Positions 1 through 64,000 of a stretch of 64,000 nt of DNA are shown one piece after another. Position 1 is the stretch's first letter. Every line of letters starts with the position of its first letter. The DNA is from Sphingomonadales bacterium (GTDB lineage Bacteria > Bacteroidota > Bacteroidia > Chitinophagales > Chitinophagaceae), in the NCBI GenBank assembly GCA_016872195.1, contig VHAT01000002.1, positions 1-64,000 of the forward strand, given 5' to 3'. The notes under the pieces were generated by a model, which worked only from the letters and a program-made list of their open reading frames with translations, was not told the DNA's origin and searched no databases. The position numbers and the translations under genes were made by a program.

Positions 1-436
1 CGGGGTAGGGAAGGGTGGGAAAGAACCGGGTGAGCGAATCAGTAAGGGCTAATTTTTTTTCTTGCACCAAGGTTAAGATGGCAATGGCCGTAAAGGGTTT
101 GGTAGAGGAGGCAATATGCAAGGAACTGGAAGAGGTGAGCGGCTTTGTTCGGCCTGGATAATTCTCGTACCCTTGATAATGTTCAAATAAAATGGTGCCG
201 CCCTTGGCTACCAAGATCCCCCCGCTGAAACCAAGTGAAGGGCGAAGCAGGGTGCTATCAAAATAATGCTGTAAGATCGCATTGTACCCCTTCTTTTTCT
301 CCTCGCTGATGGCTAAGGGTTGTGGAGCCGTGTAGGGTTTAGCAGACGAATCGTCTTTTAAAAGCCCGCAGGAAAAACTAACACTCAGTAGTAAGAGTAT
401 TATTAAAAACTTGGTTACAAAAAGTTGATTTTTCAA
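1..436 (-). CDS. Serine hydrolase, beta-lactamase (class C / PBP-like) family lipoprotein, truncated at window edge
   Basis: Not in the ORF track; read by hand on minus strand from TTG(436): MKNQLFVTKFLIILLLLSVSFSCGLLKDDSS...SGGILVAKGGTILFEHYQGYENY...SLHIASSTKPFTAIAILTLVQEKKLALTDSL. Lipobox SFSC and SxxK motif SSTK; open to position 1. Confidence 0.85.
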   Translation of the reverse strand, partial: MKNQLFVTKFLIILLLLSVSFSCGLLKDDSSAKPYTAPQPLAISEEKKKGYNAILQHYFDSTLLRPSLGFSGGILVAKGGTILFEHYQGYENYPGRTKPLTSSSSLHIASSTKPFTAIAILTLVQEKKLALTDSLTRFFPTLPYP

Positions 437-442
437 GTGGTG

Positions 443-450
443 CAAATATA
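443..450 (-). promoter_or_regulatory. TAnnTTTG -7 box (TATATTTG) for serine hydrolase
   Basis: Exact motif; 6 nt before TTG start 436. Confidence 0.6.
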
Positions 451-470
451 GGGTTCCATGCATTTAAAAG

Positions 471-478
471 TATATTTG
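471..478 (+). promoter_or_regulatory. TAnnTTTG -7 box (TATATTTG) for serA
   Basis: Exact motif; 4 nt before ATG 483. Confidence 0.65.
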
Positions 479-482
479 AGGT

Positions 483-1721
483 ATGCAACGCAGTCAGGTT
501 ACCAGCTACCCAAAAGATAAGATCAAGATCCTTTTTTTAGAGAATGTCAGCGATGCCGCGGTAAAGAAGTTTCGTTCTCATGGTTATACTCAAGTCGAGA
601 AGATCAATCGCGCGCTCAATGAGTCTCAATTGATCGATGCGATCCGGGATGTTCATATTTTGGGAATTCGCTCTAAAACGACCATTACCGATTCGGTATT
701 GGCGGCGGCCAAAAAACTTCAAGCCATTGGATGCTTTTGTATCGGGGTTAACCAGATCGATCTTCGAGCGGCTACACAGCGGGGCGTAGCGGTCTTTAAT
801 GCGCCTTACTCCAATACGCGTTCCGTCGCTGAACTGGTCATTGGCGCGTCGATCATGCTACTGCGGGGCATTCCCGAAAAAAACAATGCGGCGCATAAAG
901 GCATCTGGCAAAAAGAGGCCAAGGGGAGTCGCGAAATGCGAGGAAAGACCATGGGAATTGTGGGCTACGGCAATATCGGAAGCCAAGTGAGTGTAATGGC
1001 CGAGTCTTTAGGCATGCGGGTTCTATTCTTTGATATTGAAAATAAATTGCCACTGGGTAATGCGAGCGCCTGTCGCTCCCTCAAAGAGTTGGTTTCGAAG
1101 TCTGATATTATCACCCTTCATGTTCCGGAAACAACGCTGACCCATCAGCTCATCAACAAACAAAGCTTGCGTCAATGCAAAAAAGGGGCCATTTTGATCA
1201 ACTATGCAAGAGGGCAAGTAGTCGATCTGAAGGCCTTGGAGCAATCGCTGCAGTCGGGGCATATTGCCGGTGCCGCTATAGATGTGTATCCCTGGGAACC
1301 TGAGAAGAATGGCGACTTATTCAGCTGCCCGCTCCAAAATCTTCCCAATGTGCTTCTGACGCCCCATATTGGAGGCAGCACCGAGGAGGCACAGCAAAAT
1401 ATCGGAGAGGATGTGAGCGTAAAACTATTTCAGTATCTGGAGACCGGGTTTAGCGACGGCTCTCATACGATACCACCGATTTCATTGCCTTCACAAACGG
1501 GAGCCCATCGCATTTTACACATCCATAAAAATGTTCCGGGTGTACTGTCTGCAATCAATTCTGCACTCTCAAGTAATAATATAAATATAATTGGTCAATA
1601 CTTGAAAACCAACGATTTAATAGGGTACGTAATATTGGATATCGATCATAAAATATCAGCCAAGGCGCTGAGCATATTACGGGATGTGCCCGGGTCTATC
1701 AGGGTTCGTATGCTCTACTAG
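483..1721 (+). CDS. serA: D-3-phosphoglycerate dehydrogenase
   Basis: 412 aa; GxGxxG NAD motif (GIVGYGNIGSQ), 2-hydroxyacid dehydrogenase signature, C-terminal ACT-like region. Confidence 0.93.
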   Translation: MQRSQVTSYPKDKIKILFLENVSDAAVKKFRSHGYTQVEKINRALNESQLIDAIRDVHILGIRSKTTITDSVLAAAKKLQAIGCFCIGVNQIDLRAATQRGVAVFNAPYSNTRSVAELVIGASIMLLRGIPEKNNAAHKGIWQKEAKGSREMRGKTMGIVGYGNIGSQVSVMAESLGMRVLFFDIENKLPLGNASACRSLKELVSKSDIITLHVPETTLTHQLINKQSLRQCKKGAILINYARGQVVDLKALEQSLQSGHIAGAAIDVYPWEPEKNGDLFSCPLQNLPNVLLTPHIGGSTEEAQQNIGEDVSVKLFQYLETGFSDGSHTIPPISLPSQTGAHRILHIHKNVPGVLSAINSALSSNNINIIGQYLKTNDLIGYVILDIDHKISAKALSILRDVPGSIRVRMLY

Positions 1722-1770
1722 ATTCTTTCTTCCTATAATTTATATTATGTTAAGTGGAGTATTGTAAAGA

Positions 1771-1796
1771 AAAGCCACCCACTATCGGATGGCTTT
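1771..1796. terminator. Bidirectional intrinsic terminator between serA and TPR gene
   Basis: AAAGCCACCC-ACTATC-GGATGGCTTT (one mismatch) between convergent genes. Confidence 0.65.
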
Positions 1797-1801
1797 AAAA
1801 T

Positions 1802-3145
1802 CTAGTTTTTAATGGAGTCGTACCGATCGTTCCACTTCTTCTCTTCTGCGGCCCACTTGGCTTGTTCGGTCGGATTCTTGGCCTTGCCTGCCATGGCCTT
1901 TTTGAATGCAAAGATATCAGCGAGATAACTGGCCGCCTTTTTATATTGTTGCTTATCGCGGGTATCTAACTCGCCTTTTGACGCTAAAATAGCTACAGCG
2001 GCTTCATAAGGCTCTCTAGCCCCTTCTAAGGTTTCCCCATATTGTTTGTCCAGGGCATCTCTTTTTGCAATATCTTCTTTAGAGGCCATTGTTCCGGGTT
2101 TAGTTCTGGCCTTCATGTCTTGGGCATGCTGGTCTCTCTGTTCGCTCACCACCGCTGCCTTATTAATAAAATGATCGCCGATATACAAATACGGGATCTC
2201 GTAACCCGCTCTGGCCTTGGCAGCCCGCGTAAAGGCATTTATCATTTTCTTTTCCAGATCGGCATAATTCGCAGGCAAAACGGCCTCTTGTTCTCTTGGA
2301 TCAAGGGTGTCGTAAAGAATTTCACCCAGTACCTGATTGGCCTTGAAATTATCCGGATCGGTGGCCAAGAGTTCATCGATGGCTTTTAGCTTTTCTTCGA
2401 AGCTATTGGCCAGCCCTACGGCAAAATCTACTTTATCGTAATCGAAATAATCGCTGCTCGGAAAAACCTCTTTTCCGAGGGCCTTGTATCGTTCAAAGGC
2501 CTCCATGTCTTTTTTGCCAAAAGAATAGGTGATCAAATAACGATATACGCCCTCAAATCCTTCCCCTCCCACTTTGGCATTGGCCAATTTTTGATAATAG
2601 TTCAATGCGTCTTCCTTGAACCCTCCTGCCTCGGCGGTAATTCCGGCCAAGATCAAGACGTTCGTATCAAGGGGCGATGTCAGTAGTTTTAATTTGATAA
2701 GGATATCAGAATAATTGATGGCCTTCTTGAGTTTAGTAAGGGCATCATTCCAATTCTTCTTACTGTAGTCATTGTAACCCGCTGTATAAAAATTGGAGTA
2801 AAGGTTAACGGCTCCATTTTGGTACATGGACTCGCTTAACAGGGCCATACTCGGATCCATTTCTTTGAATTTGGAAAAGGCCGCATCGGCATCCCCGATC
2901 AACTGATCGGCTTCGGGCGTTCCTTTCTTAGCATCCGTATTGGCGAGTGTCGAATAAATGGTTGATTTTAAGATAAAGGCTTCGGGCTTGGCAGTATACT
3001 TCGTATTCCCAAACGCTTTATCTATGTCGGTTTTTGCTTTATCGATCTGGTTGAGCATCACCAGCGTCTTTACAGGATCGTAATTCTGCGCCATCGCGGT
3101 GATCGCAGCAAAAAGGGCAGCAAGCGATAAAATATAGGTTTTCAT
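1802..3145 (-). CDS. Tetratricopeptide-repeat-like secreted protein
   Basis: 447 aa; signal peptide MKTYILSLAALFAAITAMAQ, repeated helical TPR-like segments. Confidence 0.75.
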   Translation of the reverse strand: MKTYILSLAALFAAITAMAQNYDPVKTLVMLNQIDKAKTDIDKAFGNTKYTAKPEAFILKSTIYSTLANTDAKKGTPEADQLIGDADAAFSKFKEMDPSMALLSESMYQNGAVNLYSNFYTAGYNDYSKKNWNDALTKLKKAINYSDILIKLKLLTSPLDTNVLILAGITAEAGGFKEDALNYYQKLANAKVGGEGFEGVYRYLITYSFGKKDMEAFERYKALGKEVFPSSDYFDYDKVDFAVGLANSFEEKLKAIDELLATDPDNFKANQVLGEILYDTLDPREQEAVLPANYADLEKKMINAFTRAAKARAGYEIPYLYIGDHFINKAAVVSEQRDQHAQDMKARTKPGTMASKEDIAKRDALDKQYGETLEGAREPYEAAVAILASKGELDTRDKQQYKKAASYLADIFAFKKAMAGKAKNPTEQAKWAAEEKKWNDRYDSIKN

Positions 3146-3196
3146 GTTTCTGGGTTGATATTTGTACTAGTTAAGTTACTCTTTTTTTTACTCGTC

Positions 3197-5767
3197 CTAT
3201 TCGGGCGTTTGATCGGCGCCTTCTTGCAACGTAGCATCTCCACCGTCCGTTGATGGGGGGACCTCTTCTACGGATTCTTCGGGCTGTTGATCGTCCAAGT
3301 TGGTGATGGCAGCAATATCATCTCCCTCATCGATCTTGATCAGCTTTACGCCTTGGGTAGCCCTGCCTTGTTCACTGATACCGCTAACAGGCATGCGGAT
3401 GGTAACCCCACTCTTACACGTGATCATGATATCTTCGGAAGGTGCCACATCGAGTATGCCAACGAGTGATCCGGTCTTTTCGGTCACATTGATCGTCTTG
3501 ACGCCCTTGCCACCCCTGTTGGTAAAGCGATATTCATCAACAGCAGTACGTTTGCCATACCCCTTTTCGCTAACCACTAACACGGTGCGTTCAATTTCTG
3601 CGCCCGGATGGACACAGATCATTCCCACCACTTCGTCATCCTGCTCATCTACTTCGATACCTGCTACCCCTATGGCACCCCTACCGGTGGCGCGAACTTT
3701 TTCTTCGGAGAAACGAATGGCCCTTCCACTTTTTACGGCCATCATGATCTCGCTATTACCGTTGGTTAACCGAGCCATTAGTAATTCATCTCCTTCGACG
3801 ATCGTTATTGCGTTGACGCCGGTTTGACGAGGGCGACTAAAATCTTCGAGCGCGGTCTTTTTGATAATACCTTTTTTAGTACAAAGCACAATATTGTGTG
3901 CATTCACGAAGTTCTCGTCCTTCAGGTCCTTTACATCAAGAATAGCGCGAACCTTATCGTCGGGTGGAAGCTGCATCAAATTCTGAATGGCCCTTCCTTT
4001 TGAGGTTTTCTCTCCTTCGGGGATCTCATATACATTGAGCCAGTACACCCTACCCTTTTCGGTAAAGAAAAGCATGGTATGATGGGTTGAGGCTACGAAC
4101 AAGTGCTCGATATAATCCTCGTCCCTGGTCTTACCACCGATAACACCACGTCCCCCGCGGCGTTGAGAGCGGTACTCATCGGCAGGAGTTCTTTTAATAT
4201 AGCCCAAATGAGAGATCGTGATCACGACGTCCTCTTCTTTGATAAGGTCTTTGATCTTTACCTCATCGTCCAAGTAAGTGATCTCCGTTTTTCTGGCATC
4301 ACCGTATTTTGTCTTGATCTCTATCAATTCATTTTTAATGACCTCAAAACGCTTTGACTCATTGGCCAATAAATCTTGCAGCGAGGCGATCAGGGTCATT
4401 AACTCATCGTACTCTTCTCGGATCTTGTCACGCTCCATACCGGTGAGGCGCTGCAGACGGAGTTCCAAAATAGCTTTGGCCTGTACCTCGTCGAGCCCCC
4501 AACCAGCATTGATCAAATTGTCCTTGGCTTGTTCGGGATTAACGGATTGACGGATCAGGGCGATCACCTCATCAAGATGATCCAGCGCGATCAGATAACC
4601 CTTGAGAATATGAGCTCTCTTTTGTGCTTCTTTTAATTCGAACTGGGTTCTGCGCACGACCACTTCGTGTCGAAATTCAACGAACTCTTGTACCAGTTGC
4701 TTGAGCGAAAGAGTACGGGGGCGTCCTTTTACAATGGCCACATTATTGATCCCGTACGATGTTTGAAGATCGGTATGCTTAAAGAGTTGATTGATGATCA
4801 CATTGGCAATAGCATCTTTTCTGATGTCTATTACAATACGCGTCCCCTCTTTTTGATTCGATTCATTATTTACGTGGGTAATCCCCTCAATGGTCTTCTC
4901 GTTGACCAACTCTCCAATACGATTGGTGAGGGCATCTCGGTTAACCTGATAGGGGACCTCAGTTATGATAAGTTGCTCACGCCCGCCCGCTTTGGTCTCG
5001 ACATTTACTTTGCCTCGTACCACTACCCTGCCTCTCCCAAAATGCATGGCAGCCTTAACCCCTTCCATACCGTATATAATTCCACCGGTAGGAAAATCGG
5101 GGGCTTTAATATGCTGCATTAACTCATCGATAGTGATCTCCCGATTATCGATATAGGCTACACAACCGTCGATCACCTCGCTCAGATTATGGGGCATCAT
5201 ATTGGTGGCCATTCCCACCGCAATTCCGCTAGAACCATTGATCAGTAACTGAGGAATACGGGTAGGTAAAACAGAGGGTTCTGTTTCGGAGTCGTCGAAA
5301 TTAAGTTGAAAGTCTACGGTTTCTTTTTCGATATCATCGAGCATATGCTCGGAGAGCTTTTGAAGACGAGCCTCTGTGTAACGCATGGCAGCTGGGCCGT
5401 CCCCATCCTGGTTTCCGAAATTTCCTTGACCATCGACCAAGGTGTAGCGCATACTCCATTCCTGGGCCATACGCACCATGGCATCATAGACCGAGGAATC
5501 GCCGTGGGGGTGATATTTACCCAAGACCTCTCCCACAATACGAGCCGACTTTTTATAGGCTTTATTATGATTGAGTCCTAATTCGTTCATCGCAAACAGC
5601 ACCCTGCGGTGCACGGGCTTCAAGCCATCTCGCACGTCAGGAAGGGCTCTTCCGACAATGACCGACATGGAGTAGTCGATGTATGCGGTCTTCATTTGTT
5701 CTTCGATCTGCACAGGAGTGACCCTGTTAAAATCGTTCGTTGCTAGCGGGTTCAGCTGTTCGTCCAT
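3197..5767 (-). CDS. gyrA: DNA gyrase subunit A
   Basis: Start moved from 5863 to ATG at 5767 ([13 protein letters not shown]) because a TAnnTTTG box lies at 5798-5805; [39 protein letters not shown] catalytic Tyr, GyrA-box region QRRGGRG. Confidence 0.97.
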
Positions 5768-5797
5768 GTTCGTAAAACCCCCATTTTTAGGGGTCTG

Positions 5798-5805
5798 CAA
5801 ATCTA
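5798..5805 (-). promoter_or_regulatory. TAnnTTTG -7 box (TAGATTTG) for gyrA
   Basis: Exact motif; 30 nt before ATG 5767. Confidence 0.6.
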
Positions 5806-5885
5806 ATTTTTTTAGGGCTGATTTCCTTGTAAAACGGTGCTTTTTTGGCTGTATTTTATCCACCCTTGTTAATTAAAAAAAAGGG

Positions 5886-5893
5886 GATATTTG
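5886..5893 (+). promoter_or_regulatory. Near-consensus -7 box (GATATTTG) for saccharopine dehydrogenase gene
   Basis: 7/8 match to TAnnTTTG scoring; 4 nt before ATG 5898. Confidence 0.4.
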
Positions 5894-5897
5894 CCCT

Positions 5898-7223
5898 ATG
5901 AAAACCATCCTTTTATTTGGGGCCGGAAAGTCCGCTTCGGTGCTGATCACCTACCTGCTTCGCCAAGCCCCTCTACAGGGTTTTCAACTGAAAGTCGTTG
6001 ATAGTGATCTGTCGCTTGCTCAATCCAAATTAAACGGATCTCCCCACGGGACCGCCCTGGGTTTCGACAGTACCCATAGCCAGTTACGTATGGCAGAAAT
6101 TGAGCAAGCCGATCTGGTTATTTCTCTACTGCCCCCAGCCTTGCACCAGCTTGTTGCCATGGATTGCTTGCAATTGCACAAGAACCTGCTGACGGCTTCG
6201 TATGTGAGTGAAGAGCTGAAAAAACTTGATACTGAATTAAAATCAAACGATCTTCTCTTTTTATGCGAGATGGGACTTGACCCCGGTATCGATCATATGA
6301 GCGCCATGGCCCTATTTGCCTCCATTCATCAGCAAGGAGGTACCATTCATTCTTTTGTATCTCATTGTGGCGGTCTGGTATCGTCAAGCTCCGATAATAA
6401 CCCCTGGCATTATAAGATCAGTTGGAATCCTCGTAATGTGGTAACGGCCGGGCAAGCGGGTGCTCAGTTTTTATTGAATGGCAAAAAGGTAGCGCTTTTA
6501 GGAGAGGAAGTATTCGCACAAGAAAATGCAGTCGCTGTAGACAAGGTGGGAACCTATGGTTGGTACCCCAACCGCGATTCGCTATCTTATTTGTCTCTTT
6601 ATGAGCTGAAGAACCTGAACACCTTTATACGAACCACGCTTCGCCATCCTGATTTTATTAAGGGCTGGAATAAACTCATTCGTCTTTCCCTTACAAAGGA
6701 TACCCCCGCTTATCAATTGCGAGAAGCGACCTTGGGAAAGGGCTTTGCTCATCATTTTGAAAGACACCATCTACAAGATCTTGTATCACGCTACAGAAAA
6801 GAAGACCCCATTTTTGATCAGCAACTGCATTTTTTGGGAGTGGATGGCGATACCACCCCCTTGTCCGGCGATCAGTTTACCCCGGCTCAATTATTGCAAG
6901 AGTCGCTGGAAAGAAAATTAGTATTAGAAAAAGGCGATCGCGATATGATCATCATGCTACACGAGATCGGATATACCGTATTGGGGCAACGTAGAAAATT
7001 GAATAGCCAGCTTGTAGTCGAAGGAGAAAACAGCATCCGTACAGCCATGGCGAAAACAGTAGGTCTTCCCTTAGCGATGGCGGCCATTTTGGTGCTGCAA
7101 AACAAGATCAGCTTACGTGGCGTACAAATTCCAACACATAAGGAGATCTATGAACCTGTTTTGGCGGAATTGGAAAAAGAAGGGATCGTTTTTACCGAAT
7201 CGGATGGCCCCGCTACAAATTAG
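5898..7223 (+). CDS. Saccharopine dehydrogenase family protein
   Basis: 441 aa; N-terminal GAGKSASVL Rossmann motif, MGLDPGIDHMSAM, Lys9-like layout. Confidence 0.88.
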   Translation: MKTILLFGAGKSASVLITYLLRQAPLQGFQLKVVDSDLSLAQSKLNGSPHGTALGFDSTHSQLRMAEIEQADLVISLLPPALHQLVAMDCLQLHKNLLTASYVSEELKKLDTELKSNDLLFLCEMGLDPGIDHMSAMALFASIHQQGGTIHSFVSHCGGLVSSSSDNNPWHYKISWNPRNVVTAGQAGAQFLLNGKKVALLGEEVFAQENAVAVDKVGTYGWYPNRDSLSYLSLYELKNLNTFIRTTLRHPDFIKGWNKLIRLSLTKDTPAYQLREATLGKGFAHHFERHHLQDLVSRYRKEDPIFDQQLHFLGVDGDTTPLSGDQFTPAQLLQESLERKLVLEKGDRDMIIMLHEIGYTVLGQRRKLNSQLVVEGENSIRTAMAKTVGLPLAMAAILVLQNKISLRGVQIPTHKEIYEPVLAELEKEGIVFTESDGPATN

Positions 7224-7627
7224 TGACCGGCCAGCTCCATTACGAGTTGCCATTCTTTTTCGGTAACGGGTTGTACCGACAATCGTGCCAGTCTGATCAA
7301 GGCCATATTGGAAAGACGTTTATCTGCTTTGATCTGGGCCAGTGAAACTGGGTTTTTTAAGGTCAGAACGGGCTTTATATCTACCGATACCCAGGCCGCT
7401 TCAGGGGTAGTAGGATCCTGATAGGCCTCTTTTACGATCTCGGCAATACCAACGATCTCTACGCCCTCATTGGAATGATAAAAGAAGGCCCTGTCGCCTT
7501 TTTTCATAGCCCGTAAATTGTTCCGGGCAGCATAGTTTCGTACCCCATCCCAAAAGGTTCTCTTATCCTTGAGCAGTTGTTCCCAAGAATATTTAAAGGG
7601 TTCGGATTTCATTAACCAATAGGCCAT
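7220..7627 (-). CDS. EVE domain-containing protein
   Basis: YWLMKSEPFKYSWEQL...WDGVRNYAARNNLRAMKKGDRAFFYHSNEG is the EVE/thymocyte nuclear protein 1 signature; start chosen at internal Met (7627). Confidence 0.9.
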   Translation of the reverse strand: MAYWLMKSEPFKYSWEQLLKDKRTFWDGVRNYAARNNLRAMKKGDRAFFYHSNEGVEIVGIAEIVKEAYQDPTTPEAAWVSVDIKPVLTLKNPVSLAQIKADKRLSNMALIRLARLSVQPVTEKEWQLVMELAGH

Positions 7628-7637
7628 ACGAGTATTA

Positions 7638-8357
7638 TTACCATCCCGTTGCCAATACATCGGCAAGATGCAGGGTTGTCAGGGGATATCCCTTTTGATT
7701 GATATACCCTTGCTGATGCATCAGACAAGAAAGATCAGTAGAGATAATATAGCGAGCCCCTGTGGCAAGTGCATTCTCCACTTTTTGCTCCCCCATGGCC
7801 ACGGAAATATTATCATATTTAACAGCGAAGGTGCCACCAAATCCACAGCAGGTTTCGGCATCGGCCATCTCTACAACGGATAAGCCCTTTACCTTCGACA
7901 ATAGCTGCCGGGGCTCTTGCCGAATCTTGCATTCGCGCAGCGCAGCGCAGGAATCGTGGTAGGTGGCTGTTGCGTTAAGCTGTGCACCGAATTCATCCTT
8001 CTTAAGAACGTTGACCAAAAAAGCTGAAAACTCATATGTACGTTGCCTTAGATCTTGCACCTCGTGATGTAAGGATGAATTATCAAAAAGGCGACTGTAA
8101 TAATTCTTGACAAAACCGGCACAGCTGGCACTAGGGGCTACGATAGGGTCCGTTCCCTGAAAGTCCTTGATGAATTTCTGACAAACCGATTTTGATTCCT
8201 CCCAAAAACCTGCATTGAAAGCCGCTTGGCCACAGCAGGTCTGCTTTGTATTATACGAAACGGTACAGCCTGCCTTTTCTAACACCCTGATCATGTTGAA
8301 AGCAGTATCAGGGAACAGCTGATCTACAAAACAAGGTATAAAAAGCTGTACGTTCAA
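7638..8357 (-). CDS. (Fe-S)-binding protein, LutA/YkgE family (CCG domains)
   Basis: 239 aa; two cysteine-rich motifs TCCGQAAFNAGF and TCCGFGGTFAVK. Confidence 0.88.
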   Translation of the reverse strand: MNVQLFIPCFVDQLFPDTAFNMIRVLEKAGCTVSYNTKQTCCGQAAFNAGFWEESKSVCQKFIKDFQGTDPIVAPSASCAGFVKNYYSRLFDNSSLHHEVQDLRQRTYEFSAFLVNVLKKDEFGAQLNATATYHDSCAALRECKIRQEPRQLLSKVKGLSVVEMADAETCCGFGGTFAVKYDNISVAMGEQKVENALATGARYIISTDLSCLMHQQGYINQKGYPLTTLHLADVLATGW

Positions 8358-8368
8358 CGGTGAAACGG

Positions 8369-9073
8369 TTAATTGGCGGATTGGTACACTCCTAAACGAG
8401 CCAGGTATTTCTCGGCATCGTATGACTGCTGGCTGCGAGGATATTTCTCGCGGATCTCTTCATAAAGAGCGATCGCCTCTTTGCTGTCTTGCATAACCTG
8501 ATCGGCAAAGTAAGCCGCCAGAAAAAGGTAATCGGGCGAATTGACCTCGTCTTTTTCAAAGTGACGGGCCGCTTTTTTATAGGCGTCAAGTGCCTCCTTA
8601 TTTTTTCCGCTGTCCCCATAGGCATCACCCAATAGCTTATAGGCCCGTGCTTGAACACCCTTAGAAGAGGTGCTGAACTTGCTTAAAAATTCAATAGCCT
8701 TGGCCGTGGAGTCCATTTTTAAATAACAACTTCCGGCGTAAAAACAGGCCAGGTTAGCAGCCTTGGTTCCACTATGACGATTGATGATACCTAAAAATCC
8801 AAGATTTTGGCCGTCGCCGTTCAACGCCAGACGGACGGAATCATTTCTGAAATATTCTTCGGCCCGAAACATAGCTACGGTCGCTTTCTCTTCGCGAGGC
8901 TCTACAAAGAGCGGAATGTATAAAGTAAAGTAGAAGAGAACTCCTAAAAGAATCAGTAGCACCGCCGATCCAACAAGGGCCAGCTTCTTACCATTGGCGG
9001 CGATGAACCCACCTGCCGAACCGGAAGTTGACTGCTTAGAAGAGGGACTTGTTTGATTTTTCTTTTCTGACAT
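8369..9073 (-). CDS. Membrane-anchored tetratricopeptide repeat protein
   Basis: MSEKKNQTSPSS..., one TM helix (LALVGSAVLLILLGVLFYFTLYIPLF), TPR repeats; longer ORF start at 9184 would overlap pdhA. Confidence 0.78.
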   Translation of the reverse strand: MSEKKNQTSPSSKQSTSGSAGGFIAANGKKLALVGSAVLLILLGVLFYFTLYIPLFVEPREEKATVAMFRAEEYFRNDSVRLALNGDGQNLGFLGIINRHSGTKAANLACFYAGSCYLKMDSTAKAIEFLSKFSTSSKGVQARAYKLLGDAYGDSGKNKEALDAYKKAARHFEKDEVNSPDYLFLAAYFADQVMQDSKEAIALYEEIREKYPRSQQSYDAEKYLARLGVYQSAN

Positions 9074-9098
9074 ATCGTTTGAATTTAGGCTATCAATA

Positions 9099-10094
9099 TC
9101 AATCTGTAATAAAAGGATAATTAGGGTCCACATAAACGTCTTTGAGCACTTCGTCCTCTGCAGGCCAGGGGCTTTCTTCGGCAAAGGTTACGGATGCGGC
9201 TACCATGGTATCTACACGTTGGTTTATACTCTCGATCTCGGACGCTGTGGCGAAATTGTTTTCGTATATCGTCTGTAGCACTTGATGGATGGGATCTTTA
9301 CCACGATAATCATCTACCTCTTCTTTACTGCGATATTTTTGGGGGTCACTAATGGAGTGCCCCTTGTAACGGTAGGTTTTTATTTCGATCAAGGTAGGCC
9401 CCCCTTTTTCGCGTGCCCGGTTAACGGCCCGGCTGATGCCGTTATGTACGGCTTCGGCACTCATACCATCGATCGTATCGGCAGGCATTTCGTAGGCATC
9501 GGCCAATTTATAAATGTCGACCACATTAGAAGTACGCTGAATGGACGTACCCATGGCATAATTGTTATTCTCGCAAATAAAGACGACCGGCAGTTTCCAA
9601 AGCATGGCCAGGTTAAAGGTCTCATGCAGCATTCCCTGACGGGCGGCTCCATCACCAAAAAAGGTCAGGACCACGTTTTCGCTATTCCGATATTGCTCGG
9701 CAAAGGCCAGTCCGGCTCCGGTACCGATCTGGGCACCCACAATACCATGACCACCGTAAAAATTATTTTCCTTGCTGAAAAAGTGCATGCTGCCCCCCTT
9801 ACCCTTGGCACAACCTGTAGCCTTACCATACAGCTCGGCCATACAACTATTGACCGTTACCCCCTTGGCGATGGCCAATCCATGGTCACGGTAGGCGGTG
9901 ATAAAGAGGTCCTCGGGACGGGTGGCGGTCATGCAACCGGCGGCAATGGCTTCTTGTCCTACATAGGCATGGAAAAAGCCACGGATCTTACCCTCCATTT
10001 TGTACTTCTCCTCCGCCATTAGCTCAAACTGGCGGATCAGCTGCATTAATTCGTACCAGTACAGATAGGTTTCTTTCGAAAATTTCGCTGTCAA
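9099..10094 (-). CDS. pdhA: Pyruvate dehydrogenase E1 component subunit alpha
   Basis: GKGGSMHFF, TPP motif GDGAARQGMLHETFNLAMLWKLPVVFICENN; likely TTG start (10094) giving MTAKFSKETYLYWYELMQLIRQFE, downstream of a TAnnTTTG box at 10114-10121. Confidence 0.93.
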   Translation of the reverse strand: MTAKFSKETYLYWYELMQLIRQFELMAEEKYKMEGKIRGFFHAYVGQEAIAAGCMTATRPEDLFITAYRDHGLAIAKGVTVNSCMAELYGKATGCAKGKGGSMHFFSKENNFYGGHGIVGAQIGTGAGLAFAEQYRNSENVVLTFFGDGAARQGMLHETFNLAMLWKLPVVFICENNNYAMGTSIQRTSNVVDIYKLADAYEMPADTIDGMSAEAVHNGISRAVNRAREKGGPTLIEIKTYRYKGHSISDPQKYRSKEEVDDYRGKDPIHQVLQTIYENNFATASEIESINQRVDTMVAASVTFAEESPWPAEDEVLKDVYVDPNYPFITD

Positions 10095-10113
10095 GGGTAT
10101 CAATTTTGAGTCG

Positions 10114-10121
10114 CAAAAATA
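10114..10121 (-). promoter_or_regulatory. TAnnTTTG -7 box (TATTTTTG) for pdhA
   Basis: Exact motif; 19 nt before TTG 10094. Confidence 0.55.
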
Positions 10122-10158
10122 AGGGAAAGAGCCCATATTAGGTAAATTGCGCTCCAGC

Positions 10159-11256
10159 ATGTTCCGGTTACAGAAAATCAGCCTTCTACAGTTTAAAAAC
10201 TACACAAAATTCAGCGTCAATTTTGACCAGCCCATCGTGGGCATATGTGGGGCCAACGGAGTGGGTAAAACCTCTCTACTCGATGCGATCCACTACCTGG
10301 GGTTTACCAAAAGCTACTTTCTGCGAAACGATCAGCAACTGGTCCGTACCGGGAGCGAGGGCTTTCGGATAGAGGGCGAAATGAAAAAAGGGCAAGAGAC
10401 CACGACCCTCACCTGCATCTTGCGAGAAACAGGAAAAAAAGAATTTTTAATGGATGGGGTGGCGTACGAAAAGATGTCTTTGCACATTGGCAAATTCCCG
10501 GTAGTGGTGATCGCGCCGGACGATGTAGTTCTCATTACCGGAGAAAGTAAGGAGCGAAGAAGTTTTATCGATCAACTTCTGTCGCAACTAAACCCCGCGT
10601 ATTTGCAGTCGTTGATCCAGTACAATCGGCTCTTACAGCAGCGTAATGCCTTTCTCAAAGAAATGGCGGTTTCGCCTCGACGTGACCTCTCTTTATTGGA
10701 GGTTTATGACGATCAACTTGCATTGCAGGGGCAGTCAATTTTTGATATTCGAACAAAATTTTTACAAGAGTATATACCCCTGGTGGAGTCGGAATATACA
10801 ACCATAGCGGCCCCACACGATAAGCAAGAAGCAGAGGCGGTTTCGATCGCGTATCAAAGTAATTTGCAGCAAAGCAGCATGCTGAACTTACTTAGGCAAA
10901 CCCGAGCGGTCGATATCGCCGCCCAACGAACTACCCGGGGTATTCACCGCGATGAATTACTCTTTACCCTGTTAGAGCAACCCTTTAGACTGGTTGCCTC
11001 TCAGGGGCAACGAAAAAGTCTCTTATTCGCTCTCAAATTAGCGGCCATGCAGTTGTTAAGAGAGCATAACGGCTTCGCTCCCCTATTACTACTCGATGAT
11101 GTTTTTGAAAAACTGGACGATAGACGAATTGAGAATTTATTAAAGAGGGTCTGTGAACGGACTGCAAGTCAGATATTTATTACGGACACCAGTGCGCAGC
11201 GCTTAGAGAAGCAATTGAGTACCCTTGGCTTACCTTTTCAGCTGGTCACACTATAA
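10159..11256 (+). CDS. recF: DNA replication/repair protein RecF
   Basis: Walker A GANGVGKTSLLDAIHYL, signature SQGQRKSLLFALKLA, Walker B LLLLDDVFEKLD; ATG at 10159 preferred over TTG 10147. Confidence 0.94.
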   Translation: MFRLQKISLLQFKNYTKFSVNFDQPIVGICGANGVGKTSLLDAIHYLGFTKSYFLRNDQQLVRTGSEGFRIEGEMKKGQETTTLTCILRETGKKEFLMDGVAYEKMSLHIGKFPVVVIAPDDVVLITGESKERRSFIDQLLSQLNPAYLQSLIQYNRLLQQRNAFLKEMAVSPRRDLSLLEVYDDQLALQGQSIFDIRTKFLQEYIPLVESEYTTIAAPHDKQEAEAVSIAYQSNLQQSSMLNLLRQTRAVDIAAQRTTRGIHRDELLFTLLEQPFRLVASQGQRKSLLFALKLAAMQLLREHNGFAPLLLLDDVFEKLDDRRIENLLKRVCERTASQIFITDTSAQRLEKQLSTLGLPFQLVTL

Positions 11257-11276
11257 AGGATCCGTATCTTTACCAA

Positions 11277-11558
11277 ATGGGACTTTACTCAATGGGCGAA
11301 GCACTTCAGGCGTTTTTGAACGAGAGCCGTATCAAGGGCGATGTACAGGCCTTTCAGATAAAAGAAGCTTGGGAATCGATCATGGGAAAGACCGTTGCCC
11401 GTTACACCGATACCATCAAGATCTTTGGAGACCGCCTTATCGTATCTACATCGGTCGGCCCGTTAAAAAATGAACTTCGCTTTCAAAAAGAATCGATCAT
11501 TAAAAGAGTAAATGAGGCCATGGGAGCCGAGATCGTAAAAGAAGTTATCATTCAATAA
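11277..11558 (+). CDS. DUF721 (DciA-like) domain-containing protein
   Basis: KEAWESIMGKTVARYTDTIKIFGDRLIVSTSVGPLKNELRFQKESIIKRVNE; located directly after recF. Confidence 0.82.
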   Translation: MGLYSMGEALQAFLNESRIKGDVQAFQIKEAWESIMGKTVARYTDTIKIFGDRLIVSTSVGPLKNELRFQKESIIKRVNEAMGAEIVKEVIIQ

Positions 11559-11593
11559 CGCGTTCCCGTACGTAATAACTCTCCGTGGGCGGA

Positions 11594-12124
11594 CTACAGT
11601 AATATCAAAGCGAATACTGCATAATTGATGATATCCTGGTAATTGGCATCGATACCCTCACTGATAAGGGTCTTGCCATTATTATCGAGTATTTGACGAA
11701 TACGTTGCAGCTTCATCAAGATCAGATCGACAAAACTTTCCTGACTCATGCTGCGCCAAGCCTCGCCATAATCGTGATTCTTATCTTGCATCAGCGTCTT
11801 GGTCTTTTGGATCTCTTGATCATAGAGCTGTTCAAGTAAGGGTAAGGGCAGGTCTTGCTCCTCATTCTCGAGCAACTGCAATTGCAATAATCCGATCACG
11901 GCATAGTTGATGATCCCTTTAAATTCCGCTGCGACCCCCTCTTCGATCTTCTGCTTGCCTTTTTGTTGAATCGTTCGTACACGTTGCGCCTTGATGAAAA
12001 TTTGGTCGACGATCGAGATGGTGCGCAGAACACGCCAGGCCGTACCATAGTCAGTCGCTTTTTTCAAAAAGATATCCTTACACGCCTGTATTGTTTTGTC
12101 GTATTGCTGAGATGTTGTAACCAT
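11594..12124 (-). CDS. DUF1599 domain-containing protein
   Basis: 176 aa with two repeated halves (CKDIFLKKATDYGTAWRVLR...IINYAVIGLLQ / LMQDKNHDYGEAWRSMS...IINYAVFALILL). Confidence 0.8.
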   Translation of the reverse strand: MVTTSQQYDKTIQACKDIFLKKATDYGTAWRVLRTISIVDQIFIKAQRVRTIQQKGKQKIEEGVAAEFKGIINYAVIGLLQLQLLENEEQDLPLPLLEQLYDQEIQKTKTLMQDKNHDYGEAWRSMSQESFVDLILMKLQRIRQILDNNGKTLISEGIDANYQDIINYAVFALILL

Positions 12125-12141
12125 ATCGAAAACTGCTTTCT

Positions 12142-12149
12142 TACCTTTG
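12142..12149 (+). promoter_or_regulatory. TAnnTTTG -7 box (TACCTTTG) for folP
   Basis: Exact motif; 25 nt before ATG 12175. Confidence 0.55.
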
Positions 12150-12152
12150 CCC

Positions 12153-12160
12153 CAAAAGTA
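12153..12160 (-). promoter_or_regulatory. TAnnTTTG -7 box (TACTTTTG) for DUF1599 gene
   Basis: Exact motif; 28 nt before ATG 12124. Confidence 0.5.
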
Positions 12161-12174
12161 ACAAACGGAATTGA

Positions 12175-12999
12175 ATGTTTACGCTTCGCAATAAGGAACG
12201 TACTCTCTGTGTTGATAAGCCCTTGGTGATGGGGATCCTCAATAGCACCCCCGATTCTTTTTACAAGGGCAGTCGATTTATGCAAACCGAACAGCTGGTG
12301 CGACAAGCAGCGCATATGCTGGAACAAGGCGCCGCTTTGTTGGATATTGGGGGGCAAAGTACACGTCCAGGAAGCGATCGGGTATCGGCCGAAGAAGAAT
12401 GGGATCGCATCAAAAATGCTATCCACGAACTGACCAGGCGATTTCCCCAAGCCTTCCTCTCTGTGGACACGTATCATGGCGAGGTAGCCCGCAGAGCCCT
12501 GGAGGCAGGTGTTTTTATGATTAATGACATTTCTGCGGGAGAAATGGACCCCTCCATGATCGGTATCGTAGCGGCTGGCCAAGCACCCTTTGTTATTATG
12601 CATATGCGTGGTAACCCCACTACAATGCAAGAAAATACCCAGTACCAGCAGGTTACCAACGAGGTAGTACATTATTTACAATCCCGGGTGGCACATTGTG
12701 TACAAGCCGGGATTTCGGACATTGTGATTGATCCGGGTATCGGATTTTCCAAAACGATTGATCAAAATTTTCAGCTTCTATCCGAGCTGGAACAATTCTC
12801 TGTTATAAAGCGACCCTTATTGCTAGGGGTTTCCAGAAAATCATTTATTTACAAAACGCTGGATATTACTCCGGAGGAGGCTTTGAATGGAAGCACCTTT
12901 ATGCATGCCATCGGACTGCATAAAGGTGCTCTCCTATTACGCGTTCATGATGTAAAAGAAGCCGTTGAAGCCGTACGGCTCCATGAGAAATTACACTAA
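12175..12999 (+). CDS. folP: Dihydropteroate synthase
   Basis: MGILNSTPDSFYKGSRF, DIGGQSTRPGSDRVSAEEEWDR, DPGIGFSKTIDQN motifs. Confidence 0.95.
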   Translation: MFTLRNKERTLCVDKPLVMGILNSTPDSFYKGSRFMQTEQLVRQAAHMLEQGAALLDIGGQSTRPGSDRVSAEEEWDRIKNAIHELTRRFPQAFLSVDTYHGEVARRALEAGVFMINDISAGEMDPSMIGIVAAGQAPFVIMHMRGNPTTMQENTQYQQVTNEVVHYLQSRVAHCVQAGISDIVIDPGIGFSKTIDQNFQLLSELEQFSVIKRPLLLGVSRKSFIYKTLDITPEEALNGSTFMHAIGLHKGALLLRVHDVKEAVEAVRLHEKLH

Positions 13000-13033
13000 A
13001 CGGCTAACAACTGAGCCCTGCGAAAATAACTCG

Positions 13034-13939
13034 TTATGGCATTTTAGGCGCAGCGGGAGCAGTGGGCATTACTTCCAAGACAACGAAATCAAATACGAGA
13101 TGGTCATAAGGTTTGATGGGAGCGCCGGGAGGTGGTGTAGCTCCATATCCAAGCGTCGACGGTATATAGATCTTTGCCGTAGCACCCTTTCTTAAAAAAG
13201 GCATTGCCTCATCCATTCCCTTAATCATTTGGCCTATGCCAACAGTAAAGCCCAATGGGGTAACATGTTTAAAAGTGGTATCCGTATTACTGTCAAATAC
13301 CTTGCCGTCCAATGTAGTACCGGTATAGTTAATCGTAACGTAGTTGCCGGCTTGGATCAATTCGCCGGTGCCAGGGTTTTGTATCTTCAAAAAGGCACCT
13401 GCGGGTGTGCGTTGCAACCCGGTTTCTTTTTTGTTGACCAGGGCTGCGAACTCTCTGATCTCACGGACCCCATAAGATGCGATTTCCTTTTGTTCGTCTT
13501 TGTTTTTAAGGGTATCATTTGCCAGAATTCCCAAGACTTTGAACTGAGTAATAATCCGATCTCCATTTTTGAATTCGGGCGGAAGTGTACCGGCGGGCAT
13601 TCTCTTTATGAACGTATCCATCATTTGCGTGGCCATTACGGAATCTCCAATATGCACTGACTTCCATAGCTCAGAGATATCATAAGGCTGAGGTTGGCCG
13701 CCGATCAGGATGTAAAGCGGAATTTTATTATCTGTAGAGAAAACGATACTGTCATTGATCTTTTGAGTAAGATGCAATTTGAGGTACTGGCCGTCAGCAG
13801 CAGTTACATTACTCTTCCCTTTTCCAGGGTATAATTTGTAAGGCATTCCCCCTGCTGTTTTTTGAAATTCAACTTCATTGCAGGAAGCAAAAGAGAAAGC
13901 CAAAGCCAACAAAAGACAGATTGAAAATAAGCGTTGCAT
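13034..13939 (-). CDS. FKBP-type peptidyl-prolyl cis-trans isomerase lipoprotein
   Basis: Lipobox SFASC; YTGTTLDGKVFDSN...GWxxGxxxM-like segment, YIPSTLGYGATPPPGAPIKPYDHLVFDFVVLEV. Confidence 0.92.
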   Translation of the reverse strand: MQRLFSICLLLALAFSFASCNEVEFQKTAGGMPYKLYPGKGKSNVTAADGQYLKLHLTQKINDSIVFSTDNKIPLYILIGGQPQPYDISELWKSVHIGDSVMATQMMDTFIKRMPAGTLPPEFKNGDRIITQFKVLGILANDTLKNKDEQKEIASYGVREIREFAALVNKKETGLQRTPAGAFLKIQNPGTGELIQAGNYVTINYTGTTLDGKVFDSNTDTTFKHVTPLGFTVGIGQMIKGMDEAMPFLRKGATAKIYIPSTLGYGATPPPGAPIKPYDHLVFDFVVLEVMPTAPAAPKMP

Positions 13940-13948
13940 ATGTTTGTT

Positions 13949-14956
13949 TTAACGTTTGAGTGATGGTTGAAGAGGCAAAACGGACTTAAAAGTGGCTACC
14001 GTGTCGGATAAAGATTGACCACTTCTTCCACCGGCAGCATTATAATGCCCTCCCCCTTCGAAATAAGTACGGGCAAAGGTATTGCAATCGAACTGTCCTT
14101 TACTTCGGAAACTCCATTTTCTTTCTTCGTCCCGGTCGATCACAATGGCGGTAAAGCGAATGCCTTGTATGGAATGGGGGTAATTGACCAACCCTTCGGT
14201 GTCTCCCGTGCGGATATTGAATTGCACCAGGTCCGATTTGGGGATAGCGATCAATGCCGTATTGTATTCGTAGAAGATCTCCAGCCGATTCAAGAGCACA
14301 TGTCCGATAAAGCGAAGCCTGTTCTCTAAAAAATTATCATAGAGCCCCTCGTGGACCCTTCCATGATCGAGCCCTCTTTTTTTAAGGTCTGCCACCAAGG
14401 TATGTACACCGGCATGGGTAGAAGAAAAACGAAAAGAGCCCGTATCGCCCACCACCCCGGCGTAGATACAAGAAGCCATGGCCTGGTCGATCAAATCGGC
14501 ATCACCAGCACCGACTATGAAATCGTAGATCATCTCACAGGTGGAACTCTTGTTTGTATCACTTACCCCAAAGTCAAAAGAGGCCTCATCAGGCTCTTGG
14601 TGATGATCGATGAGCACTTTTGTGCAGGCCAACGATGCTAAAGGGCTGGTCATCGATTTGGTGCGATAAAAAATATTGAAATCGAGACAGAAAAGCATAT
14701 CGGCCTCCGACAGCAACTGGTTGGCCTTTGGCTGCTGTTGCTCGTAGTTGATGACCTCAGCGGTGCCAGGCATCCAATTCACAAAATCGGCCCAATTGGT
14801 GGGAGAAATAACCGTTACGTGGTGCCCTCTCTTACGCAAATAATGCCCCAGTGCCAACGAAGAGCCCATTGCATCGGCATCGGGCTTTTGGTGAGTGGTA
14901 ATAACCAGTTTTTTAGGCTGATGCAGGAGCGGATAGAGTTCTACAATAGGTTTCAT
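13949..14956 (-). CDS. DHH/DHHA1 family phosphoesterase (NrnA-like oligoribonuclease / pAp phosphatase)
   Basis: THQKPDADAMGSSLAL, LIDHHQEPD, C-terminal GGGHYNAAGGRS. Confidence 0.9.
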   Translation of the reverse strand: MKPIVELYPLLHQPKKLVITTHQKPDADAMGSSLALGHYLRKRGHHVTVISPTNWADFVNWMPGTAEVINYEQQQPKANQLLSEADMLFCLDFNIFYRTKSMTSPLASLACTKVLIDHHQEPDEASFDFGVSDTNKSSTCEMIYDFIVGAGDADLIDQAMASCIYAGVVGDTGSFRFSSTHAGVHTLVADLKKRGLDHGRVHEGLYDNFLENRLRFIGHVLLNRLEIFYEYNTALIAIPKSDLVQFNIRTGDTEGLVNYPHSIQGIRFTAIVIDRDEERKWSFRSKGQFDCNTFARTYFEGGGHYNAAGGRSGQSLSDTVATFKSVLPLQPSLKR

Positions 14957-15018
14957 ACTGCCAGTAGCGAAGGTATGGAATAAAGACCGTAACTTCGCGG
15001 CGCAAAACCATCATTACT

Positions 15019-15435
15019 ATGAGCAATAGAACCTTTACCATGATCAAGCCCGACGCGTTCCGCAACGGACACAGCGGCGCTATTTTAGACCGTATTATCA
15101 AAGAGGGATTCAAGATCAAGGCCTTGAAAATGATCAAACTTTCTGCAGAGAAAGCCGGTGAATTTTATGCCGTTCATAAAGAAAGGCCTTTCTATCAAGA
15201 ATTGGTAAGCTTCATGAGTAGTGGTCCGATCATTGCCGCTATCCTTGAAAAAGAAAATGCGGTAGAAAGTTTTCGCACCCTTATTGGGGCTACTAACCCC
15301 GCGCAGGCGGCCGAGGGCACTATTCGTAAACTATTCGCTACCTCGGTTGGAGAAAATGCGGTTCATGGCAGTGACAGCAACGATAATGCAGCCATCGAGG
15401 GAGCTTTCTTTTTTGCTGGATTGGAACAGTATTGA
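15019..15435 (+). CDS. ndk: Nucleoside-diphosphate kinase
   Basis: [35 protein letters not shown] active-site motif. Confidence 0.96.
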
Positions 15436-15464
15436 ACGGACTAAAACGACCCTTCGCCACTAGC

Positions 15465-15908
15465 TTAATACCGCAAGGAAATAGGCAGGATCTTCTGTTG
15501 TCCCGCCACCACTGTAAAAGAGGACTTGGAGAATGCCGGTGGGCCCATCAAGCCCATGACATTATTTGAAAACCCATAACCTTCTTTTGGAAGACCGATA
15601 AAGGTCGTGTTCATTTTTTCATCCCCATTCTCATCATGCAATACAGCGATCGCATATCGGCCAGGTGGTACGGACTCTACTACTTGCATGGCAGTACCGT
15701 TCTTTATCGGTAAAGCCATTCGATAATATGCCTTGGCGGGTTGATCGGGGTACCCCTCACCTTCTCTAAAAAGACTGCAGAGGATACGACCTTTACTATT
15801 TCGGATCCCGTTGATGGTAACTTGAATTTTTCCATTGATCGCTCTGGGCTGAGCCATGCCAAGGAACTGAAGAAGAAAAAAAGAAAGTATGAATAGTACT
15901 TTTTTCAT
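15465..15908 (-). CDS. DUF2141 domain-containing secreted protein
   Basis: Signal peptide plus IRNSKGRILCSLFREGEGYP...GRYAIAVLHDENGDEKMNTTFIGLPKEGYGFSNN. Confidence 0.85.
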   Translation of the reverse strand: MKKVLFILSFFLLQFLGMAQPRAINGKIQVTINGIRNSKGRILCSLFREGEGYPDQPAKAYYRMALPIKNGTAMQVVESVPPGRYAIAVLHDENGDEKMNTTFIGLPKEGYGFSNNVMGLMGPPAFSKSSFTVVAGQQKILPISLRY

Positions 15909-15910
15909 GA

Positions 15911-17830
15911 TCAGTTTTCTACGACGGCTTCTGTGCCGTAAAGTTGATGTTTATATTTTAAAGAAGGAGAACTGATCAACGGCCCTAATCCTAATTGGTC
16001 CCACTTTTTGTCAACTGCTGTTATGGTAGCATCATCGGCTACGATTATATTGGGCCAATCGCGTTGAAAATTATCCAGCTCCTTTGTTTTTCTGGTTCCA
16101 TCGAGTCCGAGGCAACCGGTTGAAGGCGACTCATCGTATCGATACAGGATATGGTCTCTTTTGGGATCCAGGTTATTGCAAAAACGCCAAAGCGCTGTAG
16201 GCAGGTCGCATGGATCGACCGTATGCTCTACGTATAAGATCATTTTAATTCCCCTGATTGACTGTTGTGTTGCGAGGGAGGTGTGTAGTGCCCTGATATG
16301 ACCCGGTCTCTCTTTTTTAACGGAAATGATAAGACAAGGAATATCTTTTTCGATCAGCGAAGCATTGACTGCCTTGATTTCCGGATAGGCGGTGGTCAAT
16401 GCCTTGACGATCTGTTGGGCATGTAGTGGTCCATTCGCGATTGCGAATTCGTCTTCGATCTCTTCGGGAAACTTAGCCGTTCCGTCAATACACATTTTAC
16501 CACCAAAGCCGAGTTTACTACAACTGTGATCAAGAACGTCCATGGGTCCAGTCGAAAAAACAATATCCGTTACCGGGTTGAGATGTTTAAAGACATAACG
16601 AGTCAGCGCCTCATAATCTTGTATTCGTACCCCTTGATCGGCCAGTACCAAGATCTTATTGAACATCATCTGCCCGGCTCCCCACATGGCATTCATTACT
16701 TTTTGGCCTTGACCTGCATACTCTTTATGAATCTGAGCAATAACCAAATTGTGGAAAACGCCTTCGACCGGCATATCCATGTCCAGTATCTCCGGGATCA
16801 TCGTCATCTTGATCGGCGCCAGAAAAATACGCTCTGTTGCTTTGCCAAGCCAGGCATCTTCTTGCGGTGGTATCCCCACGATGGTGGCAGGATAAACTGC
16901 ATTTTTGCGATGTGTAATAGCCGTTATGTGAAAACGGGGATACCAATCGGGTAAGGAATAATAACCAGTATGATCACCAAAAGGGCCTTCCCAGATCAAC
17001 TCGTCCGAAGGATCTACATAGCCCTCTATAATAAAATCGGCATCGGCAGGCACTTCGATGGAGGGTTGTGAGATGCACTTGACCAACTCCACTTTCTTTT
17101 TTCGCAAAAACCCGGCTAACATATACTCATCGACATTCTCGGGTAAGGGTGCCGTGGCACTATACGCATAGACAGGATCTCCCCCCAAGGCCACGGCCAC
17201 GGGCATTTTTTCTCCTCTTTTTTTATACTCGGCAAAATGCTTGGCGCTTACTTTATGTTTATGCCAATGCATGCCGGTTAATGTAGGACCAAAAATCTGC
17301 ATTCGGTACATGCCCACATTTCGACTTTGAGTATTGGGATCTTTTGTATGAATCACAGGGAGCGTAACAAAGGGGCCCCCATCTTTTGGCCAACAAGTAA
17401 TGACCGGGATCTTTGTCATATCGGGCTTATCCATGACCACTTCTTGACATGCTCCCCTTCCCTTTTTGACGGCAGGCATCCAGCTGGCAAAAGCACCGAT
17501 CTTGGGTAACAATTTTAGTTTGTCCAGCATAGATTCCTTGGGCGCGGATAATAACTTGAACAACCCTTCGATCTCGCGAGCGGTCTCATCGAGGTCGTTT
17601 ACACCCAAAGCAAGACACATTCTTCGCTCACTTCCATAGGCGTTCATCAAAACCGGAAAATCGTACCCTGTATTCTCAAACAGAAGGGCCCTACCTCCTC
17701 CCCCTGATTTACTGATCCGATCGGTGATCTCGGCGATCTCTAGATGAGGGTCAACAAAGGTTTTGATCCTAATTAATTCATTGGCCTTTTCGAGGGCGTC
17801 GATAAAGGCTTGCTGATCTTTCCAGGCCAT
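15911..17830 (-). CDS. UbiD family decarboxylase (MenA/menaquinone-type)
   Basis: 639 aa; YRMQIFGPTLTGMHWHKHK, EGPFGDHTGYYSLPDWYPRFHITAITHRKNAVYPATIVG. Confidence 0.9.
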   Translation of the reverse strand: MAWKDQQAFIDALEKANELIRIKTFVDPHLEIAEITDRISKSGGGGRALLFENTGYDFPVLMNAYGSERRMCLALGVNDLDETAREIEGLFKLLSAPKESMLDKLKLLPKIGAFASWMPAVKKGRGACQEVVMDKPDMTKIPVITCWPKDGGPFVTLPVIHTKDPNTQSRNVGMYRMQIFGPTLTGMHWHKHKVSAKHFAEYKKRGEKMPVAVALGGDPVYAYSATAPLPENVDEYMLAGFLRKKKVELVKCISQPSIEVPADADFIIEGYVDPSDELIWEGPFGDHTGYYSLPDWYPRFHITAITHRKNAVYPATIVGIPPQEDAWLGKATERIFLAPIKMTMIPEILDMDMPVEGVFHNLVIAQIHKEYAGQGQKVMNAMWGAGQMMFNKILVLADQGVRIQDYEALTRYVFKHLNPVTDIVFSTGPMDVLDHSCSKLGFGGKMCIDGTAKFPEEIEDEFAIANGPLHAQQIVKALTTAYPEIKAVNASLIEKDIPCLIISVKKERPGHIRALHTSLATQQSIRGIKMILYVEHTVDPCDLPTALWRFCNNLDPKRDHILYRYDESPSTGCLGLDGTRKTKELDNFQRDWPNIIVADDATITAVDKKWDQLGLGPLISSPSLKYKHQLYGTEAVVEN

Positions 17831-17863
17831 AAAATTGAATTAACTGAATAACAAGAAGAGGTA

Positions 17864-18877
17864 TTAAAAGTTTAGATCCACTCCTAGTCCGGCATTGGAC
17901 GAAACAATTACCCGTCCATTATCGAACTCAATTCCGGTGGCCAAATCTTCGTCCAATAAAAGAGGGCCATCCAGATCGGCATAATCCACAAAAGGAAGTA
18001 AATGAGCCAAGGCTGCTGTTCCAACCGAAGATTCATTCATGGAGCCCAACATGATCTTTAGCTTTAAATCCTTCGCCTTTTCTATCATTTGCCGAGCGGG
18101 TGTAAGTCCGCTGCATTTGGTCAGTTTGATATTGATCCCATGAAAAAGATCCGCACAGCGCGGCACATCGGATAAGCCTACGCAACTCTCATCGGCGATC
18201 AAGGGCAATGGAGATCGCTTATACAAAATGCTCATGCCTTCCCAATCTTCTTTTGCCAACGGCTGTTCAACCAGTTCTACGCCAAGTTCTTCGAGAGCCG
18301 GTAATAATTGAAGTGCGGTTTCTAGCGACCAAGCCGCATTGGCATCGACCCGTAGCGTTGACTGGGTATTGGCGCGTATTGCCTTGAGCCTCGTTAGATC
18401 ATCGACTGTCCCTACTTTGATCTTGTAGATCGGCCAGGGTTTGGCAAGCATCTTTTCGAGCATTTTTTCCTGGCTGTCAATTCCGATCGTATAATCGGTC
18501 AAGGGAGCTGTACCGGTTGGACCGTTGAATAATTTTTGCAGCGAGACCCCTCGCATTTTACCAAACAAATCCCATCCCGCCATATCAAGTGCACAAACCA
18601 AGAAGGGATTCTGCGGAAAAAGATGATGTAAATAATGCCAATAACGCTCGGGGTCTGTAAAGGCAAATTTTTCGACCGCCATTCGCTTTTGTTCCAGGTC
18701 GGCGATCATTTGCTCTACAGAAATATTATAATAAGTAATGGCTGGTGCTTCTCCATATCCTGTCCACTTACCCAAGCGTAAGGAAACCAGTAAAGTGGGT
18801 TGGTGCGTCTTAGTGCCTTTTGAGATCGTAAAGGGATCCCTGAATTTCAATTGGTGAGCGCTGTAGCGAAGCAGCAT
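17864..18877 (-). CDS. Dipeptide epimerase (enolase superfamily, L-Ala-D/L-Glu epimerase type)
   Basis: YKIKVG, LRVDANAAWSLETA, VEQPL, DESC motifs; start moved to ATG 18877 because a TAnnTTTG box lies at 18891-18898. Confidence 0.87.
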   Translation of the reverse strand: MLLRYSAHQLKFRDPFTISKGTKTHQPTLLVSLRLGKWTGYGEAPAITYYNISVEQMIADLEQKRMAVEKFAFTDPERYWHYLHHLFPQNPFLVCALDMAGWDLFGKMRGVSLQKLFNGPTGTAPLTDYTIGIDSQEKMLEKMLAKPWPIYKIKVGTVDDLTRLKAIRANTQSTLRVDANAAWSLETALQLLPALEELGVELVEQPLAKEDWEGMSILYKRSPLPLIADESCVGLSDVPRCADLFHGINIKLTKCSGLTPARQMIEKAKDLKLKIMLGSMNESSVGTAALAHLLPFVDYADLDGPLLLDEDLATGIEFDNGRVIVSSNAGLGVDLNF

Positions 18878-18890
18878 GTAAAATTTTATG

Positions 18891-18898
18891 CAAAGATA
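18891..18898 (-). promoter_or_regulatory. TAnnTTTG -7 box (TATCTTTG) for dipeptide epimerase
   Basis: Exact motif; 13 nt before ATG 18877, just past malQ stop. Confidence 0.55.
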
Positions 18899-18912
18899 AA
18901 GTAACTGCTTGT

Positions 18913-21606
18913 TCAAGCCCGCCCAGCTGCCACGATCATTTCTCTGAGCGTATCATTAAATTCTGTATGGTCGATCAGCGACTCAAGATCAATATGCATT
19001 CTATATTGCCAGTAGTGTTTGGGGTTGGCCGGATCATTGATTCGTTCTTCCCTAGGGTCTTGTCTGCGAATCGTCTCACTGATCCCCAAGAGGTCTTGCA
19101 TTTGGAAAATGCTCCACATGGCTGGTGACTGTAAATGCTGCTGTATAATGGCGCGGTTAATCCAGGCCTCACAGAAGTAGGGCGCCTCGCCCCAATGTTG
19201 CAATTCTCGGTTGTAAAAAACAGTGGTTCGCTCCCTGTTCTCTTCCCACCACCCCCTGATGGTGCTCATGTCGTGCGTGGAGGGAGTAACCACCGATAAA
19301 TACGGAGCCTCTGCCGGATTAAAGAACATTTTTTGGGGATCTTTTGGCATACGCTGTATCTCCAAGCTCAAAATTCCATTCTGCTTCATGACATCCGGTA
19401 CGCAATGCGGCACCATTCCCAGATCCTCGCCGCAGACCAGCATGTTGGTGGCCGCTTTTAACGTAGGAAGCTTTTGCATGGCCTCGTGATACCAGCATGC
19501 ATCTTGTCGATAATAGAAATAATCATGATATAATGCGATCAGCGTATCCTGTGTTTTTTTATCCAGATAACGAAACGAGGTGGTCTTGTCCATGGAGATC
19601 CTAAAGTGAAATTTAGTATGCTCCGCGCCAGGCTCTTCGAATAAGATCACATTGGCGATCAGCTGCAATAAACCTTCTTTTAGCTTTTGATGTGCCGGGT
19701 TCACTTTGGCTGTGTCAAAATAGTGAACGATCTTTTGCTGCGTATCATAGAGAGGAGAGAACTGCAATCGCTGATCAGCGAGTCTCACCAAAAAATGCTC
19801 TTTTACCCAAAAATGATCTTCTCCGAACAAGTCTAACAAGATCTCCTCTGTGATAAAGGGTTGACAAAAACGAAGCCGGTCAAATTGTATCCCTCGTTCC
19901 CAAAACTCTTCAATGGCAATTGGCAAACAGGGTACGAATCGTCCGAGTAGCCCTTGCACCGCATGGGTGGGAATACTCCATATCCGAAAAAATCCCAAGA
20001 TATGATCTATGCGAAAAGCATCGAAATAACTGCTCATTTGCTCAAAACGAAGTCGCCACCAGCGAAAATCATCTTGCTGCATGCGAGACCAATTGTAAGT
20101 AGGAAATCCCCAATTCTGACCAATGGCCGTAAAATCATCCGGAGGAGCTCCGGCCTGCCAATTCATGTTATACAGGTCAGGGGCCACCCACGCATCTACT
20201 GAGTAGCGATAAATCCCAATGGGTATATCTCCCTTAAGAACAACCCCTTTTTGGTGTGCATACTGCACCGCCCTTGACAATTGCAGATGCAGTTGAAATT
20301 GGACAAAACAATAAAATCCGATCTCCCCATTTGCCTTTCGCGAACTAAAAAGATCTTGAATCTCTTCTTCTTTATATTCCGCATAGTGAGACCATTGGTC
20401 AAACACGCAGGTTCCATAGCGATCTCTACAAGTGCAGAATACCGCATAGGGTTGTAGCCAATGCTTATTTTTTGCAAAGAATAGTTTGTATTCTTCGGAG
20501 GCAAAACAGTCGGCCCCCATCTCTTCGTACAGCGAACGCAATGTTTGCAATTTTATACTGATCACCTTCTCGTAATCGACCACCGATAAGGCGTTGAGCT
20601 GTTCTTGCAACTTACGTAAGCTCCTAAGTTGTTTAGCGTGCGTTGTTCCTGCCACATCCGCCAGATTGATGTACATGGGATGAAGGGCAAAGGCTGAAAT
20701 GGCCGCATACGGGTACGAATCGGTCCAGGTGTTGGTCGCGATCGTATCATTGATCGGCAGTAATTGAATCATCCGAATTCCGGTACGGGCAGCCCAATCG
20801 GCCAGCAACCGGATATCGGCAAACTCTCCTACGCCGAAACTATTACGACTTCTCAAACTAAAAACAGGAATCGCAACGCCCGTGCCTTTCCAACTGGTAT
20901 TAGGCAGTCTCGCAAATCCATCATGCATACAGATCAGCCCTTGGATAGAAAGATCTGCGGGTGCGGTCCTGTTAACCCCATCTTCGTAGCGTAAAAAAGT
21001 ATTGGATAGCAGATCCCATACTCCGTATTTGTATTCAATCGAACTTGCATGAGGCAATGAAAGCTTGACTTCGTACCAGCCATTGGTCTTTTGCATCGGC
21101 AATGCCAAAGAGGTAGACCAATTGCCGAGAGCAGGATCACTACCCAGTAAACAAAGCGTCTGACCGGATGAAAGTAAGGGCGCCTTAACCCGAAAGATAT
21201 GTGTATAGGATAATTCCGTTGCTACTGGCGGAAACTTAGGATTCTTTCGTTTAAAGAGAACCTGACTAAAGGGCGCGGTATAAAAGGCATTTTCAAATTC
21301 ACCGGCACTATTCCAGGTATCTAGAAAAACCAAGTCCTGATCTTTATCGATGGATACAATACGGTCTTTCTTCCACTCTGCAATTGGCAACCCATCGGGT
21401 CCCTTAAGCAAATAATGATATTGGAGCTTCGTTTGTCGTGCCGTAAGAGAAACGGGCACGGATAAGGTCCAACGCTCGCTGTTGGCATACTGCATGCAAA
21501 GTGCCGCTTCTGGCTTGTTGTTCCCTAAAGCCGGAAGATTTCCCAGCAGCCAAAGGGTCTGCCCAGGTTGGGTAGAAAAGCGAATATTGAACTGAATCAG
21601 TGGCAA
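18913..21606 (-). CDS. malQ: 4-alpha-glucanotransferase with two N-terminal CBM20-like starch-binding domains
   Basis: 897 aa; two CBM20-like repeats, GH77 motifs (FDAFRIDHILGFFRIW, CGEDLGMVP, THDMSTIRGWW); TTG start. Confidence 0.93.
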   Translation of the reverse strand: MPLIQFNIRFSTQPGQTLWLLGNLPALGNNKPEAALCMQYANSERWTLSVPVSLTARQTKLQYHYLLKGPDGLPIAEWKKDRIVSIDKDQDLVFLDTWNSAGEFENAFYTAPFSQVLFKRKNPKFPPVATELSYTHIFRVKAPLLSSGQTLCLLGSDPALGNWSTSLALPMQKTNGWYEVKLSLPHASSIEYKYGVWDLLSNTFLRYEDGVNRTAPADLSIQGLICMHDGFARLPNTSWKGTGVAIPVFSLRSRNSFGVGEFADIRLLADWAARTGIRMIQLLPINDTIATNTWTDSYPYAAISAFALHPMYINLADVAGTTHAKQLRSLRKLQEQLNALSVVDYEKVISIKLQTLRSLYEEMGADCFASEEYKLFFAKNKHWLQPYAVFCTCRDRYGTCVFDQWSHYAEYKEEEIQDLFSSRKANGEIGFYCFVQFQLHLQLSRAVQYAHQKGVVLKGDIPIGIYRYSVDAWVAPDLYNMNWQAGAPPDDFTAIGQNWGFPTYNWSRMQQDDFRWWRLRFEQMSSYFDAFRIDHILGFFRIWSIPTHAVQGLLGRFVPCLPIAIEEFWERGIQFDRLRFCQPFITEEILLDLFGEDHFWVKEHFLVRLADQRLQFSPLYDTQQKIVHYFDTAKVNPAHQKLKEGLLQLIANVILFEEPGAEHTKFHFRISMDKTTSFRYLDKKTQDTLIALYHDYFYYRQDACWYHEAMQKLPTLKAATNMLVCGEDLGMVPHCVPDVMKQNGILSLEIQRMPKDPQKMFFNPAEAPYLSVVTPSTHDMSTIRGWWEENRERTTVFYNRELQHWGEAPYFCEAWINRAIIQQHLQSPAMWSIFQMQDLLGISETIRRQDPREERINDPANPKHYWQYRMHIDLESLIDHTEFNDTLREMIVAAGRA

Positions 21607-21626
21607 GCTCGTTGACGTTAGGGTCG

Positions 21627-21653
21627 GTTAATGTGTCTGATTAACACATTAAC
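21627..21653. promoter_or_regulatory. Perfect 10-bp inverted repeat GTTAATGTGT-N7-ACACATTAAC upstream of malQ
   Basis: Read directly; lies between malQ TTG start (21606) and a TATTTTCG box (21653-21660, minus). Confidence 0.7.
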
Positions 21654-21775
21654 GAAAATAGGCAAAAACTATACGCCATAAGATCAAATGATAAAAAATC
21701 TACTTATTACAATGGGGACCAAACAGGGGATAAAGTATTTATGGTGAAAGACTTCTGCATTTGCCCCAACCTTAT

Positions 21776-21783
21776 TATTTTTG
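21776..21783 (+). promoter_or_regulatory. TAnnTTTG -7 box (TATTTTTG) for 51-aa membrane protein
   Basis: Exact motif; 16 nt before ATG 21800. Confidence 0.5.
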
Positions 21784-21799
21784 TACAAAATTTATCGTA

Positions 21800-21955
21800 A
21801 TGGAAGCATCCAAAAAGAATCGGGCCATTTGGTGGGCTGTCTTTTTTGTATCCACGGCTGCGCTGCTCTGGGCCATAGATGCACATTGGGAGTGGTTAAC
21901 CCTCATCCTTCCCTTTCAGACCACCTCTTTTGTCAAAGCCATGGATATCATGTAA
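21800..21955 (+). CDS. Small single-pass membrane protein, 51 aa
   Basis: MEASKKNRAIWWAVFFVSTAALLWAIDAHWEWLTLILPFQTTSFVKAMDIM; TAnnTTTG box at 21776-21783 and terminator at 21984-22011. Confidence 0.6.
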   Translation: MEASKKNRAIWWAVFFVSTAALLWAIDAHWEWLTLILPFQTTSFVKAMDIM

Positions 21956-21983
21956 GAATACATTACCGTAACGGCAAGACATT

Positions 21984-22011
21984 AAAAAACCTCCTTAACA
22001 GGAGGTTTTTT
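21984..22011. terminator. Bidirectional intrinsic terminator between 51-aa gene and rplT
   Basis: AAAAAACCTCC-TTAACA-GGAGGTTTTTT perfect dyad. Confidence 0.85.
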
Positions 22012-22033
22012 CGTATCGATATGTTGGATCGCT

Positions 22034-22378
22034 TTACTTTACGGAAGCTACCAAATTTTTAAAAGTCTCCGGGTTGTTCATGGCCAAGTCAGCCAAAACT
22101 TTACGGTCGAGTTCGATACCCTTTTTCTGTAAACGGTTGATGAATTCAGAATAGGTGATCCCTTCGGCACGAACGGCCGCATTGATACGGGCGATCCAAA
22201 GAGAACGATATTCTCTTTTCTTAAGCTTACGACCCACGAACATGTAGGTCATACCCTTTTCGACCACATTCTTGGCAACGGTAAGTACATTCTTACGTTT
22301 GCCATAGAAACCCTTGGCTTGTTTTAATATTTTTTTACGGCGGGCCTTGGAAGCCACTGCATTTTTTGAACGAGGCAT
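22034..22378 (-). CDS. rplT: 50S ribosomal protein L20
   Basis: [31 protein letters not shown]...[16 protein letters not shown]. Confidence 0.98.
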
Positions 22379-22420
22379 GGTAATTAAATTAGATGGTTAG
22401 ATACTAGCGTTTTCTTTTCC

Positions 22421-22618
22421 TTATTTTAAGCGAAGTAATCGCTTTACAAAATCGACATGAGATTTGGCGACCGTGCCGTCCAAACGCATGTTGCGTTTAC
22501 GCTTTTTTGATTTTTTGGTAAGGATGTGACGCTTGAAACTCTTTTGATGCATGATCTTTCCTGTGCCAGTCACTTTAAAGCGCTTTTTGGCACTGGAATT
22601 GGTCTTTACTTTAGGCAT
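22421..22618 (-). CDS. rpmI: 50S ribosomal protein L35
   Basis: [45 protein letters not shown]. Confidence 0.98.
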
Positions 22619-22714
22619 GATACCCAGTATTAAAAATTACACCTTGGAGGCATTCCCCACCGGGGGACCTTTTTCGAACCTCTTTAGGCAATGACCCGTT
22701 TTACGGACGGGGTG

Positions 22715-22722
22715 CAAAGATA
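22715..22722 (-). promoter_or_regulatory. TAnnTTTG -7 box (TATCTTTG) for rpmI-rplT
   Basis: Exact motif; 96 nt before ATG 22618. Confidence 0.55.
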
Positions 22723-22760
22723 AGTGTTTTCAGCATTTTTCAGCTTTGCTTTTAATAATA

Positions 22761-22791
22761 AAAGAGGGGCCTAAAATTAGGCCCCCTCTTT
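22761..22791 (-). terminator. Intrinsic terminator after metalloprotease gene
   Basis: AAAGAGGGGCCTAAAATTAGGCCCCCTCTTT hairpin with one bulge, A/T flanks. Confidence 0.75.
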
Positions 22792-22815
22792 CTACAAAAT
22801 AGAAGATAAGACTTC

Positions 22816-25359
22816 TTAGTCTTTGGGATTCAATGCTTTTTCAATGCGATAACTAAGATCTTGCAAGTGATACTTACTAAGGCGATCTCCATAAAGGGCT
22901 TGAGCGGCATTCAATTCGGCCCGTAAAGATTGAAGATGAGCCCGTACGATCGACTTCAGATCTGACTTATCCGAGCTGCCTCCCATCATTGAAATTGAGA
23001 GCCCGGGGAAAGAACCGAGTGAAGATCCTGAAGGAGGAGCCAACAAATTAGCCAAGGTATTCACATAAGACTTTTGCAGGTTACGACGATAGACATCGAT
23101 CGATTTTTTGGTGGCTAACTCTGACCAAATACCAGACTTCAGATCGCCAAGCAATTCTAATGCAGAGTAGGCCTTTGAACCGGCTGTGGCCTCCGCCTCG
23201 ATCAATTTTGAAAGGTTTCTCGAACCTAATAACCTGTTAAGCATATTGTCTTGAACATTACCAATGATGGTAAGACCAGATTGCCCAGTGCGATCGAAAA
23301 TTTGCTGGTCAATTAGCCAAGTGGGGGTAGCGAAAAGTTGTTTGTTCAAAAACGCAACGGCTTCTTTTTGTTTGGCCTTACTGACCAATTCATACACAGG
23401 TCCATTTTGCTCCTGCGTCTTGGGTGTTTCCATAATGCCCCCTACGAACTTGGCCACGTGACCATTGTAGCGAGAGAATTGCCCAATTACTTCTTGATAC
23501 ATGGTGCGTAGTCCTTCAAAATCCTCATTGGGTTCTTTTGTCCACTTGAGAAGATTGGGAACAATACGCTGTAAATTCTTGATACCGTAGGCACTTCCTT
23601 TCATAGGATCGTCACCCACTTGCTCACTTTGTGAACGTGGATCGTCCGGATTGGTCTCAGTGCCGAACCACAAACGGGGATTTTTCAGTTTCTCGATCAC
23701 CCAGCTATTGAGAGCAGCGGTCTCTTGGTCGGCCGTACTGTATTGAGGAAACAACTTGTACCCCCACTCGATGGCCCAATTATCATAATCTCCAATGCGA
23801 GGAAAAAGCCCTACCTCACTAATGCCATCTTCGGGTTGTGCAACGTAGTTAAAACGAGCATAGTCCATAATAGAGGGCGTATGTCCATTGGCCTCTACCC
23901 ATTGCTTATTGCGAAGGTTTTCGACAGGAACACTTGAACTAGACCCATAGTTGTGACGAAGCCCCAACGTATGACCCACTTCGTGGGAAGAAACAAAACG
24001 AATCAGTTGACCCATTAGAGAATCTGGGAACACCATTTGTTGCGCCCGCGCATCGAGGGGACCGCACTGAATCAAATACCAGTTGCGAAGCAGGGCCATA
24101 ACATTATGGTACCAATTGATATGACTCTCCATGATCTCGCCGCTGCGAGGATCCGAAATGCTGGGGCCACTGGCGTTGGGAATATCGGAGGGTTTGTACA
24201 CGATGGCAGAGTTACGTGCATCATCTAAACTCCACGTGCTATCCTCTTTAGGAGAAGGGGCACGCTTGGCCATGATCGCATTTTTAAAACCTGCTTTTTC
24301 GAAAGCCCCCTTCCAATCATCCACCCCTTGCATCAAATAAGGGATCCATTTCTCCGGGGTAGCTGGATCGATATAAAAAATGATCGGCTTGATCGGTTCC
24401 ACCAATTCACCTCGCTTGTATTTTTCCATATCCTGTGGACGGGGCTCGAGTCTCCAGCGTTTTACGATAGAGACGGACTTTACTCCCTGTGGATTGGCAT
24501 CAAAGTCTGTATACCCTACAGCAAAGTAGCCCACACGGGCATCATAGTATCGAGGCTGCATGGGCACCTTGGGTAAAATAACGATAGAGCTGTTGAGCTC
24601 CATGGTCATATTGCCACCACCGGGTCCACCAGGTGAGGCATTACCTCTTGAATAGGTTTTGACGGTCTTGATCTCGATATTGATCGGATAAGATCGAACA
24701 GAAACAATATAGGATTTGTCAGCTTGTGCAGAGGAAAGACGTAGTGAAGATTTGAGTGATGAATTAAAATGCAATACCTCATTATCACCCGATATAAAAT
24801 CAGTTATATCCAACACTACCGTAGCAGAATCTTTTCCGAATGCTTTAATATCGAAGGACTGTGCAATGGGCTGAACATTGGAATTGCTTACGGTCGTAAA
24901 CATCGGTGAGCTGGAATCCTTGGCATACTCCGCGTACGAAATAGTGCGCAAGAAGACCTTATTGTTGGGGCCCTTTTCGAAGCGAACTACATTTTGTCCG
25001 ATCTGGTCACCTGCATAGCCGAAGAAACTTCCTCCGGAACGAAGTCCGGCAGGAGCTTTTGAAATTCGGTTTACCACCAACATATCACGCAGCATCAACG
25101 AATCGTGGATCTCTATAAAGAAGCGATCCTCGACCTTGTGTACCCAAAAAAGTCCTTTAGAACTAACGGCCTTAGCGGTAATCACATCCTTGTAGGCCTT
25201 AGGACCGGAGGCAGGGCCACCCGGACCTCTTCTGGTCGAATCAGCAGGTCGGGCAGCAGCATTGTTGGCCCCACCAGGTGCGGGGGGTGCAGGTGGCTGT
25301 TGCGCTGCAAGGGTGCTTGCCGCCAACAACATAGAGGCAAAAAAATAAGAGCGTAGCAT
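22816..25359 (-). CDS. Zinc-dependent metalloprotease (metzincin-like, DUF5117/DUF4953 type)
   Basis: 847 aa secreted; HEVGHTLGLRHNYGSSSS (HExxHxxGxxH), DUF5117/DUF4953-like layout. Confidence 0.9.
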   Translation of the reverse strand: MLRSYFFASMLLAASTLAAQQPPAPPAPGGANNAAARPADSTRRGPGGPASGPKAYKDVITAKAVSSKGLFWVHKVEDRFFIEIHDSLMLRDMLVVNRISKAPAGLRSGGSFFGYAGDQIGQNVVRFEKGPNNKVFLRTISYAEYAKDSSSPMFTTVSNSNVQPIAQSFDIKAFGKDSATVVLDITDFISGDNEVLHFNSSLKSSLRLSSAQADKSYIVSVRSYPINIEIKTVKTYSRGNASPGGPGGGNMTMELNSSIVILPKVPMQPRYYDARVGYFAVGYTDFDANPQGVKSVSIVKRWRLEPRPQDMEKYKRGELVEPIKPIIFYIDPATPEKWIPYLMQGVDDWKGAFEKAGFKNAIMAKRAPSPKEDSTWSLDDARNSAIVYKPSDIPNASGPSISDPRSGEIMESHINWYHNVMALLRNWYLIQCGPLDARAQQMVFPDSLMGQLIRFVSSHEVGHTLGLRHNYGSSSSVPVENLRNKQWVEANGHTPSIMDYARFNYVAQPEDGISEVGLFPRIGDYDNWAIEWGYKLFPQYSTADQETAALNSWVIEKLKNPRLWFGTETNPDDPRSQSEQVGDDPMKGSAYGIKNLQRIVPNLLKWTKEPNEDFEGLRTMYQEVIGQFSRYNGHVAKFVGGIMETPKTQEQNGPVYELVSKAKQKEAVAFLNKQLFATPTWLIDQQIFDRTGQSGLTIIGNVQDNMLNRLLGSRNLSKLIEAEATAGSKAYSALELLGDLKSGIWSELATKKSIDVYRRNLQKSYVNTLANLLAPPSGSSLGSFPGLSISMMGGSSDKSDLKSIVRAHLQSLRAELNAAQALYGDRLSKYHLQDLSYRIEKALNPKD

Positions 25360-25410
25360 AATCGATACGGTTTTAGGTAGGTTTTAAGCAGGTTATAAAG
25401 AGGAAAAGTG

Positions 25411-26052
25411 TTACCCCTTCTTTTTCCCTTTGGGGGCAAACATGGCCAGCATTCTGCGGCCTTCCATCTTCGGTAAATTTTCTAATACTCCAATTTCGGC
25501 CAATCGTTCGGCGAACTTAAGTAACAACAATTGACCTCGATCCTGAAACTGAATAGCACGACCTTTAAATTGCACATAGGCCTTTACCTTGTTGCCCTCC
25601 TTTAGAAACTCGATGGCATGCTTGGCTTTGAAGTCAAAGTCATGGTCATCGGTATTGGGTGTAAAGCGAATTTCTTTTACCTCAGAGACTTTGCTTTTGG
25701 CCTTCATCTCTTTTTCTTTCTTCTTCTTATCGTAAAGGAATTTATTATAATCGATGATCTTGCAGACCGGCGGATCAACGTTGGGAGAGATCTCTACCAG
25801 GTCCAGACCCTGTTCTTGCGACATGCGAAGCGCATCTTGCAAAGAGTAAATACCTACTTCTACATTGTCGCCAACTAATCTGACTTGAGGGACTCTAATG
25901 AGATGATTGATGCGATGTTCGGGCTCTTTGCGAGGAGCGAATCGTCCTCTATTAAAACCGCCTTTGTTAAAACCTCCGGGGCCTCCAGGTCTGGGGCCTC
26001 CTGCGCCGGGAGGACGATTGAAACCGCCTCCGGGTCTTTGTGGTAATGCCAT
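25411..26052 (-). CDS. infC: Translation initiation factor IF-3
   Basis: INHLIRVPQVRLVGDN, GLDLVEISPNVDPPVCKIIDYNKFLYDKKKKEKE, KEIRFTPNTDDHDF; Gly/Arg-rich N-terminal extension. Confidence 0.96.
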   Translation of the reverse strand: MALPQRPGGGFNRPPGAGGPRPGGPGGFNKGGFNRGRFAPRKEPEHRINHLIRVPQVRLVGDNVEVGIYSLQDALRMSQEQGLDLVEISPNVDPPVCKIIDYNKFLYDKKKKEKEMKAKSKVSEVKEIRFTPNTDDHDFDFKAKHAIEFLKEGNKVKAYVQFKGRAIQFQDRGQLLLLKFAERLAEIGVLENLPKMEGRRMLAMFAPKGKKKG

Positions 26053-26079
26053 TTATTGAATTTAGGTTACTAAAATACG

Positions 26080-28014
26080 CTATTCTGATTTTCTGCTGAT
26101 AATTTCTTGAGAGGCCAGGGCAACGAATTCCCCGACAGGTTGGGCCCCCAGATCTCCTTTTCCTTGCCTTCTGACAGCTACTTTTCCTTCTGACATCTCC
26201 TTCTCCCCTACGACCAACATGTAAGGGATCTTGAGCAACTCGGTATCCCTGATCTTTTTACCGATCTTTTCGCCCCTGTCATCTGTCTCAGCACGAATGC
26301 CGGCCTTTTTTAGCGCTTGTTCCACTTGTTGGGCATAACCCAAGAACTTATCGCTGATCGGAAGTACCCTCACTTGAACCGGAGCCAGCCAAAGGGGAAA
26401 CTTTCCAGCGTAATGCTCTAGCAAAAAGCCAATAAATCGCTCGTGGGTTCCTAACGGAGCGCGGTGAATAATGAGGGGCGTTTCAGGATGATTTTCTTTG
26501 TTGGTATAGGATAACTTGAATTTGATGCCCGAATTAAAATCGACCTGATTAGTAGCCAACGTAAATTCTCTACCAATGGCACTCCAAATTTGAACGTCGA
26601 TCTTAGGTCCGTAAAATGCAGCCTCGTCTTGCACTTCAACAAAAGGCGTGTTCGTATCGATCAATACTTTTCTGACCATGGCTTCGGTCTCTTGCCAAAG
26701 AACCGGCTCATTGACATATTTCTGTCCCAACTTAGCCGGATCGTGCAAGCTGAGTCGCATAACATACTTGTCGATACCAAAGATGGTAAAGTATTTTAAG
26801 TACATCTCATTTACAGCCTTGAACTCCTCGAAGAACTGTTCTTTGCTGCAATAGATATGTGCATCGTTCATATGCAAACAGCGCACTCGCATTAAGCCAA
26901 ATAACTCTCCGCTTTGTTCGTAGCGATAACAGGTTCCGTATTCGGCAATCCGAAAAGGGAGTTCGCGATAACTCTTCGGTTCGGCATCAAAAATTTTATG
27001 GTGATGCGGGCAGTTCATGGCCTTTAGATAGTATTTTTCTCCATCCATCTCCATGGGAGGAAACATACTATCGGCGTAATAAGGCAAATGGCCGCTGGTC
27101 AAATACATACTTTCCTTTGCGATATGCGGGGTAACTACTCTCTTATAACCGGCTGCGGTCTCAGTCTCCTTTGCCAACCGCTCGAGTTCTTCGATCAGGA
27201 TCGTGCCATTGGGTAACCACAACGGTAATCCGGGCCCCACATCATCATCCATGGTGTAGATACCCAATTCCTTTCCCAACTTTCTATGGTCGCGTTTCTT
27301 GGCTTCCTCAAGCATCAAGAGATAATCGTCGAGTTCTTTTTGCGTTGGAAAACTGATCCCGTAGATACGGGTAAGCATTTTATTTTTTTCGTTACCCTTC
27401 CAATAGGCTCCTGCTAAACTGGTAAGCTTGATGGCTTTGATCGGAGCCGTGCTGGGAATATGAGGACCCCGACACAGATCGATAAAAGCCCCTTGCTTAT
27501 AAAAAGTGATCTCTCCATCGGTGAGTCCCTGCAACAGATCCAATTTGTATTCATCTCCTTTCTCGGAGAAATAACGGATGGCCTCTTGCTTGCTGATCTC
27601 AATGCGCTCGAAGGAGCTGTCTTTTTTTGCCAGCTCAGCCATCTTTTTTTCTATCAAGGCCAAGTCTTCTTCGGTAATCTTTCGGTCTCCCAGGTCCATG
27701 TCGTAGTAAAACCCTTGTTCGACAGCAGGTCCCACCCAAAATTTTACGCCGGGAAATTGCGCCTCTATGGCCTCTGCCAACAAGTGTGCGGAGGAATGCC
27801 AAAAAGTAGATTTTGCATCGGCATCGTTCCAAGTAAGCAATTGCAAAGAGGCATCTTTGTCCAAAGGACGATGCGCATCTTGTACCACCCCGTTTACCGA
27901 AGCGGCCAGCACCTTTTTGGCTAAGCCCTCTGAGATAGAGCGAGCGATGGCAAGCGCCGATATTCCTTTTTCGTATTGTCGTATGGCTCCGTCCGGAAAT
28001 TTTATATTGATCAT
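26080..28014 (-). CDS. thrS: Threonyl-tRNA synthetase
   Basis: TGS domain (MINIKFPDGAIRQYEKG), HSSAHLLAEAIE, class II motifs (GTCYRYEQSGELFGLMRVR, HRAPLGTHERFIGFLLEH); start at 28014, downstream of TAnnTTTG at 28039-28046. Confidence 0.97.
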   Translation of the reverse strand: MINIKFPDGAIRQYEKGISALAIARSISEGLAKKVLAASVNGVVQDAHRPLDKDASLQLLTWNDADAKSTFWHSSAHLLAEAIEAQFPGVKFWVGPAVEQGFYYDMDLGDRKITEEDLALIEKKMAELAKKDSSFERIEISKQEAIRYFSEKGDEYKLDLLQGLTDGEITFYKQGAFIDLCRGPHIPSTAPIKAIKLTSLAGAYWKGNEKNKMLTRIYGISFPTQKELDDYLLMLEEAKKRDHRKLGKELGIYTMDDDVGPGLPLWLPNGTILIEELERLAKETETAAGYKRVVTPHIAKESMYLTSGHLPYYADSMFPPMEMDGEKYYLKAMNCPHHHKIFDAEPKSYRELPFRIAEYGTCYRYEQSGELFGLMRVRCLHMNDAHIYCSKEQFFEEFKAVNEMYLKYFTIFGIDKYVMRLSLHDPAKLGQKYVNEPVLWQETEAMVRKVLIDTNTPFVEVQDEAAFYGPKIDVQIWSAIGREFTLATNQVDFNSGIKFKLSYTNKENHPETPLIIHRAPLGTHERFIGFLLEHYAGKFPLWLAPVQVRVLPISDKFLGYAQQVEQALKKAGIRAETDDRGEKIGKKIRDTELLKIPYMLVVGEKEMSEGKVAVRRQGKGDLGAQPVGEFVALASQEIISRKSE

Positions 28015-28038
28015 GCAAATTGCTTTAGGCAAGGCCTG

Positions 28039-28046
28039 CAAATTTA
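28039..28046 (-). promoter_or_regulatory. TAnnTTTG -7 box (TAAATTTG) for thrS
   Basis: Exact motif; 24 nt before ATG 28014. Confidence 0.55.
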
Positions 28047-28137
28047 ACAAAATAAGGCCAATTGAAGACCGCACTCAAAAGCTTGTTAAAATTGCTTTGG
28101 GCAAGCGGGTATTTTCACGAAAAATGCTCTATTACCC

Positions 28138-28145
28138 TACATTTG
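28138..28145 (+). promoter_or_regulatory. TAnnTTTG -7 box (TACATTTG) for secreted two-domain protein
   Basis: Exact motif; 11 nt before ATG 28157. Confidence 0.55.
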
Positions 28146-28156
28146 TAAAGTCCGTT

Positions 28157-29296
28157 ATGAACTATCGTAAAATTCTGATCACCCCCCTTTTAGTAGGGCT
28201 GACCTTTTGCTCTTTAGGTCAACAACTGACCGGTATATGGAAGGGTTACTTTATTACCAAGGATCGAAGTCACTATAAGATCGAAATTCAAGTTAAAGAA
28301 AATAATGGGGAGCTAACCGGTGTTACCTACTCTTATCTCAATACAGAATACTATGGTAAAGCAACCCTGACCGGACATACCGATAACAAGCATCTTTCTA
28401 TTTCGATACAAGAGATCAAGACCGTCGAGGTCAGGTCGGCGGAGGGTTCCACAAGCTGCTTGATGAACTATTCACTCTCGTATAATCGATCCGGAAAAGA
28501 AGAATTCCTGGAAGGGCGTTTTACCAGTCAATACGAAACGAGCGGTGAGAATTTCAAAAAGGGAGGCGATTGCGGAGGGGGAACTGTCTTTTTGCGCAGA
28601 GTATCGGTATCCGACTTTTATAATGAGCCTTTCTTGAGTAGCACCCCAGCTTCAAAAAAAGTTTTCTTTAACGAAGTGCCTCCCCCCAAAAATAAACTAA
28701 CCAATACGGCAACGGCAAGTTCTAGTAAGCCTGTCTCAAAGCCCAATACGAATACCGCACTTAAAAAGCCTGCTGGCAGTAACCCCTCCAATCCTAAACC
28801 GATTCAGACGGCCGCCTCCAGCTCCTCGACGGAGCCCGGAACAACGATTGGATCACCTGTGGTGGAGGTCCCCTCGGCCGACCTAACATCGGCCCCGGTT
28901 CTTACCCAACCGGCTGCACCCAAAATTGCACCCACCCCGGTCAACAATAACCGTCAGAACGAATTGGTCAAAGAAATAATTGTCACGACCAATCAAGTGA
29001 ACATCTCTATTTATGACAATGGCGAGATCGATGGAGACACCCTATCTGTTTTTCTAAATGGCAAAGTGGTGCTTTCTCAAAAAAGATTGAGCACAACGCC
29101 GCTGCAACTGGGCATTAAATTGGATGAAAGTCGAGACGTACAGGAATTGACATTTGTAGCCGACAACCTGGGGCGGATTCCCCCCAATACAGCCCTGATG
29201 ATCATAGATACGGGGAAGCAACAACAGCGCTTGCAAGTGCTTTCGACAGATAGAAAAAATGCGGTCTTTCGATTTTTATTTCGACCTACCCCATAA
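28157..29296 (+). CDS. Secreted two-domain protein: lipocalin-like N-terminus, Ser/Thr/Pro-rich linker, C-terminal DNGxIDGDT domain
   Basis: Signal peptide MNYRKILITPLLVGLTFCSLGQ; C-terminus VKEIIVTTNQVNISIYDNGEIDGDTLSVFLNGK...RIPPNTALMI; ATG 28157 in frame with ORF 27767..29296, promoter box 28138-28145. Confidence 0.75.
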   Translation: MNYRKILITPLLVGLTFCSLGQQLTGIWKGYFITKDRSHYKIEIQVKENNGELTGVTYSYLNTEYYGKATLTGHTDNKHLSISIQEIKTVEVRSAEGSTSCLMNYSLSYNRSGKEEFLEGRFTSQYETSGENFKKGGDCGGGTVFLRRVSVSDFYNEPFLSSTPASKKVFFNEVPPPKNKLTNTATASSSKPVSKPNTNTALKKPAGSNPSNPKPIQTAASSSSTEPGTTIGSPVVEVPSADLTSAPVLTQPAAPKIAPTPVNNNRQNELVKEIIVTTNQVNISIYDNGEIDGDTLSVFLNGKVVLSQKRLSTTPLQLGIKLDESRDVQELTFVADNLGRIPPNTALMIIDTGKQQQRLQVLSTDRKNAVFRFLFRPTP

Positions 29297-29320
29297 TTTT
29301 CCTTTTGTTATCTTCGGGAC

Positions 29321-30178
29321 ATGTCTCGGATTTTTCTATTTTTTATAGGTTGGAGTGTATTGCTGACTACCCTATCGGCCCAGGACTTGTCTGGTCAATG
29401 GAAGGGCAGATTAGTGATGGCTCCCAGCGGCTGCTTTCCGGTATATAACTTAGAGTTTGACCTGCAAATAAGCGATTCTCTGGTAAGAGGCACGGCCTGG
29501 CATTTTTCGGATTCTCAGAATTATGTAAAACAAAATATGGAAGGCATCTATCGGTCCGATAGCCAGACCCTTTTTTTACGAGAGACCTCCATTGTAAGCC
29601 AGCAGTTGCGATCGGATTGCATCCCCTGTTCTAAAAGCTATAAACTGTCCTACCACAAAGCTTCTGGCGCTTCCAAAACCGATGAACAGATCCGCGGCAG
29701 CTGGTTTACTCCGGGTGGTTTGGCCCAAGACGGCAAAACCTCTTGCGAACCGGGAACAGTTGTGCTCAACCGTTTTTCGGTAAAGCCCACGGAACGAAGT
29801 TTTCGAACAGCATCACTGCGCAACAAGACCAATGCACTCGTTAAGGAGATAGTCGTGGACAGCGGGCTGGTTCACATAGAATTTTTTGATAACGGCCAGA
29901 TCGATGGCGATACCATTACGGTCTACGTAAACGATAAGCCCATTGTGTATCGACAAATGCTAAAGACACAACCTGTAACTCTTTCGGTGCTTGTCGACCG
30001 TCAAAAAAGCGTGCAGGATGTAGTTATGGTAGGAGAGAACCTGGGCAGCATACCGCCCAACACCGCACTGATGATCGTTACGGCGGGTAAAGAGAGATAT
30101 CGACTCTATATGACCGCCGACGAAAAGCAAAACGCCCTGGTTCGCTTTATCTATAAAGAAAGATCGGAGTTTCCTTAA
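29321..30178 (+). CDS. Secreted two-domain protein, paralogue of preceding gene
   Basis: Signal peptide; LSGQWKGRLVM N-terminus; C-terminus VKEIVVDSGLVHIEFFDNGQIDGDTITVYVNDK...SIPPNTALMIVTAGKERYRL. Confidence 0.78.
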   Translation: MSRIFLFFIGWSVLLTTLSAQDLSGQWKGRLVMAPSGCFPVYNLEFDLQISDSLVRGTAWHFSDSQNYVKQNMEGIYRSDSQTLFLRETSIVSQQLRSDCIPCSKSYKLSYHKASGASKTDEQIRGSWFTPGGLAQDGKTSCEPGTVVLNRFSVKPTERSFRTASLRNKTNALVKEIVVDSGLVHIEFFDNGQIDGDTITVYVNDKPIVYRQMLKTQPVTLSVLVDRQKSVQDVVMVGENLGSIPPNTALMIVTAGKERYRLYMTADEKQNALVRFIYKERSEFP

Positions 30179-32538
30179 AAACTAAAATTCCAGGTGACAG
30201 AGGGTAAGATCGGAAAGAGAGAAACCTGCTTGGTCGACACTTTTAGGTCTCCCCCTGTGATGGAACCCTCCTGATCGAAATAAATAAAATAAGGATTAAA
30301 TCTACTATAGAGATTATAGATACTAAAGACCCATTGACTCTTTACCTTGCGTGAAGTGGACGGAACGGGGGTATAGGTCATAGAGAGATCCAGACGATGA
30401 TAGGACCGCATTCGATATTGGTTGATGCGGCTGTATTCTTGATTTAGTACCCCATTCATCACATAGAAACGTTCGGGAAGCGAAATAGCATTCCCCGTAC
30501 CGTACACGAAAACAGCACCCATCTTCCATTTTTTGGTCAACGCATAATTGCCAACAACAGACAGATCGTGTCTGCGGTCGAAACGAGCAGGATATCGTTG
30601 CCCCTCATTGAGATCCGGAAATTTTCTCCAGGTCCAAGAAAGAGTATATCCTACCCACCCTGTAAACGATCCCCTCACTTTGTTGATGAACCATTCCGCT
30701 CCATAACTCCATCCTTTGCCAAAAACAAATTCCGTTTCGGGATCACTGATCGACGGCGTATAGCCCTCGCGGTACTCGATCTGGTTTTGCATGTCTTTAA
30801 AATAGATCTCTACGGAACTTTCTATAGCGTTATCTGCAAAATTCTTAAAAACCCCGGCAGCATACAGCCAGCTGAGTTGCGGCTTTACACGATAGGTGCT
30901 GGGCACCCAAAGATCGGTGGGCAATGTAGTGCCCGCATTGGAAACAAGATGAATATATTGTATGTTGCGGCTCACCGAAGCCTTTATGGAAAGATCGGGC
31001 TGTATGGTGTAACGGAATGATGCACGAGGCTCTAACCCACCATAACTGACCACCGGTTGAAGAGCTGTGTACACCATGCTATCGAGTTTGTTTCCAAAAA
31101 CATCTCGTTGGTAACGAGTAAAAGGACCGGTTTGTGTAAACCGACTATAGCGAACACCATAATTGAATTGCCAGCGACTGTCCAATTCCCAATCATCCTG
31201 AATGTAAAGAGCTGACTCCAGCGCATATTTAGCCACTTCGTTATTGGGCGCAAATACGACTGAATCTTGTCTACCAGAGGCCACATTGGGAAGAAAACGA
31301 TGCTGTGTGGTCATCACACCAAATTTCAATTTGTGCCCCGGTAAGGGATAGTAATCAAAATCGGACTTGAGCGACCAGTCCCGGATCCCCGAGTTGAGCC
31401 CTACGGAAAAATTATCCTGCCTGGCCGAAAACTGAAATTTATAATTATTAAAGACCGCGGTCGTGTTGGCAAAAAGACGGGGGCCAAAAACGTGATTCCA
31501 CCGCACCGTTGCCGTGGCATTACCCCAGGGTATGCTGGTGCTGAACGATCGTCGATTATTATTAAAATCAAAAACATCCCTTCCAAAATAGCCGCTGATG
31601 AACAGACGATCTTTTTTAGAGAAGCGATGATTGAACTTAGCGTTTAGGTCATAGAAATAATACCCGGAGCCATAAAAACTGCTATTCTTGCTGATAAAAG
31701 GGGTTATCAAAGCATCGATGTAGGTCCTTCTTCCTGATACAATAAAAGATGATCTGCCTTTTTCGATAGGTCCTTGCGCGGAAAAACGAGAGGCGATCAG
31801 CCCGATTCCTCCATCAAACTGAAATTCCTTTGCATTTCCCTCTTTCATGGAAACATCCAGTACCGAAGAAAGCCTACCTCCATATTGCGCAGGCATTCCG
31901 CCCTTGATCAAGGTCAGATTGCGTATGGCATCGCCGTTGAAGATCGAAAAAAATCCAAATAAATGACCTGTGTTGTATACCACGGCATCATCAAGTAAAA
32001 TAAGGTTCTGATCAGGGCCACCCCCTCGCACATAGAAACCAGCGTTGCCTTCTCCGGCATTACGAACACCGGGCAGTAATTGAATGGTCTTTAAAATGTC
32101 TACCTCTCCCATTAGGACCGGTAAGGATTTGATCTGGTTTACCGACAGGTCAATCTTTCCAAGTTGAGCAGCGGTAATATTTCCATCTCTTTTTTTGCTA
32201 AAGACGACCACCTCTTGTATGGCGGCAGAGCGCGGCACCATATCGATGTTTTGCGTCTCGTTATTCTTTATGGAAATACTGATCGATTGAACCTGATACG
32301 ATACATGCGAAAAGGTAAGCAGGTACGAACCCGGCTCCAGGGTCAATGAATAAAATCCGAATTGATTGCTCAAAATACCCTTGGCCTGACCATTGATCTT
32401 GACGGATGCGCCCGATATCACTTCACCGGTCAATGAATCTTTGATATAGCCATTGAGGGTAAAACGGTTTTGGGCCATCATAAGGGTACTCCAACAAAGA
32501 AGGGCCGTGATCAAGACGATTTTTCGAAACATGACCAT
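30175..32538 (-). CDS. TonB-dependent outer-membrane receptor with carboxypeptidase-like regulatory domain
   Basis: 787 aa; GYIKDSLTGEVISGASVKING, plug domain (GEVDILKTIQLLPGVRNAGEGNAGFYVRGGGPDQNLILLDDAVVYN), beta-barrel. Confidence 0.92.
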   Translation of the reverse strand: MVMFRKIVLITALLCWSTLMMAQNRFTLNGYIKDSLTGEVISGASVKINGQAKGILSNQFGFYSLTLEPGSYLLTFSHVSYQVQSISISIKNNETQNIDMVPRSAAIQEVVVFSKKRDGNITAAQLGKIDLSVNQIKSLPVLMGEVDILKTIQLLPGVRNAGEGNAGFYVRGGGPDQNLILLDDAVVYNTGHLFGFFSIFNGDAIRNLTLIKGGMPAQYGGRLSSVLDVSMKEGNAKEFQFDGGIGLIASRFSAQGPIEKGRSSFIVSGRRTYIDALITPFISKNSSFYGSGYYFYDLNAKFNHRFSKKDRLFISGYFGRDVFDFNNNRRSFSTSIPWGNATATVRWNHVFGPRLFANTTAVFNNYKFQFSARQDNFSVGLNSGIRDWSLKSDFDYYPLPGHKLKFGVMTTQHRFLPNVASGRQDSVVFAPNNEVAKYALESALYIQDDWELDSRWQFNYGVRYSRFTQTGPFTRYQRDVFGNKLDSMVYTALQPVVSYGGLEPRASFRYTIQPDLSIKASVSRNIQYIHLVSNAGTTLPTDLWVPSTYRVKPQLSWLYAAGVFKNFADNAIESSVEIYFKDMQNQIEYREGYTPSISDPETEFVFGKGWSYGAEWFINKVRGSFTGWVGYTLSWTWRKFPDLNEGQRYPARFDRRHDLSVVGNYALTKKWKMGAVFVYGTGNAISLPERFYVMNGVLNQEYSRINQYRMRSYHRLDLSMTYTPVPSTSRKVKSQWVFSIYNLYSRFNPYFIYFDQEGSITGGDLKVSTKQVSLFPILPSVTWNFSF

Positions 32539-32586
32539 TAAACAAAAAATACTGAAAATGGTTGAAAAACGCCGCAGTAGTCTGCG

Positions 32587-32594
32587 TACCTTTG
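32587..32594 (+). promoter_or_regulatory. TAnnTTTG -7 box (TACCTTTG) for ABC-F gene
   Basis: Exact motif; 13 nt before ATG 32608. Confidence 0.6.
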
Positions 32595-32607
32595 CGCCCG
32601 TTAAACG

Positions 32608-34575
32608 ATGTTGGCAGGATTACAAAATATCAACTTTGAGTTTGGGGCTAGGACCATATTACAGGATGCCACTTGGCATATACAACCCTGTGAACGTATT
32701 GGCCTGATCGGTTATAACGGAACGGGTAAATCTACCCTGCTTAAATTATTGGTTGGAGAGTACCAGCCTAGTAAGGGAACGGTAGAAAGAAGTCGCGGCA
32801 CGACCATTGGCTATCTGCATCAAGACCTGCTCAGCTTCGATACCCATGAAACGATCTTATCCGTTGCCTTAGGTGCTTTTGCTCGTGTATTGGAGTTAGA
32901 GAAACTGATCGAAACCCTCGGCGTAGAACTGGAAAAGACAGGAGACGAAAAGATCCTACATCAATATAGCGACTGCCTGCAAGAGATGGACACTCTTGAT
33001 GGCTACAGTATTCATCATCGTACCGAAGAAGTGCTCCAGGGGCTGGGTTTTAGTAACGAAGATCTGCAACGTCCCTACAAAGAATTCAGTGGAGGTTGGA
33101 GGATGCGGGTCTTGTTGGCCAAGATGATCTTACAGCAACCAGACCTGCTCTTACTCGATGAACCGACCAACCACCTGGATCTACCCTCCATTGAATGGCT
33201 CGAAAAATACCTGCTACACTATAAGGGTTCAGTCGTCATGGTTAGCCACGATAAGTACTTTTTGAACCGCATGGTCAACAAGATCGTTGAGCTCTATCAA
33301 CAAGAGTTACATATCTATAGCGGTAATTATGACTTTTACGAGAAAGAAAAGGCTGTCAGGATGGAGTTGCAACAAAAAGCCTTTGAAAATCAGCAAGACT
33401 ATATTCGTCAACAAGAACGGATCGTAGAGCGGTTTCGCGCCAAGGCCAGCAAGGCTGCCATGGCACAGAGTATTATCAAGAAACTAGATAAGCTAGAACG
33501 GATCGATGCTGCCGAATTGATCCGACCCAATATCAAGATCAATTTCAGGGTCGATAAAACGCCCGGAAAAGTGTTGGTAGAACTTAAAGGGATCAATAAA
33601 TCGTTTGGAAAGAACTGTATTCTCAAAAACGGAGTGGCCGAGATCGAACGAGGCGATAAGATTGCCCTGATCGGAGCCAATGGAAAAGGAAAATCGACCC
33701 TTCTACGCATTATCGCAGGAGAAGAACCCTTTGAGGCAGGAGAACGAAAATGGGGGCATAATGTATCTGAAAGTTTTTATGCGCAGCACCAACTTGAATC
33801 TCTTCGTCTATCTCATACCATTTTGGAAGAGATGAAAGAATGTGGCAGTCAACTGAACGACCTTGAGTTGCGTGGCTTATTGGGCTGCTTTTTATTTAGC
33901 GGAGACGATTCCGACAAAAAGATCAGTGTGCTGAGCGGTGGAGAAAAGGCCAGGGTCGCCTTAGCCAAAGTGATCGTCAGTAAAGCGAATTTTTTATTGC
34001 TGGATGAACCAACCAACCACCTCGATCTGCATAGTTGTGAGCTCCTGATCGAAGCCCTCAATAATTACCAGGGGACGATGATGTTGGTTAGCCACGACCG
34101 ACATTTTATCGCAAAAACCACCAATAAGATCTGGGAGATCGTAGATCAAGAAATCAAGGAATTCAAGGGAGGATATGAAGAATGGGTAGCCTGGAAAGAG
34201 CGAATGGCAAAACAAAAAATAGTCAGCACCAACAGCCAGACACCAAGCACCCCTGCTGTAGAGAAAGTAGCAGATTCCACTGTGCGACCCAAAACCCCTC
34301 CCGCAACCCAAGCAGGAGCAGTGGATAAAGAAAAGAAAAAAGAACTTCAGAAAGCGCAAAAACGATTTGAGCAAGTAGAAAGATCGCTGGCCGAATGGCA
34401 AGAGAAAAAACAACAATTGGAATTGAAATTGAGCGATCCTGGCATCTATTCCAGTAAAGATGTATTTCTGGAGACAGAAGCTGCTTTTACCCAAGCAAAT
34501 CAACAGATCGATCAGCTAAACAAAGAGTACGAGCAGCTCTTTGAAAAGATCATGAATGCAACGGATACCCCCTAA
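32608..34575 (+). CDS. ABC-F family ATP-binding cassette protein
   Basis: Two Walker A (GYNGTGKSTLLKLL, GANGKGKSTLLRII), two signature/Walker B blocks with LLLDEPTNHLDL, C-terminal coiled coil. Confidence 0.95.
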   Translation: MLAGLQNINFEFGARTILQDATWHIQPCERIGLIGYNGTGKSTLLKLLVGEYQPSKGTVERSRGTTIGYLHQDLLSFDTHETILSVALGAFARVLELEKLIETLGVELEKTGDEKILHQYSDCLQEMDTLDGYSIHHRTEEVLQGLGFSNEDLQRPYKEFSGGWRMRVLLAKMILQQPDLLLLDEPTNHLDLPSIEWLEKYLLHYKGSVVMVSHDKYFLNRMVNKIVELYQQELHIYSGNYDFYEKEKAVRMELQQKAFENQQDYIRQQERIVERFRAKASKAAMAQSIIKKLDKLERIDAAELIRPNIKINFRVDKTPGKVLVELKGINKSFGKNCILKNGVAEIERGDKIALIGANGKGKSTLLRIIAGEEPFEAGERKWGHNVSESFYAQHQLESLRLSHTILEEMKECGSQLNDLELRGLLGCFLFSGDDSDKKISVLSGGEKARVALAKVIVSKANFLLLDEPTNHLDLHSCELLIEALNNYQGTMMLVSHDRHFIAKTTNKIWEIVDQEIKEFKGGYEEWVAWKERMAKQKIVSTNSQTPSTPAVEKVADSTVRPKTPPATQAGAVDKEKKKELQKAQKRFEQVERSLAEWQEKKQQLELKLSDPGIYSSKDVFLETEAAFTQANQQIDQLNKEYEQLFEKIMNATDTP

Positions 34576-36221
34576 TTGATCTTCGAATTCACTACCGCCA
34601 AAATTGCTTTCTCTTTTTCTTGGGCCTCTTGTTCCATTACCATCACTTTCTTCAACAGGGCCGTAACATAAGCCTGATCTTCATAACCCGCGGCATTGAT
34701 CTTAACATTTAGGCCAGCCCCCCATACCGCACTACGGGCGCAAAGAGCCCCTACCCCTGCATCACTTACAGAATTTGGGTTGCCCTCCTTAGCCATCGCC
34801 ATGATCAAGTCCATACTCTGCAAAGCAGATTCCATTACCCGAAATGGAACTTCTATCGCAACACGAGTAGACTGTTGAATAGCCGCCTTTCTTATCTGCT
34901 TTTCTTCTTCTGTCGCTTTGGGCAAGGCCATCGCCTCCATGATCCCATTAAAGGAAGCTGTGTCGGCATCTACCAAGGCAAGCAGCTCATCTTTACATTC
35001 TTGCCCCTTATCGGCCCAATCACTGAATTCTTTCCAGCGATCGTCCCAGCCCTTTTTGTGGGATGATAAATTGGCGACCATCGTACCCAAGGCTGCGCCT
35101 AATACCCCTAAATAGGCGGCCACAGACCCCCCTCCGGGGGCCGGAGATTCGCTAGCGGTTTGATTTGAAAAATCAAGCAAACTATTGTATATTAATTTAT
35201 TATCATCTTTATCTCTTAATAAATATTCAATTATTCTTTTCTCTGGATCAAAGGGGGCTAATTCATCTAAACCAAGGGATCGCACTGCAATTTTGATAAG
35301 TTCCTTTTCGGAAACACCGGTGGAGCGGCTCTGTTTTTGCAAAAAATAACGGCCAGCATCGGTCAAGGCCTTTAACGGCACCAATCCTACTAGCTCGCTT
35401 CCGGTCACCCGCATGCCCCTTTCAGTGGCCTTTTTACATGCTTCGTCAAAAGCAACATGAATCGGAGTGGTTCTAATATCGGTCAAATTGATGGAGATCT
35501 GGGCAATTCCGTACTCCTCAATGTACCAGCCAATGGCTTTTACGGCTTTGAGCGAACCGGGAATATTGATCGTCTTACCATTTTCGACCCTGTTGCGCCC
35601 GGCTTCTCTAATGTCAAAGGCGACCGCATTGGCTCTGCGGGTAGAGGTCGTATTTAAGTTGATATTATACGCCACTAAAAAGTCACGGGCTCCAATAACA
35701 GTGGCTCCCCTTTTGCTGTCAAATTCGGCTGGGCCGAAATCGGGTTTCCAAACGGGATCGTTGATCTTCTTAAAGAATCCTTCGTATTCCCCCGCTCTGA
35801 TAACAGATAAATTGGATCGTGTTTTGTCGGGCTGTGTCGCCTCGTAACAGTACACAGGTAAATGAAGTTCACGACCCACCCGTTCGGCCAGTTGTCGGGC
35901 ATATTGCGCCGTTTCTTCCAGCGTAATTCCTGCAATAGGGATCAGAGGACAAACATCGGTGGCTCCCATTCTGGGATGCGCGCCGCGATGAGAACGCATA
36001 TCAATAAGTTCTCCCGCTTTTTTTATGGCGAGAAAAGCAGCCTCCGTAACGGCCTCTGGCTCGCCCACAAAGGTTACCACCGTTCGATTGGTGGCCTTAC
36101 CCGGATCGACGTTGAGCAAGCGTATCCCTTCTACCGATTCAATCACATCAGTGATCTGCTTGATGATCGAGAGGTTAATCCCTTCACTGAAGTTGGGAAC
36201 ACATTCAATAAGTTTTTTCAT
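34572..36221 (-). CDS. ftcD: Glutamate formimidoyltransferase fused to formimidoyltetrahydrofolate cyclodeaminase
   Basis: 549 aa; ECVPNFSEG, MRSHRGAHPRMGATDVCPLIPI, C-terminal cyclodeaminase domain (ESPAPGGGSVAAYLGVLGAALGTMV). Confidence 0.93.
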   Translation of the reverse strand: MKKLIECVPNFSEGINLSIIKQITDVIESVEGIRLLNVDPGKATNRTVVTFVGEPEAVTEAAFLAIKKAGELIDMRSHRGAHPRMGATDVCPLIPIAGITLEETAQYARQLAERVGRELHLPVYCYEATQPDKTRSNLSVIRAGEYEGFFKKINDPVWKPDFGPAEFDSKRGATVIGARDFLVAYNINLNTTSTRRANAVAFDIREAGRNRVENGKTINIPGSLKAVKAIGWYIEEYGIAQISINLTDIRTTPIHVAFDEACKKATERGMRVTGSELVGLVPLKALTDAGRYFLQKQSRSTGVSEKELIKIAVRSLGLDELAPFDPEKRIIEYLLRDKDDNKLIYNSLLDFSNQTASESPAPGGGSVAAYLGVLGAALGTMVANLSSHKKGWDDRWKEFSDWADKGQECKDELLALVDADTASFNGIMEAMALPKATEEEKQIRKAAIQQSTRVAIEVPFRVMESALQSMDLIMAMAKEGNPNSVSDAGVGALCARSAVWGAGLNVKINAAGYEDQAYVTALLKKVMVMEQEAQEKEKAILAVVNSKIN

Positions 36222-36243
36222 GTCAAGGTTTGATGGGTCTACA

Positions 36244-37491
36244 TTAGAATAAGGGTTCGCCTGCTACCAATACTTGCTCTATACAAGACTGTCCAAATGC
36301 ATAGGGAAGATACGCCAGCGATGGAATAGATTTTGTTATAATGAGGTCCGCTCTTTTGCCTGCACGAATACTTCCGCATTGATGTTGCGTTTGCAAGGCA
36401 CATGCCCCGTTTAAAGTGGCCGCATTAATAGCCTCCTCTGGTAACATACGCATTCTGATACAGGCTTGTGAGAGTACCCAATTCATATTACCACTGGGAG
36501 CAGAACCCGGATTGTAATCAGAGGCCAGCGCAATGGCCGCTCCTGCTTCGATCAATTGACGGGCAGGCGGATCGGACATGCGTAAGAAAAAAGCCGCGTT
36601 GGGTAGCAAGGTCCCAATGGTATTGGACGAAGCCAATAGTTGTATCGACTCCTCGTCCATTGTCTCTAAATGATCCACACTGATCGCCTTTAGCTTTACA
36701 GCGGTTTGCACCCCCTTTGAAAGATGCAATTGATTGCCATGGATCTTGGCTGGCAATCCATGGCGCAAACCCGCTTGACAGATCTGTTCGGTCTCTTCTG
36801 GAGAAAAAAATCCTTCTTCACAAAACACATCAATAAAGTCTGCGAGTTTTTCAGCCGCAATCACGGGTAACATCTCATCAATAATCAACCGGATATAGCC
36901 AGCATGGTCATCCTTGTATAGCAAGGGGAAGGTATGGGCTCCCAAAAAAGTAGCTTTGATCACTAGCGAAGAACGCTCCTTTAATCTCTTGATGACCCGT
37001 AGCATCTTCAGCTCCGCTTCTACACTTAACCCATAACCACTTTTTATTTCGACAGTACCCGTACCCATTTTACTGATCTCCAAAAGTCGTTGCCAGGCCG
37101 AATTGAAAAGTTGATCCTCACTGGTTGCTGCCAATTTCTTGGCGGAATTCAATATACCACCACCATTGGCAGCGATTTCTTGATAGGAGCGGCCCTTGAT
37201 CTTTTCTACAAATTCATCTTCTCGGGTGGCAGCAAAGACCAAATGCGTATGACTATCACACCAAGCTGGAAGCACATATCCTCCTTTGGCATCGATCAGA
37301 TGGGTCCCATTAATGGGCATCTGCTCCAGGCTACTCATAGGACCAAAGGAAACAATTTGATCACCTTCTATCAATAAAAAACTATCTTCTAAAAAAGGAA
37401 GTTGCGAGAGTTGTTTTCCTCGCAAAACGGTATCATGGTCATGAATACCGACAAGTCGACCAATATGGGTAATAAGTGTAGCGCTGGCCAT
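36244..37491 (-). CDS. hutI: Imidazolonepropionase
   Basis: WCDSHTHLVFAATREDEF, GTGTVEIKSGYGLSVEAELKML, ASDYNPGSAPSGNMNWVLSQAC. Confidence 0.94.
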   Translation of the reverse strand: MASATLITHIGRLVGIHDHDTVLRGKQLSQLPFLEDSFLLIEGDQIVSFGPMSSLEQMPINGTHLIDAKGGYVLPAWCDSHTHLVFAATREDEFVEKIKGRSYQEIAANGGGILNSAKKLAATSEDQLFNSAWQRLLEISKMGTGTVEIKSGYGLSVEAELKMLRVIKRLKERSSLVIKATFLGAHTFPLLYKDDHAGYIRLIIDEMLPVIAAEKLADFIDVFCEEGFFSPEETEQICQAGLRHGLPAKIHGNQLHLSKGVQTAVKLKAISVDHLETMDEESIQLLASSNTIGTLLPNAAFFLRMSDPPARQLIEAGAAIALASDYNPGSAPSGNMNWVLSQACIRMRMLPEEAINAATLNGACALQTQHQCGSIRAGKRADLIITKSIPSLAYLPYAFGQSCIEQVLVAGEPLF

Positions 37492-38672
37492 TATACTAAG
37501 GATTCTATCACCATAGCACTAGCTCCTCCTCCTCCGTTACAAATACCAGCCGCACCATAACGAGCACCGCGGGTACGCAGCACCTGTAAGAGCGTTACTA
37601 TAATGCGGGCGCCACTGCATCCCAATGGATGTCCTAAAGAAACGGCTCCACCGTGCACATTAACGCAGGTCGGATCTAGCTGTAGTCTTCTGGTATTTTC
37701 AATACCAACTACAGAAAAAGCTTCATTCAATTCCCAAAATGATATATCCGAAGGTTGCAAGCCGGCTTTAGCAATCGCTTTGGGTAAGGCGAGCGACGGC
37801 GTGGTGGTAAACCATTCAGGGGCTTGTTCGGCATCAGCGTATCCCTTGATGGCAGCCAATGGCTTAAGCCCCAGTTCGCGGGCCTTTTCGGCAGACATCA
37901 ATACCAAGGCTGCCGCACCATCATTCATGGTAGACGCATTGGCCGCCGTTACGGTTCCGTCCTTTATAAAAGCTGAGGGCAGCGTTGGGATCTTATCGAA
38001 TTTGACCGAAAAGGGTTCTTCATCTTTGGAAACGATGATCGGATCGCCCTTACGCTGGGGTATGGTAACTGGAATCACTTCTTCTGCGAACAGCCCTTTT
38101 TCCCAAGCTAGCTGAGATCGCTTATAACTTTCAATTGCAAACGCGTCTTGCTCAGCACGGGTAATACCACAACTACTGGCACAATGCTCTGCCGCAAAAC
38201 CCATTGCCTTGCCATCATACACGTCGGTAAGCCCGTCTTTGGCCAATCCATCTATTAGCTGTGTATGTCCATACTTATGCCCCCAGCGAATCGTATCGGC
38301 ATAAAAAGGCGTATTACTCATACTCTCCATTCCCCCGGCTACTACAACGGATGCATCGCCCAACAGAATATGTTGAACGGCCATGGAAATAGCCTTCATC
38401 CCACTGGCACAAACTTTATTGACGGTCGTGCAATTGACCGAATCAGGAAGTCCGGCAAATTTAGCAGCCTGTCGGGCTGGCGCCTGGCCTAAATTCGCTT
38501 GCAAAACCGATCCCATAAAGACATCGGTTACGTTAGCTGGATCGAGCTTTATTTTATCTAGAGCTCCCTTTATAGCGATCGATCCCAATTGAGTAGCACT
38601 TAAACTTTTAAGCGTACCTCCGAAACTTCCCATGGGAGTTCGGACAGCCGCCACCACTACGACTTCGTTCAT
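37491..38672 (-). CDS. Acetyl-CoA C-acetyltransferase (thiolase)
   Basis: NCTTVNKVCASGMKAI, NVHGGAVSLGHPLGCSGARI, CNGGGGASAMVIE. Confidence 0.94.
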   Translation of the reverse strand: MNEVVVVAAVRTPMGSFGGTLKSLSATQLGSIAIKGALDKIKLDPANVTDVFMGSVLQANLGQAPARQAAKFAGLPDSVNCTTVNKVCASGMKAISMAVQHILLGDASVVVAGGMESMSNTPFYADTIRWGHKYGHTQLIDGLAKDGLTDVYDGKAMGFAAEHCASSCGITRAEQDAFAIESYKRSQLAWEKGLFAEEVIPVTIPQRKGDPIIVSKDEEPFSVKFDKIPTLPSAFIKDGTVTAANASTMNDGAAALVLMSAEKARELGLKPLAAIKGYADAEQAPEWFTTTPSLALPKAIAKAGLQPSDISFWELNEAFSVVGIENTRRLQLDPTCVNVHGGAVSLGHPLGCSGARIIVTLLQVLRTRGARYGAAGICNGGGGASAMVIESLV

Positions 38673-38794
38673 ACAGCAATAATTTTACTGTAAAGTTAAT
38701 CATCAAGACCTAATATTAGACAAGGGTTGATCTTGGTCATTGCAGGCGAGTGGCCCGTACTAGATTTTTATCAGTAGAACCATTATTGATTGTT

Positions 38795-38802
38795 TAATTT
38801 TG
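38795..38802 (+). promoter_or_regulatory. TAnnTTTG -7 box (TAATTTTG) for RRM gene
   Basis: Exact motif; 25 nt before ATG 38828. Confidence 0.55.
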
Positions 38803-38827
38803 TAACCAGAACCAATCGCAAAAGCAC

Positions 38828-39163
38828 ATGAAAATATTCGTGGCAGGCCTTCCGCTCGATATGGATGATGCCGAGTTAGAGGAATTTTTTGAGAAATTCG
38901 GCAAGGTCGATTCTGTTAAAGTAGCCCTGGATAGACAAACGGGAAAAAGCCGGGGCTTTGCCTTTGTCGAAATGCCCGTGTCTTCCGAAGCCCGTGAGGC
39001 GATCGCCACCCTTAATAATTTAGGCATCGGAAGAAAAGTATTGGTCGTAAAAGAAGCTACAGATAGTCCTGAATCGCGTCATCCTTCCTCACCTACCCGA
39101 CCGTCGAGCTCTTCGCAACGACCCTTCAGGCCCGGTTCGGGAAGACCTCCTCAGCGATATTGA
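38828..39163 (+). CDS. RRM-type RNA-binding protein
   Basis: RNP2 KIFVAGLP and RNP1 KSRGFAFVEM; Ser/Pro/Arg-rich tail. Confidence 0.92.
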   Translation: MKIFVAGLPLDMDDAELEEFFEKFGKVDSVKVALDRQTGKSRGFAFVEMPVSSEAREAIATLNNLGIGRKVLVVKEATDSPESRHPSSPTRPSSSSQRPFRPGSGRPPQRY

Positions 39164-41170
39164 TGTTGGCTCATACAAGATCGTACAACTGAGTCCCTCT
39201 ACTTTGATATATTCTTTAGATCCGATATATCGATCTTCAACCGGCTGGCTGTTCTGAAGATAAATACCCCAGCGATTGCGGTTAACCGGAATATCTACTT
39301 TTATAGAATGAGCTTCTTTGTTTGCGTTAAACAGTACCCAAACTTTTTTCCATCCACCGCGCAGCCCCTCACCATCAATTACAAAGGATATACATCCTTT
39401 GGGAAGCGAATCCAGAAAACGTAGTCGTGTAGCCGGATCCTCTAGCCGGAAAGCCTTGTTTCTTTTGCGCATATGGATCAGGGCCTCCACCATGTTTACC
39501 GTCTCTTGATGAATGGTCTTTTGATCCCAATCAATGGCATTGATACTATCAGGGGCATTGTACGAATTCTCATTCCCATTTTTTGATCGTAAAAACTCTG
39601 AACCCGCATGCAAAAAGGGAGTTCCCTGTGAGGTCAATACCATGGCCAGCGCCAATTGATGCATTTTTTTTCTTTCCTCTTCGCTGTAAGAACCGGCCGA
39701 TAAAGAAAGTCGATCCCAAAGGGTATGGTTATCGTGACAATCTGCATAGGCGATCATTTGGCGGGGCGAGGTAGCATAGGGAACCTTGCTGTAATTGACC
39801 TTGCTATAATCGATCTGAGGATGGGCTACTCCACCCACCAAGCCAAACTGAACGGAAGATAAGTTATCGAATGCCCCACTCACAAAACCGGGTTGATGAT
39901 AATCAAAAACCGAACCTTTAATACCGTCTCTGAATTCATCTCCGAAGACTGCAATTTTATCGAGCCGGCTTACTTGCGCTTTGAGTGCTCGTAACGAATC
40001 AGGCAAAGGAGAGGAACCCGCTGTCCAGCCCTCTCCATAAAGCAGGATATCGGGCCGATAGCTACGTAAGGTGGAAGCTATTTCGTTCATGGTAGTCAGA
40101 TCGTGAATACCCATCAGATCGAACCTGAATCCGTCGATATGAAATTCGTTTACCCAGTACAGTAAAGACTCCAGCATAAATTTTCGGAACATCGGTTGCT
40201 CACTGGCCGTTTCATTTCCGCAGGCAGCGGCATTTGAGAAACTGCCGTCGGCCTTACGTCTGTAATAGTACCCAGGAACCAGTTGTTCAAAATTTGATGT
40301 CTCGGTAAGACCTGTATGATTATACACCACATCCATCACCACTTTTAACCCTCGTTTATGAAGGGCTTGCACAATTTGTTTAAACTCCCGAATACGAGTT
40401 GCCGGATCGCTTACCGAAGTAGCATAGGTTCCCTCAGGCGTATTGTAATGCAAGGGATCGTATCCCCAGTTGTATGGGGGATTGACTACCGATTCATCAC
40501 TCGATCTAAAATCAAAAACAGGAAGCAGGTGCACATGCGTTACCCCTAACCAAAAAAGGTGATCAAGTCCGGTGGAAGCTCCAAATGAGTTGGTGGTACC
40601 CCTTTCGGTAAGACCCATGAACTTTCCTTTATTTGATATACCCGAGCTGGTATGCATGCTTGCATCTCGAATGTTAAGCTCATAAATAATTACGGCCGCG
40701 TTTGAATCTCCTGTAGGCAGATGGCCCCGCGGCCAGCCGGGTGGATCCGTTTTAGCAAGATCTACAACCGCGGCGCGCAGGCCATTAACACCAGTGGCCA
40801 CCGCATAGGGGTCAGTTACCTCTTGTGACCACGCATAGCCTAGTGGCGCCTTGTTGTAGACCTGATAAGTATAGTAAAGCCCTTCGCAGTTTTCGGGTAC
40901 AGAAACTTTCCAACTACCGGCCGTATCCGGCTTCATATCAATAATACGCCCCTCACCTCCTACGGGTTCCTGATAAAGATGCAAACGGGCCGCCTGAGCC
41001 AATGGGGCCCATACTGTAAAGGTGGTTTCGGTAGCACGGTATCGGATACCCAAGTCATTTCCGGAGTAGACGGGAAAGTCCGAAGTGGCGGGGGCTTGCG
41101 ACAAAAGAATAACAGGCCTTATGAGAACAGCTGTCAGCAAAAAAAGATATACAGGGTATGAACGAGACAT
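39089..41170 (-). CDS. pulA: Type I pullulanase
   Basis: CBM48/GH13: YNWGYDPLHYNTPEGTYAT, VMDVVYNHTG, DGFRFDLMGIHD, YGEGWTAG, YADCHDNHTLWDRL. Confidence 0.93.
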   Translation of the reverse strand: MSRSYPVYLFLLTAVLIRPVILLSQAPATSDFPVYSGNDLGIRYRATETTFTVWAPLAQAARLHLYQEPVGGEGRIIDMKPDTAGSWKVSVPENCEGLYYTYQVYNKAPLGYAWSQEVTDPYAVATGVNGLRAAVVDLAKTDPPGWPRGHLPTGDSNAAVIIYELNIRDASMHTSSGISNKGKFMGLTERGTTNSFGASTGLDHLFWLGVTHVHLLPVFDFRSSDESVVNPPYNWGYDPLHYNTPEGTYATSVSDPATRIREFKQIVQALHKRGLKVVMDVVYNHTGLTETSNFEQLVPGYYYRRKADGSFSNAAACGNETASEQPMFRKFMLESLLYWVNEFHIDGFRFDLMGIHDLTTMNEIASTLRSYRPDILLYGEGWTAGSSPLPDSLRALKAQVSRLDKIAVFGDEFRDGIKGSVFDYHQPGFVSGAFDNLSSVQFGLVGGVAHPQIDYSKVNYSKVPYATSPRQMIAYADCHDNHTLWDRLSLSAGSYSEEERKKMHQLALAMVLTSQGTPFLHAGSEFLRSKNGNENSYNAPDSINAIDWDQKTIHQETVNMVEALIHMRKRNKAFRLEDPATRLRFLDSLPKGCISFVIDGEGLRGGWKKVWVLFNANKEAHSIKVDIPVNRNRWGIYLQNSQPVEDRYIGSKEYIKVEGLSCTILYEPTSISLRRSSRTGPEGSLRRARRSGR

Positions 41171-41219
41171 GGATAAACTACTTATTTGATTTATATTGTT
41201 GGCTCATAGAAAAGTTCAA

Positions 41220-42968
41220 ATGGGAGATTTGCAAATTAAGAAAAAAGCCCAGCGATACGACGCCGTAATTGTGGGCTCCGGAGCCGGTGGCGGCATGGCC
41301 GCCTATGTGTTGGCCAAGGCCGGACTGAAGGTATGTTTACTGGAGGCCGGACATCACTACGACCCACAAAAAAATATCACCCAATTAAAAAATCCTTGGG
41401 ATTCTCCCCGACGAGGGGCCAGCACCTCGCATCGCCCCTTTGGCGATTTTGATGCTTGCTATGGCGGATGGAAACTCGAAGGGGAGCCCTTTTCTACAGA
41501 ATCCGATACCGATTTTATGTGGTGGCGAGCCCGGATGCTGGGAGGAAGGACCAACCACTGGGGCAGGATCTCGCTGCGATTTGGGCCTAAAGACTTTAAG
41601 AGAAGAAGCATTGATGGACTTGGAGATGACTGGCCCATTGGATACGAAGACGTAAAACCCTATTACGATAAGATCGACCAATTGATCGGAATATTTGGCA
41701 CGAACGAAGGACTGGACAATGACCCTGATGGATACTTTTTACCTCCGCCTAAACCAAGACTTCATGAGTTGATGATACGGAAAAGTGCCTTGCAAAGTGG
41801 TGTCAAGGTGATCCCGTCGAGACTTTCGATCTTGACCAAGTCCATACCAAATGATGCAGGACGAGGGGTGTGTTTTTATTGTGGGCAATGCAACCGTAAC
41901 TGCAGTATGGCCAAAGCCGATTTTTCTTCGACCAATGTATTGATCTATCCGGCCATGCAAACCGGTAATGTGGATCTTGTTACCAATGCCATGGTGCGAG
42001 AAGTGCTGACGAATCAAGAGGGACTTGCCACTGGGGTTTCCTATATCAATAAATTGGACAAACAAGAATACCAGGTAGAAGGGCGTGTTGTGATCCTGGC
42101 GGCCAGTGCCTGCGAAAGTGCAAGGCTACTGCTTAATTCAGTTTCCGCCAGGCATCCAAATGGGCTGGCCAACAATAGCAATGTGGTTGGCAAATATTTG
42201 CATGATTCTACTGGTGCCGCCATGGGCGGTATCCTACCCTCTTTATTTGGCAGAAAACGATATAACGAAGATGGCGTGGGTGGCGCGCATATCTATTCGC
42301 CCTGGTGGTTAGACAATAAGAAACTTGATTTTCCCAGAGGATATCATATCGAGTATTGGGGAGGGATGAGCCAGCCCTCTTATGGCTTTAACTGGGGCAT
42401 CGAAAACCTGAATGGCAAATACTTGGTGAAAGGCAAAAAGAAAGAGGCCGGTGGCTACGGAGCTTCTCTCAAAGAAGATTATCGTTATTTCTATGGCTGT
42501 GGTGTGGGCATGGCTGGACGCGGCGAAGCCATACCGCTCGAAACAAATTATTGTGCCATCGATAAAGAAAAGGTAGATCAGTACGGAATCCCGGTGCTCT
42601 CGTTTCATGTCAAGTGGAGCGAGCACGAGATTAACCAAGCTCGTCATATGAAAGAGACCTTCAAAGAGATCATGCATAATATGGGAGCGATCGTGACCTG
42701 GGGAGCCGATGATGATGCCTCTACGAATTGGGGACTCAGTAAACCCGGTGAAATTATTCATGAGGCCGGAACTGTACGAATGGGAAATGATCCTAAACGC
42801 TCCGCCCTAAATAAATGGAGTCAGGCACACGATTGCAAGAATTTATTTTGTGTGGATGGCGGTCAGTTCGTCTCTCAAGCGGACAAGAACATTACTTGGA
42901 CCATCTTGGCCCTATCCATGCGAGCATCGGAATATATTGTTGACCAATTGAAAAAAAATCAACTCTGA
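41220..42968 (+). CDS. GMC family oxidoreductase
   Basis: FAD motif AVIVGSGAGGGMAAYVLAKAGLKVCLLEAG; C-terminal GTVRMGNDPKRSALN...LFCVDGGQFVS; Cys-rich CFYCGQCNRNCS. Confidence 0.92.
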   Translation: MGDLQIKKKAQRYDAVIVGSGAGGGMAAYVLAKAGLKVCLLEAGHHYDPQKNITQLKNPWDSPRRGASTSHRPFGDFDACYGGWKLEGEPFSTESDTDFMWWRARMLGGRTNHWGRISLRFGPKDFKRRSIDGLGDDWPIGYEDVKPYYDKIDQLIGIFGTNEGLDNDPDGYFLPPPKPRLHELMIRKSALQSGVKVIPSRLSILTKSIPNDAGRGVCFYCGQCNRNCSMAKADFSSTNVLIYPAMQTGNVDLVTNAMVREVLTNQEGLATGVSYINKLDKQEYQVEGRVVILAASACESARLLLNSVSARHPNGLANNSNVVGKYLHDSTGAAMGGILPSLFGRKRYNEDGVGGAHIYSPWWLDNKKLDFPRGYHIEYWGGMSQPSYGFNWGIENLNGKYLVKGKKKEAGGYGASLKEDYRYFYGCGVGMAGRGEAIPLETNYCAIDKEKVDQYGIPVLSFHVKWSEHEINQARHMKETFKEIMHNMGAIVTWGADDDASTNWGLSKPGEIIHEAGTVRMGNDPKRSALNKWSQAHDCKNLFCVDGGQFVSQADKNITWTILALSMRASEYIVDQLKKNQL

Positions 42969-43633
42969 TGGATAGAAGAAAATCACTCAAATTACTGGCT
43001 ACCGGGGCTATTGCCACCCCCCTTGCTTTAGGAGCCTGCACCAGTGACAACGAGACAAAAAAGACCGAACCTACTTCCTTTTCGCTAGACAGAAACCCTG
43101 ATGAGCTGATCATGGAAGAAAAATTGTTAGCGCAAGAAAAATTCTTCACCCCCGATGAAATGGCTGCTATAACGATATTGGTCGATATCATTATACCCAA
43201 AGATGAGATCAGTGGTAGCGCCAGTGAGGCGGGCGTACCCGCTTTTATAGAATTCATTGTAAAGGACATGCCACAGCATCAGGTCCCGTTGCGCGGTGGA
43301 CTTCGCTGGCTCGAACTCTATAGTATCAAAACAACGGGGCATTCTTTTGTAGCTTCAAACGAACAAGAACGATTACAGATCATCGACAAGATTGCTTTTC
43401 CCGCCAAGGCATCGAAAGAAGTGCAGCAAGGTGTTCGCTTTTTTTCATTGTTGCGAGACCTGACCGCCACTGGCTTCTATACCTCCTCTATTGGCGTCAA
43501 AGACCTAGACTACCAAGGCAACCAGCCGAATCGTTGGGACGGGGTTCCCTCCGAGGTACTAGACCAATATGGACTGGCGTATAGCGAAAAGGACTTGAAG
43601 GACTGTATTCGCCACGACGACCCTACCGGATAA
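42968..43633 (+). CDS. Gluconate 2-dehydrogenase subunit 3 family protein (Tat-type lipoprotein)
   Basis: MDRRKSLKLLATGAIATPLALGAC twin-Arg plus lipobox; FFTPDEMAAITILVDIIIPKDEISGSASEAGVPAFIEFIVKD. Confidence 0.9.
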   Translation: MDRRKSLKLLATGAIATPLALGACTSDNETKKTEPTSFSLDRNPDELIMEEKLLAQEKFFTPDEMAAITILVDIIIPKDEISGSASEAGVPAFIEFIVKDMPQHQVPLRGGLRWLELYSIKTTGHSFVASNEQERLQIIDKIAFPAKASKEVQQGVRFFSLLRDLTATGFYTSSIGVKDLDYQGNQPNRWDGVPSEVLDQYGLAYSEKDLKDCIRHDDPTG

Positions 43634-43669
43634 CGCTGTATAGCGTAATATTAAGTAAATTGCCTCCCC

Positions 43670-45703
43670 TTGATCTCCCCCGCTACCATACAACAGATCA
43701 TGGCAAGAACCGATATCACGGATGTGGTAGGAAGTTTTGTCAAACTAAAAAAGAGAGGCACCAACCTGCTCGGGCTATGCCCTTTTCATAACGAAAAGAC
43801 CCCTTCGTTTACGGTTTCACCTAGCAAAGAGATCTACAAATGCTTCGGATGCGGCAAAAGCGGCAATACGATCAGCTTTGTGATGGAACACGAAAAATAC
43901 AGCTATCCGGAGGCCTTAAAGTGGCTGGCGCAACGATACGGCATTGAGATAGAGGAAAGTTTTATCAACGATGAGCAACGACAACAGCTGCAAACCGCCG
44001 ACAATTTATATGCGCTCAATCAATTTGCTCAACAATTCTTTACCGATCAATTGCATTCTACCGAAGAGGGACAAGACGTCGGCTTGGCCTATTTTCGGGA
44101 GCGTGAATTTTCTGAGTTGATCATTAAGAAATTTCAACTCGGTTATAGTCCTGAACAACGGGATGCTTTTACCAACGCCGCGGTGGCCGCACAATTCAAT
44201 CCAGCGTTGATGATCAAATCGGGATTAGTGGCCAACCGCTACGATCAGCTGAGTGATAATTATCGCGGTCGCGTTATTTTTCCTATCCATAATCACAGTG
44301 GAAAGATATTAGGCTTTGGCGCCCGGACGCTCAAGAAAACCGATACCGCCCCTAAATACATCAATACTCCGGAAAACGAGATCTATGTAAAAAGTAAAAT
44401 CCTATATGGATCATACTTTGCCAGGCAAGCCATTGACAAAGCCAATGAATGTTTGCTGGTAGAGGGGTATACCGATGTGATCTCGCTGCATCAATCCGGT
44501 ATCGAAAATGTGGTTGCCTCCGGGGGAACGGCCCTTACTCCCGATCAGCTTAGGCTTGTAAAAAAATACACGAATAACCTGACCATTATCTACGATGGCG
44601 ATGCCGCCGGCATTAAAGCGGCCTTACGCGGTCTTGATCTGGCCCTCGAAGAAGGATTGCAGGTACAACTGGTGCTGATCCCGGATGGAGAAGATCCTGA
44701 TAGTTATGTTAACAAAGTCGGGGCAGCCGCCTTTCGTGATTTTGTTCAGCAACACAAAAAAGACGTCATCCTTTTTCAACTCGAAGTGGCTATGAAGGAT
44801 GCGGGCACGGACGCCTCAAAAAAAGCGGCCGTGGTCAACCGCATGGCTGAGACCATCTCACGGATAAACAAAGCTGAGGACTTTACAAAGCAACAAGATT
44901 ATATCAAACAGTGTGCTACGGTTTTAAAGATCGACGAAGCCGGCTTGCATACCCTGGTCAACAAATATATACGCGACCGTATACAGGCCCAAGAGAGAAA
45001 GGCAGCACCCCTATCTTCGGTTGTTGTAGAGGAAAACGCACAACGATCGGCAGCCAGTAATTTTGATGATGCGACATTTCTTTTACTATTCAGAGATGAG
45101 TTACAAGAAAAAGAGGTAGCCCGCATCTTGCTGGAATTTGGACACCGCCCCTGGAATGAGCAGCAACGCGTCAGCGACTATATTTTTGAGGAGATCGCCG
45201 ATGAAAGTTTACTGGAAAATGAGGAAGTGCAAAAACTATTTATGGCCTACAAGGCCCTTCGCCAGCAAGGAGAAGACCCAAAGGGCCCACAGTATTTCTT
45301 ACAACACCCCGATCAGCAACTCAGCACCTTGGCGGTATCCTTGATTCAATTTCCGCACGAAGAAAGCACCCGTTGGAAAACAGAATTTAGCCAGAACGCC
45401 GGATACCAGTCTCGTTTATTTGAGCAAGACTACGATCAGTTTATTACCATGCTTGCTGCCGGGCAAGAAAGCTCGTTGCAGCAATTCTTAAAAGCCGAAG
45501 AAGATCGATCTTCCGAGGTGATCTTATCGGCCATTCATTACTTAAAGCTGAGAAAGATCAAAAGAATGTTGCTGGAAAATCAGCAGGACATGGAAAAAAA
45601 TCAAAACACCGAAGACATTGGCGTATTGCTACAAACGCATGAGCACCTTAAACAGATGGAGATAGCGTTGGGAAAACAATCGGGAAGCGTAATTATTCGT
45701 TAG
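43670..45703 (+). CDS. dnaG: DNA primase
   Basis: TTG start; MISPATIQQIMARTDITDVVGSFVKLKKRG, zinc motif CPFHNEKTPSFTVSPSKEIYKCFGCGKSGN, TOPRIM VEGYTDVISL. Confidence 0.96.
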   Translation: MISPATIQQIMARTDITDVVGSFVKLKKRGTNLLGLCPFHNEKTPSFTVSPSKEIYKCFGCGKSGNTISFVMEHEKYSYPEALKWLAQRYGIEIEESFINDEQRQQLQTADNLYALNQFAQQFFTDQLHSTEEGQDVGLAYFREREFSELIIKKFQLGYSPEQRDAFTNAAVAAQFNPALMIKSGLVANRYDQLSDNYRGRVIFPIHNHSGKILGFGARTLKKTDTAPKYINTPENEIYVKSKILYGSYFARQAIDKANECLLVEGYTDVISLHQSGIENVVASGGTALTPDQLRLVKKYTNNLTIIYDGDAAGIKAALRGLDLALEEGLQVQLVLIPDGEDPDSYVNKVGAAAFRDFVQQHKKDVILFQLEVAMKDAGTDASKKAAVVNRMAETISRINKAEDFTKQQDYIKQCATVLKIDEAGLHTLVNKYIRDRIQAQERKAAPLSSVVVEENAQRSAASNFDDATFLLLFRDELQEKEVARILLEFGHRPWNEQQRVSDYIFEEIADESLLENEEVQKLFMAYKALRQQGEDPKGPQYFLQHPDQQLSTLAVSLIQFPHEESTRWKTEFSQNAGYQSRLFEQDYDQFITMLAAGQESSLQQFLKAEEDRSSEVILSAIHYLKLRKIKRMLLENQQDMEKNQNTEDIGVLLQTHEHLKQMEIALGKQSGSVIIR

Positions 45704-46097
45704 TTACCGCCACTTCGCAACGTGTAAAGCGCAGCGCACTCCACACATGATCAAGTTCTACCCTGTCGATGCTTTCGTAACCACCACCGGTCAGCTGATT
45801 CCAACTGGTTTCGCGATTTAGATCGGTAACGATCTTGGAGGTACTCTTGGGATAGGCCACCCAGAACTTAGAATTATTCTTTAAAGAGGGCATCACATCT
45901 CTCAGAATACCATTGAGTTGATTCTCGTTTACGGCAAACACAAGCGCAAAGTCGATTTTTCTGCTTTTTAAAAGCGGGGTCATGTTCTTCGCAAAAGAGA
46001 GCTTACTAAACTGCTTTTCGATAGAAGAAGGAAGACCCTGTATCAGGAGGTTTTTCTCATCAGCTAATTGCAGTTTATCAAACAGGGTCTGTGACAT
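45693..46097 (-). CDS. Small DUF3052-like hypothetical protein
   Basis: MSQTLFDKLQLADEKNLLIQGLPSSIEKQF...KFWVAYPKSTSKIVTDLNRETSW; ATG 46097 preferred over TTG 46103. Confidence 0.6.
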   Translation of the reverse strand: MSQTLFDKLQLADEKNLLIQGLPSSIEKQFSKLSFAKNMTPLLKSRKIDFALVFAVNENQLNGILRDVMPSLKNNSKFWVAYPKSTSKIVTDLNRETSWNQLTGGGYESIDRVELDHVWSALRFTRCEVAVTNE

Positions 46098-46132
46098 AGG
46101 CAAAAGTTTAGCAGGATCATAAAGGTAACGAA

Positions 46133-46156
46133 TTTTTACCCTTTTTTGGGTAAAAA
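46133..46156. repeat. Inverted repeat TTTTTACCC-TTTTTT-GGGTAAAAA between plsY and DUF3052-like gene
   Basis: Perfect 9-bp arms; plausible weak plsY terminator or operator. Confidence 0.5.
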
Positions 46157-46227
46157 AACAGACTAAACCAGGGCAAAAATTGAAAGAAAAGCAAGTGGAG
46201 CTTTGAAAATCAGCTAATTAAATATGT

Positions 46228-46878
46228 CTACTTTTTTTGTTGCTCCCTACGACGATCACGTCCTTTTAGGATTGGTAATTTTCCCTCTTTTCCCTTCAGT
46301 AAACGGCCTATATTTTTTTGATGCATGATCAATATCAGCAGCGCAACCGTAATAGCAAAGACCCTGTATAAGGGATTCTCTACGTTAAAGACCACCAAGA
46401 TAAAGATCGGAAAACTAATGCCCGCCAATATGCTACTGAGCGATACAAAGCGAGTCAAAAAAAGAACTAGTGAAAATATCGTTACACAACTGACGGCCGT
46501 AATGGGAGAGATACCTAGTACCATACCAAAAATGGTGGCCACTCCTTTACCGCCTCTAAAATCGGCCCAAATCGGAAAGATATGTCCTAACACGGCCGCC
46601 AATCCTAACAAGGTCTGTACATTTTGAAGAGCCATCTCGGTATCGGCAAACTCAGGCAACAAGTGTGCAAGTTGTACGGCCAATACCCCTTTGAGTGTAT
46701 CGACGATCATGACAAAAGTTCCCCACTTGGGCCCCAACACACGATATACATTGGTAGCCCCAGCATTGCCGCTCCCATACTCTCGAATATCGATGTTAAA
46801 AAATTGTCGGCTAACGAACAGCGCCGTGGGAATACTACCCAAGAGGTAGGAAATCAATAAAAGAGTAAATAGGCTCAT
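46228..46878 (-). CDS. plsY: Acyl-phosphate glycerol-3-phosphate acyltransferase
   Basis: YLLGSIPTALFVSR, YGSGNAGATNVYRVLG, GHIFPIWADFRGGKGVATIFG; start at ATG 46878 because TTG 46896 lies inside a TAnnTTTG box. Confidence 0.94.
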   Translation of the reverse strand: MSLFTLLLISYLLGSIPTALFVSRQFFNIDIREYGSGNAGATNVYRVLGPKWGTFVMIVDTLKGVLAVQLAHLLPEFADTEMALQNVQTLLGLAAVLGHIFPIWADFRGGKGVATIFGMVLGISPITAVSCVTIFSLVLFLTRFVSLSSILAGISFPIFILVVFNVENPLYRVFAITVALLILIMHQKNIGRLLKGKEGKLPILKGRDRRREQQKK

Positions 46879-46893
46879 TTGTAATTGACTTAA

Positions 46894-46901
46894 CAAAAAT
46901 A
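46894..46901 (-). promoter_or_regulatory. TAnnTTTG -7 box (TATTTTTG) for plsY
   Basis: Exact motif; 15 nt before ATG 46878. Confidence 0.5.
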
Positions 46902-46911
46902 TGACAATTTG

Positions 46912-47730
46912 TTAATATGCCACCCTGAGCAAGCCCCAGCCATTGAGGGCTTCAGCAGAAAGGATTCTTAGCTGTAATTGAGCGCATAGGGATCGTAATT
47001 CCACTAAATCTTCTACCAGCAATCCACTTAGTAGGAGTTGTCCTCCAGGTTCGAGCAAACTGACAAGAGAGGATAAATATTGCTTAATAATAAAGGTGTT
47101 GATGTTAGCTAAAATTATGTCAAACGTACCATGATCGGGTAATTGATCTGACAAATGCAGCTCAATATGCTTACACTCGTTGGTTTCGATATTTTCTGCC
47201 GCATTGTCGATACTCCATGTATCATTATCAATGGCCACTATTTGCTTAGCCCCTAATTTCTCGGCCAGTATAGCCAGAATACCCGTACCCGTTCCAAAGT
47301 CAAAGACCTTCTTTTGATCCCATTGTAATTTGCTCATCTCCGTTGCCATCAAGCGCGTAGTGGCATGATGCCCGGTACCAAAACTCATTTTGGGGGTGAT
47401 CACGATCTCATGGCTTGCTTTACCCCACACAGGATGAAATGCCGCTCGGATATGTAAGAACGATTCGATTGTTACGGGATCGAAATTTGACTCCCACTGC
47501 TGGTTCCAATTCGTGGCCTGCAGTTCGTTTATGCGCATGGATACCGAATGATGATGGGCGACCTCGCTTGCCACGGCAATATCAAATTGAGCGCTGGGAA
47601 TATACGCACGTAGTTCACTAGGTGCTTCTTCAAATCCTTCATATCCCTGCTCCGAGAGGGCCGCGATCAGCATATCGGACTGCTCGGTGGTGAGTGGCGA
47701 AAAAATGAGTTCGGTAAAGGATCCTGTCAT
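46912..47730 (-). CDS. prmA: Ribosomal protein L11 methyltransferase
   Basis: MSFGTGHHATTRLMATEM, FDFGTGTGILAILAEKLGA, ILANIN. Confidence 0.94.
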   Translation of the reverse strand: MTGSFTELIFSPLTTEQSDMLIAALSEQGYEGFEEAPSELRAYIPSAQFDIAVASEVAHHHSVSMRINELQATNWNQQWESNFDPVTIESFLHIRAAFHPVWGKASHEIVITPKMSFGTGHHATTRLMATEMSKLQWDQKKVFDFGTGTGILAILAEKLGAKQIVAIDNDTWSIDNAAENIETNECKHIELHLSDQLPDHGTFDIILANINTFIIKQYLSSLVSLLEPGGQLLLSGLLVEDLVELRSLCAQLQLRILSAEALNGWGLLRVAY

Positions 47731-47754
47731 AAAAAAAACCCTGCTAAGGCAGGG
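47731..47754 (-). terminator. Intrinsic terminator after pnp, U-tract adjacent to prmA ATG
   Basis: Minus strand: CCCTGC-CTTA-GCAGGG-TTTTTTTT-ATG. Confidence 0.8.
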
Positions 47755-47778
47755 CTTGAAATTTGATTAGTGAACCAC

Positions 47779-49941
47779 TCAGGCATTTTCCTCAGGCCCT
47801 TGCTGATCGGGTCTAGGGATCAACGCTTTGCGGGAAAGCTTGAACTTACCGGATTTAGGATCGGTGCCGATCAACTTCACCTTCATGGCATCTCCCTCTT
47901 TGACCAGCCCGTCGAGTGTTTCCAGTCGTTTCCAGCTGACCTCACTGATATGGACCAATCCCTGTTTACCAGGTAAAAATTCTACGAAAGCACCAAAGGG
48001 CATAATCGATTTAACGACAGCATCGTATGTGTCACCGATCTGAGGAACAGCTACTATTCCTTTAATCCACGAAACGGCTTTTTCAACACCCTCTTTGTTG
48101 ACACTGAATATGCTCACTTCTCCTCTATTGTTGATCTCTTCAAGCGTAATGGTGGTACCGGTCTCGCGTTGGATCTCTTGGATCACTTTACCACCGGGCC
48201 CAATGACAGCACCAATGAACTCTTTGTCGATAAAGAGTTTCACCATGCGGGGGGCATGCGGCTTCACTTCTTCTCTAGAAGCGGGGATACAGTTGTACAT
48301 AGCATCCAAGATGTGCAAACGACCGCGACGAGCCTGATCGAGTGCTTTGCGCATGACCTCCATCTTAAGACCATCTACCTTAATATCCATTTGTACGCCG
48401 CATATTCCGTCGCGTGTACCCGTTACTTTAAAGTCCATATCACCCAAGTGATCCTCATCCCCTAAGATATCGGTTAAGATAGCATACTTGTCGCCTTTGG
48501 TAATCAGTCCCATGGCTACACCGGATACGTGCTTAGGAGTACCCACACCGGCATCCATCAAAGCCAAAGAACCGGCGCAGACAGTAGCCATCGAAGAAGA
48601 ACCATTTGACTCTAAAATATCACTGACCACCCGAACCGTATAGGGAAAGTCGCCAGATGGCATCATCTGCTTCAATGAGCGTTGTGCTAAGTTTCCATGT
48701 CCCACTTCTCGGCGGCTCTGTCCACGCATCATCTTTACCTCACCGGTAGAAAACGGAGGGAAATTATAGTGGAGATAAAATTTTGAGTCAACGGATTTGG
48801 CTGCGCTCTCGACCAAGAGCTCATCCATGGGCGTACCTAACGTAACGGTAGTAAGCGATTGGGTCTCCCCTCGTGTAAACAATGAGGAACCATGGGGAGA
48901 AGGCAATACGTCTACTTCCATATCGAGCGGGCGAACGGTTTCGAGGTCGCGTCCATCTAGTCGCACTTTTTCGTTTACTATCATGTCTCTGACCACATCG
49001 TACTGAAGGTCGCCGTAGTAAGTAGAGGCCAACTTCTTGGTAAGATCAGGTAAGCTCTCCGTATCGGAGAGACCAGCTTCTTTTTTCAGATAGCTCATCA
49101 ACTCGGTCTTGATGGCATCAAAGCGATCGGAGCGTTCGTGCTTGCTATGACGACCCTTCGCCACTTCGTATACTTTTGGCTGGGCAAATGCATATACCTT
49201 TTGCTTCAAGGCCTCGTCAGAAGCCGGCTTGGTGTAATCTCTTTTTGAGGTAACACCCGCGAGTTGTCTTAATTCATGCTGTGCCTTTACTTGGACGCGT
49301 ATGGCATCATGGGCCAGCTCAAGCACTTTACAAAGATCTTCTTCGCTACACTCCTTAGCTTCTCCTTCTACCATCATCAAATTCTTCTCCGTGGCAGCCA
49401 CAATAAAGTCCATATCGGATTTTTCCATTTGACTGCGCGTCGGGTTGATAATGAAAGAACCCTCTACTCGAGATACGCGCACCTCCGAGATAATCTCTTT
49501 GATGGGAATATCAGATACGGCCAAGGCGGCAGAAGCAGCCAAACAGGCCAATGCATCTGGCATGATCTCAGGATCGCTGGAAATAAGAGTAACCAATACC
49601 TGCACATCACAGAAGTAATCTTCGGGGAACAAGGGACGAAGAGCGCGATCGATCAAGCGGCTGGTCAACACCTCATAATCATTGAGCTTGGCCTCGCGCT
49701 TAAAGAACGATCCGGGAATACGGCCGGCGGCAGCAAATTTTTCCTGATAGTCTACTGTCAGGGGAAAAAAGCTTTGCCCTTCTTTGGGCTCGCGGTTAGC
49801 CACTACCGTGGCCAGTAGCATACAATTACCGATAGATACGGTAACGGCACCATCGGCCTGGCGAGCCAAGCGTCCGGTTTCAATAGTAACGATACGGCCT
49901 TGACCGATATCGAACTGTTTACGAATAGGTTGTTGTAACAT
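47779..49941 (-). CDS. pnp: Polyribonucleotide nucleotidyltransferase
   Basis: 720 aa; two RNase PH domains, KH (FIGAVIGPGGKVIQEIQRETGTTI), S1 (AVVKSIMPFGAFVEFLPGKQGLVHISEVSW). Confidence 0.97.
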   Translation of the reverse strand: MLQQPIRKQFDIGQGRIVTIETGRLARQADGAVTVSIGNCMLLATVVANREPKEGQSFFPLTVDYQEKFAAAGRIPGSFFKREAKLNDYEVLTSRLIDRALRPLFPEDYFCDVQVLVTLISSDPEIMPDALACLAASAALAVSDIPIKEIISEVRVSRVEGSFIINPTRSQMEKSDMDFIVAATEKNLMMVEGEAKECSEEDLCKVLELAHDAIRVQVKAQHELRQLAGVTSKRDYTKPASDEALKQKVYAFAQPKVYEVAKGRHSKHERSDRFDAIKTELMSYLKKEAGLSDTESLPDLTKKLASTYYGDLQYDVVRDMIVNEKVRLDGRDLETVRPLDMEVDVLPSPHGSSLFTRGETQSLTTVTLGTPMDELLVESAAKSVDSKFYLHYNFPPFSTGEVKMMRGQSRREVGHGNLAQRSLKQMMPSGDFPYTVRVVSDILESNGSSSMATVCAGSLALMDAGVGTPKHVSGVAMGLITKGDKYAILTDILGDEDHLGDMDFKVTGTRDGICGVQMDIKVDGLKMEVMRKALDQARRGRLHILDAMYNCIPASREEVKPHAPRMVKLFIDKEFIGAVIGPGGKVIQEIQRETGTTITLEEINNRGEVSIFSVNKEGVEKAVSWIKGIVAVPQIGDTYDAVVKSIMPFGAFVEFLPGKQGLVHISEVSWKRLETLDGLVKEGDAMKVKLIGTDPKSGKFKLSRKALIPRPDQQGPEENA

Positions 49942-50070
49942 ATACGATTTTTAGGAGACGACGTCTCAGTTATAAAAAGTAAAAGGGAAAAGGAATCCGC
50001 AGCAAGAATTACATTCACCTCGATCAAGACGATCGAACGAAAAATTGATCACTACGAAAAAACCAGTAAA

Positions 50071-50340
50071 TTATTTTCTGATTCCCAACTGCTCGATCAG
50101 CTTACGATAACCGCTAAGGTTATGCTTTTGCAGGTAGTTCAGAAGACGTTTACGCTTACCGACCAGTTGCATAAGGCCCCGGTGAGTAGAGAAGTCTTTC
50201 TTGTTGGTCTGAAGATGATCGCTGATCTGGCTGATCCGCTCGGTGAGCAGAGCGATCTGTCCCTCGATGGAACCGGTATTCTTGGCCGTACCGGCATACT
50301 GAGAGATGATAGTGGCTTTTTTTTCTTTTGCTAGAGGCAT
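50071..50340 (-). CDS. rpsO: 30S ribosomal protein S15
   Basis: GSIEGQIALLTERISQISDHLQTNKKDFSTHRGLMQLVGKRKRLLNYL. Confidence 0.98.
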   Translation of the reverse strand: MPLAKEKKATIISQYAGTAKNTGSIEGQIALLTERISQISDHLQTNKKDFSTHRGLMQLVGKRKRLLNYLQKHNLSGYRKLIEQLGIRK

Positions 50341-50394
50341 CTTGTTGATTTTTAATTTTTCATCCGATTATCTGATTCATCCGACATCAGGGCG

Positions 50395-50402
50395 CAAAGC
50401 TA
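50395..50402 (-). promoter_or_regulatory. TAnnTTTG -7 box (TAGCTTTG) for rpsO
   Basis: Exact motif with TTG 19 nt upstream (ccTTG-N19-TAGCTTTG); 54 nt before ATG 50340. Confidence 0.65.
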
Positions 50403-50487
50403 TGCAAACTAGTCGAAATAGCAAGGTTTTAGGAGCTATTTTTTTGAATTTTAGGGCCTGTTTACCCTTGATTATCAGCCGATAGCT

Positions 50488-50495
50488 TAGTTTTG
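50488..50495 (+). promoter_or_regulatory. TAnnTTTG -7 box (TAGTTTTG) for miaE
   Basis: Exact motif; 6 nt before ATG 50502. Confidence 0.55.
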
Positions 50496-50501
50496 GGGGT
50501 G

Positions 50502-51107
50502 ATGCTTTCTTCTGATACGAAAACCATTTTGCGCTTACAATTGCCAACGGATCCCCGTTGGGTCAATCTGGCTGCCCTATCGCTCGAAGATATCCTGACC
50601 GATCATGCGTATTGCGAGCAAAAGGCAGCAACCACTTGTATATCCCTGATCCAACGTTACTCCGGCTATGAAATGATCGTAGAGGAATTGTCCCCTATCG
50701 TTACAGAAGAATGGGGCCATTTTAGGGCGGTGCTGGCCGAATTGAAAAAAAGAGGATTGAAGTTGGGCAAACAACGAAAAGACCTTTATGTAAACGCGCT
50801 ACTCGACTTTCAACAAAAAGGAGGCGATCTGGAGGGCAGGATGCTCGATCAATTATTGACAATGGCCCTAATTGAAGCGCGCAGTTGCGAGCGGTTTAAA
50901 CGACTCAGCGAGGGGCTCGAAGATGCCTATCTTCGAAAATTCTATCGAAAATTCATGGAGAGCGAGGCAGGTCACTACACCTTATTCATCAAATTGGCCG
51001 ATCATTACATCGATAAGCAAATAGTGAGAAAAAGGTGGAAGGAATGGCTTCAGCATGAATCTACGGTGATCGCCTCATTGGAAGTTCGAGGAGATCGCAT
51101 ACACTAA
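50502..51107 (+). CDS. miaE: tRNA-(ms[2]io[6]A)-hydroxylase
   Basis: DHAYCEQKAATTCISLI, EEWGHFRAVLAELKKRG, EARSCERFKRLSEGL...ESEAGHYTLF di-iron ligand pattern; ATG 50502 preferred over TTG 50493. Confidence 0.9.
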   Translation: MLSSDTKTILRLQLPTDPRWVNLAALSLEDILTDHAYCEQKAATTCISLIQRYSGYEMIVEELSPIVTEEWGHFRAVLAELKKRGLKLGKQRKDLYVNALLDFQQKGGDLEGRMLDQLLTMALIEARSCERFKRLSEGLEDAYLRKFYRKFMESEAGHYTLFIKLADHYIDKQIVRKRWKEWLQHESTVIASLEVRGDRIH

Positions 51108-51108
51108 T

Positions 51109-52176
51109 ATGAACAGCCCACTTATTACCGAGGCCATTGAGGCCCTATTGGGTACGTCTAAACAGATACCCTATACCCGTATCAGCGATGGACTGATCAA
51201 CTACTCGTTTTACATAGCGCATCCAGCGGGCCAACGTTTTTTTTTACAACAGATCAACAAAACTGTTTTTACCCAGCCAGAACACATCATCGGTAATCTG
51301 CAATTGATCTACCAGGCCTTGCAAGATCGAAATTCCGCAGCCCTGATAGCCAAGCCTATTTCATTTTTGAATGGCCATTCAGTTTTCTGCGATTCTTCGG
51401 GTGAATATTGGCGTGCTGCCGATCATATTGCCTCCAAAACCTTTCACCAAGCTGAGTATCCCGATCAAATAAAGCAAGCTGTAAAAAGTTTTGCTGATTT
51501 TACCAGGACCCTCTCCGATCTGGATGTGCGCTTGCTGCAGCCTACCTTGGTTGGTTTTCATGATCTCTCCTTACGCTATGATCAATTTTTAGTAGCCATC
51601 GAACAAGGTCTTCCCGAGCGCATTCGCGAGTCAGAAGCCCTGATCGAGGCCCTGCTGCATCGCGAGAACTATGTTACGCTCTATAAAGAGATCAGTAATT
51701 CCCCGCAGGATTTTAAACAAAGAGTAATGCATCACGATGCGAAACTCAGCAACTTGCTCTTTGATCAGGCAGGAAAAAAAGTATTAGCGATCGCCGATCT
51801 GGATACCACTATGCCTGGCTATTTCTTTTCAGACCTGGGTGACATGATCCGATCGATGGTAGCTTCTTGCGACGAAAATAGCGGAAACTCCAAAAAGGTT
51901 AATGCCATACCGGCATCGTATGAAATGCTCTACCAAAACTACGTACTTACCCTGCAAGATCAATGGACCCGGGCAGAGCAGTCCTTACTACATAGCGCAG
52001 GATTGTTGATGATCTACATGCAGTCTCTTCGCTTTATAACGGATCATTTGAATGGTGATCTGTATTATCAACTTCAAAGACCGGGACAAAATAAAGAGAG
52101 AGCCCTCCATCAATACGACTTACTTTGCTCGCTAGAAGAATTGCTTAAAGGGAAATACCAATTTAGTCTTCGCTAA
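51109..52176 (+). CDS. Aminoglycoside phosphotransferase / N-acetylhexosamine-kinase-like protein
   Basis: APH-fold: GLINYSFYI, HHDAKLSNLLFDQAGKKVLAIADLDTTMPGYFFSDLGDMIRS. Confidence 0.82.
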   Translation: MNSPLITEAIEALLGTSKQIPYTRISDGLINYSFYIAHPAGQRFFLQQINKTVFTQPEHIIGNLQLIYQALQDRNSAALIAKPISFLNGHSVFCDSSGEYWRAADHIASKTFHQAEYPDQIKQAVKSFADFTRTLSDLDVRLLQPTLVGFHDLSLRYDQFLVAIEQGLPERIRESEALIEALLHRENYVTLYKEISNSPQDFKQRVMHHDAKLSNLLFDQAGKKVLAIADLDTTMPGYFFSDLGDMIRSMVASCDENSGNSKKVNAIPASYEMLYQNYVLTLQDQWTRAEQSLLHSAGLLMIYMQSLRFITDHLNGDLYYQLQRPGQNKERALHQYDLLCSLEELLKGKYQFSLR

Positions 52177-53189
52177 GCGTTGGAGGAGGTTGCATTTTTA
52201 AAGTAAGACAACTCTTGCTGCAGGTCAATTTCGGGAAACTGTCCTTGTAAGCTTTGCGCCAACGCATAATGCTGCTTTAAGAATTGAAGATGTTGCTGCG
52301 TGTTGGGCTGACGGGGTCTGTGACGCATGGCCATCACGAGTTTTTTGATCTGCTCTGCTATCGGTAAAGATTCCTGGCTAAGACAATGTTCCTTGAACTG
52401 TTCAAGGACATAGTTTGTGGCGGCAAAATTGGGATGGACAAGGTCGATATCATAAAAGCGATAATCACGTAGCACATCGACCACCAATTCGTAGGCTGGG
52501 AAATAATAAAAGGGAACTTGCTGCTCTTGAAGTTGCTGTAGGGCCTCGAACAGTCGGGCCTTACTTCGATTGTTCTCGACTAAACCGTCTCGACTATGCC
52601 GAACCGGACTGATGGTTACCACAATACGTGCTTGAGGACGTAACCGGTAAAAATTCAAAAAACTGTTCTTCAATAAGGATACGATCTCGGAAACCGAGAG
52701 CAATTCTTTACTGAACCAAGACTGCGGAGCGCGATGACAATTAGCCACCCCCTGCCCCACAAGATGCGATGCTTTTTCAGCCTCCTCAGTCAGTCGGTAA
52801 CAAAATGAAGATCCCAGTGTAACGATCAACCAATCGGCTTGTTCTATGAACTGGTGTGCTTGCTGCTGCGCTCTGTTGATGGCAAGAAGACATTGTTCTT
52901 TATCGGTGTTGGAAAAACGGGAGTGGTGGTCCCAACTATGCCAAGATTCTTGCCAAAAGAAAAGCTCCTCAGGGGCATATTTTTTTTTGTCTATGTATGA
53001 ATTGATAGCCTGACAAACGGCATCGGGACCAAATAAGATCCCATGTGGATTTTGCAAAACGGAAAATTTCAGTTCTTCCAGTCCTGAACCGATATGCTCG
53101 GTAAAGCAAGATCCGACCAGTAAAATACGCTCGCCATACGTGATTAGCTTATCGGGGCTCTTGATACTTATGGGAAGTTGCCATTGCAT
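52173..53189 (-). CDS. GSCFA domain-containing protein
   Basis: LLVGSCFTEHIG, NPHGILFGPDAVCQAI, VTLGSSFCYRL, ISPVRHSRDGL. Confidence 0.92.
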   Translation of the reverse strand: MQWQLPISIKSPDKLITYGERILLVGSCFTEHIGSGLEELKFSVLQNPHGILFGPDAVCQAINSYIDKKKYAPEELFFWQESWHSWDHHSRFSNTDKEQCLLAINRAQQQAHQFIEQADWLIVTLGSSFCYRLTEEAEKASHLVGQGVANCHRAPQSWFSKELLSVSEIVSLLKNSFLNFYRLRPQARIVVTISPVRHSRDGLVENNRSKARLFEALQQLQEQQVPFYYFPAYELVVDVLRDYRFYDIDLVHPNFAATNYVLEQFKEHCLSQESLPIAEQIKKLVMAMRHRPRQPNTQQHLQFLKQHYALAQSLQGQFPEIDLQQELSYFKNATSSNA

Positions 53190-53192
53190 CGC

Positions 53193-54056
53193 TTAGACAA
53201 ATAGTTTAGCCGCTAGGGCAGCACTTGCGACCAGTTCCTTTTTATTAATAGTAGTTACATACCCCTTTTGCTCTACCCATTCTGCCAGCCATTCCATATT
53301 CAGGTTACTCACCAAACTGTCTGCTGCCATGGGACACCCACCTACTCCCCCCAAGGCCGCATCAAAGCGGGTACATCCCGCTAATAAACCCGCCTCTACC
53401 TTTTGCTTCCAACCATTGGGAGCAGCATGTAAATGCAAGCCGGTCTCTATACCCGCAAATTCCTTTTTAAAGGCTTTGGTCAATTGAAATACCTGCTCGG
53501 GTGTGGCCAGGCCCACCGTATCGGCCAATGAAAAAATTGTAGCCCCTAACGGACTTAAACGATAGGCCCATTCCAACACTTCATCTTGGTGATAAGGATC
53601 TTGGTATGGATTTCCAAAGGCCATGGAAAGATATATGACTAGTTCTTTATTATGCGTATGGCAAGCTGCCGCGATCGAGACGACCGTATCAAGTGCTTGC
53701 TGACGTCCCGACCGGGTATTACGCTGTTGAAAGGTTTCTGAAACGGAAAAAGGGAAACCCAGATATTGTATACAAGGAAAGCTGATCGCCTCATTGGCTC
53801 CTCTTTCGTTGGCAACGATCACCAACGATTTAGTAACGGAATTATCAAAGGATAATTTACTTAACACGTCTGCGGTGTCCGCCATTTGAGGGATCGCTTT
53901 GGCCGATACAAAACTGCCCAGATCGAGCGTATCAAAGCCTACCCGCAAAAGAGATTGAATGTATCTGACCTTGTCGGCCGTGGCAATGGGATGGGGCCAG
54001 CCCTGCATGGCATCACGTGGACATTCAATAAGTTTTATAGAAGTCGATGCGCTCAT
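53193..54056 (-). CDS. Hydroxymethylglutaryl-CoA lyase-like protein
   Basis: HMGL-like: FDTLDLGSFVSAKAIPQMADT, ATIFSLADTVGLATPEQV, HLHAAPNGW, CTRFDAALGGVGGCPMA. Confidence 0.88.
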   Translation of the reverse strand: MSASTSIKLIECPRDAMQGWPHPIATADKVRYIQSLLRVGFDTLDLGSFVSAKAIPQMADTADVLSKLSFDNSVTKSLVIVANERGANEAISFPCIQYLGFPFSVSETFQQRNTRSGRQQALDTVVSIAAACHTHNKELVIYLSMAFGNPYQDPYHQDEVLEWAYRLSPLGATIFSLADTVGLATPEQVFQLTKAFKKEFAGIETGLHLHAAPNGWKQKVEAGLLAGCTRFDAALGGVGGCPMAADSLVSNLNMEWLAEWVEQKGYVTTINKKELVASAALAAKLFV

Positions 54057-54823
54057 AAAAGGCGTTGCTTCATGGCCTCGTACAAAACGATACCGGTGGC
54101 GACCGACACATTTAATGATTCAAATTGATTCTGCATGGGAATCGAAAAATGATCGTCGCATTGTTTTTGCAAAGCCGGATAGATCCCTTTGTCCTCGCTT
54201 CCCAACACGATCGCCACGGGTACGGTAAAATCAACCGAATACAAGGGCGTAGTAGCTCGCATGTCGGTAGCGAGCACTTTGATGCCATTAAGTTGTAACT
54301 CATCTACTGCCTTGAGAAGCGAGGGTACTCGACAAACCGGGATCTTTTCGAGGGCCCCCGCAGACGTAAGGATGGCATCTTCTTGCAAGGCACCCACTCC
54401 CCTTTCCGGGATGATCAGCGCATGCACACCGGTACAATAGGCTGTACGAGCGATTCCCCCAATATTGCGTATATCGGTAATACCATCCAGGAGTAAAAAT
54501 AGTGGCGACTGCCCGGCTTCAACAACTTGTGAGATCACATTTTGCAAATGGCAGTATTGTACTCTTGACTTCTGTGCCACACAACCTCCATGCGGACCGG
54601 CATTGAAGCTGTCGAGCTTGATGGCAGGTACATAAACGATGGGGACTCCACGATCGGAGGCCTGTTTACGAATAGAGGCCACAAGGACATCTTGCCATTT
54701 TGTATCCAGATAAATCCGATCGAGGGCAGGTCCTTGCTCCAGGGCCGCTAATACCGCCTGGGGGCCAATGACCAATGTGTTTTTCTTAGGACGAGGGGAC
54801 GATCTTCTAAATGACTTCACCAT
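54053..54823 (-). CDS. rlmB: 23S rRNA (guanosine-2'-O)-methyltransferase RlmB (SpoU family)
   Basis: LLDGITDIRNIGGIARTAYCTGVHALIIPERG, IVLGSEDKGIYPALQKQCDDHFSIPMQNQFESLNVSVATGIVLYE. Confidence 0.93.
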   Translation of the reverse strand: MVKSFRRSSPRPKKNTLVIGPQAVLAALEQGPALDRIYLDTKWQDVLVASIRKQASDRGVPIVYVPAIKLDSFNAGPHGGCVAQKSRVQYCHLQNVISQVVEAGQSPLFLLLDGITDIRNIGGIARTAYCTGVHALIIPERGVGALQEDAILTSAGALEKIPVCRVPSLLKAVDELQLNGIKVLATDMRATTPLYSVDFTVPVAIVLGSEDKGIYPALQKQCDDHFSIPMQNQFESLNVSVATGIVLYEAMKQRLL

Positions 54824-54834
54824 ACAAAGAAAGG

Positions 54835-54867
54835 AAAAAAAAGACCTGTCTCCATGGACAGGTCTTA
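54835..54867 (-). terminator. Intrinsic terminator after metK
   Basis: AAGACCTGTC-N6-GACAGGTCTT perfect dyad followed by T-run on minus strand. Confidence 0.85.
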
Positions 54868-54888
54868 AGTACTAAGAATTGATGCTCT

Positions 54889-56145
54889 TTATTTGATACC
54901 AAAAGCCTTTTTTACTTTGGCGACATAGTCGAGCTTTTCCCAGGTAAAGAGTTCCACTTTTCTTTTGACCTGCTTACCATCAGGGGCCGTAAAGACCTTT
55001 TCGATGGTTGATGGCGTACGTCCCATATGTCCATAGGCGGCCGTTTCGGAATACATAGGATTGCGCAATTTTAGACGCTGCTCAATAAAGTAAGGGCGCA
55101 TATCGAATACACCCTCTACGATCTTGCCGATCTGACCGTCCGTCAGATTTACCTTGGCGGTGCCATATGTATTGACATTGATACTGGTAGGTTTGGCAAC
55201 CCCGATAGCATACGAAACCTGTACCAAGACCTCATCAGCCACACCGGCTGCCACCAGGTTCTTGGCAATATGACGGGTAGCATAAGCAGCAGAGCGGTCA
55301 ACCTTTGAGGGATCTTTTCCGCTAAAGGCTCCACCGCCGTGAGCACCTTTTCCGCCATAGGTATCAACAATGATCTTGCGCCCCGTCAATCCGGTATCCC
55401 CATGCGGGCCACCGATCACGAATTTTCCGGTGGGGTTAATATGGTATTTGATGTCGCTATTGAAAAGCTTCGCATATTTTTTGTACTTGGCCTTAATGCG
55501 TGGGATCAAAATATTGATCACATCGTTCTTGATGCGCAGTAACATCTTAGACTCCGCGTCAAAATCATCATGCTGAGTTGAGATGACGATAGCATCGATA
55601 CGAACGGGTTGGTTATTATCATCGTACTCCAATGTTACCTGGCTCTTGGCATCAGGACGCAAATAAGGCATTTTGGAATTCTTCTCCCGGCGAATTGCAG
55701 CTAGTTCGATCAACAGGTTATGCGCCAAGTCCAATGCCAAAGGCATGTAGTGCTCGGTTTCGTTAGTTGCATAGCCGAACATCATGCCTTGATCGCCGGC
55801 CCCTTGATCTTCTTTCTTTTTTTTGTCAACGCCTTGGTTGATATCGGCTGATTGTTCATGAATAGCAGACAAAATACCACAACTATTGGCCTCGAACATG
55901 TATTCGCTCTTCGTATATCCGATCTTACGAATAACACCACGAGCAATCTCTTGAACATCGAGATAGGCTTTTGACTTTACCTCTCCGGCCAATACGACCT
56001 GACCTGTCGTAACCAGCGTTTCACAGGCTACTTTAGATTGGGGATCAAATGCCAAAAAATTATCGATCAAGGCATCGGATATTTGATCGGCCACCTTATC
56101 GGGATGGCCTTCACTTACGGATTCCGAGGTAAACAAATAAGGCAT
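54889..56145 (-). CDS. metK: S-adenosylmethionine synthase
   Basis: [62 protein letters not shown]. Confidence 0.98.
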
Positions 56146-56169
56146 AAAAAGTAGTTTTAATTAGGGTTA

Positions 56170-56177
56170 CAAAGATA
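56170..56177 (-). promoter_or_regulatory. TAnnTTTG -7 box (TATCTTTG) for metK
   Basis: Exact motif; 24 nt before ATG 56145. Confidence 0.6.
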
Positions 56178-56214
56178 AGGTACCCCCCGATTAAAAAAGA
56201 GAAACGAGCAACGA

Positions 56215-57675
56215 TTATAACTTGGAATAGACCACCCGCAGCCTTAATCTTTTGGCAGGATTTAGGAAATTACCGCCGGCGATCACGATCCGTCCGTATC
56301 CGACCTGATCGGATATCCCGATTAGGTTAACACGACGGAATTGAGAAGAGTAAGCATAGGTCCGAAGCGGGGCTTGTATACGAAGTGTAAAATTGGTAGA
56401 ATCGTTGGTGACGATACGCTGTACATAACGGGTAATATCGAAACGGTACGTACTATCCCTTAATAAAAGACCCCCAAACCGAGCATAATCGTAGCTAAAG
56501 GAGGTAAAATTATCCCTTGGGTTCATGTCAAAATCAAAAAGTCTGGCAGTATCGCCACGCTCATTGATGCGATCAAGGAAAAGAGCCTTGGGGTAGAAGA
56601 AAAAGGAGCGCTGCTCTGTCTCCAAGGGGGTCACCAATAACTCGGCCCGATGAATAACCGCATTTTGAAGGGTGTCTAGCCCTGGTATCCTGATGGTCGC
56701 ATAAGAACCCGGAGCAGATTGCAGGTACACCTTATCGTCATTGACCTGGTTATTGGCCAGGTACTGTGCGTAAGCACCTCCCGGTGTTCTATTAACCAAA
56801 TTGGCCTGTCCCCCTTTGGAATGATAGAATTCAGTAAGCGTGGTATCGATGGTCCCGTTCTTTTGTACCCGATAGTAAACGATCAATTTTGTCTTGATGT
56901 CGGAAGGCGAAAAGTACGTTAGCGCATTACCGCTATTATCGGACTTTACGGCAAGACCCCTAAAGGAGCAAAGAAACGAAGAGTCACTTCTGTATGCACC
57001 ATTGGAAGTTGTACTGGTATCGTAGTTGGCAAAACGGCTACCTAATTGCGAATTCAGGCGGATGCGAACAACACCAGCCAGTTTCGAGGTATCTCTTTTA
57101 CGGATAAAGGGGATGCTATCACTAAGCTGTTTTATTCGGTAGGTCTTTGACCCCAGCTCAGCTCCCCGTGTAGCAAAGGCGGACTGGTCATACCGATATA
57201 AAGAAGTGTCATTAAAACCCGATTGCTGATCGATCTCAAAGACTCGAAGCGTTTGAAAGCTATTGCTATCACCATAATATCCTTTGTAGGAAAGAGATAA
57301 GATGACCGAATCGATACCGACTACGGAGTCCTTCCGATAAAAAGGATAAAACATAGCCGTTGGGGGCAAAATGGTAAAGAAGGCATCGGCATGTGTCTTG
57401 CCGAATTCCCTATCATCATCAATATGACCAAGGGCCAGGTCGTCCGAATAGAAGACTTTATTGGAATCAGTGAAAAGAAAATTATTGGTGTTGGCCTCTA
57501 AAAAGGTCTGAAAGGTCCGAATATTATCAATTACCGGAAGCACATCGCCTCCCAGCTCGGTTGGGTCGTTGATTTTGGTGCAGCCAATAACACCCACAAG
57601 CAGGAATGCAAAGGAGCTAATCCATACTAACGTTGTTTTCCGGTGCAAGGATAGAAAAGAGGAATTTCGCATCAC
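56215..57675 (-). CDS. DUF4270 family lipoprotein
   Basis: Lipobox LLVGVIGC; CTKINDPTELGGDVLPVIDNI and Bacteroidota DUF4270 layout. Confidence 0.85.
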   Translation of the reverse strand: MMRNSSFLSLHRKTTLVWISSFAFLLVGVIGCTKINDPTELGGDVLPVIDNIRTFQTFLEANTNNFLFTDSNKVFYSDDLALGHIDDDREFGKTHADAFFTILPPTAMFYPFYRKDSVVGIDSVILSLSYKGYYGDSNSFQTLRVFEIDQQSGFNDTSLYRYDQSAFATRGAELGSKTYRIKQLSDSIPFIRKRDTSKLAGVVRIRLNSQLGSRFANYDTSTTSNGAYRSDSSFLCSFRGLAVKSDNSGNALTYFSPSDIKTKLIVYYRVQKNGTIDTTLTEFYHSKGGQANLVNRTPGGAYAQYLANNQVNDDKVYLQSAPGSYATIRIPGLDTLQNAVIHRAELLVTPLETEQRSFFFYPKALFLDRINERGDTARLFDFDMNPRDNFTSFSYDYARFGGLLLRDSTYRFDITRYVQRIVTNDSTNFTLRIQAPLRTYAYSSQFRRVNLIGISDQVGYGRIVIAGGNFLNPAKRLRLRVVYSKL

Positions 57676-58487
57676 TTCGACGCAAGGTCGTTATAGAGTT
57701 GTAAATAGTCTGTTAAATCTCCCTCGGGTTGGAAAGGAATGGTTTTCTTCCCTTTAACCTTACTGAATTCCTCGGATAATTTCTTATCGATCTTGGCCGC
57801 CCCAAACGTAATGGCATCCGCATAACTGGCCGCTCCCCTGAATAAAGCAAGATTAGTACCCTCTTTGTAAGGTTCTAAGTCTTTATCCTTTAAACTGGCA
57901 TGAATGAGGGCTTTTTTGATAAACCCTGCCCCTAACTTTTCTTTGAAAGTAGTTTCGCCAATGGTGTAGATGATCTTACTATGTGCAAAAACAGGTTCTT
58001 TCCGATACAAGGTCTTTAAATAGGCCGGAATCAGAGAGGTCATCCAACCACTACAATGGATTATATCGGGAGGCCATCCAAATTTTTTCACCGTTTCGAG
58101 CGCACCTTTACAAAAGAAAACAGTCCTTAGGTCGTTATCGTCAAACCATTTCTCATTTTCGTCATGAAAGACGAACTTGCGACGAAACAGTTCTTCATTA
58201 TCTAAAAAGTAAACCTGTAGACGGGCACTGGGCAAAGAGGCGACTTTTATTTGCAGCGGCATGTCATCGTTATCCACCGATACATTGATACCGGACAAAC
58301 GAACAACCTCGTGCAAACGATGTCTTCTTTCGTTGATAATACCGAAACGAGGCATGATACAACGGACCTCAAAATTGTTTTCATTTGCCTTGATAGCCAG
58401 TTTGTTGACGATCTCCGAGAACTCAGTGAGCTCCAAATAAGGAGACATTTCGTTGGCAATGAACAGGATACGCTTTTTAGGAGCCAT
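57672..58487 (-). CDS. Glycogen/starch synthase (GT5) N-terminal-domain-like protein
   Basis: 271 aa; RILFIANEMSPYLELTEFSEIVNKLA...VRCIMPRFGIINERRHRLHEV...PPDIIHCSGWMTSLIPAYLK; only the N-terminal half of GT5. Confidence 0.85.
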   Translation of the reverse strand: MAPKKRILFIANEMSPYLELTEFSEIVNKLAIKANENNFEVRCIMPRFGIINERRHRLHEVVRLSGINVSVDNDDMPLQIKVASLPSARLQVYFLDNEELFRRKFVFHDENEKWFDDNDLRTVFFCKGALETVKKFGWPPDIIHCSGWMTSLIPAYLKTLYRKEPVFAHSKIIYTIGETTFKEKLGAGFIKKALIHASLKDKDLEPYKEGTNLALFRGAASYADAITFGAAKIDKKLSEEFSKVKGKKTIPFQPEGDLTDYLQLYNDLASK

Positions 58488-58495
58488 AAGGGCTG

Positions 58496-58503
58496 CAAAG
58501 TTA
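58496..58503 (-). promoter_or_regulatory. TAnnTTTG -7 box (TAACTTTG) for GT5-like gene
   Basis: Exact motif; 8 nt before ATG 58487. Confidence 0.55.
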
Positions 58504-58539
58504 ACAAATTAAGGGCATCTATGCAATTTAACCGTTCAA

Positions 58540-59550
58540 ATGTCTAAACGTCTCATTACCATATTACAATACATGTTTTTTTTAGGGCTGGGGCTCTTTT
58601 TCGCCTGGCTTTCCTTAAAAAATGTGGGTCAAACCGATCGCTTGCAGATCCAAAAGTCTTTAGCCGAGTCTAGGCAATGGCTGATCGCCCCGGTCTTTCT
58701 GATGCTGGTTGTTAGCCATTACCTCCGAGCCCTTCGCTGGAGATTATTATTGGAACCCCTTGGTCATCACCCCGGGATCCTGAATACCTTTTTTGCGGTG
58801 CTGATCGGCTATTTGGTGAATCTGGGTGTTCCTCGCTTGGGAGAGGTGGCTAAATGCACCCTGCTGGCACGCTACGAAAAAGTACCTGCCGAGCAGCTGA
58901 TCGGAACCATCATAATAGAGCGCGTAATTGATGCCTTAATCCTATTGCTGGTATTTGCGCTAACCATCGGCTTACAACCCGGTCTATACTACCAGCTGTT
59001 GAATACATTTTTTCCAACTTCCCCATCACAGACAAGCTCCTCCCTCTCTAGGGTGCCTTTACTGATCGTATCTGGCATCGCTGGATCTTTTATTTTTTAC
59101 TGGTTCGCCATCAAAAAAAGAACATTACAAGAGCTGAAACAAGCGGCCAAGATCATCTTACAACGTTTTTATGCGGGCATCGCTTCCATTGGGGCTCTAA
59201 AAAGACGCTTTCTTTTTATCACGCTGACCCTGTGCATCTGGTCGCTATACTTGCTGGCTGGATATATTGGATTCTTTGCTTTTGAAGAGACAGCCGGGTA
59301 TGGTCTTCAGGAGGCGCTAACCATCTTATCGGCTGGTAGTGTTGGGATGATCGCTTCTCCGGGTGGCATTGGCGCTTATGCCTTTTTAATAGAGCGTTCT
59401 ATGCAACTATACGGACTCCCCCATGGTATTGCCCTTGCCTTTGGCTGGTTGCTTTGGCTGGCGCAAACAGGAGTCACCCTGATAACCGGCGTGTTGAGTT
59501 TTATTCTGTTACCCTGGTTCAATAAAAAGAAAGACCCATTGACCGAATAG
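58540..59550 (+). CDS. Lysylphosphatidylglycerol synthase TM region / UPF0104 family membrane protein
   Basis: 336 aa; 8-ish TM segments, HYLRALRWRLLLEPLGH, GYLVNLGVPRLGEVAKCTLLARYEKVPAEQLIGTIIIERVID. Confidence 0.9.
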   Translation: MSKRLITILQYMFFLGLGLFFAWLSLKNVGQTDRLQIQKSLAESRQWLIAPVFLMLVVSHYLRALRWRLLLEPLGHHPGILNTFFAVLIGYLVNLGVPRLGEVAKCTLLARYEKVPAEQLIGTIIIERVIDALILLLVFALTIGLQPGLYYQLLNTFFPTSPSQTSSSLSRVPLLIVSGIAGSFIFYWFAIKKRTLQELKQAAKIILQRFYAGIASIGALKRRFLFITLTLCIWSLYLLAGYIGFFAFEETAGYGLQEALTILSAGSVGMIASPGGIGAYAFLIERSMQLYGLPHGIALAFGWLLWLAQTGVTLITGVLSFILLPWFNKKKDPLTE

Positions 59551-59605
59551 GGCTTACTTGTTATCGAGCGAAATCAAATAACTTTACCCATTCAATTTCA
59601 TACCC

Positions 59606-61129
59606 ATGAATTTTTCAACTTGGATTCCCTCTACCGGATCTTCTCCTGCTATTTGTACAGGCACCCATTGGATGCCGGGTACGGGAACCTTGATTCCCTC
59701 CTACTCTCCTGTTGATGGGAAAAAAATTGGCGAGTTGAACAGCGCCTCCAAAGTCGAGTACGAGATTGTTATCGAAAAAGCACAAACGGCTTTTTTACAC
59801 TGGAGAAAAATGCCGGCTCCACAACGGGGCGAAGTGGTCAGACAAATGGGAGAGGCTTTTCGCACACACAAGACTGCCCTGGGTCAACTGGTATCGTACG
59901 AAATGGGAAAAAGTTTGCAAGAAGGCCTTGGCGAAGTACAAGAGATGATCGATATCTGTGATTTTGCCGTGGGATTGTCCAGGCAGCTCTATGGACTCAC
60001 CATGCACAGCGAAAGGCCTGGTCATCGTATGTACGAACAGTATCACCCGCTGGGAATTGTGGGAATTATCTCTGCCTTTAATTTTCCAACTGCAGTGTGG
60101 AGCTGGAACGCCATGATCGCTTTGGTCTGTGGCAATGTTTGTGTTTGGAAGCCTTCTGAAAAAACTCCTTTTTGTGCCATTGCTTGTCATCATATTATTG
60201 CCTCTGTCCTTGAAAAGAATTCAGTACCCGAAGGCGTTTGTAATTTGGTGGTAGGCGGACGCGAGGTGGGTGAATGGTTGGCTGCCGACGTACGAATTCC
60301 ATTGATCTCCGCTACAGGTTCTACGGCTATGGGAAAAAAAGTAGCCGCCGGAGTTGGACAACGACTGGGAAGAACGCTTCTGGAACTGGGCGGAAACAAT
60401 GCGATCATTATAACCCCCGACGCCGATCTTGATATAGCCATTAGAGGAGCGGTATTTGGCGCCGTTGGAACAGCCGGACAGCGCTGTACCACCACTAGAA
60501 GACTCATCATTCATGAATCGCTCTATGAAACGGTAAAACAAAAATTAAAAGCGGCTTATGGACAACTTCGCATTGGCAACCCACTCGATCAACAAAATCA
60601 TGTGGGCCCACTGATCGATACCGATGCGGTAAAGCGTTATATCGCAGCCATTGAAGCCTGCAAGGCCGAGGGCGGACGTTTCCTTGTAGAGGGAGCTGTA
60701 CTGAGCGGACCCGACTTTAGTAGTGGTTGCTATGTGCAGCCTTGTATTGCCGAGGCTATGCCACAGTACCGTATTGTACAGGAAGAAACCTTCGCTCCCC
60801 TTTTGTACTTACTTTCTTACAAGACCATCGATGAGGCCATTGCTATTCAAAATGGTGTACCACAAGGTCTCTCGTCCTCAATTATGACCTTGAACCTTCG
60901 CGAGGCAGAGCTATTTCTTTCTCCCGAGGGAAGTGATTGTGGCATCGCCAATGTGAATATCGGAACAAGCGGAGCCGAGATCGGCGGGGCCTTTGGCGGC
61001 GAAAAAGAAACAGGGGGTGGCCGAGAAAGCGGAAGCGATTCCTGGAAGGCTTACATGAGAAGACAAACAAATACTATTAATTATAGTCGATCGATCCCCT
61101 TGGCACAGGGCATACAATTTGACATCTAA
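59606..61129 (+). CDS. Aldehyde dehydrogenase (aminoadipate-semialdehyde / piperidine-6-carboxylate type)
   Basis: GIISAFNFPTAVWSWN, LELGGNNAIII, GTAGQRCTTTRRLIIH, GGAFGGEKETGGGRESGSDSWKAYMRRQTNTINYS. Confidence 0.92.
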   Translation: MNFSTWIPSTGSSPAICTGTHWMPGTGTLIPSYSPVDGKKIGELNSASKVEYEIVIEKAQTAFLHWRKMPAPQRGEVVRQMGEAFRTHKTALGQLVSYEMGKSLQEGLGEVQEMIDICDFAVGLSRQLYGLTMHSERPGHRMYEQYHPLGIVGIISAFNFPTAVWSWNAMIALVCGNVCVWKPSEKTPFCAIACHHIIASVLEKNSVPEGVCNLVVGGREVGEWLAADVRIPLISATGSTAMGKKVAAGVGQRLGRTLLELGGNNAIIITPDADLDIAIRGAVFGAVGTAGQRCTTTRRLIIHESLYETVKQKLKAAYGQLRIGNPLDQQNHVGPLIDTDAVKRYIAAIEACKAEGGRFLVEGAVLSGPDFSSGCYVQPCIAEAMPQYRIVQEETFAPLLYLLSYKTIDEAIAIQNGVPQGLSSSIMTLNLREAELFLSPEGSDCGIANVNIGTSGAEIGGAFGGEKETGGGRESGSDSWKAYMRRQTNTINYSRSIPLAQGIQFDI

Positions 61130-61138
61130 AAAAATCAT

Positions 61139-62863
61139 ATGAACAAAAATCGTATCCTTCTAGTCGTAACGGTAGCGCTTCTTCAACTGACCGTATTTGC
61201 ACAAACACATTTGACCGCAGTAAGAAAAGAGGTCCCAAAAGGCTGGCACTTACTCGATCAACGAGATAGTGGTTATGCCGGCATTAGCCTTGACAAAGCC
61301 TATGCCTATTTGCGCAGCCAACAACGGAAAAGTCAGCCCGTTATCGTGGCCGTCATTGACTCGGGCATTGACACGCTGCACGAAGACCTGCGCGCTGTGC
61401 TGTGGACAAATCCAAAGGAAGTGCCCGGAAACGGCATAGATGATGATAAGAATGGATACATCGATGATATACATGGCTGGAATTTCTTAGGAGGAAAAGA
61501 TGGACGCAATGTCGAAAAAGATTCTTACGAGGCAGCACGCGTTTATCATAAATACAAATCCGAATTTGAGAACATCGATCCCTTGGTCGTTAAGTTTAAT
61601 AAAGAAAGTTTCTATTTATACAATGCATGGGTTCGCGCCAAGCAAGAAGTGGCTGGCGAACAAAAAGGAAATGGGGCCGAGATGATCATGATGAAAAGGG
61701 CCTATGGAAATTTATTGAAAAGTGATAGCCTATTGCGCAAAGCGCTAGGCAAAGACACCTTTTTAGGAAAGGAATTATCTGACTACCGGTCAGAGCAAAG
61801 TGATGTTAAAAAAGCACGTTCTGCGCTCTATAATCTGATGCTCAACAATGAAGCGCTCGACGTTACCAATGTAGAATTCTTAACGGGTTTTGGCGATTAT
61901 ATACGGGCCATGGAACAAAAGGAAGAAGCGGCCGAGAAAGCACCTGAAAATTTTCGCGGAGACATCGTCAAGGATAATTATCAGGACTTCAAGGATCGTT
62001 TCTACGGGAATAATGATATAATGGCTACCGAAAAGTCGGCCTTACATGGCACGCACGTATCCGGTATCATTGCTGCCAGTCGTGAGAATAAAAAAGGGAC
62101 TGACGGCGTGGCCGATAATGTAAAGATCATGACACTGCGGGCGGTCCCAGATGGAGACGAACATGACAAGGATATTGCACTGGCCATTCGTTATGCGGTT
62201 GATAATGGAGCCCAGATCATAAACATGAGCTTTGGCAAAAGTTATTCACCCGAAAAGAAATGGGTAGACGAAGCCGTTGCGTATGCGGCCCAGAAGGGAG
62301 TACTGCTCGTGCATGCCGCCGGTAACGATGCCAAAAATCTTGATACTACGTATAACTACCCTTCTCCCCTTTCACTCGAGGGAAATCGGCCGGAAAACTG
62401 GATCACCGTAGGAGCGAGTGGCGATCCGGGTGCCGGGGGATATACCGCCTCTTTTTCGAACTACGGAAAAACAGAGGTAGATGTTTTTGCTCCCGGTGTC
62501 AAGATCTATGCACCCGTGCCAGGAGGAAATACCTACCAGTTCTTGCAAGGCACCAGTATGGCCTCTCCTGTTGTAGCCGGTGTGGCCGCACTTTTACTGG
62601 AATACTTTCCTACGCTTAGCGCCAGACAGCTAAAACAAGTGATAGAGCAATCGTCCGTTCCGCTGAAAGATTCTGTCCGTCACCCCGGTACAGGAGAAAA
62701 AGTACTGCTGAGTGATCTAAGCAAAACAGGTGGAATTGTCAACGCCTACGAAGCGGTCAAATTAGCGGCCACGATCAAAGGGGAAAGAAAACTACCCGTA
62801 ACAACGTCTACTCCGCAAACCAAACCAGCAGCGGCACCGGTAAAAAAGACCAAGGGCTTCTAA
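61139..62863 (+). CDS. S8 family serine peptidase (subtilase)
   Basis: Catalytic D (VIAVIDSGIDTLHEDL, read as VIVAVIDSGID), H (LHGTHVSGIIAAS), S (LQGTSMASPVVAGVAALLL); signal peptide. Confidence 0.94.
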   Translation: MNKNRILLVVTVALLQLTVFAQTHLTAVRKEVPKGWHLLDQRDSGYAGISLDKAYAYLRSQQRKSQPVIVAVIDSGIDTLHEDLRAVLWTNPKEVPGNGIDDDKNGYIDDIHGWNFLGGKDGRNVEKDSYEAARVYHKYKSEFENIDPLVVKFNKESFYLYNAWVRAKQEVAGEQKGNGAEMIMMKRAYGNLLKSDSLLRKALGKDTFLGKELSDYRSEQSDVKKARSALYNLMLNNEALDVTNVEFLTGFGDYIRAMEQKEEAAEKAPENFRGDIVKDNYQDFKDRFYGNNDIMATEKSALHGTHVSGIIAASRENKKGTDGVADNVKIMTLRAVPDGDEHDKDIALAIRYAVDNGAQIINMSFGKSYSPEKKWVDEAVAYAAQKGVLLVHAAGNDAKNLDTTYNYPSPLSLEGNRPENWITVGASGDPGAGGYTASFSNYGKTEVDVFAPGVKIYAPVPGGNTYQFLQGTSMASPVVAGVAALLLEYFPTLSARQLKQVIEQSSVPLKDSVRHPGTGEKVLLSDLSKTGGIVNAYEAVKLAATIKGERKLPVTTSTPQTKPAAAPVKKTKGF

Positions 62864-62908
62864 GTATGCTTCCCAAAGGGAATGCGATCTTGAAAGCAGG
62901 AGCTTTGT

Positions 62909-62916
62909 TATATTTG
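62909..62916 (+). promoter_or_regulatory. TAnnTTTG -7 box (TATATTTG) for accD
   Basis: Exact motif; 16 nt before ATG 62933. Confidence 0.55.
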
Positions 62917-62932
62917 TCCCATAAGAAAGACC

Positions 62933-63847
62933 ATGGCTAAGAAAATTGAAGATCTTGATGTAAATCTGACTGGCGAAGGCTCTTCTTCGGAAGAGCCCCG
63001 AAGCAGTTGGTTCAAACGCATCAAAAAAGGGATCGTAACCCGGACCTCCGAAAAAATGGAGACACCCGAAGGGTTATGGAATAAGTGTCCGGAGTGTAGC
63101 CATATCTGTACCTCGCACGATCTAAAAGACAATTGGCATATTTGTCCTAAATGCCAATATCACTTTCGAATTGATAGTGAAACGTATTTCCAGATCATTT
63201 TCGACGATAGCCAGTATACCGAACTTTTTGATTCGATCCGAAGCAAAGATTTTTTAGCGTTTACCGACCTTAAGCCCTATCAAAAACGGCTCGAGGATAT
63301 CTGGAGCAAGACCGACCTGAAAGATTCCATGCGAGTGGCCACGGGTAAGGTCAATGGAAAAAATTTGGTGATCGCCTGCATGGATTTTGAGTTTATTGGC
63401 GGATCGCTGGGCAGTGTGATGGGCGAGAAATTTGCCAGAGCCGTTGACCATTGCATTGCACACCGCAGTCCCTATCTAGTCATCTCCAAAAGTGGTGGCG
63501 CCCGGATGATGGAAAGTGCCTTCTCACTAATGCAGCTTGCCAAGACCAGCGGTAAACTCTCACAGCTAAGCGATGCTAAACTGCCCTACATTTCCCTTCT
63601 TACCGACCCTACTTTCGGCGGAATATCCGCTTCTTTTGGTATGCTGGGCGATCTGAATATCGCAGAGCCCGGCGCCTTGATCGGATTTGCCGGACCCCGC
63701 GTAATCAAAGAGACCATAAAAAAAGATCTCCCCGAAGGATTCCAACGTTCCGAATTTATTTTAGAGCACGGGTTTTTGGATTTTATCGTACCCCGCAACG
63801 AACTCAGACAAAAACTCTCGACACTTATTACGATGTTCGAACAATAG
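62933..63847 (+). CDS. accD: Acetyl-CoA carboxylase carboxyltransferase subunit beta
   Basis: Zinc motif CPECSHICTSHDLKDNWHICPKC, SGGARMMESAFSLMQLAKTS, TDPTFGGISASFGMLGDL. Confidence 0.97.
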   Translation: MAKKIEDLDVNLTGEGSSSEEPRSSWFKRIKKGIVTRTSEKMETPEGLWNKCPECSHICTSHDLKDNWHICPKCQYHFRIDSETYFQIIFDDSQYTELFDSIRSKDFLAFTDLKPYQKRLEDIWSKTDLKDSMRVATGKVNGKNLVIACMDFEFIGGSLGSVMGEKFARAVDHCIAHRSPYLVISKSGGARMMESAFSLMQLAKTSGKLSQLSDAKLPYISLLTDPTFGGISASFGMLGDLNIAEPGALIGFAGPRVIKETIKKDLPEGFQRSEFILEHGFLDFIVPRNELRQKLSTLITMFEQ

Positions 63848-63874
63848 TCCGAACCATTCGGCAACGTTTTCTTT

Positions 63875-64000
63875 ATGCAAGCCCTTCAAAACAGACAGGC
63901 AGTCTATGATTATTTTATTGATACACGCTACCAAGCGGGTATGGTCTTGTTGGGCACCGAAGTAAAATCGCTTCGAGAAGGCAAGGCCAGCTTCAACGAT
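63875..64000 (+). CDS. smpB: SsrA-binding protein, truncated at window edge
   Basis: Not in ORF track; ATG 63875: [42 protein letters not shown], SmpB N-terminal signature. Confidence 0.93.

Follow-up and report, generated by a model that had tools for sequence, protein, structure and literature searches.

The ADP-glucose glycogen/starch synthase GlgA (GT5; PF08323, TIGR02095, PRK14098) depends on catalytic residues that we take, in their E. coli numbering and roles, to be K15, D137, H161, R300, K305 and E377. The protein described here, a half-length relative referred to below as half-GT5, resembles GlgA in its N-terminal Rossmann domain, its fold and a similar final helix, but it differs in lacking the C-terminal domain and every catalytic position that we checked. 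The second system of relevance is the Bacteroidota BAM complex, one subunit of which is the surface lipoprotein BamH, published in 2025. BamH is essential in F. johnsoniae, for which a bamH depletion system already exists (PMC12611786), and a bamH deletion strain of B. thetaiotaomicron exists as well (PMC12578637). The F. johnsoniae study made use of the fjoh_0824 promoter, and bamH itself is Fjoh_0823, the adjoining locus number (PMC12611786); going by the locus numbers, this promoter use fits an operon headed by a half-GT5 orthologue.

Our search of the open-access literature for a study of half-GT5 itself gave only a remark on a 'GlgA-GT5 fragment' in a review (PMC11046441), a single sentence that does not touch on the neighbour, the origin or the loss of catalysis. 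This fragment is presumably the same gene, conserved in the phylum. Two further genes are probably family members, judging by locus number and name: BT_4307, a 'putative glycogen synthase' whose locus number adjoins that of Bt4306 (BamH) and which is likened to half-GT5 by number and name only, and PG1042 of P. gingivalis, called either a glycogen synthase or a glycosyltransferase and likened by name only. One study points to BT_4307 as an indication of glycogen storage (PMC10797578), and in a vitamin-B12 probe screen the gene gave a weak signal, 2.6-fold in one column. In the open-access literature searched we came across no mention of the link to BamH, the origin of the gene, its retained end helix, its signature residues or its survival without BAM, and the origin, the anatomy and the independence from BAM appear to be new.

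In the window, by which we mean the whole stretch of 64,000 nucleotides that was analysed, half-GT5 is encoded on the minus strand at 57672..58487 and was identified from the ORF, Pfam, AlphaFold2 and Foldseek as a putative pseudoenzyme of 271 aa consisting of an N-terminal GT-B Rossmann domain. The Pfam family Glyco_transf_5 (PF08323) covered residues 6-227 (E 1.2e-44; profile positions 1-214 of 239), and the best NCBIfam match was the PRK14098 starch synthase, with residues 5-246 of the query aligned to 6-244 of 489; the score against TIGR02095 (111 of 328 bits) was far under the family cut-off. No signal peptide was seen, and half-GT5 should be cytosolic, whereas BamH is located on the cell surface.

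Directly downstream of half-GT5, on the same strand, lies a lipoprotein of 485 aa (56215..57672, ATG at 57672, lipobox Cys at residue 31), and its match to PF14092 (4.8e-42) agrees with the initial annotation, in which it had been recognized as a DUF4270 lipoprotein. The profile built from 21 adjacent lipoproteins matched BamH of the solved BAM complexes (9n2d_C, 1e-67; 9hjm_G, 9.7e-41). Judging from these profile matches, the DUF4270 neighbour is BamH, of the same family as the subunit of the described complexes (PMC12611786, PMC12578637; 9n2d, 9hjm), and the window's protein is a divergent member that stays below the equivalog cut-offs (52.6 of 420 bits against the NCBIfam equivalog BamH_fj). 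The lipobox of the window's BamH (57562-57582) contains C31 followed by TKINDP, with one acidic residue in six, which is a weak surface-export signal compared with the published BamH proteins.

The stop codon of half-GT5 and the ATG of bamH (57672-57670) overlap by one base (TGATG); the 4-nt overlap at 57672-57675 described earlier holds only if bamH starts at a GTG at 57675. The promoter previously placed at 58496-58503 could be confirmed as a motif: TAACTTTG (58503-58496, minus strand), 8 nt ahead of the start codon, fits the -7-type element TAnnTTTG, and a -33-type TTG, weak by itself, is located 20 nt further upstream (58524..58526, minus strand). Since 48 of 58 relatives also have the TAnnTTTG motif 5' of their half-GT5 orthologue, in most cases 36-45 nt before its start codon, the promoter in the window is likely real, though unusually close to the start. 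The 8-nt spacing would yield a nearly leaderless mRNA. The divergent neighbour at 58540-59550, 52 nt from the start of half-GT5, encodes a flippase-like LPG_synthase_TM membrane protein.

The alignment with GlgA revealed that K15, the two glycines, D137 and H161 are replaced in half-GT5 by E, T, E, G and G, and that the domain carrying R300, K305 and E377 is absent. The substrate-binding lysine and the glycines are gone from residues 19-23 (ELTEF; 58419..58433, minus strand), where GlgA has KxGGL, and ELTEFSEI, within MSPYLELTEFSEIVNKLA, stands in place of the KxGGLxDV motif that the initial annotation had already described as degenerate. The replacement of every catalytic position checked supports the view that half-GT5 is a catalytically dead pseudoenzyme, as had been suggested before, and neither the residues nor the length of the family would be compatible with a glycogen synthase.

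The AlphaFold2 model of half-GT5 was a confident single domain (pLDDT 92.3, pTM 0.92), the closest solved folds to which, according to Foldseek, are starch and glycogen synthases (6gne, 2qzs, 1rzu). In the alignment with a full-length sister protein, residues of about 252-479 (~228) were missing. At the same time, residues 259-269 of half-GT5 (57681..57713, minus strand) are predicted with confidence to form a C-terminal helix resembling the crossover helix with which full-length GlgA ends. An HMM built from the final helix of 46 full-length proteins gave the half-GT5 tails a median of 3.75 bits, and 42% of them exceeded 5 bits; no unrelated C-terminus (565 scored) and no internal segment (1097 scored) passed this threshold, and 0.6% of shuffled tails did so. 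The tail signal was clear in family f18 and in the window's family (Chitinophagaceae-like) and weak or eroded in other lineages. The gap together with the tail match implies that the C-terminal Rossmann domain was excised internally and the end helix retained. Thus, the alignments show that half-GT5 arose by an internal deletion of ~228 residues and not by simple truncation; of the earlier statement that only the N-terminal half of GT5 is present, the absence of the C-terminal Rossmann domain stands, but the truncation is not a clean one, the last ~12 residues being GlgA-helix-like.

Outside the window's class (Bacteroidia), the same genomic place holds either a half or a full-length GT5. Downstream of the full-length gene come those for a GmhB-like HAD phosphatase, a BamH-like lipoprotein and BamG; in a profile comparison this lipoprotein matched BamH of the class with a probability of 99.9% (E 4.7e-31), and BamG gave an NCBIfam match of 2.4e-70, slightly under the cut-off. 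Among named genomes, 15 loci had a GT5 gene and then bamH, mainly in Ignavibacteria and Kapaibacteria and mostly with HAD and BamG, and Chlorobiaceae had the GT5-HAD pair alone. In eight half-bearing loci outside the class we observed half-GT5, bamH and bamG, often together with another exported protein and enolase, and the HAD gene was absent.

In the tree of N-terminal domains, the half proteins formed one clade (100/99) nested in the bamH-linked full-length GT5 proteins, and canonical GlgA, including the glgC-linked copy of the window's own genome, was separate from it. These results show, as far as phylogeny and gene order can, that half-GT5 descends from a full-length GT5 whose gene already lay upstream of bamH. 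The tree rules out that half-GT5 is a truncated version of the GlgA found in its own genome, and with a single clade independent origins of the half form are unnecessary. Residues 42-64 (58296..58364, minus strand) contain the signature R42, R54, H59, R63 and L64, a combination shared with the bamH-linked full-length proteins but missing as a whole from canonical GlgA; R42, R54, H59, R63 and Q91 are invariant across the bamH-linked lineage, in half and full-length forms alike, and canonical GlgA lacks this set. In the full-length Chlorobiaceae protein, K15, the glycines, R300 and K305 are gone, yet R42, R54, H59, R63 and Q91 are kept. The retention of the signature despite the loss of catalytic residues is our main argument for an ancient second function.

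Several other full-length proteins are of note in this respect. In the four Chlorobiaceae loci sampled, the PRK14098-type 'starch synthase' was the only strong TIGR02095 match in the genome. The full-length GT5 at 627-2102 of locus L120 is degenerate at its catalytic positions (KTE, G, P, M) and seems to represent a further loss of catalysis. In three loci of family f10, the bamH-linked full-length GT5 has an altered motif around E377 (SKFENSAASHL in one of them) and may be heading toward catalytic loss.

All 61 genomes examined from the family had one intact copy of half-GT5, at 54-85% identity. Of 224 good genomes from the class, 222 had the gene, as did all 57 genomes of another draw that overlaps the 224-genome one; the two genomes without it are fragmented assemblies (410 and 300 contigs), and their lack of the gene is therefore uninformative. 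In a comparison with a same-genus genome, dN was 0.117 for half-GT5, with saturated synonymous sites, versus 0.40 for the adjacent bamH. Such conservation shows, on comparative grounds, that half-GT5 belongs to the core genome of the class and evolves under strong purifying selection.

The initial annotation proposed a role tied to the outer-membrane lipoprotein, which would make half-GT5 a dedicated BamH partner that helps BAM assembly from the cytosol as a regulator, chaperone or scaffold. In favour of this, a GT5 gene is linked to bamH in most of the class and also in Ignavibacteria and Kapaibacteria, where bamG is present too, and conservation of the pair was indeed found to be widespread. 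However, in three genomes bamH is located elsewhere and half-GT5 is intact, so that, from gene order, the link is ancient but not obligatory. Moreover, half-GT5 is retained with most of its signature residues (L128 6925-7779) in the reduced, symbiont-like genome G235 (0.49 Mb, single contig), in which a profile search with positive controls gave no match to Omp85/BamA. There was likewise no match to DUF4270, to BamG, or to BamH in an alignment search whose set had no positive control, and local HMM searches of the 447 ORFs of G235 also failed to find BamH and BamG. Inspected by eye, the N-termini of these ORFs included proteins of peptidoglycan, division, glycolysis and amino-acid synthesis. 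G235 is one case, 93% complete and with masked stretches, and the loss of BAM in it rests on absent matches. The retention of half-GT5 away from bamH, and in G235 without detectable BAM, makes a dedicated BAM role unlikely; the two proteins would also reside in opposite compartments, and the proposed tie to the lipoprotein is thus left mostly unsupported.

A role in glycogen synthesis, with half-GT5 acting on GlgA as a regulator or as a subunit, would suit the GT5 ancestry of the protein and the gene content of the window's genome, which has a full-length glgA adjoining glgC, the copy that the earlier work had suggested looking for, and a glycogen-phosphorylase-like gene. However, 7 of 15 genomes of the class had no GlgA match at E<=1e-60 and each of them retained half-GT5, as did G235, which has no other GT5 among its 447 ORFs; we consider a function in glycogen synthesis improbable. 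The stop-start overlap in the window could also mean that half-GT5 is a small upstream gene serving the translational coupling of bamH, its protein being irrelevant, but this is contradicted by an amino-acid conservation exceeding that of BamH, by the invariant residues and by the retention of the gene when unlinked from bamH, and is very hard to uphold. As poor are the chances of an active enzyme or one half of a split glycosyltransferase. GT-B enzymes require two domains, and a partner could be encoded elsewhere, as the initial annotation had allowed; however, the acceptor-side catalytic residues are lost too, and among the 447 ORFs of the reduced genome no GT5 C-terminal half was detected, the sole C-domain match being weak and lying in a 377-aa protein that is GT4-like by its N-terminus. 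Finally, a protein half the length of GlgA might be put down to a frameshift, to an error of sequencing or annotation or to pseudogene decay, the chance of which is negligible given the same length and an open frame with no internal stops in hundreds of genomes.

The explanation that we favour, at a probability of about 0.6, is that half-GT5 is a dead cytosolic pseudoenzyme derived from GT5 and has a basic role other than glycogen synthesis. The N-terminal domain of the ancestral bamH-linked synthase would also have served a cytosolic function that did not involve catalysis, and this second function would have outlived catalysis, the loss of the site being complete in half-GT5 and partial in Chlorobiaceae. 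A ligand or a partner protein probably docks on the face of the former acceptor cleft of this domain, because in the model many invariant residues (E13, P16, P46, G49, N97, D117, N118) lie at strand ends or just after them, a placement along the old cleft that was read from secondary structure and not from coordinates. The basic set R42, R54, H59, R63, K81, R103, K104 and R121 suggests that the ligand or partner is anionic. Half-GT5 could thereby serve some basic process in the cytosol, either as a sensor or as a scaffold, although a ligand sensor specifically is a doubtful, if possible, version of this role. Co-transcription with bamH would couple the level of half-GT5 to envelope growth, for which direct contact with BamH is not required. 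Since the gene survives in the tiny G235, seemingly without BAM, it probably does another basic job. In its fullest form, which we put forward tentatively and hold at somewhat less than even odds, a synthase of the BAM operon was moonlighting, catalysis was lost at least two times, and the remaining domain is essential and phylum-wide, serving a core process that has to do with neither glycogen nor BAM.

Thus, a major bacterial class has a core gene that is labelled a glycogen synthase and used as a marker of glycogen storage, yet by its residues and length it would not be one. Intact, degenerate and domain-deleted forms of GT5 all survive in one type of operon, and half-GT5 would represent a clear case of a metabolic enzyme turned into a non-catalytic, essential-looking protein.
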